Positions 1 through 38,522 of a DNA stretch of 38,522 bases are shown in pieces. The notes under the pieces were generated by a model, which did no database searches, was not told the DNA's origin, and saw nothing but the letters and a program-made list of their open reading frames with translations. The stretch covers positions 1 through 38,522 of the forward strand of contig JAKAPQ010000006.1 of NCBI GenBank assembly GCA_021806945.1, given 5' to 3'. Origin of the DNA: a bacterium (GTDB taxonomy: Bacteria > Vulcanimicrobiota > Vulcanimicrobiia > Vulcanimicrobiales > Vulcanimicrobiaceae). Each line of letters begins with the position of its first letter. The first letter of the stretch is position 1. The position numbers and the translations under genes are program-made.

Positions 1-914
1 TACGTTCCGGCCGCCCAAACGTCACGCTGCGAAACCGCCGTCACCGCATAGAGCACGTTCTCGGCGCGGCTTGCATTCGGAACGGCCACGCGGCGCCAAG
101 CGCGGCCGTTCCAGTGCAGCGCCAGGGTACGATTGGCGCTGCCGTCCCAGTAGTGGCCGACAGCCCACACGTCCTTCGGGCTCGCAATCGAGATGCCGGA
201 GAGCACGTTTACGGTCGTACGCGGGTGTGATGGGCCGCACGGCTGCGCGAACGATGCGTTTCTTCCGGGATCGGGGCTGCGCACGACGCTCCAAACGCGG
301 CCGTTCCAGTGCTCGATAAGCGTGTAGGCGGGGTGCTCGCATTGAAGATTTTGAAACGATATGGCGGAACGGTAGTAGCCTCCAACGGCCCACGCGTCGT
401 TCGGCCCGAGCACGCCGACGGCAAACAGGCTATCTGCCGCTCCAACATTCGGCGCGCGAACGATCGCCCAGGCGGATCCGTTCCATCGCTCGGCAAGCGT
501 CCGAAACGGCAGGTTCGGCCAACGTGCATCGCTCGGCGCGTAGGTGCCGACTGCCCAAACGTCAGCTTTGCCCTTCCCCGCTACGCCGAAAAAATGAGAC
601 CAGCCCGGCGACGGGTTCGGCGTGCGAACGAGGCGCCATCGCTTTCCGTTCCCGAAGACGGCCTCCGTGCGGTCCGTCGAGGCGCGCCCTTGATATGCCC
701 CGACGGCCCATAGAGCGCCCGTACCCACGCGGGCGACTCCGTCGAGGCCGCTCCTGATGGCGGGTTCGGGAACCGGTACGGTGTGCAGTACCGGCGGGCG
801 AGGTAGCGCGCTCGAACTGTGCGCGGAGAGCACCACGAGGAGCGCGACGATAGCGAGGCGTTGCGACACCTTCTCGTCCTCCGAAGAACCGCAAAACTCT
901 TCCGTTCCCCGCAT
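1..914 (-). CDS. Exported beta-propeller-like repeat protein (HWNGxxW / DVWAVG repeats), 3' end truncated by window edge; ATG at 914 or GTG at 869 just before a signal peptide
   Basis: Manual minus-strand translation is open from 914 to position 1: MRGTEEFCGSSEDEKVSQRLAIVALLVVLSAHSSSA...ALWAVGAYQ...KADVWAVGTY...LAERWNGSAWAIVRAPN...NDAWAVGGYY...LIEHWNGRVWSVVRSPDPG...KDVWAVGHYWDGSANRTLALHWNGRAWRRVAVPN...RDVWAAGT. Absent from the ORF track because there is no stop in the window. Confidence 0.85.
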   Translation of the reverse strand, partial: MRGTEEFCGSSEDEKVSQRLAIVALLVVLSAHSSSALPRPPVLHTVPVPEPAIRSGLDGVARVGTGALWAVGAYQGRASTDRTEAVFGNGKRWRLVRTPNPSPGWSHFFGVAGKGKADVWAVGTYAPSDARWPNLPFRTLAERWNGSAWAIVRAPNVGAADSLFAVGVLGPNDAWAVGGYYRSAISFQNLQCEHPAYTLIEHWNGRVWSVVRSPDPGRNASFAQPCGPSHPRTTVNVLSGISIASPKDVWAVGHYWDGSANRTLALHWNGRAWRRVAVPNASRAENVLYAVTAVSQRDVWAAGT

Positions 915-1092
915 ACGATACCTCTCCGGACCTCTCCGGCGCGTTTGGCCGTCGCCGTAACGCATATGTAACGTCCATCTGGTATACTGGTGCCGTGCCT
1001 AAGGCCACGCCCGAGGTCCCCTATGGGGGATTGAGACGGCCCTGGCTTTTGTCGTTCGCCTGCCGGTCCCAGAGTTGGAAGGATTGCCATAT

Positions 1093-2016
1093 ATGAGACG
1101 TTTACCAGCGCTTTTTGCCCTTCTCGCGCTTGTCTTGACGCCGCTCGCCGCAGCGGCAAACCCAACGGTCGCGGTCATCTCCATTTCATCCAACGGGATC
1201 GATCCTTGGTGGGGGGTCGGGTTCGAGCCAGGTAAAGCGCTCCAGGACTTACTGACCAACGACCTCGTCGACACCAACAAACTGACCGTCGTCGAGCGCC
1301 AAGACATCGAACAGGTCTTCAACGAGCAGAAACTCGACATGAACTCCGACTTCTCGGCCTCCAACGCGGTCGCGCTCGGACATACCCTCGGCGCCAACTA
1401 TCTCATCGTCGGCCGCATCGTCCACCTCGATAAAGTTGCCCAGAACCAAGCGCTGCTCGGATCGGTGCTCTCGCGAGTCCCCCTCAACATCGGCGGCGCA
1501 GGCGTCAGCGCAACCAAGGTTCATCTCGGGGTCGCATTGCGCGTCATCGACGCCTCCACCGGGCAGATCGTCAAAGCCTTTACCTTCGATCGCAGTCAGT
1601 CGGGTACGTCGCTTCTCCTCGGAGACATCTCCGACAACGTAGGCGGCTACAGCAGCCAGCAATTCAAGTCATCGGTCATCGGCCAGCTCCTCACGGAGGC
1701 TGCAGATCAACTCGCAACCCAGATCGCGGACGCCGACTTCGCGGCGGCGCCGGCCGGGCCGAGCCTCACCGCAACGGTCATCGCCATCGACGGCACCGAC
1801 GTCATTCTTAACCTGGGCAGCGCCGACGGCATCACGCAAGGCATGTATCTCAACGCGTTCCAGCGCGTGACGGCAACCGATCCCACGACCGGCCGCAGCC
1901 TGACGACCGACGTTCCCAACGGACAGTTACAGATCATCTCCGTCGACGCGCACTCCAGCGTCGCTCGCGAGCTTACGGGACAAAGCAAAGTCGGAGACAT
2001 CGCAAAGACTCCCTGA
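1093..2016 (+). CDS. CsgG/HfaB-like secreted protein with FlgT-C-like C-terminal region
   Basis: Signal peptide MRRLPALFALLALVLTPLAAAA; TVVERQDIEQVFNEQ and LGANYLIVGRI typical of CsgG family; C-term DVILNLGSADGITQGMYLNAFQ..DPTTGRSL resembles FlgT C-terminal. Confidence 0.75.
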   Translation: MRRLPALFALLALVLTPLAAAANPTVAVISISSNGIDPWWGVGFEPGKALQDLLTNDLVDTNKLTVVERQDIEQVFNEQKLDMNSDFSASNAVALGHTLGANYLIVGRIVHLDKVAQNQALLGSVLSRVPLNIGGAGVSATKVHLGVALRVIDASTGQIVKAFTFDRSQSGTSLLLGDISDNVGGYSSQQFKSSVIGQLLTEAADQLATQIADADFAAAPAGPSLTATVIAIDGTDVILNLGSADGITQGMYLNAFQRVTATDPTTGRSLTTDVPNGQLQIISVDAHSSVARELTGQSKVGDIAKTP

Positions 2017-2049
2017 TTTTCTTCACTCGCAACTTACAAGGAGGCGCTC

Positions 2050-3972
2050 ATGTCCGCCAAGGCGATCACTCGCGCTACCGCGGCGTTCCTCACGTTGTCG
2101 CTACTCGTTGCTCCGTTGACGGCCATGTCGCAGGTCGTTCCGCCCATGCCGGGGGCATCGCCCGCGCCGACGCAAGCGCCCTCCGGGGGACCGCCGGTAT
2201 TGCCCTCCCTCATTGCGCCGCCGCAAATCAATCCGAGCCGGCAACCGCGCGCGCTCGGTCGTGCGGCGGCCCTTCATCTGGTCCCGATTAACGTACGGTT
2301 CCTTCAAACGCATCCGGCGCTGAGGACGATGATCCGCAGGCCGCTCGCACCAGACCGCTTGGAGTATATCCAGAGGCCTCCGATCGCGTTCAGACCGCTC
2401 ACCCTGCACGATCTCCCGGGTAGCCCGAAAACCGCGAACACGCTCATTCGCATTCCGGTCCCCGGTGGGCTCTACGCCGCGAACTCGGCGGGTACGCAAA
2501 CCTTCCGCGAACGCCGAGTAGGCTTCCGCATGGTGCGGGCCGGCGCATACCTGGAGGCGATGAACCGCATCGAGCGCGCGATGAATCGCTCCGGTTATAC
2601 CCTGCGCGCGAGGCCCGCGGCAGCAACGTCGACCACGATCGGTGGCCAGCCCGGATACGAGCTTATCGTTGGCCGCTTGCGCTTCAACCACGCACTGTTA
2701 GATCGCCAGATCCGGTCGTTCAGGGCGCTCCAGCATCCGCTCCTGGCCGCCCCCCGGTTCCGCGACCTCAAAACCGACATCCATCTCCTCAACATGGTCA
2801 GCCATCACCAACTCAGGATCGAAAAGCTGCCGCAGCAGATTCGCGGGCCACTCCTCGTGCATCAACTGCATTACTATCCCAACCTGCGCCCGCTGGCCGT
2901 ACCGGCAACCGCATCGCCGGCGCCGCCGTACACGATGTCCGGAAGAACGACGTTCCATGGCGGTCCGGTCAACCCGTACGCGCACCCCAACCCAATGGCC
3001 CTGGCCACGCCGAATCCGCTTGCCGGACTGCCGTCCTATCCCGGCACCTTCTCGTGGGATTACCCGTTGAACAACGGCTTCGGCGATCCGAACACGGCGG
3101 CGGCGTATCTCAACTTCGACTTCCAGTTAGACGGCGACATCTCCAAGGGTGCGAACGGGAGCGCGAGCGCCGACACGGGGATCACGCTCTTCAACAATCC
3201 CTTCGATATATTCTCGGCAAAGGCGCAGTTCCAGGGAACCGATCCGTCCGTAACCTCCGCTACTATCACGACCTCTAAGGGCGTCGACTCGGCCTCAATC
3301 AATATTTCGCTGGGAGGCAATAGCGTCTGGAGCAAGAGCGCTTCGGCCGACTGGAAAGATTCGTGGACGGAATCGGAAACATTCGTGAGCATCACCGTCC
3401 CGATTCCAATCATGCCCGGGCTCAACGTCGCCTTCAGCGCGGCGGTCGCCGGAACGCTCGGTCTTGCGTACAACATCGCACTCGAAGGCATCGGCATCGC
3501 CGCCACGGTCACGCCGTCGGCCGGGTTGACGGCAAGCTTCGCCGTCGCTCTAAGCATCGATGCCGTGGTGGCGAGTATCTCGGCCGGCGTCGAGGGCAAC
3601 CTCAGCGTCCTGACATTTAGCGTCGGCCTCATCGGAGCAGCCGACCTTATCGGTCTCCCAGAGGGTCCGGCCATCCCGGGACCGGCATCTCTCGGTACGC
3701 CGCCAGCGGGAATGGAGTATCAAGAAGTACCGACGCAGTTGGCGTTCCAATACAGCTACCAGATCAACGACACGTTGACCACCCTCAGTGGAAGTGTCGA
3801 TATCTTCGCCCAAGAGTGCATCTTATGGGGCTGCGCCAAACAGACGGTACCGCTCTTCTCGTTCAACGGAGTGACGCTCGAATCAGGTACGATCGCGGGC
3901 GGGCCTTCTTGGACGAATGTCAACATCGGCAGGCCGTTCTTGAAAGAGGAGCTGGTTTCTCTCCGGCCATGA
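2050..3972 (+). CDS. Large exported protein of unknown function
   Basis: 640 aa, signal peptide (MSAKAITRATAAFLTLSLLVAPLTAMSQ), Pro-rich N-terminal part, beta-rich C-terminal half; no family recognised. Confidence 0.8.
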   Translation: MSAKAITRATAAFLTLSLLVAPLTAMSQVVPPMPGASPAPTQAPSGGPPVLPSLIAPPQINPSRQPRALGRAAALHLVPINVRFLQTHPALRTMIRRPLAPDRLEYIQRPPIAFRPLTLHDLPGSPKTANTLIRIPVPGGLYAANSAGTQTFRERRVGFRMVRAGAYLEAMNRIERAMNRSGYTLRARPAAATSTTIGGQPGYELIVGRLRFNHALLDRQIRSFRALQHPLLAAPRFRDLKTDIHLLNMVSHHQLRIEKLPQQIRGPLLVHQLHYYPNLRPLAVPATASPAPPYTMSGRTTFHGGPVNPYAHPNPMALATPNPLAGLPSYPGTFSWDYPLNNGFGDPNTAAAYLNFDFQLDGDISKGANGSASADTGITLFNNPFDIFSAKAQFQGTDPSVTSATITTSKGVDSASINISLGGNSVWSKSASADWKDSWTESETFVSITVPIPIMPGLNVAFSAAVAGTLGLAYNIALEGIGIAATVTPSAGLTASFAVALSIDAVVASISAGVEGNLSVLTFSVGLIGAADLIGLPEGPAIPGPASLGTPPAGMEYQEVPTQLAFQYSYQINDTLTTLSGSVDIFAQECILWGCAKQTVPLFSFNGVTLESGTIAGGPSWTNVNIGRPFLKEELVSLRP

Positions 3973-4088
3973 AAGTGCAACCGGCAAAAGTCAAAACACT
4001 GTGCTGCGGCGGGCGCCGTTCGACCGCCGAACGAGTATCGTCTACGACCCTCAACGTGCGCTAACTGGACTGAACGGAAGAGCGTACG

Positions 4089-6020
4089 GTGGGATCTATG
4101 CGTAGGACCGGACGATCGCGTGGCGATCGTCCGGCCCTCCCTCTCTGGGTGTTCGTTCTGGCGGGCGGTATACTGGCTGCGTTCACCACGTTCGGAGCCG
4201 TTTTCAGCCAACGGTCTCCGGCCTATGCGTGGAAGCCGGGAAGCACCACCGTCTACGATCTGACCTATCAATCGAGCGCTGCCGCGCGGCCGGGAGCGCT
4301 TTTCAACGCCGCGCGCCGAAACGCTGCGCTGGGAGATCAAACGCTCGCTTACGCTTTCGCCGACCGCTTGACCGCGACCGTGCTCTCTTCGACCGCGAGC
4401 CGCGAACTCGTCGCGCTGCAGTTCGGCCGGCCGCGCGTACGGTTACTGCATAATGGCGTGGAAGACGCGGCAGGCGAAGACCGCCTTGCGCGAGATATCG
4501 GCGTCTCGGTCGATCTGAGTCTCAGCCCAACGGGGAAGATCGAATCGCTCCGTTTCCCCGCCGACACGTCGCCCGTCGATAGCGCCATGCTGCGCGCCGT
4601 CGTCGCGCTCATGCAGGTCGTCACTGGTTCGGCCGGCACGCGCACATGGAGCGTCGTCGAGGGAGATCCGGACGGCGGCTACCGGGCGGACTACGCGGTG
4701 GAGCCGCTTCAGACCGCCTTCTCGCCAGCAATCGTCTTTCAGGAGAATACCCGATCGCTGCCCGCGCCGCCGGCACGGCCCAATAGGCGTTTCCTACGCC
4801 CCTACGTGAAGGCCGACGGACATTTTGACGGGCGCTTCAGCTCCGCCGGATATCTCGCCTCGCTGCATGGAACGCTCGTTACGACATCGACGCTCTCGGG
4901 CCAAGAACTCTCTGCCTCGAAGTCGGTCGTCTCGCTGGTCGAGGTCCGCCGCTCGACCCTTAGCCCGCGGCAACTCGCGAAGCTCGTACGGCGCGCAGCG
5001 GAGCGCGCCGTAAATGTCAAGGCGATCGGTTTCGTTCAACACCGCTCGCACGCAGCGGTCGAACGGCAGACGTATGCGTCGACGCTCGGGCCCGATGACC
5101 TCGACGTACTGGTGCGCGCGCTCGCTAAAGCGCAAGATCGCGGGCATCAGTATCTTTTCGGAACCTTGGAACCAAAATTTCAGGCGCTCTTCTTCCTCGA
5201 TCCCGCCGCCATCGCGATCCTCGAACCGGTCGCGCTCAGAGCGAGTGCGCGAAGCGCGACCTTTCGCGTCTTGGTGAGCGCGCTCGGAGGCGCCGGGACT
5301 CCGCAGGCGCAAGCCGCGCTGCGCCGGCTCACTCGTTCGCGGCGCAACGACCGCCAAGCCGAGTCGTCCCTCATAGGGAATCTCACCACGGCCGCCCGGC
5401 CCGAGACCCGCACGATTGCACTGCTCGAGAGCGTTGCCTCCGGCCCGCTCACCCGCGAGGCACCGAGCACCGCGCTGCTCACGCTCGGAATAGCAGCACA
5501 ACGATTGAGCGCCTCAGATGCTCGGCGAGCGGCAGCGGTCGTGCGCGGCCTCATCGACCGGCTCGCAGCGACGAGATCGCCGCAGGGACGGTTAGTCGTC
5601 CTCGAAGCGCTCGGGAACGCCGGGCTGCCCGAAGCGAAGCCGGCGATCTTTGCGTACCGGAAGGATCCAAACGACGACATCCGGGCCGCAGCCATCTACT
5701 CCCTGCGCTTGCTGCACGGCAACGACGTCGATGCGGCGCTGCGTTCGGCCGTGGCGAGCGACCCTAGCGGGAACGTGCGAGCCGCAGCCGTTTCGGCGTT
5801 CTCATATCACCGGATCCGGGCCGGCGATTTTTTGGCTCTCGCCCGTGCAGCCCGCCACGATCCGAGCAGCCAAGTGCGGATCCCGGCGGTCGACGCGATC
5901 TGGTCGGTTCGCAGCAGGTTCCCGGACGCATATCGCGTCGTGCAAGCCGTCGCCCAACGCGATCCGAAGCAGACGGTGCGCCGCGCCGCGCAGCAGATGC
6001 TCCAGATGGACGGCTCCTAG
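4089..6020 (+). CDS. Membrane-anchored or exported HEAT-repeat protein; N-terminal region resembles vitellogenin_N/LPD_N lipid-transfer module
   Basis: C-term HEAT repeats (DDIRAAAIYSLRLLHGNDVDAALRSAVASDPSGNVRAAAVSAF); N-term hydrophobic anchor; internal motifs described in findings. Confidence 0.7.
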   Translation: MGSMRRTGRSRGDRPALPLWVFVLAGGILAAFTTFGAVFSQRSPAYAWKPGSTTVYDLTYQSSAAARPGALFNAARRNAALGDQTLAYAFADRLTATVLSSTASRELVALQFGRPRVRLLHNGVEDAAGEDRLARDIGVSVDLSLSPTGKIESLRFPADTSPVDSAMLRAVVALMQVVTGSAGTRTWSVVEGDPDGGYRADYAVEPLQTAFSPAIVFQENTRSLPAPPARPNRRFLRPYVKADGHFDGRFSSAGYLASLHGTLVTTSTLSGQELSASKSVVSLVEVRRSTLSPRQLAKLVRRAAERAVNVKAIGFVQHRSHAAVERQTYASTLGPDDLDVLVRALAKAQDRGHQYLFGTLEPKFQALFFLDPAAIAILEPVALRASARSATFRVLVSALGGAGTPQAQAALRRLTRSRRNDRQAESSLIGNLTTAARPETRTIALLESVASGPLTREAPSTALLTLGIAAQRLSASDARRAAAVVRGLIDRLAATRSPQGRLVVLEALGNAGLPEAKPAIFAYRKDPNDDIRAAAIYSLRLLHGNDVDAALRSAVASDPSGNVRAAAVSAFSYHRIRAGDFLALARAARHDPSSQVRIPAVDAIWSVRSRFPDAYRVVQAVAQRDPKQTVRRAAQQMLQMDGS

Positions 6021-6087
6021 GAGCCTGTCGGAGGTATTCGCCAGCCGGTGGCGCAGATGGCTGCAAACACCAGAACGGAGCCACGCC

Positions 6088-7767
6088 ATGCATCGTTTTG
6101 TAGCGGCCTTATGTGCGGTCGTCCTCCTGCTCTCCGCCGCCCCAGCGCGGTCGCAGACGCCGCCCCGTAGCGACGAGAACGCCTCGTTCGTCGCCAATCT
6201 GCGCGCTCACGTCAAGCACGTCTTCATCATCTACCAAGAGAACCGGTCTTTCGATTCGTACTTCGGCACGTTCCCAGGTGCGGACAACCTGGCCTCACCT
6301 AGTGCGCAGAGACACGGCTTCCGGCAGTACGACGCGCTCGGCAACCAGTGGGTGACGCCATTCCGCATCGCCGATCCCGACGTCTCCGACGCCAACCACG
6401 CGCGCCCCGCGCTCATCACCAAGGCCGACGACGGCCGCATGGACTTATACGTCGCGACGCAGGAGTTCGACGCGCTCGCCGACGGCCAGAGCCGCGAGAA
6501 TGCCCAGCGCATGGGGCTCTTGACGATGGCGCACGAAGACTGCGACACGATCCCGTTTCTGTGGAAGTATGCGAACACGTTCGCACTGTACGATCACTTC
6601 TTCCAAGGCATGTACGGTCCGTCGACGCCCGGCAATATCGATTTGATCGCCGCGCAGACCGGGCAGACGCAGTGGGCGCGGAACCCGAAAGAGCGCGTCG
6701 CACGCAACGACCGCGGACCCGGCGAACCGGTCGTCGACGACATGGATCCGCCGTTTGGACCGTATCGTGCGCAACCGCATCACACCCAGCTCGATCAGAC
6801 CTACGCCAACATCTTTCTGACGCTTTCCGGTAAGACCGCCGTCGACGCCCGCAAGGACGCCGCCGGCGTTCGCCAAGACATCGGCGCGCTCGCGCGCATG
6901 GGCCGCCCCGCGATTCCGTGGGGATGGTACCAGGAAGGCTACCACGCGAAGAGACCCTCGCAAGCCTACGTGACGCACCACAACGCGCTGCAGTACTTCG
7001 GCTACCTGCGAAACAACCCCCATTTCTGGAGCGGCGTCCACAACATACGCGCCCTCGTCCCGGCGATCGAGCACGGAACGCTCGGAAGCCACAGCGTCGT
7101 CTTCGTGAAGGGCGGCTACGGGAACTCCTTCGGATGGAAGCCGGCAAATAAGAATCCCGAGGTGCAACGCAACTTCCAAGGCGACGACGACCACCCCGGA
7201 TACTCCGATTCGCAGCTCTCCGAATCGCTCGTCGCGACGGTCGTCAACGCCGTCGCGCACAGCAAGTACTGGCACGACTCCGCGATCTTCGTCTTCTGGG
7301 ATGACTCCGAAGGATTCTACGATCACGTTCCGCCGCCGCAGTTCGAGCGCTGCCCCGACGGCCACCCCTGCGGTGACGGCCCGCGCGTCCCGGCGCTGCT
7401 CATCTCGCCCTACGCGAAGTCGCATGCGATCGTCAGCGAGATCTCCGATCATGCCTCGTTCGCGAAGTTCCTCGGCGTGCTCTTCAACCTGCCCGCGCTC
7501 GCGACGCTGCCGGACGAAGCGCCCTTTATGCCGGAGGGCCCACGCGACAACGACTCGCGCCTCAGCGATCTCTTGGGCGCCTTTGACGCGGCTCGTCTAG
7601 CCGGCACGCAGGCGCCGATCCCCGCAAGCGCCGCGGAGATTCCGAGCAGCGTGGTAGACTCGTTCCCGGCCAAGATGTCGTGCAGCACGCTCGGTATCAC
7701 GCCGGTCACAATCCCGGGCGAAGAGACGCTCCCCGCCGGATTCGCTCCCCGCAGGAGCCGGCGCTAG
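6088..7767 (+). CDS. Phospholipase C / acid phosphatase family phosphoesterase (PF04185-like), secreted
   Basis: Signal peptide MHRFVAALCAVVLLLSAAPARS; HVFIIYQENRSFDSYFGTFPGADN; DHFFQGMYGPSTPGN; FVFWDDSEGFYDHVPPP; GPRVPALLISPYAK. Confidence 0.9.
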   Translation: MHRFVAALCAVVLLLSAAPARSQTPPRSDENASFVANLRAHVKHVFIIYQENRSFDSYFGTFPGADNLASPSAQRHGFRQYDALGNQWVTPFRIADPDVSDANHARPALITKADDGRMDLYVATQEFDALADGQSRENAQRMGLLTMAHEDCDTIPFLWKYANTFALYDHFFQGMYGPSTPGNIDLIAAQTGQTQWARNPKERVARNDRGPGEPVVDDMDPPFGPYRAQPHHTQLDQTYANIFLTLSGKTAVDARKDAAGVRQDIGALARMGRPAIPWGWYQEGYHAKRPSQAYVTHHNALQYFGYLRNNPHFWSGVHNIRALVPAIEHGTLGSHSVVFVKGGYGNSFGWKPANKNPEVQRNFQGDDDHPGYSDSQLSESLVATVVNAVAHSKYWHDSAIFVFWDDSEGFYDHVPPPQFERCPDGHPCGDGPRVPALLISPYAKSHAIVSEISDHASFAKFLGVLFNLPALATLPDEAPFMPEGPRDNDSRLSDLLGAFDAARLAGTQAPIPASAAEIPSSVVDSFPAKMSCSTLGITPVTIPGEETLPAGFAPRRSRR

Positions 7768-8930
7768 GAGAAGAGCCGGCGAAGCCAGGTCCGCTCGAAG
7801 ATAACTTTGGCCCAGTGCCGCGGGCGACTCGGCGCGTACAGCGTCACTTCCGGCGTGGGTTCGGCATAGAAATTCCCCTTCCCGATGGCAGCCCGGCCGT
7901 CGCCCACTTCGACGAAACAGGCACCGTGCCCATCGAAGGACGCCGCTTTGCCGCGCTTCGTCCATGCGCGCACGATGTTTCGAGCGACGACCTTTGCTTG
8001 CGCATGAGCGAAAACGCCGGCCTTGGGTAACGGTTTCCCAAGCGATAGCGGAATCGTCGACACGTCTCCGACCGCGAAGATCCCCGCATATGTCGTCTCG
8101 AGCGTGTTACGATTCACGGGAATCCAACCGGTCGCGTCGGTGAGCCCCGAAGCGGCGACGACCTCGGGTGCGCGATGCGGCGGCACGTAAATGAGCAGAT
8201 CGTACTCGGCCGTCGAACCATCCGTAAAGGTTAGGTTTCTGCCGGATGCGTCGGCAGTCAAAATCTGCCGCCCGGGATAGTACCCGATCTTCTTCGCCCC
8301 GAGCGCCTCCCTGATGGAGGCCGACACGGCCGGCCCGGCGACGCCCATCGGCCCCGGTTCCGCCGCAAGAACGTCGATGCTGACGTCTTGCCGTATGCCA
8401 CGGCGACGGCAATCATACTCGATAAGCATGGCCGCTTCATAGGGCGCGGCCGGACACTTGTAGAGCGGCGCTGCGGTGAGAACGGCGATCCGACCGGTTC
8501 GGAAAGCGCGCAGTGCTTCACGCAGAGAAAGCGCCCCCTCGAGCGTATACACGTTATGACCCGCTGCTTCGAGGCCTGGAATGACTTGCGGCACCAGTTG
8601 AGCTCCTAACGCGATGACGATAGCGTCTCCTTCGTGCCGTTCGCCGTTTGCCGTTACGGTGCGCTGCAGCGGATCGATGCTCTCGACGCTGCCATGGACG
8701 ACCTCGATGCCGTGGCGTAACAACCGCGAGAGCGGCGTGCGGATCGCGTCGGCCGCGCGGTCTCCGATCGCAAGCCACAGAAGCGACGGAGCGAATACGT
8801 GCTCTTCCACACGCTCGAAAACCAAGACGCGATCGCTGCGCGGCAAACGGCGGCGAAGCTCGTTGGCCACGACGATACCGCCGATGCCACCGCCAAGAAT
8901 CAACGCCGTTCTTCCGCTCCCGCTCGGCAT
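7764..8930 (-). CDS. FAD/NAD(P)-dependent oxidoreductase, sulfide:quinone oxidoreductase-like
   Basis: LILGGGIGGIVVANELRR dinucleotide fold; YKCPAAPYEAAMLIE; FAVGDVSTIPL; C-terminal CFVEVGDGRAAIGKGNF. Start ATG at 8930. Confidence 0.85.
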   Translation of the reverse strand: MPSGSGRTALILGGGIGGIVVANELRRRLPRSDRVLVFERVEEHVFAPSLLWLAIGDRAADAIRTPLSRLLRHGIEVVHGSVESIDPLQRTVTANGERHEGDAIVIALGAQLVPQVIPGLEAAGHNVYTLEGALSLREALRAFRTGRIAVLTAAPLYKCPAAPYEAAMLIEYDCRRRGIRQDVSIDVLAAEPGPMGVAGPAVSASIREALGAKKIGYYPGRQILTADASGRNLTFTDGSTAEYDLLIYVPPHRAPEVVAASGLTDATGWIPVNRNTLETTYAGIFAVGDVSTIPLSLGKPLPKAGVFAHAQAKVVARNIVRAWTKRGKAASFDGHGACFVEVGDGRAAIGKGNFYAEPTPEVTLYAPSRPRHWAKVIFERTWLRRLFS

Positions 8931-8947
8931 CCGATCTGTTACCACTG

Positions 8948-9295
8948 CTAGAACACCAGGACGCGCTCGGCGTTCTGCGTCCAGTCCGTCAACTCGTCCA
9001 TGCTGCTGCGATGAGCGCCTTCCACGAGCTCGGCGTCGCCGATCCCGCGAGCATCCATACACGTGCCGCAGACGCCGACCGTCCCCCCGTTTCTAGCGAC
9101 CGCTTTCAGCATCGTCTCGATATTGTAGTAGCCGTTCGGTACGCGCTGACCGTGCTTTGCGCATGCCGCCGCATCGCCCAAGAGAAAAAGGAAAACCTCT
9201 TGACCTTTCCGCGCCAGCGATCCCGCAAGGCGCAGCCCGTTGTAACTGCGCTCGGTGCCATATGGCGGATCGTTCAAGACGAATAGCGTTGCCAC
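8948..9295 (-). CDS. DsrE/DsrF-family sulfur-relay protein
   Basis: VATLFVLNDPPYGTERSYNGLRLAGSL...VGVCGTCMDARGI...ELVEGAHRSSMDELTDW; GTG start at 9295. Confidence 0.82.
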   Translation of the reverse strand: MATLFVLNDPPYGTERSYNGLRLAGSLARKGQEVFLFLLGDAAACAKHGQRVPNGYYNIETMLKAVARNGGTVGVCGTCMDARGIGDAELVEGAHRSSMDELTDWTQNAERVLVF

Positions 9296-9300
9296 GATCT

Positions 9301-9981
9301 CTATACCTCCGAAGAAGAACGATGCACGACCGGCAGCCCGGCGGCTTGCCACTCCAATACCCCTTCGGACAATCGGAGTGCGTTGAAACCGCGCCGGCGA
9401 AGCACCTTCAAGGCCTCTACGGAGAGCACGCAATAGGGTCCGCGGCAGTATGCCACGATCTGCTTGTTGCGCGGCAACGTTGCCAGACGCTGTTCGAGTT
9501 CGGCGAGGGGCAGCGATCTCGCATACGGTAAGTGCGCCTTCTCGTATTCGCTCGCCGGGCGAACGTCGAGTACGACGACTTGACCGCGCCGCGCTTTGCC
9601 CAACAGCGCTTGGCGATCGAGCGGCAACATGACTTCGCGTTCCTTGAAATAGCTCTTTACGACCCGTTCCACCTCGGCAAAACGGTGCTCAGCCATCGAG
9701 CGGGTCATCAGCCAGTAGTGCGCGACCATCTCGTCCGCTACCGTGTAATAGGCATACTTGCCCTCACGCCGCACCTCCACCAAACGCGCCGAGTACAGCA
9801 CCTTCAGGTGCGCGCTCGCGTTTTTCACGTCGAGTTGCGCCTGCTTGCCGATCTCCTCGACGGTCTTTTCGCCTTGACAGAGAAGGTCGAGAATCTCCAA
9901 GCGCTTGGGGCTGCTCGTAGCCTTCCCGATACGCGCGAAGTACTCGTAGAGCGTGTCTTTTATGCGGCGTGCGCCAGGCAT
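9301..9981 (-). CDS. ArsR-family HTH regulator fused to rhodanese domain
   Basis: N-term wHTH (KRLEILDLLCQGEKTVEEIGKQAQLDVKNASAHLKVL), C-term rhodanese (VVLDVRPASEYEKAHLPYARSLPL...IVAYCRGPYCVLSVEALKVLRRRGF...EWQAAGLPV). Confidence 0.92.
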   Translation of the reverse strand: MPGARRIKDTLYEYFARIGKATSSPKRLEILDLLCQGEKTVEEIGKQAQLDVKNASAHLKVLYSARLVEVRREGKYAYYTVADEMVAHYWLMTRSMAEHRFAEVERVVKSYFKEREVMLPLDRQALLGKARRGQVVVLDVRPASEYEKAHLPYARSLPLAELEQRLATLPRNKQIVAYCRGPYCVLSVEALKVLRRRGFNALRLSEGVLEWQAAGLPVVHRSSSEV

Positions 9982-9991
9982 CGTCTTTCAC

Positions 9992-10015
9992 TCATTCTAT
10001 CGTTCTATAGAATGA
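9992..10015 (-). promoter_or_regulatory. Operator-like inverted repeat upstream of arsR-rhodanese
   Basis: TCATTCTAT-CGTTCT-ATAGAATGA: perfect 9-bp arms, 11 bp upstream of the ATG at 9981; nested palindrome TTCTATAGAA at 10003-10012. Confidence 0.7.
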
Positions 10016-10070
10016 TACCCCATGACGATACAGCCGTCAACAGGACGGCCCAAGACGCGCTTGCCCGGCG

Positions 10071-10922
10071 CTAGCCGCGGCGCGAGCGCGCGCTCCAGTA
10101 CTCGACCGCGCTGCGCGAGACCAGGTTCGTCAGAAAAATGAAGATCATCAACAGCGCGGCCGCCGCGTACGCCAGCGCGTGCGCCTGCGGGAACGGCTGG
10201 CTGATGAACGTCCAGACGACGTAGGTCAGGTACCCGACCGGGCTGTGCGCCGGCGCGAGGCTCGGCATGAAGTTCGACCAGCCCGCCGTATAGATCAGCG
10301 GCGCCGTTTCGCCCAACCCGATGCCGGTCGCCACCAACAGCCCGGTCAGCATGCCCGGTATCGCCCACGGAATCGCGACGCCGAAGAGCACCGTTGCGCG
10401 GCGTGCGCCCAGCGCAAACGCGCCTTCGCGCAACGCTTGCGGCACGCCCGAAAGCGCGAGATCGCTGCTGCGCACCACGTACGGCAACATCACGATCGTC
10501 AGCGCGAACGCGCCGGCAACCAGCGAGAAGCCCCAGCCGAGGCCTTCCACCAAGACGACGTAGAGAAAGTATCCGACCACGATCGATGGCACGCCCGCGA
10601 GCACGTCGATGAGAAAGCGCGAGACGTCTTGCGCGCGCGGCGGCGCGTATTCCACGATCCAGATCGCCGTACCAATCCCGACGAGCGTCACCAGCACGAG
10701 GCCGGCGCAGACCAGCAACAGCGTACCGGCGATGGCGTTCTCGAGACCGCCCGCGACGCCGCTCGTCACCGTCGTAAACAGCGCCGGGCGCAGCGCCGGA
10801 ATACCGCGCACCGCAACGAACCAGAAGATACCGAACAGCACGACGAGCACCCCGGCGAGCGCTAGAACGCTCACGGACCACCACGCGCGCGACGCCAGAA
10901 TGCTGATGCGCTGACGCCTCAT
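10071..10922 (-). CDS. pstA: Phosphate ABC transporter permease PstA
   Basis: GTLLLVCAGLVLVTLVGIGTAIWIVEYAP; GVPSIVVGYFLYVVLV; LREGAFALGARRATVLFGVAIPWAIPGMLTGLLVATGIGLGETAPLIYTAG. Confidence 0.9.
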   Translation of the reverse strand: MRRQRISILASRAWWSVSVLALAGVLVVLFGIFWFVAVRGIPALRPALFTTVTSGVAGGLENAIAGTLLLVCAGLVLVTLVGIGTAIWIVEYAPPRAQDVSRFLIDVLAGVPSIVVGYFLYVVLVEGLGWGFSLVAGAFALTIVMLPYVVRSSDLALSGVPQALREGAFALGARRATVLFGVAIPWAIPGMLTGLLVATGIGLGETAPLIYTAGWSNFMPSLAPAHSPVGYLTYVVWTFISQPFPQAHALAYAAAALLMIFIFLTNLVSRSAVEYWSARSRRG

Positions 10923-11908
10923 TGCGCGCTCCTATCGGCACCGCGTAGCGTCAAGCGCGCGACGACGTTCACGACCAGCGTGATCAGGAAGAGCAAGAGC
11001 GCGAGCTCTGCGAGCGAGCGCTGCGCCATACCGCTCGCGTCGGTCAGCGCGGAGTCGAGCTGCGACACGATCACCGCCGCGATCGTGTTGACGGCCTGGA
11101 AGATATTGCTCGGGAACTGATTGATCGCCGCCCCGCAGACCATCAGCACCGCCATCGTCTCGCCGAGCGCACGTCCGAGCGCCACCAGCACCGCCGCCAA
11201 AAAGCCCTTACGGACGCTGGGGAAGACCGCGCGCGTCACCGCTTGCCAAGTCGTGCTGCCAAGCGCCATGCTCGCCTCGAAGATCGTCGGCGGCTGTGCG
11301 AGAATCACGTCGCGCAGCGTTGCGACCATGATCGGCAGCACCATGAGCGCCAGAACGATTCCGGCGGCGAGCAACCCGTTGCCGCTCCCGGTCTCGCCGC
11401 GTACGAGCGGAACCCAGCTCAGGTGCGCTTGCGCGAACGGTCCCAGCCGGTTACCGACCCACGGCACGAGCACGACGATGCCCCACAGCCCGTAGACGAC
11501 CGACGGAACGCCCGCCATCAGCTCGACCAACGTGTTCGCCAGCGGCCGCAGCTTGCGCGGGACGCGGTAAACCAGCGCCACCGCTACGAGAAACGAGAGC
11601 GGCACCGCCATCACCATCGCCAGCGCCGACGTTGCGATCGTCCCGAACACGAAGACGAGCCCGCCGAAAGACGCGCCCGCCTGTGCCGTTACGCCGTTGT
11701 GGGTCACAGTGGCCGAACCGTACTGGTTGCCTATGTTCCAGATAACGCCAGTCAAGATGCCGCTCCCGTTGAAGCGGATCGCAGGCCATGCGAAGACCAG
11801 CAGAAAGATTAAAATGAGGAAGACGATCGCGGCGCTGACGAATGCCGCGATCCCCGTCCCAACTCCAAGGATCGGCTGTATGCGGGCCCGCTGCGTGAGG
11901 TTGTCCAT
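10919..11908 (-). CDS. pstC: Phosphate ABC transporter permease PstC
   Basis: MDNLTQRARIQPILGVG...; LVELMAGVPSVVYGLWGIVVLVPW; VTRAVFPSVRKGFLAAVLVALGRALGETMAVLMVCG. Confidence 0.9.
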   Translation of the reverse strand: MDNLTQRARIQPILGVGTGIAAFVSAAIVFLILIFLLVFAWPAIRFNGSGILTGVIWNIGNQYGSATVTHNGVTAQAGASFGGLVFVFGTIATSALAMVMAVPLSFLVAVALVYRVPRKLRPLANTLVELMAGVPSVVYGLWGIVVLVPWVGNRLGPFAQAHLSWVPLVRGETGSGNGLLAAGIVLALMVLPIMVATLRDVILAQPPTIFEASMALGSTTWQAVTRAVFPSVRKGFLAAVLVALGRALGETMAVLMVCGAAINQFPSNIFQAVNTIAAVIVSQLDSALTDASGMAQRSLAELALLLFLITLVVNVVARLTLRGADRSAQ

Positions 11909-11919
11909 CGTCAGAGCCG

Positions 11920-12999
11920 CTACTGAATCTGCGCGATCTGCTCTTTGCTCAGCTTCATGATCGACGGCGGCAGCGGCAAAAAATGCACCTCGTCGAGGAA
12001 ACGCGCCGAGTTGCCGCCGTCCGGCAGAATGTCCCACGACAAGAACGCGACCAGGTTCGCCCTCGCCGCCGCGTCGGCTTGGTGCGGATTGACGATGGCG
12101 TATTCGTAGTTGATGATCGGGTAGGATTGCTCGCCCGGTGCGAAGACCAGCGAGATACGCTCGTCTTTGGGCGTCTTGTTCACCATCGCTTGAGCCGCCG
12201 CGGCGATCGTCGCGTGCGCCGGCAAGACGAACGCGCCCGCGCGGTTGCGGAGCGCTGCGTAACCCAGGTGCGCCGCCTGCGTCTGGTTGAGGAAGCTCAC
12301 TCCGACGTACGCGATCGAGTAGGGCGTGTTCTTGCAGGTTTCGACCATGCCGGGATTGCCGTTGGCACCGACGCCGCTCGGCACCGCCGGCCAGCTGATC
12401 GTCGTTCCCATCCCCGGGCCCTTCGCCCACGACGGCGTCGAGTACGAAAGGTACTGCGAAAAGATGAACGTATCGCCCGAGCCGTCCGAGCGATGAATCG
12501 GAACGATCGTATGATGCGGCAGCTTCGAAGCGTACTGTGGGTTGATCCCCGCAATCGCGGGATCGTTCCAGGTGAGGATCTTGCCGCTGTAGATGCCCGC
12601 CAGCACCGGCCCCGACAGGTGCAGGTGCACGCCGTTCAGGCCCGGGACGTTATAGTTGATCTGCTGCGCGCTGATCGCAAGCGGAATGTTGAGCATCGGC
12701 GTGCCCTTCATCTGCGCGTCGGACATGTACGCGTCGGAGGCGCCGATCTGCGCGACCCCGGCGATCGCCTGCGAGATGCCGGTACCGCTGCCGGTGCCCT
12801 GCGTCGTGATCTGCACGCCGGCATGCCGTTTCTGATAGCTTGCGACCCACAGATTCATCAGCGGATAGAGCAGGGTCGAGCCCGTCTCGAGCAGCCGGCC
12901 CGATGCCGCGGGCGTGGTCGCAGTAGCGGTCGTCTTCGTTTGGCTCGCACAGCCAGCCGTAAAGGCCAAGGCGAGTGCAACCAGTGCAAGTTTACGCAA
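11920..12999 (-). CDS. pstS: Phosphate ABC transporter substrate-binding lipoprotein PstS (TTG start likely)
   Basis: LRKLALVALALAFTAGC lipobox; LLETGSTLLYPLMNLWVASYQKRHAGVQITTQGTGSGTGISQAIAGVAQIGASDAYM; AVHRSDGSGDTFIFSQYL-type motif (PIHRSDGSGDTFIF). Confidence 0.9.
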   Translation of the reverse strand: MRKLALVALALAFTAGCASQTKTTATATTPAASGRLLETGSTLLYPLMNLWVASYQKRHAGVQITTQGTGSGTGISQAIAGVAQIGASDAYMSDAQMKGTPMLNIPLAISAQQINYNVPGLNGVHLHLSGPVLAGIYSGKILTWNDPAIAGINPQYASKLPHHTIVPIHRSDGSGDTFIFSQYLSYSTPSWAKGPGMGTTISWPAVPSGVGANGNPGMVETCKNTPYSIAYVGVSFLNQTQAAHLGYAALRNRAGAFVLPAHATIAAAAQAMVNKTPKDERISLVFAPGEQSYPIINYEYAIVNPHQADAAARANLVAFLSWDILPDGGNSARFLDEVHFLPLPPSIMKLSKEQIAQIQ

Positions 13000-13270
13000 T
13001 TGCTGACTCCAAGAGCGGCAAGAGTGATGTAGGACCGAAGCGGCGGCACAGAGCGCCGCATGTAGCGGCAACTCCTCGCCGGGGTTTCCCAAGACCTGCA
13101 GGCTCGCAGCCGTTTACCGAGTTTCCAGCTGGCTCCGCACGGCGGGGTCCGCCCGGTGTGGAGTCGCGGTTCTCCGGCAGAGCGGCTGCAACGAGCGCGG
13201 GCATCGAAAATTTGCGCATGTATTCTCCGAAAATGACGTAGTGCGATGTCCCCACGTTACGCCGCCCGAG

Positions 13271-13311
13271 CTAAACCCCGCTTAACCCCCGCTAAGGTGA
13301 CCTTAACCCGG
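13271..13311. promoter_or_regulatory. Possible Pho-box-like direct repeats (CTAAACCCCG / CTTAACCCCC / CTTAACCCGG)
   Basis: Three similar units at 13271, 13281 and 13302 (10- and 21-bp phasing) between divergent pstS and pfkB-family genes. Confidence 0.3.
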
Positions 13312-13384
13312 CATTATCATCCAATGAGATCCTCCTAAGATCCCCGACGCCGCCACCGCTGTGTCACGACAATGTCACCCTCGC

Positions 13385-13414
13385 ATCACCCTGAACTTGT
13401 CGAAGGGCAAAGGA
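13385..13414 (+). repeat. Dispersed CCTGARCYTGTCGAAGG-type repeat, copy A
   Basis: atcaccctgaacttgtcgaagggcaaagga. Confidence 0.75.
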
Positions 13415-13452
13415 CGCTCCCCATGGCGGGAATCTCCGCACCGGTATGGTAC

Positions 13453-13474
13453 CTGTCCGAGGACAATAGGACAG
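13453..13474. promoter_or_regulatory. Operator-like palindrome upstream of PfkB-family kinase
   Basis: CTGTCCGAGGACAATAGGACAG: TGTCC-GA-GGACA palindrome plus a third half-site GGACA, ending 13 bp before the GTG at 13488. Confidence 0.4.
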
Positions 13475-13487
13475 CGAGGGACGTGCG

Positions 13488-14468
13488 GTGGCTTTAGAGG
13501 CGCGGTTCGTTGACGTCGTCGGGATCGGCAGTTGTACGGTCGATTATTTCGCTATCGTTCCGCGGCTGCTCGGCCCGGAAGAAAAGATCAATGCCGACCG
13601 GACCGAGGTTCACGCCGGCGGCGTCACGGCGAATAATTTGACCCAGGTCGCCCGGCTGGGCGCGAGTACCGGCTGGCTTGGCTTGATCGGCGACGACGAA
13701 AACGGCCGCATCATCAGGCAAGCTTTCGTCGACGACGGCATGGATCTCTCGGGCGTCGAGATGGTCGCGGGCGAGCGCTCGTCCCTCACGTGGATTCCGG
13801 TGGACTCGAACGGTGACCGCTGCATCTACATGTTCCCAAACGTCACCGGCACGGTCACGCCCGCCCAGATTCGTGACCGTTTCGCGCCGCATATCCGGCG
13901 CGCGAAGCACTTTCATACCGAGGCGTCGCAGCTGCCGATCGCACCGGTGAGCGAGGCGATGCGCCTCGCGAAGGATGCGGGCGTTCGAACCCTCTTCGAT
14001 CTCGACGTCGAACCGGGGTTCTTCGCGCAGTCGGGCCTCGGCACGCATGAAGAACTGCTCGAAGCGCTCAAACTCGTCGACGTCCTCAAGCCGTGCAAAG
14101 CCGCCGCTCGCGAACTCACCGGCGAGGCAGATTACGAACGGATGGCGACGCGGCTACTCGGCCTCGGCCCATCGGTCATCGCACTGACGATGGGCGCCGA
14201 CGGATGTTTGATCGCAAGCCGCGAACACGTCGTTCACATTCCGGCCTTTGAGGTGCACGTCGTCGACACCACCGGTGCGGGCGATGCCTTCATGGGCGGG
14301 CTCTCGTACGCCCTGCTGCAGGGCTGGGATTTCCACCGCTCCGGAGTATTCGCCAACGCCTGCGCGGCCCTATGCTGCACGAAGATCGGCGCGCGCGCGA
14401 TGTCCGCTCGCGCCGACGTCCTCGCATTCATCGCATCGAACGGAGGCCCCGATGTTCGTCCCGCATAG
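13488..14468 (+). CDS. PfkB-family carbohydrate kinase
   Basis: GIGSCTVDYFAIVP; HAGGVTANNLTQVARLGASTGWLGLIGDDENG; VHVVDTTGAGDAFMGGLSYALLQG. GTG start. Confidence 0.88.
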   Translation: MALEARFVDVVGIGSCTVDYFAIVPRLLGPEEKINADRTEVHAGGVTANNLTQVARLGASTGWLGLIGDDENGRIIRQAFVDDGMDLSGVEMVAGERSSLTWIPVDSNGDRCIYMFPNVTGTVTPAQIRDRFAPHIRRAKHFHTEASQLPIAPVSEAMRLAKDAGVRTLFDLDVEPGFFAQSGLGTHEELLEALKLVDVLKPCKAAARELTGEADYERMATRLLGLGPSVIALTMGADGCLIASREHVVHIPAFEVHVVDTTGAGDAFMGGLSYALLQGWDFHRSGVFANACAALCCTKIGARAMSARADVLAFIASNGGPDVRPA

Positions 14469-15429
14469 TTTCGGCGTCGCGCTCCTCATGATGGTGATCA
14501 CGGCGATCTGCTGGGGCAGCTGGGCGAATACGTTCAAGGGCGTCAAGGGCTATCGCTTCGAGCTCTTCTACTGGGATTACGCCGTGGCGATCTTCCTGTT
14601 CGCCCTGATCTACGCGTTTACCATGGGAAGCAGCGGACACGATGCCGCGAGTTTCCTCCAAAACCTTCGCTCCGCAAATCCCTCGAACGTCGGGTGGGCG
14701 CTGGCTGCGGGGGCGATCTTCAACCTCGCAAACCTGCTGCTCGTCGCCGGCATCGACATGGCGGGCCTTGCGGTCGCCTTTCCGCTCGCCATCGGCATCG
14801 CGCTCGTCGTCGGCGTCGTGCTGAGCTACGCGCTGCAGCCGCTCGGCGACGTCGCCCTTCTGGCCGCGGGCGTGCTCTGCGCCGTCGCAGCCGTCACCTT
14901 CGACGGCCAGGCCTACGCGCAACTGGGCACGGGCAACGCGGTCTCGCGCAAGAGCATCGTCACCTGCGTCGTCTCGGGCGTGTTGATGGGGCTGTGGGCA
15001 CCGCTCTCGACGCGCGCGCTCACGCACGGACACCCGCTCGGCCCATACGGCGTCGCGGTCTTCCTCACCCTCGGCGCACTGCTCTCGTGCTTCGTGTGGA
15101 ACGTCTACTTCATGCGCCGTCCGCTGGTCGGCAAACCGGTGAACTTCTCCGGCTTTTTTCGCGCGCCGGCGCGCTCGCATCTGCTTGGCTTGCTTGGCGG
15201 AGGCATATGGACGACGGGAATGGTCTTCAATCTCGTCGCCGCGAACTTCACCGGCGAAGCCATCTCCTACGCGATCGGTCAGTCCGCTCCGATGGTGGCC
15301 GCTCTCTGGGGCATCTTCGCATGGCGAGAGTTCGCCGGAGCGAATCGCAAAGCCATCACCTTTCTCGTCTTGATGTTCGTTTTCTACGCGCTCGCAATTT
15401 TGCTGGTCGCGCACGCCCACACGGCTTGA
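14452..15429 (+). CDS. Multi-TM sugar transporter (GRP/RhaT/DMT-like)
   Basis: MFVPHSFGVALLMMVITAICWGSWANTFKGVKGYRFELFYWDYAVAIFLFALIYAFTMGS; about 10 TM segments; overlaps kinase 3' end by 17 bp. Confidence 0.75.
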   Translation: MFVPHSFGVALLMMVITAICWGSWANTFKGVKGYRFELFYWDYAVAIFLFALIYAFTMGSSGHDAASFLQNLRSANPSNVGWALAAGAIFNLANLLLVAGIDMAGLAVAFPLAIGIALVVGVVLSYALQPLGDVALLAAGVLCAVAAVTFDGQAYAQLGTGNAVSRKSIVTCVVSGVLMGLWAPLSTRALTHGHPLGPYGVAVFLTLGALLSCFVWNVYFMRRPLVGKPVNFSGFFRAPARSHLLGLLGGGIWTTGMVFNLVAANFTGEAISYAIGQSAPMVAALWGIFAWREFAGANRKAITFLVLMFVFYALAILLVAHAHTA

Positions 15430-16592
15430 TCGGAGCTCACGCGCTCCAAGCCGAGCCACGCCGCCATCCGTGCCAGATCGTCGCGCAGGCGCGCTCGTGC
15501 CTCGGACCGGTCGGCGCCCGGCTCGAAGTGCACCGCGTGCACGAGCAGCGCGCTCGCATGCCGGTCGGCTTTCAAATCGACGCGCGCGACCAGCGTCTCG
15601 CCGAGCAGATACGGCAACACATAGTATCCGTGGATCCTCTTATGCGCCGGCGTATAGATTTCGATGCGATAGTGGAAATCGAAAAGCCGTTTCGTCCGCG
15701 CGCGATTCCACACGAGCGAATCGAACGGCGAGAGCAACGCGCTCGCATCGATGCGGCGCGGTACGCGCGCATCGGGATGAACGTACGCCTTCTGCTTCCA
15801 TCCCTCGACGGCCGCCGGGAGCAGGCGGCCCGCCTCCACTAACTCGGCGATGCGCGGTCTCGCGTCCGCCGTCGCCAGCCGAAAATAATCGCGCAGATCG
15901 GCCTCGGTCGCGACGCCGAACGCACGGGACGCGATCGCGAGCAGTTCTCGGTGCGCGTCCTGCTCCGGCAGCTCCGCCGCGTTCGCCAGCCACGCCGGCA
16001 ATACGCGCTCGGTCAGGTCGTAGACACGTTCGAAGCTGCTCCGCCGCGTTACGGCCATGAGCCTGCCGCTCCAAAACAGGTACTCGACGGCGCGCTTGGT
16101 TTCGTTCCAACTCCACCAACTTCCGGAACTCTTCGCATCCTCGAACTCGGATGCGCTCATCGGGCCGCGCCCCTCGATCGTCGCGCGCACGCTCTCCACC
16201 AGGTCTGCGCGCTCCCGGCCTACGCGCGCGACGTTGCTCCACGTGCCGCGCCCGTCCCAGGCGCGCCGCATGCGCCAGCGCAGCAGTGGATACGCTTCGA
16301 TCGGCACCAGCGACGCCTCGTGCGCCCAGTACTCGAAAAGCCGCCGTGGACGATGATACGCGAGGCGCTCGAGCAAATTGCGGTCGTACGGGCCCAAACG
16401 CGAAAACGCCGGAAGAAACTGGGATCGCACGAGGACGCTGACCGAGTCGATCTGCACCGCACCTAGTCCCCGAACGAGATTCAACAGGCGCCGAGCGGTC
16501 ACGCGCTCCGGCCCGGCGCGTGCGAAGCCCTGCGCCGCCAGTGCAATACGCCGTGCCTGCGCCGCGCTCAAAGACTCCGTTCGCCGATGCAT
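15384..16592 (-). CDS. Winged-helix DNA-binding protein, YcaQ/AlkX-like (HTH_42) family
   Basis: LGAVQIDSVSVLVRSQFLPAFSRLGPYDRNLLERLAY...LFEYWAHEASLVPIEAYPLLRWRM...NETKRAVEYLFWSGRLMAVTRRSSFERVYDLTERVLP...LLSPFDSLVWNRARTKRLFDFHYRIEIYTPAHKRIHGYYVLPYLLG. Confidence 0.88.
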   Translation of the reverse strand: MHRRTESLSAAQARRIALAAQGFARAGPERVTARRLLNLVRGLGAVQIDSVSVLVRSQFLPAFSRLGPYDRNLLERLAYHRPRRLFEYWAHEASLVPIEAYPLLRWRMRRAWDGRGTWSNVARVGRERADLVESVRATIEGRGPMSASEFEDAKSSGSWWSWNETKRAVEYLFWSGRLMAVTRRSSFERVYDLTERVLPAWLANAAELPEQDAHRELLAIASRAFGVATEADLRDYFRLATADARPRIAELVEAGRLLPAAVEGWKQKAYVHPDARVPRRIDASALLSPFDSLVWNRARTKRLFDFHYRIEIYTPAHKRIHGYYVLPYLLGETLVARVDLKADRHASALLVHAVHFEPGADRSEARARLRDDLARMAAWLGLERVSSDQAVWACATSKIASA

Positions 16593-16722
16593 CGAACGAG
16601 TATTCTCGCCGCTAGCCTCCCCCACTCCCGCGGGGGATGGTAGCGCCTCTGGCGGCACCGAAGCGCCGGGCGAACCGCGCCGCACACAGGCTCCGCCGAC
16701 CTGCTCCGCCAAATTGCCTCGG

Positions 16723-18477
16723 GTGATCTCGGAGCCAGAACGCCCATCCCGCACCCCGCTTCCGGAACTCCGGCATACGGCCGCCCACGTGCTGGCCTAT
16801 GCCGTGCAGGATCTCTTCCCGGACGCCAAGCCGACGATCGGCCCTGCCATCGAGAACGGCTTCTACTACGATTTCGACCGCGCGGCGCCGTTCACGCCCG
16901 AAGACCTCGAGCGCCTCGAGAAGCGCATGCTCGAGATCGTAGCGGCCAACTACGAGATGACCGGCCGGCAGGTCACGCGCGCCGAAGCCGTCGCGCGCTT
17001 CGAAGAAAATCCGTATAAGGCGGAGCTGGCGCGCGAGATCCCGGAAGGCGAGCCGATTACGCTCTATACCATCGGCGCTTTTACCGACCTCTGCCGCGGT
17101 GGCCACGCAAGCGCCACCGGTGCGATAGGCGCAATGAAGTTGACGAGCGTTGCAGGCGCCTACTGGCGCGGCGACGAGCACAACCCGATGCTGCAGCGCA
17201 TCTACGGCACGGCCTGGCACACGCAAGCCGAGCTCGAAGCGTACCTCCGGTTTCTTGAGGAAGCGCAGAAGCGCGACCATCGCAAGCTCGGCGCGGAGCT
17301 CGACCTCTTCTCGATCGAGGAAGAGGCCGGCGGCGGGCTTATCTTTTGGCACCCGCGGGGGGCCGTCATGCGCGCCGCCGTCGAGAACTTCATCCGCGAC
17401 GGTCTGCGCGAACGCGGCTATCAGCCCGTCGTCACGCCGCACGTCGTCCACGAGAAACTCTACGAAATCTCCGGACACCTCGAAAACTATGCGGAGAACA
17501 TGTTCGGGCCGCTCGAGGTCGAGGAGCAGCGCTTCCGCCTCAAGCCGATGAACTGCCCCGGGCATATCCTCATCTACAAGGGCCATCCGCGCAGCTATCG
17601 GGATCTACCGTTACGTTTCTCGGAGTTTGGGACGGTCTACCGCTACGAGCGCAGCGGCGTGCTGCACGGCCTCACGCGCGTGCGCGGCTTTACGCAGGAC
17701 GACGCGCATCTCTTCTGCACGCCCGACCAGTTGCAGGGCGAATTCGAGCAGACGCTCGACGAGGCGTTGCGCCTGATGCACGCGTTCGGTTTCGAAGACT
17801 TCGAGTATTTCCTCTCGACGCGCGAAGCAAAGCTGCGCGTCGAAACCGACCCGCTCGCCGAAGAGGCGATCCGCAAAGCGCTGCAGAGCCGGGCTCTCCC
17901 CTATGGCATCGACGAAGGCGGGGGCGCGTTCTACGGTCCGAAACTCGACATTTACGTACGCGACGCGATTGGGCGCAAGTGGCAACTCGGGACCGTGCAG
18001 GTCGATTTCGTGCTGCCCAAGCGCTTCGATCTTCACTATCGCGGCAGCGACGGACAGGACCACCCGCCCGTCATGATTCACCGCGCGCTAGCCGGCTCGC
18101 TCGAGCGTTTTTTCGGCATCCTCATCGAACACTTCGGCGGGAACTTCCCGGCCTGGATTGCGCCGGTTCAAGCCGTGGTCGTGCCGATATCCGAGCATCA
18201 ACAGGAGTACGCGCGCGAGGTGCGCGATCGCCTCTTCACTCGCGGCTTCCGGATCGAGATAGACGAGAGCAACGAGAAGCTCGGCTACAAGATCCGCCGC
18301 TGGAAGACCCAGAAGATCCCCTATATCCTCGTCGTCGGCAAACAAGAGGCCGCCGGCGGCACGGTCAACGTCAACGAACGCGCCCTCGCCGGCGGCGCGG
18401 AGCCGGCGGAGAAGCGCACGATAGCGGTCGACACCTTTGCCGCCGAACTCCAGGCAAGAATCGACGGTAAGGCATGA
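16723..18477 (+). CDS. thrS: Threonyl-tRNA synthetase lacking N-terminal TGS domain
   Basis: LRHTAAHVLAYAVQDLFP editing domain; FGPLEVEEQRFRLKPMNCPGHILIYK; GVLHGLTRVRGFTQDDAHLFC; HRALAGSLERFFGILIEHFGGNFPAWIAP. GTG at 16723; no TGS-like residues upstream in frame. Confidence 0.92.
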   Translation: MISEPERPSRTPLPELRHTAAHVLAYAVQDLFPDAKPTIGPAIENGFYYDFDRAAPFTPEDLERLEKRMLEIVAANYEMTGRQVTRAEAVARFEENPYKAELAREIPEGEPITLYTIGAFTDLCRGGHASATGAIGAMKLTSVAGAYWRGDEHNPMLQRIYGTAWHTQAELEAYLRFLEEAQKRDHRKLGAELDLFSIEEEAGGGLIFWHPRGAVMRAAVENFIRDGLRERGYQPVVTPHVVHEKLYEISGHLENYAENMFGPLEVEEQRFRLKPMNCPGHILIYKGHPRSYRDLPLRFSEFGTVYRYERSGVLHGLTRVRGFTQDDAHLFCTPDQLQGEFEQTLDEALRLMHAFGFEDFEYFLSTREAKLRVETDPLAEEAIRKALQSRALPYGIDEGGGAFYGPKLDIYVRDAIGRKWQLGTVQVDFVLPKRFDLHYRGSDGQDHPPVMIHRALAGSLERFFGILIEHFGGNFPAWIAPVQAVVVPISEHQQEYAREVRDRLFTRGFRIEIDESNEKLGYKIRRWKTQKIPYILVVGKQEAAGGTVNVNERALAGGAEPAEKRTIAVDTFAAELQARIDGKA

Positions 18478-19331
18478 GGAGATATCTGCACGTATTCTTC
18501 GCCGCAGCGGCTCTGGCGCTCGCCGGCTGTTCGCAAGGTTTCAGTACGGGCTCCAGCATGCCTGGCAACGTATTGCCGCCCAACGGCGCGGCGTCACCGG
18601 CTACGTTATCTGCCGCGAAAGCCTCCCCGCCGGTCTCCGCGAGCACCTCGCCGGCGGCGTCCAGCGACGTCGCAGTCGACCCGCTAGCGGACGCCGCGTC
18701 GGGCCTCGCGTGCCCGAAGCTCGGCAAGTACACCTGTACGCTGCGGTTCAACGTACCGGATGCGACCCCGACGCCGAGCCCAGGCGCCAGCACGCCGCCG
18801 AGCCCGAGCCCGAGCCCGAGCGCCTCGCCAAACGGCGGCGGCGGTTTCGTGACGACGGCGCCTTCCGGCAACCCCTCGCCGACGGCGAGCCCGGCCGCCG
18901 ACACGCTCACGATAACGCTCGCGGCGCTGCCCAAGGACGCGCCCGCCATGGTCCGCGCGCCCAAGAATGCGCTCCACATCGCGGCCTTGATGCAAGTCGG
19001 GCTGACGCCGTCCGCGGATTTCCACCTCGACGGAAACGCGAGCGTGCAATTCACGCTTCCGAAGGAGCAGATCGACGGGCGCGCCTTCGCGCTTCAACTC
19101 TTTGTAGAGAAGACGGTAAAGGGCAAGCATATGTACAGCGCAATCTGGACGTTCGTCAAATCGGAGCGCCGCCATAATACGCTTTCGTTTGCCTTTCGGC
19201 CGCCGAAGATGACCGTAGATAAGGGCACGACCTACATCCTCGTCCTCTACGCCAGCGACGTCCCCAGCACGCCGTCGCCGTCGCCGTCGGCGTCACCGTC
19301 GCCCGCGCCCACCGGCACCTCGGGGCCGTGA
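18474..19331 (+). CDS. Putative lipoprotein with low-complexity PSPSPSAS segments
   Basis: MRRYLHVFFAAAALALAGCSQG lipobox; hexameric CCGAGC repeats (~18796-18821) and a CCGTCG-rich tail encoding PSPSPSASPSPAP; 4-nt overlap with thrS. Confidence 0.75.
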   Translation: MRRYLHVFFAAAALALAGCSQGFSTGSSMPGNVLPPNGAASPATLSAAKASPPVSASTSPAASSDVAVDPLADAASGLACPKLGKYTCTLRFNVPDATPTPSPGASTPPSPSPSPSASPNGGGGFVTTAPSGNPSPTASPAADTLTITLAALPKDAPAMVRAPKNALHIAALMQVGLTPSADFHLDGNASVQFTLPKEQIDGRAFALQLFVEKTVKGKHMYSAIWTFVKSERRHNTLSFAFRPPKMTVDKGTTYILVLYASDVPSTPSPSPSASPSPAPTGTSGP

Positions 19332-20599
19332 ACTCGCGCGCTGCGCTCGCATCGCTCACTCGCGACCAGCGCAATACCTTCGTCGCGAGCTTCCTCGGGT
19401 GGACGCTCGATGCGTTCGATTTTTTCCTCGTCATCGTCGTCGTCTCGCACGTCGCGAGCGACTTCCACGCGGCGGTTGAAGAGGTCGCGTTTGCGGTAAC
19501 GCTGACGCTCATGATGCGCCCGCTCGGCGCCCTGATCTTCGGCTGCATCGCCGACCGCTACGGCCGCCGCACGCCGCTCATGATCGACGTCGCGATCTAC
19601 TCGCTCATCGAACTCCTCACCGCCTTCTCGCCGAATCTGGGCGTCTTCATCGCGTTGCGCGCGCTCTACGGCATCGCGATGGGCGGCGAGTGGGGCATCG
19701 GCGCGGCACTCGCGATGGAGGCGATGCCGCCGCAGAACCGCGGCCTCTTCTCCGGCATCCTGCAAGAGGGCTATGCCGTAGGCAATCTGCTCGCCGGCGT
19801 GGTGCTCGGTACGCTCTACACGCATATCGGCTGGCGCGGCATGTTCGTCGTCGGCGTACTCCCCGCGCTGCTCATCTTCTACATCCGCTCGAAGGTGCCG
19901 GAGTCGCCGGTGTGGCTCGCAGGCAAAGCCCAGCGTATCGGCGAGCACGGCGGCGTCCTCCGGGGCTCGATCCGCCGTTACTGGCCGCTCTTCGTCTACG
20001 CCATCTTGTTCATGACGGCGTTCAACTATCTCTCGCACGGCACGCAGGATCTCTATCCGACGTTTCTCGCGTTGCAGCACGGCTTCGACCCCGGCATGGT
20101 CGGACTGCTCAACACGATCGCCTCGGTCGGGGCGATCCTCGGAGGCGTCGCGTTCGGTACGCTATCGCAGCGCTACGGACGGCGCAGCATGATCGTGGTC
20201 TGCGCGGTGCTCGGTATGGCGCTGGTTCCGCTCTGGGCGTTCAGCCACACGGTCGCGCTCTTGGGGCTCGGCGGCTTCTTGATGCAATTCATGGTACAAG
20301 GCGCTTGGGGCATCATTCCGGCGCACCTCAACGAAATTTCACCGCCTTCGGTACGCGGTACCTTTCCTGGCTTCACCTATCAGATGGGCAACCTCATCTC
20401 GGCCAACGCACTGCAGCTCGAAGCCGCCTTCGCCGCTAAGACGTTTCCGTTACCATCCGGCCATCCAGATTACGCTAAAGCGATGTCGGTCGTCGCGCTG
20501 GTTGTATTCGTCGCCGTTATCCTGCTGACGCTCGTCGGGTACGCGGTCGTCCCCGAACGACGCGATGCGGCGTTCGAGATACTCCCCCCTACAGCGTAA
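19328..20599 (+). CDS. MFS transporter (AAHS/NanT-like)
   Basis: SFLGWTLDAFDFFLVIVVVSHVASDF; RPLGALIFGCIADRYGRRTPLMIDV; YGIAMGGEWGIGAALAMEAMPPQNRGLFSGILQEGYAVGNLL. Confidence 0.88.
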   Translation: MNSRAALASLTRDQRNTFVASFLGWTLDAFDFFLVIVVVSHVASDFHAAVEEVAFAVTLTLMMRPLGALIFGCIADRYGRRTPLMIDVAIYSLIELLTAFSPNLGVFIALRALYGIAMGGEWGIGAALAMEAMPPQNRGLFSGILQEGYAVGNLLAGVVLGTLYTHIGWRGMFVVGVLPALLIFYIRSKVPESPVWLAGKAQRIGEHGGVLRGSIRRYWPLFVYAILFMTAFNYLSHGTQDLYPTFLALQHGFDPGMVGLLNTIASVGAILGGVAFGTLSQRYGRRSMIVVCAVLGMALVPLWAFSHTVALLGLGGFLMQFMVQGAWGIIPAHLNEISPPSVRGTFPGFTYQMGNLISANALQLEAAFAAKTFPLPSGHPDYAKAMSVVALVVFVAVILLTLVGYAVVPERRDAAFEILPPTA

Positions 20600-20612
20600 C
20601 GAGACACGAGCA

Positions 20613-22058
20613 ATGAAACACCCGCTATTGATTCCGGCCGCCCTCGTAACGGCGCTCGCCATCTTCTCCGCGACCGCGGGGGCCACGTTTCCCTCGAACG
20701 GCGCGCCGCTGTACGTCTATCAAGAGACGTTTAACGGCCTGGCCACCATTCCGAATTACGACGATCCCGCATCGTTCAACACGGCATATTACGGCGGCCC
20801 GACGCCGCCGCCCGGGGATCTGCTCGGAACCTCGCAGTTCGACGGTACGTCTACCGATCTCACCGCGTCGGGAAACCAACCGCCAGGGGTCATAGTCGTA
20901 AGCCCCTGCACAGGGTTTACGTACAACAATGCAAACGGCTGCGCGGCCGCGTCGACGGCCACCACAAGCAATGAGACCGAGTTCATCACCGTTCAGTCGT
21001 GGCCGTTCTACGTCGGTTCGAGCACGTCGTCAAACGTCAACCCCGGCACGTTCGCCGTCGAGACCTACACCGACGACGGCTCGTGGATGACGCTCTCGGG
21101 GCAAGCCTACACCTACGCGCAGCCCGGCAATTTCCAGAATACGACCGGTTTGACGGCGGGGATCGCCGCGGTCGACAACGGCGGCATGCACCCACCTGCG
21201 GGCGTGACGTCGACGTTCACGATTCCCGGCACCGGCGAATGCGCGACCAACCTCTACTACCTCACGTTCGAGTACTTCGAGGCCGCGGGCGGGCAGGCCA
21301 ACATCGGTTACACGTGGCAACCGCCCAGTGCGCCCTCTCAGACGACCATACCACAAGCGGTCGTCTGGGGACAGGTGCTCTACAACGGGCAACCGGATCC
21401 GGGTGCGACGATCTCGATTCCTCTGCCGACCGGCGGTACAGCGACGCTCACCTCCGATACGGGCGGCTGCTTCGGCTACAACTACGCTCCGACGTGGGCG
21501 GGAGCGTTGGACGTCGGAACCGTGGAGGCAACCGATACGCTTCACAGCTCGAGGACGCAAAAGAATAAACACACGATCGTAACTATGGGTGGTGCTACCT
21601 TCGTGCAGTTCTCGTTCCCCAATCCGGTGCCGTACGTGAACCTTTTCAAGCGCATTACCCAGATTCAAACCAAGGGCCCGACGCCGGCTCCCGGCGCAAC
21701 CTACCAAACCGTCGTGCCGACGCCCGATCCGAACAATCCACCCGGCGTCGCGGGGACGGCAAGCACGTTGAACGTCTACCCCGGCGACATCGTGACGTAC
21801 ACGATCTACTTCGACAACTCCGGCAGCACGCCGGCCTATTACCCGAACCTGACCGATATTCTCTCACCCGACATGACGTACGTCCTCGGTTCCGCCACCG
21901 GCACGTGCTGCGTGAATCCAACGGTCTCGATCCCCATAACGCCCTCCGTTACCGGCAACACGGTTACGTGGACGCTCGCAACTCCGCTCCCGACCGCATC
22001 GCCGCTCTCTCCCCAGACGATTCAAGGCAACGTCTCCGTCCAAGCCAAAGTAAACTAA
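20613..22058 (+). CDS. Exported protein with DUF11-like C-terminal domain
   Basis: MKHPLLIPAALVTALAIFSATAGA; C-term VYPGDIVTYTIYFDNSGSTPAYYPNLTDILSPDMTYVLGS resembles DUF11. Confidence 0.65.
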   Translation: MKHPLLIPAALVTALAIFSATAGATFPSNGAPLYVYQETFNGLATIPNYDDPASFNTAYYGGPTPPPGDLLGTSQFDGTSTDLTASGNQPPGVIVVSPCTGFTYNNANGCAAASTATTSNETEFITVQSWPFYVGSSTSSNVNPGTFAVETYTDDGSWMTLSGQAYTYAQPGNFQNTTGLTAGIAAVDNGGMHPPAGVTSTFTIPGTGECATNLYYLTFEYFEAAGGQANIGYTWQPPSAPSQTTIPQAVVWGQVLYNGQPDPGATISIPLPTGGTATLTSDTGGCFGYNYAPTWAGALDVGTVEATDTLHSSRTQKNKHTIVTMGGATFVQFSFPNPVPYVNLFKRITQIQTKGPTPAPGATYQTVVPTPDPNNPPGVAGTASTLNVYPGDIVTYTIYFDNSGSTPAYYPNLTDILSPDMTYVLGSATGTCCVNPTVSIPITPSVTGNTVTWTLATPLPTASPLSPQTIQGNVSVQAKVN

Positions 22059-22062
22059 CCCC

Positions 22063-22117
22063 TATCATCCTGTCACCCTGTCATCCTGAGCTTGTCGAAG
22101 GACAGTCGAAGGACGGT
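22063..22117 (+). repeat. Dispersed repeat, copy B, with preceding TCAYCCTG short tandem units
   Basis: cctatcatcctgtcaccctgtcatcctgagcttgtcgaaggacagtcgaaggacgg. Confidence 0.8.
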
Positions 22118-22152
22118 AGGATGCAACACGCGCTTCCCGTAAGTCCGCACGC

Positions 22153-23178
22153 ATGCTCGTGTTGGGTATCGAAACCTCGTGCGACGATACGGCCACCGCG
22201 GTCGTACGCGGCGGGCGCATCGTGCTCTCCAGCGTTTCGACCGATCAGGACCGCTTCCACGCGAAGTACGGCGGCATCGTCCCGGAGATTGCAAGCCGCC
22301 GGCATGTAGCGTTGCTCTCGGCCGCCATCGAAGATGCGCTCGACCGCGCGGGCACTACGTTCGAACAGATCGACGCGATCGCCGTCACGCGCGGGCCGGG
22401 GCTGATCGGCAGCTTGGTGGTTGGCGTCGCCGCGGCCAAAGCGCTGGCGTTCGCGCTGCGCAAGCCGCTCTACGGCGTCAACCATCTCCACGGGCACATC
22501 TTCGCGTCGTTTCTAGGCGAGGGTGAGGTCCCGCGCTATCCGTTTCTCGCGCTGCTGGTCTCGGGCGGACATTCGCAACTGGTCGAAGTCGAGTCTCCGA
22601 CCGCGATGCGCGTCATCGGCCGCACGCGCGACGACGCGGCCGGCGAGGCCTACGACAAGACTGCGCGCCTCCTTGGGCTCGGCTTCCCGGGGGGGCCGCA
22701 GCTCGACGCGCTCGCGCAGCGCGGCGATCCACGCGCGATCGCATTTCCGCGCAATCGGGTGCCGGCCGGCTCGCTTGATATGTCGTTCTCCGGGCTCAAG
22801 ACCTCGGTGCGGTACTTCCTCGAATCCAGCGCCGGCAAGCGCGCTCGCATCGAAGACGTCGCCGCATCCTTTCAAGCCGCCGTTATCGACGTCTTAATAG
22901 CGCGCGTTGGTGCCGCGTTTGCCCTCCGACCGTACGCGGGCGTCGTACTCTCGGGCGGCGTCGCGGCCAACTCAGGGCTGCAGCGCGCGCTGCGCGACTG
23001 GTCGCGGCGCAATGGCGTTACCGCCTTTATTCCGCCCCCGAAGTACTGTACGGACAACGCCGCGATGATCGCCGCGGCCGCATACTATCAAGGGGACGCC
23101 CTGCTCGCCGACCCGATCGCGCTCTCTGCCGACCAGAACCTCCCGTTCGTCCTTCGCCCTTCGAGCGGTTCAGGATGA
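22153..23178 (+). CDS. tsaD: tRNA N6-adenosine threonylcarbamoyltransferase TsaD
   Basis: MLVLGIETSCDDTATAVVRGGRIVLSSV; VNHLHGHIFASFL; LVSGGHSQLVEV; GVAANSGLQRAL; YCTDNAAMIAAAAYY. Confidence 0.96.
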   Translation: MLVLGIETSCDDTATAVVRGGRIVLSSVSTDQDRFHAKYGGIVPEIASRRHVALLSAAIEDALDRAGTTFEQIDAIAVTRGPGLIGSLVVGVAAAKALAFALRKPLYGVNHLHGHIFASFLGEGEVPRYPFLALLVSGGHSQLVEVESPTAMRVIGRTRDDAAGEAYDKTARLLGLGFPGGPQLDALAQRGDPRAIAFPRNRVPAGSLDMSFSGLKTSVRYFLESSAGKRARIEDVAASFQAAVIDVLIARVGAAFALRPYAGVVLSGGVAANSGLQRALRDWSRRNGVTAFIPPPKYCTDNAAMIAAAAYYQGDALLADPIALSADQNLPFVLRPSSGSG

Positions 23179-23180
23179 GA
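23148..23180 (-). repeat. Dispersed repeat, copy C, overlapping 3' end of tsaD
   Basis: Minus strand ctcatcctgaaccgctcgaagggcgaaggacg; encodes the TsaD tail VLRPSSGSG on plus strand. Confidence 0.75.
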
Positions 23181-23262
23181 AGTACGACAGCGCGGGCCAC
23201 CTCGTCAGCGACGCCGCAACCACCGTGAGGCATTCCGGGGCTTCGCGTTACCAGTACGCGGC

Positions 23263-24444
23263 TCAATGCCGCCGGCGCGTGGCGTCTGCCGCCACGCCGA
23301 GATCGACGACCGCTCGATCGATCTGCGCGTCCTCGATGACGAGCGGCGGTGCGAAGCGCAGGGTGTTACCACCGGCTTTGTTCGCGAGCACGTGCCGTTC
23401 GCGCAACGCCTGGACGAGGTCGCTCGCGTCGTGGGGAGAGCGGACGGGCAAGCCGATCAGCAGCCCGATGCCGCGCGGCGCGTCGAAGACGTCGTCATAG
23501 TGCAGTGCGAGCGCGCGCAGCCCATCGAATAGCCGCGCGCTCGCTACGGGAACGCGCGTCTCCAGCATCTGCGCGTCGCGTACGCGCAGGTGCGCGAGCG
23601 CGGCCGCGCACGGAACCGGAGAACCGCCAAAAGTACTCCCGTGATCGCCCGGCCGCAACGCACTGGCGAACGCCTCCTTCAGCAACACCGCACCGATCGG
23701 AAGACCGTTGGCCAGCGATTTCGCTAGTGTAATGGCGTCGGGCTCCACACCGAAATACTGGAAGGCGAACGTCGGGCCGAGGCGCCCCATGCCGCATTGG
23801 ATCTCGTCGAAGATCAAGAGCGCTCCCCGCCGCGTGCAAGCTTGCCGCGCCGCCCGCAGGAACGCCGGATCGGCCGGATGCACGCCGCTCTCGCCCTGTA
23901 CCGGCTCGACCAGCAATGCGGCAACGCTTTCGTCCAGATTGCTTCCCAGCGCTTCTACGTCGTTAAACGGCGTCGTGCGAAATCCGCCGGGCAGCGGCCC
24001 GAAGCCCTCCTGGTACGCGGCATTCGGCGTAGCCGCCAAGGCGCCCAAAGTGCGCCCGTGAAAACCGCCCGTACACGACAGGATCGTCGTGCGCTCGATC
24101 TCCCCGCGGCGGAACGCGTGCTTGCGTGCGAGTTTGATCGCCGCTTCGTTGGCCTCCGTACCGGAGTTACAAAAGAATACGCGATCGAAGCCGGAGCGCC
24201 GGGCGAGCTCCGCCGCCAATCTCCCCGCCGGTTCGTGCTCGAACAGGTTGCTCGCGTGCACGAGCGTGGCCGCCTGGCTTGCCACGGCTCGGGCGATCTC
24301 CGGATGCGCGTGCCCGAGCGCGCAAACCGCGATCCCGCCGATCAAATCCAGATAGCGTTCCCCCCGATCGTCGATCAGCTCGCAGCCCTCGCCGCGCACG
24401 AAGGTCAGCGGTGCGCGGTTGTAGTTTTGCAAGAGCGCCGTCAC
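23263..24444 (-). CDS. argD: Acetylornithine aminotransferase
   Basis: YLDLIGGIAVCALGHAHPEI; FFCNSGTEANEAAIKLARKHA; LIFDEIQCGMGRLG; DAITLAKSLANGLPIGAVL. GTG start at 24444. Confidence 0.92.
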   Translation of the reverse strand: MTALLQNYNRAPLTFVRGEGCELIDDRGERYLDLIGGIAVCALGHAHPEIARAVASQAATLVHASNLFEHEPAGRLAAELARRSGFDRVFFCNSGTEANEAAIKLARKHAFRRGEIERTTILSCTGGFHGRTLGALAATPNAAYQEGFGPLPGGFRTTPFNDVEALGSNLDESVAALLVEPVQGESGVHPADPAFLRAARQACTRRGALLIFDEIQCGMGRLGPTFAFQYFGVEPDAITLAKSLANGLPIGAVLLKEAFASALRPGDHGSTFGGSPVPCAAALAHLRVRDAQMLETRVPVASARLFDGLRALALHYDDVFDAPRGIGLLIGLPVRSPHDASDLVQALRERHVLANKAGGNTLRFAPPLVIEDAQIDRAVVDLGVAADATRRRH

Positions 24445-25673
24445 GTGCGATAACTCGCGTTGATGCGCACGTAGTCGCGCGAGAGATCGCAGCCCCAACC
24501 GGTCGCATCGGCAGGGCCGCAGCCGAGGTCCAATCGCACGCGCACCCCGCTCTGCTCGAGTTCGGTATGCGCCTCGGCCTCCGAGAGCACCTCGATCGCT
24601 CCGGCGCCCACCCAAGCCTTACCGTTCAGGTACAGCGACCACGCAGCGGGATCCAGCGACGCGTGAGCCGCTCCGGCCGCCGCCACGATCCGGCCCCAGT
24701 TCGGGTCCTCGCCGTAAAGCGCGGTCTTCACCAGGTTGCTATTGATGACGGCGCGTGCCACCGCGCGCGCCTGCGCCCGGTCCCGCGCGCCCGTCACGTG
24801 CACGGTCAGCGTCTTGGTTGCGCCTTCGCCGTCACCTACCATCGCCAGAGCGAGGTCGAGACAGACCTGCTGCAGCGCCGTTATAAAACTCTCGGGCGCC
24901 GCTCCTTCTCCCGGCGGGGCGAATGCGTAGACCGCGTCGTTGGTAGACATGTCGCCATCGACGGAAATCATGTTGAAACTCTCATCGACGCATTGCGCGA
25001 GAGCCGCTTGCAAGGCCGCCTGCTGCATCGGGACGTCCGTCGCGATGAAGGCGAGCATCGTTGCCATGTTGGGCGCGATCATCCCCGAGCCTTTGGCGAT
25101 GCCGCCTACCACGTACCGGCGCGCGCCCTCGTAAAACGCATGAGCCGCCAGTTTCGGAACGCGATCGGTCGTCATAATGGCCTCGGCTGCGTCGTAGGCG
25201 GCCTTGCCGCCATATTCCAGCTCGGTAACCGCGCGTTCCAAGCCCTTTGAGACGCGGTCCATCGGAAGCGGCACGCCGATGACTCCGGTGGAGGCGACCA
25301 CGACCGCGCGCGCGTCGATGCCCAGAAGCGCGCCGGCCTGGCGGGCCGTCGCGCGCGCGTCGCGCTCGCCGCGTTCGCCGGTACATGCGTTAGCGCAACC
25401 CGAATTGCAGACCAGCGCCTGCATCGCGCCTCCGTTCTCGCGCAGGTGTTCGCCGCTCACGAGCAACGGTGCGGCCTTGATTTCGTTTGTCGTAACCGAA
25501 AACGCGCAGACCTGCGGCCGCTCGAAAGCGATCAGCGCCAGGTCGCGCTTGCGCTTCTTGATGCCGGCGTGCACGCCCGCGAGCCGCACGCCCGGCACCG
25601 TGCCGATGCCGCCGCGCAGCGCGATAAGCCGTACGGTACCGGTACTTTCGTCAACCTGCGATCGCGCGAGCAT
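24441..25673 (-). CDS. argJ: Bifunctional ornithine acetyltransferase / N-acetylglutamate synthase
   Basis: VCNSGCANACTGERG; VVASTGVIGVPLPMDRV; GGIAKGSGMIAPNMATMLAFIATD; NLVKTALYGEDPNWGRIVAAAG. Confidence 0.95.
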   Translation of the reverse strand: MLARSQVDESTGTVRLIALRGGIGTVPGVRLAGVHAGIKKRKRDLALIAFERPQVCAFSVTTNEIKAAPLLVSGEHLRENGGAMQALVCNSGCANACTGERGERDARATARQAGALLGIDARAVVVASTGVIGVPLPMDRVSKGLERAVTELEYGGKAAYDAAEAIMTTDRVPKLAAHAFYEGARRYVVGGIAKGSGMIAPNMATMLAFIATDVPMQQAALQAALAQCVDESFNMISVDGDMSTNDAVYAFAPPGEGAAPESFITALQQVCLDLALAMVGDGEGATKTLTVHVTGARDRAQARAVARAVINSNLVKTALYGEDPNWGRIVAAAGAAHASLDPAAWSLYLNGKAWVGAGAIEVLSEAEAHTELEQSGVRVRLDLGCGPADATGWGCDLSRDYVRINASYRT

Positions 25674-26622
25674 CGAATCCCATCTCCTCCGGATAGCCGT
25701 ACATGATGTTGAGGTTCTGTATGGCCTGCCCGGCCGCACCCTTGCCGAGGTTGTCGATCGCGCAGATACTCCGCACGACGTTTCCGTGCACCGAGTAGGC
25801 GATCTCCGCGTCGTTCGTACCCACGACAGCCCGAATGCTGGGGGCCTCCCCGGGCGGCAGCACGCGCACGAAGGCGTTGCCGGCATACTCCGCCGCAAAC
25901 GCAGCCGCCACACGCTCTTCCGAAAGTGCGCGACCGAATATGCAGTAGGCATCCACCAGCATACCGCGTACGATTGGAACGACGTGCGGCGTAAACGCCA
26001 GCGGGACGCCGGCGGCCACGGCGTGCAACTCCTGTAGGATCTCCGGCTCGTGCCGGTGTCCGCTCAAACCGTATGCACGAATCTCCCCCGCGACTTCCGC
26101 GAAGAGCGAGCCGACCGCGGGCGTGCGGCCGGCGCCGGTGATGCCGCTCTTGGCGTCGACGACGATCTGCGCGATGCCGCCGATGCGCACCGCCGGCAGC
26201 GTCGCGAGGAGCGTCGCGACCGGATAGCAGCCGGGGTTCGCGACCAGGCCGGCGCCGGCGATCGCATCGCGATACCGTTCCGGAAACCCGTAGGTGCCGA
26301 TGCTCGGCTGCAGGCGGAAGTCCCCCGACAGGTCGATAACGCGCACGCCGCGCTGCAGCAACTGCGGCGCGAGTTCGCGCGCGGCACCGGAGTTTCCGGC
26401 TAGGATCGCACACTCGCCGCGCTGCGCCTGCGCGAGCACCGCGCCCTCCCCATCGAAGCGTCGTGGTAAGGTACGAAGCAGCGGAACGTGCGCACCGATC
26501 GGCTCGCCTGCATGGCTGCGGCTTTCCAGCGCGCCCAGCTCTATGGCCCGGTGTGCGCGCAGCAGCCGTAGAACCTCGGCGGCGGCATAACCCGCAGCGC
26601 CATATACGTGCACGCGCGTCAT
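25651..26622 (-). CDS. argC: N-acetyl-gamma-glutamyl-phosphate reductase
   Basis: VHVYGAAGYAAAEVLRLL; VIDLSGDFRL; LVANPGCYPVATLLAL-like (GLVANPGCYPVATLLATLPAV); KSGITGAGRTP; GLSGHRHEPEI. Confidence 0.94.
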   Translation of the reverse strand: MTRVHVYGAAGYAAAEVLRLLRAHRAIELGALESRSHAGEPIGAHVPLLRTLPRRFDGEGAVLAQAQRGECAILAGNSGAARELAPQLLQRGVRVIDLSGDFRLQPSIGTYGFPERYRDAIAGAGLVANPGCYPVATLLATLPAVRIGGIAQIVVDAKSGITGAGRTPAVGSLFAEVAGEIRAYGLSGHRHEPEILQELHAVAAGVPLAFTPHVVPIVRGMLVDAYCIFGRALSEERVAAAFAAEYAGNAFVRVLPPGEAPSIRAVVGTNDAEIAYSVHGNVVRSICAIDNLGKGAAGQAIQNLNIMYGYPEEMGFDARAIAG

Positions 26623-28046
26623 GCCGCGTCTTCCGCCGCGCGCAGATCCAAGAGTAACGAGTCGAGTTGCTCGCGCACATCCGGCGCGCTCGTCGAACCG
26701 GCCGTTCGCTTTGCGGCTATCGACTCACCTGCCGTGAGCGGCGCGCCCAGCGGCGTATCGAGACCGGCCGCCGCGGCCAAGCCGCGCAGGTCTTCGGCGT
26801 TCAGTTCGCGGTCCTCGCGTTCGGCGTCCGCGACCGCTCTCCCGACCAGCAGGTGGGCTTCGCGTGCCGTGACGCCGCGTTCGATGAGCGCATCGGCTAT
26901 ATCGGTAGCGATCGCGTAACCCGCGGCCGCGCACGAATCGAGTCGTTCGCGCACGAACGTGCAGGCGGGCAGTGCGCGTTCGAAGGCCGCCAGCGCCGCC
27001 AGCCCTTGCTCGGCCGTCGCGATAGCCAGCGCTTTGGTCTCCTGCAGATCGCGATGGTACGACAGCCCGAGCCCGCAGAGCGTGCCGAGTGCCCCGGCGT
27101 ATGCCCCTACCAGAGTCGACGCCTTTCCACGAACGAGTTCGAACGGGTCCGGGTTGCGCTTCTGAGGCATCAAACTCGATCCGGTCGAGGCGGCATCGCC
27201 GAGCCGCACGTAGCCAAACGCCGGCGTGGCCCACAGTACGAGTTCCTCGCACGCCCGCGATGCGTCGACCACGGCGCGCACGTATGCGTGCGCCAAATCG
27301 AGAGCGGCATCGCGATTGCCGATCGCATCCAGCGCGTTGCGCGACGGCGCGGCAAACCCGAGCGCGCGCGCCGCAGCCTCGCGATCCAGCGGCAACGTCG
27401 AACCCGCGAGCGCCCCCGAGCCCAGCGGACACCGGAGAGCGGCCGATCGCGCAACGTGCCCAAAACGCTGCGCCGCGCGAACGAACGGCTCGGCGGCGGC
27501 GGCCATCCAAAACGCCAGGAGCACCGGCTGTGCCGGCTGCCAATGCGTCGTCCCTGCCAGCAGCGTCCCGCACGCCAGTTCTTCGCGCGCGCGAACGACC
27601 CACTGTTCCCCAATGGCCGCGGCAACGCGCGCTCCGCGGCGCGCGCGGTCGCGCACGTAGAGCGCAAGCGTCGTCGCAACCTGATCGTTACGGCTGCGCC
27701 CGGCATGCAGGCGCAGGCCAGCCTCACCGGCCAGCGCACGAACGCGCGCGTCGATCGCACCGTGAACGTCCTCCGCAGCGCTCTCCCGCGCGAACGCCGC
27801 AAAGCTCCCGTCGCCAATCTCAGCCGCTACGCGCTCGAGCGACGCGAGCAGCGCCGCCGCGTCCTCGTCGCCGACGATCCCGCCGCCTCGCAGCGCGAGT
27901 ACGTGCGCGCGCGAGCACGCAACGTCGAACGGCGCCAAGACGAGATCCTCCTCGAGCGACGATCCGAACGCAAGCAGCCCCGCATCAGGCGGCCCGTTAA
28001 AGCGCCCGCCCCACTGCAAATCCTCCCCGGTCATCTCACCCAGCAA
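26619..28046 (-). CDS. argH: Argininosuccinate lyase (alternative start ATG 28034)
   Basis: LQWGGRFNGPPD; EDVHGAIDARV; LHAGRSRNDQVATTLALYVRD; STGSSLMPQKRNPDPFELVRGK. Confidence 0.95.
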   Translation of the reverse strand: MLGEMTGEDLQWGGRFNGPPDAGLLAFGSSLEEDLVLAPFDVACSRAHVLALRGGGIVGDEDAAALLASLERVAAEIGDGSFAAFARESAAEDVHGAIDARVRALAGEAGLRLHAGRSRNDQVATTLALYVRDRARRGARVAAAIGEQWVVRAREELACGTLLAGTTHWQPAQPVLLAFWMAAAAEPFVRAAQRFGHVARSAALRCPLGSGALAGSTLPLDREAAARALGFAAPSRNALDAIGNRDAALDLAHAYVRAVVDASRACEELVLWATPAFGYVRLGDAASTGSSLMPQKRNPDPFELVRGKASTLVGAYAGALGTLCGLGLSYHRDLQETKALAIATAEQGLAALAAFERALPACTFVRERLDSCAAAGYAIATDIADALIERGVTAREAHLLVGRAVADAEREDRELNAEDLRGLAAAAGLDTPLGAPLTAGESIAAKRTAGSTSAPDVREQLDSLLLDLRAAEDAA

Positions 28047-28080
28047 CCCCGCAACCCTATCACGGTATCACCCCATCGCG

Positions 28081-28140
28081 TTATCACCCTGTCATCCCGT
28101 CACCCTATCACCCTGAGCCTGTCGAAGGACGGGCGAAGGG
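28081..28140 (+). repeat. Dispersed repeat, copy D, overlapping 3' end of argG
   Basis: ttatcaccctgtcatcccgtcaccctatcaccctgagcctgtcgaaggacgggcgaaggg; minus strand encodes ArgG tail PSPVLRQAQGDRVTG. Confidence 0.8.
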
Positions 28141-29348
28141 CGGAGTACCCGTGCGTGTACTTCCAGCGCGAGGCCGTGTAACGTAATGAAGCCCTCGGAC
28201 GCGTGATGATCGAACTCGTCGCCGGCCCCGTAGGTTGCGAGGGCCTCCGCATAGAGCGCGAACGGCGAGCGCACGCCCGTGGCCGTCGCGGTACCCTGGT
28301 GCAGGCGCAATCGCACCTCACCGGTCATGCGCGAAGCGAGAGAGGCGTTAAACGCGTCGAACGCGCCGCGCAGCGGCGACATCCATAACCCGTCGTAAAC
28401 CAATTCGGCGTACTTCTGATCGCAGCCGGCCTTGAAACGCAGTTCGTCGCGCGTAAGCACCAGCCGCTCGAGCGCGCGGTGCGCCGTAATGAGCGAGACC
28501 GAACCCGGGCACTCGTAGACCTCCCGCGACTTGACCCCGATGACCCGATCTTCCATCAGATCGATCCGCCCCACTCCGTGCTTGCCCGCGAGCGCATTTA
28601 GATGCGCGACGAGCGCGTCGCTCGCTAGAGCCCCTACCTGCGGCACGCCGTCGACGAATGCGATCGCGATGTCGTCGGGCTCGGCCGGCCGCGCGCCCGG
28701 CGAAGCGGTCCACGCGTACGCATCCTCCGGCGGCGCGCTCCACGGATCTTCCAATATGCCCGCCTCGATCGAGCGGCCCCAGAGGTTCGCGTCGACGGAG
28801 TACGGCTTGGCCTGCGTGTGCGCGATCGGAACGCCGTGCTCGTTGGCAAACGCAATCGCGTCGGGGCGCGAAAGCGGCTGCTCGCGCAGCGGCGCGCGGC
28901 AGCGCAGCGACGGGTCGAGCGCGCGCACCGTCAAGTCGATGCGTACTTGGTCGTTACCTTTTCCCGTGCAGCCGTGCGCGACCGTTCGCGCGCCGTACTT
29001 ATGCGCCACGTCGACCAACAGTTCGCCGATGAGCGGCCGCGAGAGCGCGGCCGAGAGCGGATAGACGCCTTCGTAGAGCGCGTTGGCACGCAAAGCGCGC
29101 AGCGCGAAGTCCCCGATGAAGCGCGACTTCGCGTCGACGAGCAGTGCCTCGACGGCGCCCAGCGCAAGGGCCTTGCGCCGAACCGCTTCCAGCGCTGCGG
29201 GCGCGCCGCCGCCCGACGTCGCGCCGTCACTCTCTCCCAAATCCGCGGTGAGCGCGACGACGTCGTAACCGTCCAAAACGAACCGCTTGAGCAGTACCGA
29301 CGTATCCAGACCGCCGGAGTAGGCGAGGACGATCTTTTCGTGGTTCAT
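28092..29348 (-). CDS. argG: Argininosuccinate synthase
   Basis: KIVLAYSGGLDTSVLLKRF; VAHGCTGKGNDQVR; SVDANLWGRSIEAG. C-terminal VLRPSPVLRQAQGDRVTG derives from a dispersed repeat. Confidence 0.95.
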   Translation of the reverse strand: MNHEKIVLAYSGGLDTSVLLKRFVLDGYDVVALTADLGESDGATSGGGAPAALEAVRRKALALGAVEALLVDAKSRFIGDFALRALRANALYEGVYPLSAALSRPLIGELLVDVAHKYGARTVAHGCTGKGNDQVRIDLTVRALDPSLRCRAPLREQPLSRPDAIAFANEHGVPIAHTQAKPYSVDANLWGRSIEAGILEDPWSAPPEDAYAWTASPGARPAEPDDIAIAFVDGVPQVGALASDALVAHLNALAGKHGVGRIDLMEDRVIGVKSREVYECPGSVSLITAHRALERLVLTRDELRFKAGCDQKYAELVYDGLWMSPLRGAFDAFNASLASRMTGEVRLRLHQGTATATGVRSPFALYAEALATYGAGDEFDHHASEGFITLHGLALEVHARVLRPSPVLRQAQGDRVTG

Positions 29349-29812
29349 TGGTTCTCCCGTAAGTCGTTGAAGCGTTGCATGATGACCGGCATCTCGGCCG
29401 CGGAGCGCACGATTGCCAAGATCGTATCGTCGCCGCCGAGCGTTCCGACGATCTCCGGCCAGGCGGCTTCATCGATCGCGGCCGCGACCATCATGGCGTG
29501 GCCGGGCGGCGTGCGCAGCACGATGAGGTTGACGCTGCCCGCCACCGACGTCACGAGCTCCGCGACGGCGCGATGGAGCCGGCTCGCAAAAGTCATCGTG
29601 CTGCCGGGGACGACGTATTTGAACTGCGGCGCGCTGCCGCCGGCATCGCGCAACGGCACCTTTACCAGACCAAGTTCCTTGATGTCGCGCGAGATCGTAG
29701 CCTGCGCCGCATCGAACCCCTGCTGCTCGAGCAGGAGTGCGAGTTCTTCCTGCGATCGCACGGGCCGGGTCGCGACGAGCGTCAGGATAGCTCGCTGCCG
29801 CCGTTCTTTCAT
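29345..29812 (-). CDS. argR: Arginine repressor ArgR
   Basis: RQRAILTLVATRPVRSQEELALLLEQQGFDAAQATISRDIKELGLVKVP; C-term GHAMMVAAAIDEAAWPEIVGTLGGDDTILAIV. Confidence 0.95.
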   Translation of the reverse strand: MKERRQRAILTLVATRPVRSQEELALLLEQQGFDAAQATISRDIKELGLVKVPLRDAGGSAPQFKYVVPGSTMTFASRLHRAVAELVTSVAGSVNLIVLRTPPGHAMMVAAAIDEAAWPEIVGTLGGDDTILAIVRSAAEMPVIMQRFNDLRENQ

Positions 29813-30780
29813 ATGGGAATACCTCGTAGGTCGGTCAGGAGGGCGGCTAGCAGCGCCTTCTGTGCGTGCATTCGGTTTTCGGCCTGCGTGAAGACGACGC
29901 TACGCGTTCCCTCGATGACTTCGTCGGTGACTTCCTCGCCGCGGTGCGCCGGCAGGCAGTGCATGAAGATCGCATGCGGCGCGGCGTGCGCGAAAAGCGC
30001 CTTGTCGACGCGGTACGGCGCGAGTACGGCGCGGTTGCGCTCCGCAAGCGCCTCCTCGCCCATCGAGGTCCAGACGTCGGTGTATACGACGTCGGCCCCG
30101 CGGACCGCGCGCACCGGATTGGCAAAGGCGCGCGCACTCCCGCCATGCGGCTTGCCCAAGCGTTTGAGCCAAGCGAGGAAGGACTCACTCGGACGATGCG
30201 AGTTGGGTGCGCCAAAGTGGACCGTCGCACCGGCCAGCACGGCGGCTTCAGCCAACGATATGGCAACGTTATTACGCGCATCGCCGACGTAGGCAACGCA
30301 CAGGCCGGCTAGCGTTCCGAAAGACTCCTCGATCGTCAGCATGTCCGCAATCGCCTGGCATGGGTGCGCCGCCGCCGAAAGGCCGTTGATCACCGGAACC
30401 GTCGCCGCTTCCGCGAAACGCGCGAGCGGTTCGTGCGTGTGCGTGCGGATGACGATAGCGTGGGCGTAACGCGAGAGCACGCGCGCTGCGTCTTCCGGCG
30501 TCTCGCGTGAACCGATGGAAAACTCGTTCCCCTGCGCGAAAACGACGTGCCCGCCAAGTTGCGTCATCGCGACCTCGAAGGAGACCCGCGTCCGCAGGCT
30601 CGGCTTCTCGAAGAGCATCGCGAGCGTCTTGCCGCGTAGGAGCGCCAACTGCTCGTTCAAGCCCCGCCCCTTCAGATAAGCAGCCAAGCGGAGGATCGCC
30701 GAGAGTTCCTCTGCCGTCACGTCGGAGACGCGGAGGAGATTCCGTCCTTGCAGCCGGGGAGCTGGCGCCACTGCGTACAT
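29809..30780 (-). CDS. argF: Ornithine carbamoyltransferase
   Basis: LFEKPSLRTRVSFEVAMTQLGG; NGLSAAAHPCQAIADMLTI; YVGDARNNVAISL; MHCLPAHRGEEVT. Confidence 0.95.
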   Translation of the reverse strand: MYAVAPAPRLQGRNLLRVSDVTAEELSAILRLAAYLKGRGLNEQLALLRGKTLAMLFEKPSLRTRVSFEVAMTQLGGHVVFAQGNEFSIGSRETPEDAARVLSRYAHAIVIRTHTHEPLARFAEAATVPVINGLSAAAHPCQAIADMLTIEESFGTLAGLCVAYVGDARNNVAISLAEAAVLAGATVHFGAPNSHRPSESFLAWLKRLGKPHGGSARAFANPVRAVRGADVVYTDVWTSMGEEALAERNRAVLAPYRVDKALFAHAAPHAIFMHCLPAHRGEEVTDEVIEGTRSVVFTQAENRMHAQKALLAALLTDLRGIPI

Positions 30781-30782
30781 AT

Positions 30783-30810
30783 GCTGTATATTTATGCATA
30801 TCGCGCATAA
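30783..30810. promoter_or_regulatory. ArgR-box-like AT-rich sites in argF/argB divergent promoter
   Basis: CTGTATATTTATGCATATCGCGCATAA; opposite strand TATGCATAAATATACAG approximates TNTGAATWWWWATTCANA; TTATGC-N7-GCATAA inverted repeat. Confidence 0.6.
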
Positions 30811-30827
30811 TCTTGCAAGGGGTACGC

Positions 30828-31610
30828 GTGCTTCTGGTCATAAAATACGGCGGGAACGCCATGGGCGCCGCGGGGGACGAAGCGCTCCTCGAGGAGCTGG
30901 CCCTGCTGGTAGGGGCCGGCCACGAGCCGGTGGTCGTCCACGGCGGAGGGCCCGAGATCGATCGCGCGCTCGCCGAACGCAAGGTGCCGACCACCCGCGT
31001 CGACGGCCTGCGCGTCACCGACGCCTCGACGCTCGTTATCACCGAAGCGGTCCTCTGCGGAACGCTCAACAAACGGCTGGTCCGTGCCTGCCTGCAGCAC
31101 GGTATACCGGCCGTCGGCATATCCGGACAAGACGGCGGCCTCGTGCGAGCGCGGCGCGCGCTCGCTCGCAGCGGCGACGATCTAGGCTTCGTCGGGGAGA
31201 TCGTCTCGGTCGAACCCGCGCTCCTGCGCGTGCTCTCGAACGGCGGCTTCGTGCCCGTCGTCGCGCCGCTCGCGGTCGCGCTCGACGCGGCGCACGCCTA
31301 TAACCTGAACGCCGATACCGCAGCCGGCGCCATCGCGGGCGCGTTACATGCGGATGCCTTCGTCGTCATCACCAACGTCGCGCGCGTCTTGCGCGACCCG
31401 AGCGAGCCCGGCAGCGGCATCGACACCCTCTCGCTCGATCAGGCACGTACCTTCGCCGAATCGGACGGCTGCCGGCAAAGCATGCGTCCGAAGATTCTCG
31501 CTGCCGTCGCCGCGGTCACCGCAGGCGCGCGCGCGAGTTACGTCTGCGCTGCCGGTCCCGGTGCGATCGCTCGCGCCCTCGCTGGAGATGCGACGGTCGT
31601 CGCAGCTTGA
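30828..31610 (+). CDS. argB: Acetylglutamate kinase (GTG start)
   Basis: LLVIKYGGNAMG; VVVHGGGPEID; KVPTTRVDGLRVTD; AYNLNADTAAGAIAGALHAD; MRPKILAAVAAV. Confidence 0.93.
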   Translation: MLLVIKYGGNAMGAAGDEALLEELALLVGAGHEPVVVHGGGPEIDRALAERKVPTTRVDGLRVTDASTLVITEAVLCGTLNKRLVRACLQHGIPAVGISGQDGGLVRARRALARSGDDLGFVGEIVSVEPALLRVLSNGGFVPVVAPLAVALDAAHAYNLNADTAAGAIAGALHADAFVVITNVARVLRDPSEPGSGIDTLSLDQARTFAESDGCRQSMRPKILAAVAAVTAGARASYVCAAGPGAIARALAGDATVVAA

Positions 31611-31636
31611 CGCGCGAGCGGAATCGATGCTATGGT
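31607..31636 (+). promoter_or_regulatory. Putative sigma70-type promoter for met leader
   Basis: TTGACG (31607-31612) - 18 bp - TATGGT (31631-31636); 7 nt before ATG 31644. It overlaps the last codons of argB. Confidence 0.45.
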
Positions 31637-31643
31637 GTCCGCA

Positions 31644-31721
31644 ATGTTTCGGTTGACTATGCGAATGCTTGGTTTTATGTGTTGCACGCAGAGGCGCGCG
31701 GCGCGGGCGGTTTTTGCATAG
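31644..31721 (+). CDS. Putative leader peptide (Met/Cys-rich) MFRLTMRMLGFMCCTQRRAARAVFA
   Basis: 25-aa ORF with 4 Met in 12 codons followed by Cys-Cys, ending 35 bp before a strong terminator and upstream of metY-metX. Confidence 0.5.
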   Translation: MFRLTMRMLGFMCCTQRRAARAVFA

Positions 31722-31756
31722 GCGAGACTCGGAACAAGATCATCGACTGTGACTAA

Positions 31757-31788
31757 AAAGCCCCTCGCCGCTTGCGGCGAGGGGCTTT
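31757..31788 (+). terminator. Intrinsic terminator / putative attenuator upstream of metY
   Basis: AAAAGCCCCTCGCCGC-TT-GCGGCGAGGGGCTTT: 12-bp GC-rich perfect stem extended by A/T pairs, short T-rich tail. Confidence 0.85.
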
Positions 31789-31809
31789 CGTTATTCCTTA
31801 TTCCTCGTT

Positions 31810-31841
31810 ATCTGGGACGACCCAAATCTGGGACGACCCAA
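31810..31841 (+). repeat. Perfect 2 x 16-bp tandem duplication (ATCTGGGACGACCCAA)
   Basis: atctgggacgacccaa at 31810-31825 and 31826-31841, between attenuator and metY start. Confidence 0.95.
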
Positions 31842-31908
31842 CCTCGCACGAAGCTCCGGCATCGCAGGCATCGCCCGCGGACTCATTGCCGGGATAAAGG
31901 AACGCACT

Positions 31909-33207
31909 ATGTCCCCGACACTCGAAGGACAGCAACCCCGACGATTCGACACCGTCGCAATTCATGGCGGCCACGGCGGCGACCCGACCACCAAAGCGCG
32001 CGCCGTCCCGATCTACCAAACGACGTCCTATACCTTCGACAACGCCGATCATGCCGCACGGCTCTTCGCACTCGAAGAGTTCGGCAATATCTACACCCGC
32101 ATCAACAACCCCACGACCGACGTCCTCGAACAGCGCCTCGCTCAGTTGGAGAACGGCGTCGCCGCGCTCGCCGTCGCGAGCGGTCAGGCCGCTAATCTGT
32201 ACGCTATTCTGAACCTAGCGCGTGCCGGCGATCGCATCGTTTCGTCCGCTTCGCTCTACGGCGGAACCTACAACGCCTTCGCCTACACCCTTCCGCGCTT
32301 CGGCATCGGCGTAGACCTCGTCGACTTCGACGACCTGGCACACGTTCGCGCCGCCGTCGCGCCGAACACCAAAGCGATCTTCGCGGAATCGATCGGCAAC
32401 CCGAAGATCGACGTGCTGGATCTCGAGGGCGTGGCCGCCATCGCGCGCGAGTTCGGCATTCCGCTCATCGTCGACAACACGCTCGCGACGCCGTACTTGC
32501 TGCGCCCCATCGACTACGGTGCGAACGTCGTCGTACACTCGGCGACCAAGTTCATCGGCGGGCACGGCACCGCCATCGGCGGCGTTATTGTCGATGGCGG
32601 AAACTTCGACTGGAGCGCGAGTCCGCGCTTCGCCGATTTCGTCGAGCCGGACCCTTCGTACCACGGCATCCGCTATCACGCGGCATACGCGCAAGCCGCG
32701 TATGCCGTGAAGGCGCGCGTGCAGCTGCTGCGCGATATCGGCGCGGCGCTATCTCCCTTCAACGCCTGGCTGCTCCTGCAAGGCCTCGAAACGCTAGGTT
32801 TGCGCGTCGAACGCCATTGCGCGAACGCCCAAACCGTGGCCGAATACCTCGCCGCGCATCCCAAAGTGGCCTCCGTAGCGTATCCCGGCCTTGCGGGTCG
32901 CGGCTCCAGCGCGCGCGCCCGGAAGTATCTTCCCAAAGGGCAAGGCGCGATTCTCACCTTCCGGATTCGCGGCGGCGAAGCCGCCGCTAAACGCTTCATC
33001 GATCGCTTGAAGCTCTTCTCGCTGCTGGCCAACGTCGGGGACGCGAAGTCGCTCGTCATCCATCCGGCGACGACGACCCACCAGCAACTGAGCGAGCAGG
33101 AGCGCCTACGCAGCGGCATCGACGAATCGACGGTCCGTCTCTCCGTGGGGATCGAAGATGCGCGCGACATCGTCGCCGATCTGGCGCAAGCATTGAGCGA
33201 TGACTGA
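31909..33207 (+). CDS. metY: O-acetylhomoserine sulfhydrylase / aminocarboxypropyltransferase
   Basis: [99 protein letters not shown]. Confidence 0.95.
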
Positions 33208-34201
33208 AACCACGATCGACGTCGGCCGCCTCGACTTGGTCCAAGGCGGCCGTCTAGGCGGCGTACGCCAGCACGTGGCCTGCTACGGCACTCTGAACGC
33301 CGACCGCAGCAACGCCGTATTGGTTCCTCACGCGTTGACGGGCAACAGCCGGGTCGCAGAGTGGTGGAAGGGATTGATCGGCGAGGATCGCCTGCTCGAT
33401 CCGCGCCAATGGTACGTCATCGGCATCAACGCGCTCGGGAGTTGCTACGGTTCGACGGGTCCCGCTACGGCGGCTCCCGACGGCTCACCGTACGGATCGC
33501 GCTTCCCGCAGGTCACCGTGCGCGATATCGTGCGGGCACAGACGCGCGCGCTCGAACGGCTTGGTGTCGAGCGCCTCGCGCTCGTCATCGGCGGATCGCT
33601 CGGGGGCATGCAGGCGCTGCAGTGGGCGGTAGACTTTCCCGAGCGCGTTCGAAACGCGATCGTCATCGGTTCGCACGATCACCACTCGGCGCTGGGCATC
33701 GCCCTCAACGCGGTCCAGCGCGACTGCATTCTGAACGATCCACTCCATGGCATCAGAACCGCGCGCAAAGTCGCCATACTCACCTACAAGAGCGACGCGC
33801 TCCTACGTCAGCGTCACGGGCGCAACACCGACCGAACCGGCCGCCATCGCTTCGACGTCGAGGGGTATTTGGAACACCAAGCCGATCTTTTCGAGCGACG
33901 CATGGACCCAGCCAGTTACGTCGCACTCACCCGCGCGATGGATTCGTTCGACGTTCGCCCCTGTCATGCCGAGCCCGCCGAAGAACGCGCGACGCAAAAT
34001 AGGCCGGCGTTGCGTTTCGTCGGGATATCTTCGGACTGGTTGTTTCACCCGAGCGACGTGCACGCGGCGGCCGGGCGCTTCGCCGCGTCGGGTTTCGACG
34101 CTCGTTATCTCGAGCTGCAGTCCGAGCACGGCCACGATGCCTTTCTCGCAGAGCCGCAAACGCTCGCGGCGCTGTTAGCAGACGAGATCGCGCGGCTATA
34201 G
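33200..34201 (+). CDS. metX: Homoserine O-acetyltransferase (alpha/beta hydrolase)
   Basis: VLVPHALTGNSRVAEWW; WYVIGINALGSCYGSTGP; FPQVTVRDIVRAQ; LVIGGSLGGMQALQWAVDFP; GISSDWLFHPSD. Confidence 0.92.
   Translation: MTETTIDVGRLDLVQGGRLGGVRQHVACYGTLNADRSNAVLVPHALTGNSRVAEWWKGLIGEDRLLDPRQWYVIGINALGSCYGSTGPATAAPDGSPYGSRFPQVTVRDIVRAQTRALERLGVERLALVIGGSLGGMQALQWAVDFPERVRNAIVIGSHDHHSALGIALNAVQRDCILNDPLHGIRTARKVAILTYKSDALLRQRHGRNTDRTGRHRFDVEGYLEHQADLFERRMDPASYVALTRAMDSFDVRPCHAEPAEERATQNRPALRFVGISSDWLFHPSDVHAAAGRFAASGFDARYLELQSEHGHDAFLAEPQTLAALLADEIARL
33962..33994 (+). repeat. Degenerate in-frame copy E of dispersed repeat inside metX
   Basis: tgtcatgccgagcccgccgaagaacgcgcgacg; 19/25 identity to copy B tgtcatcctgagcttgtcgaaggac; encodes CHAEPAEERAT. 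Confidence 0.45.
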
Positions 34202-34224
34202 CGAATTTCGCGCCGGGCTTGCCT

Positions 34225-35046
34225 TCATCTCTGCTCGCTACGCGCGCCTTCGAACGCCGCGCGCAGCGGCGCGGCGTCACCCGCCCGCAGCGCGTCGGCC
34301 GCCTCCAACAGCGCCCGCCCGAACGCGCGCGTCTCTTCTTCGACGTTCGCACTATTGTACCGGAGGATCTCGCCCCATATTGTATACGGAGAACGCCCCA
34401 GGCGCCGTAGTTCGCGCGCCGCCGGACCGCATGCGGCATCGGCGCTGCCCGGCGGAAGCGATGCGTTGACGCGCTGCGCGAAGAGCGTGGCGCAGATCTG
34501 CGGCAAGTGCGACGTAAGGGCTACATGCCGGTCGTGCTCCCGTGCATCGATCGCGACGGGCGTTGCGCCGAAGCCGGCGAGGAAAGTGGTTGCGCGCCCG
34601 TCCAGCTCGGCGTCGTGCGACGGAACGTAGAACCACGTTCGCTCTTTGAAGAGCGCCGCACGTGCGGCGGATGCTCCGCTGCGCTCGCCGCCCGCCATCG
34701 GATGCGTGCCGACGAAGCCGGGCAAGCCTTGAGACGCGGCCATCACCGGCGCCTTCACCGATGCGACGTCGAGAATTAGCCGCGCTCGAGCGGGTGGTGC
34801 CTCGCGCAGCGCCTCGAGTTCCGAGAGCGTCGCTTGCAGGTACGGCGCGAGCACGACGACGTCGCTATGCGCGTAGAGCTCGGCGCGCGTCACGCCTGCG
34901 TCGATCGTTTCACACGCGGACGCCTGCACCAGCGCAGCCTCCGACACGTCGTAGCCCAGCACGTGCCAGCCGTTCGCCCGCGCGCACAGCCCGATCGACG
35001 CCCCGATCAGACCGGTACCGACCACTCCGAGAACCGGCGCGGTCAT
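34225..35046 (-). CDS. tyrA: Prephenate dehydrogenase
   Basis: LGVVGTGLIGASIGLCARANGWHVLGYD; FVGTHPMAGGERSGASAARAALFKERTWFYVP; ALTSHLPQICATLFA. Confidence 0.9.
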   Translation of the reverse strand: MTAPVLGVVGTGLIGASIGLCARANGWHVLGYDVSEAALVQASACETIDAGVTRAELYAHSDVVVLAPYLQATLSELEALREAPPARARLILDVASVKAPVMAASQGLPGFVGTHPMAGGERSGASAARAALFKERTWFYVPSHDAELDGRATTFLAGFGATPVAIDAREHDRHVALTSHLPQICATLFAQRVNASLPPGSADAACGPAARELRRLGRSPYTIWGEILRYNSANVEEETRAFGRALLEAADALRAGDAAPLRAAFEGARSEQR

Positions 35047-35417
35047 GACGGTGCCTGCGTGAGGTCCGGCCGCAGCCCGATGGCGCCGTCGAGATAGACG
35101 TGCCGCACCTCCCGCTGACCGCGTTCCGTATTCACGTGCATCAGCACGCGGATGCAGCGGGGCAACGCTCCGGCAACCTCGACCTCCGTGAAGTGCAGCA
35201 TCGGAACGTGCGCCCACCCGAGCTCCCGAGCGCCCAGTGCCGGAAACTGCGCGTGGAGGTCCGCCGTCACGCTGAAGAGGACCGACGCGATGTCATCGAG
35301 CTCGATATCGTTGCGCGCCACTATCTCGCGCAGAAGTCGCTTGGTCGCCACGACGATCGCCTCCGCCTCGTCGCGCTCCACGGTAATCGCGCCACGGATT
35401 CCCCGAATGACCGTCAT
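35043..35417 (-). CDS. aroH: Chorismate mutase, AroH type
   Basis: IRGIRGAITVERDEAEAIVVATKRLLREIVARNDIELDDIASVLFSVTADLHAQFPALGARELGW...VPMLHFTEVEVAGALPRCIRVLMHVNT. Confidence 0.95.
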   Translation of the reverse strand: MTVIRGIRGAITVERDEAEAIVVATKRLLREIVARNDIELDDIASVLFSVTADLHAQFPALGARELGWAHVPMLHFTEVEVAGALPRCIRVLMHVNTERGQREVRHVYLDGAIGLRPDLTQAPS

Positions 35418-37180
35418 CGGCCCGTCACCGGGCTCGGGATGGGAATCCGTCCCAATTCCGCTACGATCTCCGCGAAGTCGTCGAACGTCAACGCCTGCTC
35501 TTTGTCGCTCTTGGCCTCGGCGGGATTGGGGTGCACCTCGACCAGCAGGCCGTGCGCGCCGACAGCCTTGGCCGCGCGACACAGCGGGGCGATCCAACGC
35601 CGCACTCCGACGCCGTGACTCGGATCGACCAGCACGGGCAAGTGCGAGCGTTCGCGCAGAACCGGCACGGCCGAAAGGTCGAGCGTGTTGCGCGTCGCCG
35701 TCTCGAACGTACGGATACCGCGTTCGCACAGGATGACGTTCGGATTGCCTTCGGCCAGGATATACTCGGCGGCCCCCAGGATCTCGTCGATCGTCGCCGA
35801 GAGCCCGCGCTTGAGCAACACGGGATGCCCGGTACGTCCCACGGCCTTGAGCAGATCGAAATTCTGCATGTTGCGCGCGCCGATCTGCAATACGTCGATC
35901 TGTGATGCCATCCGCTCCACCTGATCGATCGTCATCACCTCGCTTACGGTCGGCATCCCGGTCGCACGCCCCGCCTCGGCGAGCAGCGCTACGCCGTCCC
36001 AACCGAGCCCTTGGAACGCGTAGGGGCTCGTGCGCGGTTTGAAGGCGCCGCCGCGCAGCATCACGGCACCCCGCCGCTCTACCGCGTGCGCCGTCGCGAG
36101 AATCTGCTCGCGCGACTCCACCGAACATGGCCCGGCAACGATTACGAACTCGCCGTCGCCGATACGCACGCCACCGATCTGCAACGTGCTGCCCTCCGGG
36201 TGCGCGGCTCGTGAGACGCGCGGCAGCGCTGCATCCGGTGCGACCGACGGCCGCCGCACGTGCCGCGTCTCCGCAATCCCCTCCGCAGTCGCGCGCACCG
36301 GGCCATCGTTTACGCCGATCGGTGCACCTGCGTGTGCGTCGTAGCTCCCAAGTACGACCAGCGTCTTCGCGTCGCGTTTGATGGCGGCAAGCGCCGTCGC
36401 CACGGCCGCGCCGGCGACGTCGCCGTCGAGATCGGCGTAAAACGTGTGTTCGGTGCCGTGCCCGAGGCGCGGCTTCGACTCCAGTTTGCTCAGGTTTACG
36501 CCACCCTGCGCGAGATGCTGCAAGCAGCGCGCCAGCGTACCCGGCGCGTCCTTCAAACTGAATATCAGCGAAGTCTTGCGCCGCGCCGCCGGCACGATCT
36601 GCTCGAGCGGACTGCCCTTGCGCAGATGCGGCGCGCGCACGATCAGGAATCGGGAGTACGTGTGCGGATCGTCGGCGCAGTTCGCGGCAAGTTCGATCAG
36701 ATCGTACATCTGCGCGGCGGCAGCCGGCGCGAGCGCCGCGATAGTGGGATTCCCACCGCGTGCGACCTCGCGCGCCGCGACGCCGGTATCCTCGCACGGG
36801 ATCGCGCGCGCTCGGGCGAGGCCCCCCAAGAACTTGCCGCACTCCGCGATCACGAGCGGATGCGCGAGCACCTCACGCACGCCCTCGAGCGCCGCACCGC
36901 GCACGCCGAGCAAACGGTGATCGGTCCGCCAGAGTACTTCCTCGAGGGGCACCAGCGCGAACTCGGCGACCAAATCGTACGCCTCGCGTACCGTGCCGCC
37001 GATCGCGTTTTCGATCGGGATCGCGCCCACCTCGGCACGCAAGCCGGCGACCGCCGTTGCGACCGCACGATAACTCGGCACGCCGAGCGTCTGCGCGTCG
37101 ATCGCGCGCGCGCGCAGGTAGTGGTCGACGACCAACTGCGAGTACGCTCCATCGACACCCTGGTAAACCGCGACCGTCAC
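35414..37180 (-). CDS. Fusion: prephenate dehydratase (~aa 1-183) + ACT (~201-280) + DAHP synthase (~331-588); GTG start
   Basis: N-term VAVYQGVDGAYSQL...AIPIENAIGGTV; ACT FSLKDAPGTLARCLQHLAQGGVNLSKLESKPRLG; C-term FVIVAGPCSVESREQI...MLRGGAFKPRTSPYAFQGLGWDGVALLAEAG...VDVLQIGARNMQNFDLLKAVG...VLLKRGLSATIDEILGAAEYI...LPVLVDPSHGVG. Confidence 0.95.
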   Translation of the reverse strand: MTVAVYQGVDGAYSQLVVDHYLRARAIDAQTLGVPSYRAVATAVAGLRAEVGAIPIENAIGGTVREAYDLVAEFALVPLEEVLWRTDHRLLGVRGAALEGVREVLAHPLVIAECGKFLGGLARARAIPCEDTGVAAREVARGGNPTIAALAPAAAAQMYDLIELAANCADDPHTYSRFLIVRAPHLRKGSPLEQIVPAARRKTSLIFSLKDAPGTLARCLQHLAQGGVNLSKLESKPRLGHGTEHTFYADLDGDVAGAAVATALAAIKRDAKTLVVLGSYDAHAGAPIGVNDGPVRATAEGIAETRHVRRPSVAPDAALPRVSRAAHPEGSTLQIGGVRIGDGEFVIVAGPCSVESREQILATAHAVERRGAVMLRGGAFKPRTSPYAFQGLGWDGVALLAEAGRATGMPTVSEVMTIDQVERMASQIDVLQIGARNMQNFDLLKAVGRTGHPVLLKRGLSATIDEILGAAEYILAEGNPNVILCERGIRTFETATRNTLDLSAVPVLRERSHLPVLVDPSHGVGVRRWIAPLCRAAKAVGAHGLLVEVHPNPAEAKSDKEQALTFDDFAEIVAELGRIPIPSPVTGR

Positions 37181-37206
37181 CGTTCAACCTCCAAGAAGAA
37201 AACACG

Positions 37207-37233
37207 AAAAAACCCTCGCCGGATCGGCGAGGG
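37207..37233 (-). terminator. Intrinsic terminator / putative attenuator in aromatic leader
   Basis: Minus strand CCCTCGCCG-ATC-CGGCGAGGG followed by TTTTTT, 27 nt upstream of the GTG of the PDT-DAHPS fusion. Confidence 0.9.
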
Positions 37234-37259
37234 CCTGCGAAACCGGGTGCTCTATCCCG

Positions 37260-37343
37260 TTATGCGCAAACGAACCCTAACCGGCCCGGCGGGCGGCGAA
37301 AGTAGTAATAATATGCAAACGCGAGCGAGCGATTCGTCAACAT
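37260..37343 (-). CDS. Putative Phe/Tyr leader peptide MLTNRSLAFAYYYYFRRPPGRLGFVCA
   Basis: 27-aa ORF containing FAYYYYF, ending 26 bp before terminator; directly upstream of aromatic operon on same strand. Confidence 0.8.
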   Translation of the reverse strand: MLTNRSLAFAYYYYFRRPPGRLGFVCA

Positions 37344-37351
37344 GTGCTGCC

Positions 37352-37380
37352 ATAGAACCACGAATCCAGCGCTCTGTCAA
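37352..37380 (-). promoter_or_regulatory. Putative promoter of aromatic leader
   Basis: Minus strand TTGACA (37380-37375) - 17 bp - TTCTAT (37357-37352), 8 nt before leader ATG. Confidence 0.5.
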
Positions 37381-37668
37381 GCTCGACCGCACTGCGGCGG
37401 CAGTACACAGCATTTTGCAGGAGAGTCTGGAACTGCCGCTGCCCTGCACGTGTTATCGCCAGATCCAAAGCGCCTTGCCACTCCCTCAAGGTTGGGAAGA
37501 GCGCCAATCTGGGCCGAAAGGCTCAACGATACGGTGGTATGTTTAGCAGGAAGTCCTCCGCTCGATAGGCAAGGCCGCGAGGCGGGTACGCCTCTCGGTG
37601 TGGGAGCGCGGTTTTTTCCCTCGACCATTGGCGATTGCCGCATTGCAAGCTCAATTAAGAAGGCTTCT

Positions 37669-38226
37669 ATGCGTTATACCAAGCTTTTCACCGCTCTTGG
37701 GTTTCTACTGTCCATAGGTTTAGCGTCGTGTTCAGGGGGCCAATCGGTGATCCCCGGATCGCTTCGCTCCGGTACGCCAACGCTTAGCACTCATGCCGGC
37801 GTGCATACGATGAGCGCGCCTGCGGCACCATTGCCTGCGGGCAATGGTACTTGTGCGGTGTTCGATAAGAATAACCCCGCATGCACGATTGCTAACACGA
37901 CGACCACGCCAGCTCCCTCCGAGCAGCCGTGTGGGGCATGCTCTGGAAACACGGGGAATCCGTTCGGCTACGGCGGGCCGAAGCCCGTCCCTTCATTGCC
38001 CCCTTGTGTCCAAACGAACTCCTGCGTCGCGATGCGAAATCCAACGAAAAGTGCCGTTTGTTATGGATCGCAGATGGAATTGGGAGATCAGTATCCGGGC
38101 AACACCACGGACTATAACCACGAGATTGTAAACATCTACCCGGTCTTTGCTAACAATCAGATCAGTACCCCACAAGTCGCGGCTTGGGAATACGTGATGG
38201 GAAGCGGCAGTGTATATTCAAGGTAG
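37669..38226 (+). CDS. Putative lipoprotein, C-terminal part apparently continued in another frame (38210..38419)
   Basis: MRYTKLFTALGFLLSIGLASCSGG lipobox; frame-1 ORF ends at TAG 38224 while frame-2 continuation YIQGSQTFQSFWDNIATGFLPFVSAFESGGISPMNSAQANDIASYVNSHNGYVGKTACFKYCSAPSLS looks like its natural C-terminus. Confidence 0.6.
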   Translation: MRYTKLFTALGFLLSIGLASCSGGQSVIPGSLRSGTPTLSTHAGVHTMSAPAAPLPAGNGTCAVFDKNNPACTIANTTTTPAPSEQPCGACSGNTGNPFGYGGPKPVPSLPPCVQTNSCVAMRNPTKSAVCYGSQMELGDQYPGNTTDYNHEIVNIYPVFANNQISTPQVAAWEYVMGSGSVYSR

Positions 38227-38522
38227 CCAAACGTTTCAGAGTTTCTGGGATAACATTGCCACCGGGTTCCTCCCATTTGTCAGTGCGTTCGAGAGTGGCG
38301 GAATATCCCCAATGAACAGCGCCCAAGCAAATGACATAGCATCGTACGTAAATTCACATAATGGCTACGTGGGGAAAACGGCCTGCTTCAAATACTGCTC
38401 CGCTCCCTCGCTGAGTTGACAGTTTGCGCTGTCGAAATCTCCCTCGCTTCGCTGCTACCGGCAGCGCTCGGTTAGGGTACGTTGGCTCGGCGCTACGCGC
38501 CGGCGGGTCGCGCACGACCCGA

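Follow-up and report, generated by a model that had tools for sequence, protein, structure and literature searches.

Upstream of a gene that fuses prephenate dehydratase to DAHP synthase (PDT-DAHPS), the minus strand of the window (the whole 38,522-nt stretch of DNA analysed here) carries a short open reading frame (ORF) with a run of Tyr and Phe codons, followed by a hairpin and a run of T. Does this arrangement form a switch through which the supply of the two amino acids controls transcription of the operon? Judging from its sequence elements, from folding and from comparison with relatives, we consider it very probably a ribosome-mediated transcription attenuator responding to Tyr/Phe shortage. 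The initial annotation had proposed the same reading, which is supported by the conservation of the codon run, the terminator, the antiterminator and the spacing in relatives.

The operon and its leader

Three genes make up the operon:
35414 to 37180, minus strand: PDT-DAHPS fusion (Pfam: PDT at residues 5-183, DAHP_synth_1 at residues 337-574)
35043 to 35414, minus strand: AroH-type chorismate mutase (Pfam CM_1)
34225 to 35217, minus strand: prephenate dehydrogenase (TyrA, Pfam); coordinates are those of the listed ORF, and the real start is probably further in

The Pfam matches bore out the gene identities proposed earlier, and the operon feeds Phe and Tyr. The fusion gene starts with GTG at 37180 and has GGAGG at 37192-37188 (minus strand). 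A second, standalone prephenate dehydratase is present in the same genome (G000:C33:6510-7043, L229). No aromatic leader was found upstream of it, nor did a search ahead of standalone prephenate dehydratase genes reveal any leaders.

The following elements were identified ahead of the fusion gene:
37380-37375, minus strand: -35 element TTGACA, read from the sequence; TTGACN is kept at equal distance in relatives
37360-37352, minus strand: extended -10 element TGG-TTCTAT (hexamer 37357-37352); the corresponding position in relatives has TGN-TTNNAT or TANNAC
37260 to 37343, minus strand: leader ORF MLTNRSLAFAYYYYFRRPPGRLGFVCA, 27 aa, ending in a stop codon at 37262-37260; read from the sequence; 28 genomes have an aromatic leader in the corresponding position
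37299 to 37313, minus strand: regulatory codons TAT TAT TAC TAC TTT (YYYYF), read from the sequence
37275 to 37283, minus strand: antiterminator 5′ strand, part 1, CGGTTAGGG, which pairs with CCCTCGCCG at 37233-37225
37264 to 37270, minus strand: antiterminator 5′ strand, part 2, TTTGCGC, of which TTTGCG pairs with CGCAGG at 37239-37234
37225 to 37239, minus strand: antiterminator 3′ strand CGCAGGCCCTCGCCG, which includes the terminator 5′ arm
37207 to 37234, minus strand: intrinsic terminator GCCCTCGCCG-ATC-CGGCGAGGGT with a T run, from sequence and folding

All of the elements first described (TTGACA-N17-TTCTAT, 8 nt, ATG, the leader ORF, CGGTTAGGG and the hairpin with T6) were recovered on the minus strand where they had been placed. 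The codon run of the leader, YYYYF, specifies end products of the operon that follows (PDT-DAHPS, chorismate mutase and TyrA), and aromatic runs are kept in relatives. In the sister species (G002), a synonymous TAC/TAT change leaves YYYYF intact. The idea that the combined Tyr and Phe codons match the operon holds for the Y/F run ahead of these Phe/Tyr genes, but it has to be widened, as the leaders of most relatives add Trp codons.

Promoter and probable leaderless start

On the minus strand, 17 nt separate the -35 from the -10 element and 8 nt separate the -10 element from the leader ATG (37343). TTCTAT is a weak -10, and a promoter search demanding A at position 2 of the -10 called no promoter at this site because of that very requirement. 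We also read the DNA upstream of the relatives' leaders, where the -10 and the start codon are 7-10 nt apart with no Shine-Dalgarno-like sequence in between. This spacing and the missing Shine-Dalgarno sequence lead us to infer that the leader mRNA is leaderless and starts at the AUG, with a confidence somewhat below that given to the class of mechanism. Among the 99 family genomes, the pattern TTGACR-N16-18-TANNNT with ATG 6-9 nt further on had 1,116 matches, compared with 107 for the reversed pattern. This roughly tenfold over-representation suggests that leaderless transcripts are common across the family. It is improbable that the same switch instead relies on ordinary initiation behind a short 5′ UTR. 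Such an arrangement gains some room from the degenerate -10 and from the placing of the start site by sequence, but it fits poorly with the 7-10 nt left in relatives and with the family-wide excess at such spacing.

Alternative structures of the leader RNA

An intrinsic terminator lies between the leader ORF and the first gene. Its stem spans 37234-37212 (-19.2 kcal/mol) and its T6 lies at 37212-37207. By folding, the terminators of the relatives' leaders are likewise all strong (about -19 to -29 kcal/mol). The initial annotation had paired CGGTTAGGG with the terminator 5′ arm, and its count of seven Watson-Crick pairs, one GU pair and one mismatch was correct, but the helix is longer than it supposed, since CGGTTAGGG and TTTGCG together pair with CGCAGG and CCCTCGCCG. 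In this genome alone, the antiterminator pairing, with its one mismatch, was no stronger than in shuffled sequences (z about 0). Its significance therefore comes from the relatives and not from this one genome. In G002, a G replaces the mismatched T and the helix is unbroken.

Between the aromatic run and the terminator, relatives keep two pieces, a GC-rich CGGYN..GGG and TTTGCGC, which jointly pair with (C)GCARG and the terminator 5′ arm. TTTGCGC is kept even 3′ of the leader stop codon (L004, L005, L006, L014 and L016). Therefore, the RNA and not the peptide is under conservation there. We folded the downstream part of each leader that a ribosome would leave uncovered. With the ribosome stalled in the middle of the run, this part formed the antiterminator with the terminator 5′ arm in 25 of 25 cases; with the ribosome at the stop codon, it formed the terminator in the same 25. 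The two structures were thus mutually exclusive by folding, and a swap of strands among genomes pointed the same way: over all leaders, same-genome strand pairs had -23.3 kcal/mol and cross-genome pairs -21.0 kcal/mol (permutation P < 0.0002). Within clades, the permutation gave P = 0.007 for the larger and P = 0.046 for the smaller one. Compared with shuffled segments, the Stouffer z was about -10 for the antiterminator (mean z -2.0) and -5.9 for the helix of codons and antiterminator (mean z -1.2), values that are indicative only because the sequences are related.

In the stretch 6-16 nt 5′ of the GCC anchor, the paired bases were seen as GC, CG, UA, AU and GU. In the well-aligned smaller clade of nine sequences, 92.6% of the cells were paired, compared with 41-52% with slid partners; compensatory changes were few. 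Across relatives, the antiterminator strand coevolves with the terminator arm. RNAalifold predicted zero pairs from a 24-sequence leader alignment, in which the helices do not line up in register. Left untranslated, the leader had a minimum-energy fold in which the terminator was formed and the codon region was paired to the antiterminator strand, which implied termination as the default.

The switch may operate as follows. RNA polymerase would start at the leader AUG or no more than about 3 nt from it, and with a start at the AUG a ribosome would load on the leaderless message without a Shine-Dalgarno sequence. A shortage of Tyr-tRNA or Phe-tRNA would stall the ribosome on the YYYYF codons and leave the RNA free from about 14 nt downstream. 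The freed CGGTTAGGG...TTTGCG would then pair with CGCAGG-CCCTCGCCG and remove the terminator 5′ arm, and the polymerase would continue into the three genes of the operon. With an ample supply of both amino acids, the ribosome would reach the stop codon at 37262-37260 and cover the antiterminator strand, and the terminator (37234-37207) would form. Without translation, the aromatic codons would pair with the antiterminator strand, giving termination by default. Masking CGGTTAGGGTTCGTTTGCG of the leader RNA would be expected to raise termination.

Two other uses of these hairpins are very unlikely, to about the same degree. One is a riboswitch or T-box that senses the amino acid or the tRNA directly and makes the ORF incidental. 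The conserved TTTGCGC and the alternative hairpins might bind a ligand, but pairing explains the conserved bases, and the amino acids of the peptide track the downstream enzyme, with Met, Leu/Val and Thr versions in the same genome (see below). In addition, Rfam, with its leader families and T-box, gave no match at the gathering score and no relevant one at E ≤ 5. The other is control of fusion-gene translation, rather than transcription, by hiding of the ribosome-binding site. The hairpin does sit just upstream of the gene, but neither hairpin includes GGAGG at 37192-37188, and the hairpin is followed by a T run.

Conservation among relatives

The family sample comprised 99 genomes, 39 of which have the PDT-DAHPS fusion. 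From reading of the upstream DNA, a complete aromatic leader was present ahead of the fusion gene in 28 of the 39, representing 14 genera. Three loci were incomplete, being truncated at a contig end or broken by a gap (G004, G047 and G133). Genus g19, with eight genomes carrying the fusion gene, had no such leader upstream. It keeps the enzyme without the switch and thus provides a natural comparison. Several of the g19 loci (which include L008, L009, L012 and L061) have a conserved short stretch, GGGCATNACCTGCCGC..CGTATTAA or CGTATAAA, in its stead a short way upstream of the start codon.

A lack of conserved aromatic codons and alternative hairpins in relatives had been named beforehand as evidence against attenuation. 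We found the opposite: the aromatic run, the terminator, the antiterminator and the leaderless spacing are kept across 14 genera. The peptides are alike only in the aromatic core, and their sequence and stop position vary among genera. The core is AYYYYF in the genus of the window. Elsewhere it is VAYYYLQ, AYAYWYSF, SYYAYYSVW, SYAYSFYF, FSFAYWYYYF, SYAYWYF, VYAYAYYF, FSYFAYFF, FYAYYFYW, WSYRYFYA, FGYWYFYA or FGYFGFF, and the weakest leader is L023 (FPDFSF). We scored the layout as TTGAC-N17/18-hexamer, 6 to 11 nt, a start codon and a short ORF with at least four F/Y/W in eight codons. It was present in 20 of 21 upstream regions of relatives and in none of 8,400 dinucleotide shuffles of those regions.

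Even between congeneric species, the upstream sequence has been replaced, while the leader, the promoter and the antiterminator strand stay with the gene. Least likely of all is therefore that the hairpin, a good terminator on its own with its T run, merely ends an upstream transcript beside an accidental aromatic ORF, as the upstream gene is moreover divergent (plus strand) and no long minus-strand gene enters the hairpin. Outside the phylum, the upstream sequences of fusion-gene relatives (Myxococcota, Chloroflexi, Krumholzibacteriota and others) showed no comparable leader by eye.

Other leaderless attenuator candidates

We scanned trpE loci and the regions upstream of standalone DAHP synthase genes. 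Leaderless attenuator candidates were found ahead of a second DAHP synthase beside trpE/trpG in 16 genomes, including that of the window. In the latter, the leader MTVSVSRSYSYWWQTPHSWCR, which contains YSYWW and has a terminator, precedes the standalone DAHP synthase (G000:C20:6883-6922; L237, L297), and the 15 other genomes have aromatic, mostly Trp-rich equivalents. The fusion leaders contained 76 Tyr, 43 Phe and 20 Trp codons, compared with 35 Trp, 15 Tyr and 9 Phe codons in the leaders of the trpE-linked DAHP synthase (Fisher test, P = 5e-10, indicative only because the sequences are related). The two DAHP synthases of a single genome, one with a Tyr/Phe-rich and one with a Trp-rich leader, offer a further natural comparison.

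The window itself contains another candidate, downstream of which lie metY/metX (31909-34201):
31607-31785, plus strand: metY leader candidate MFRLTMRMLGFMCCTQRRAARAVFA, ending in a stop codon, with Met/Cys codons; TTGACG-N18-TATGGT, 7 nt; terminator at 31760-31785

Met/Cys-containing leaders were also found upstream of metY in about ten relatives. Three more leaderless leader ORFs with terminators are located on G000:C33 at 16177, 20234 and 22158 (L298, L299 and L300). The one before acetolactate synthase (ilvB, identified by TIGR00118) is rich in Leu/Val codons, the one before a threonine synthase-like gene in Thr/Ser codons and the one before an aspartokinase-like gene in Met/Thr codons; the last two genes were named from sequence by eye. 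About a dozen relatives have Leu/Ile/Val leaders upstream of ilvB. In the genome of the window, the strict promoter-to-ATG pattern had 18 matches, compared with 0 for the reversed pattern. Among the 18, five are short ORFs (21-27 codons) with a strong terminator behind them, namely those ahead of metY, the second DAHP synthase and the three genes on G000:C33; the matches also include L21-, L27- and ArsR-like genes. The strict pattern needs TA in the -10 and misses the present site; therefore, the number of attenuators is a lower bound. It seems rather likely that this family of Vulcanimicrobiota uses leaderless leader-peptide attenuation as a standard way of controlling amino-acid biosynthesis, with the DAHP synthase isozymes distinguished by the codon content of their leaders and, in one genome, separate attenuators for several genes: PDT-DAHPS (Tyr/Phe), the second DAHP synthase (Tyr/Trp), metY (Met/Cys), ilvB (Leu/Val), threonine synthase-like (Thr) and aspartokinase-like (Met/Thr).

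Comparison with known systems

Ribosome-mediated attenuation by a leader peptide is a classical mechanism. The enterobacterial pheA (pheL) and trp (trpL) operons follow the same logic of codon run, protector, antiterminator and terminator. Their leaders are preceded by ribosome-binding sites and respond to a single amino acid each, and Rfam leader models do not match the present leader. Transcripts that begin at the leader AUG have been described for the leaderless trpL of Sinorhizobium meliloti (PMC7298713) and for the leaderless leuL, trpL and ilvL of Streptomyces lividans (PMC8079986). These belong to Alphaproteobacteria and Actinobacteria, and no Tyr/Phe leader of an aro operon is among them.

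As of 2010, leader-peptide attenuators were documented mainly in Proteobacteria and Actinobacteria, with few in Firmicutes (PMC2965389). Candidatus Eremiobacterota is named Vulcanimicrobiota in current NCBI taxonomy, and our literature search on Eremiobacterota with leaderless or attenuation found no report of such leaders. The class of mechanism is known; newer is its context in this phylum, together with sister leaderless attenuator candidates in the same genome. Attenuators, in leaderless form and for several pathways, would thereby be extended to a mostly uncultured phylum, and operons are gained whose amino-acid signals are legible from sequence.

The closest known system is aroR-aroF of Corynebacterium glutamicum, which likewise has a mixed Phe/Tyr leader upstream of a DAHP synthase operon. 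Its leader has Phe-Tyr-Phe and ribosome stalling raises transcription (Neshat et al. 2014, summarised in PMC11802643; see also PMC4046766), and it reportedly answers to Phe and not to Tyr (PMC11802643, PMC4046766). This cautions against assuming that every Tyr codon of the present leader is sensed. The resemblance noted is a functional one. The present leader belongs to another phylum, has a run of five aromatic codons that in most relatives is mixed with Trp codons, and precedes a PDT-DAHPS fusion followed by genes for chorismate mutase and TyrA.
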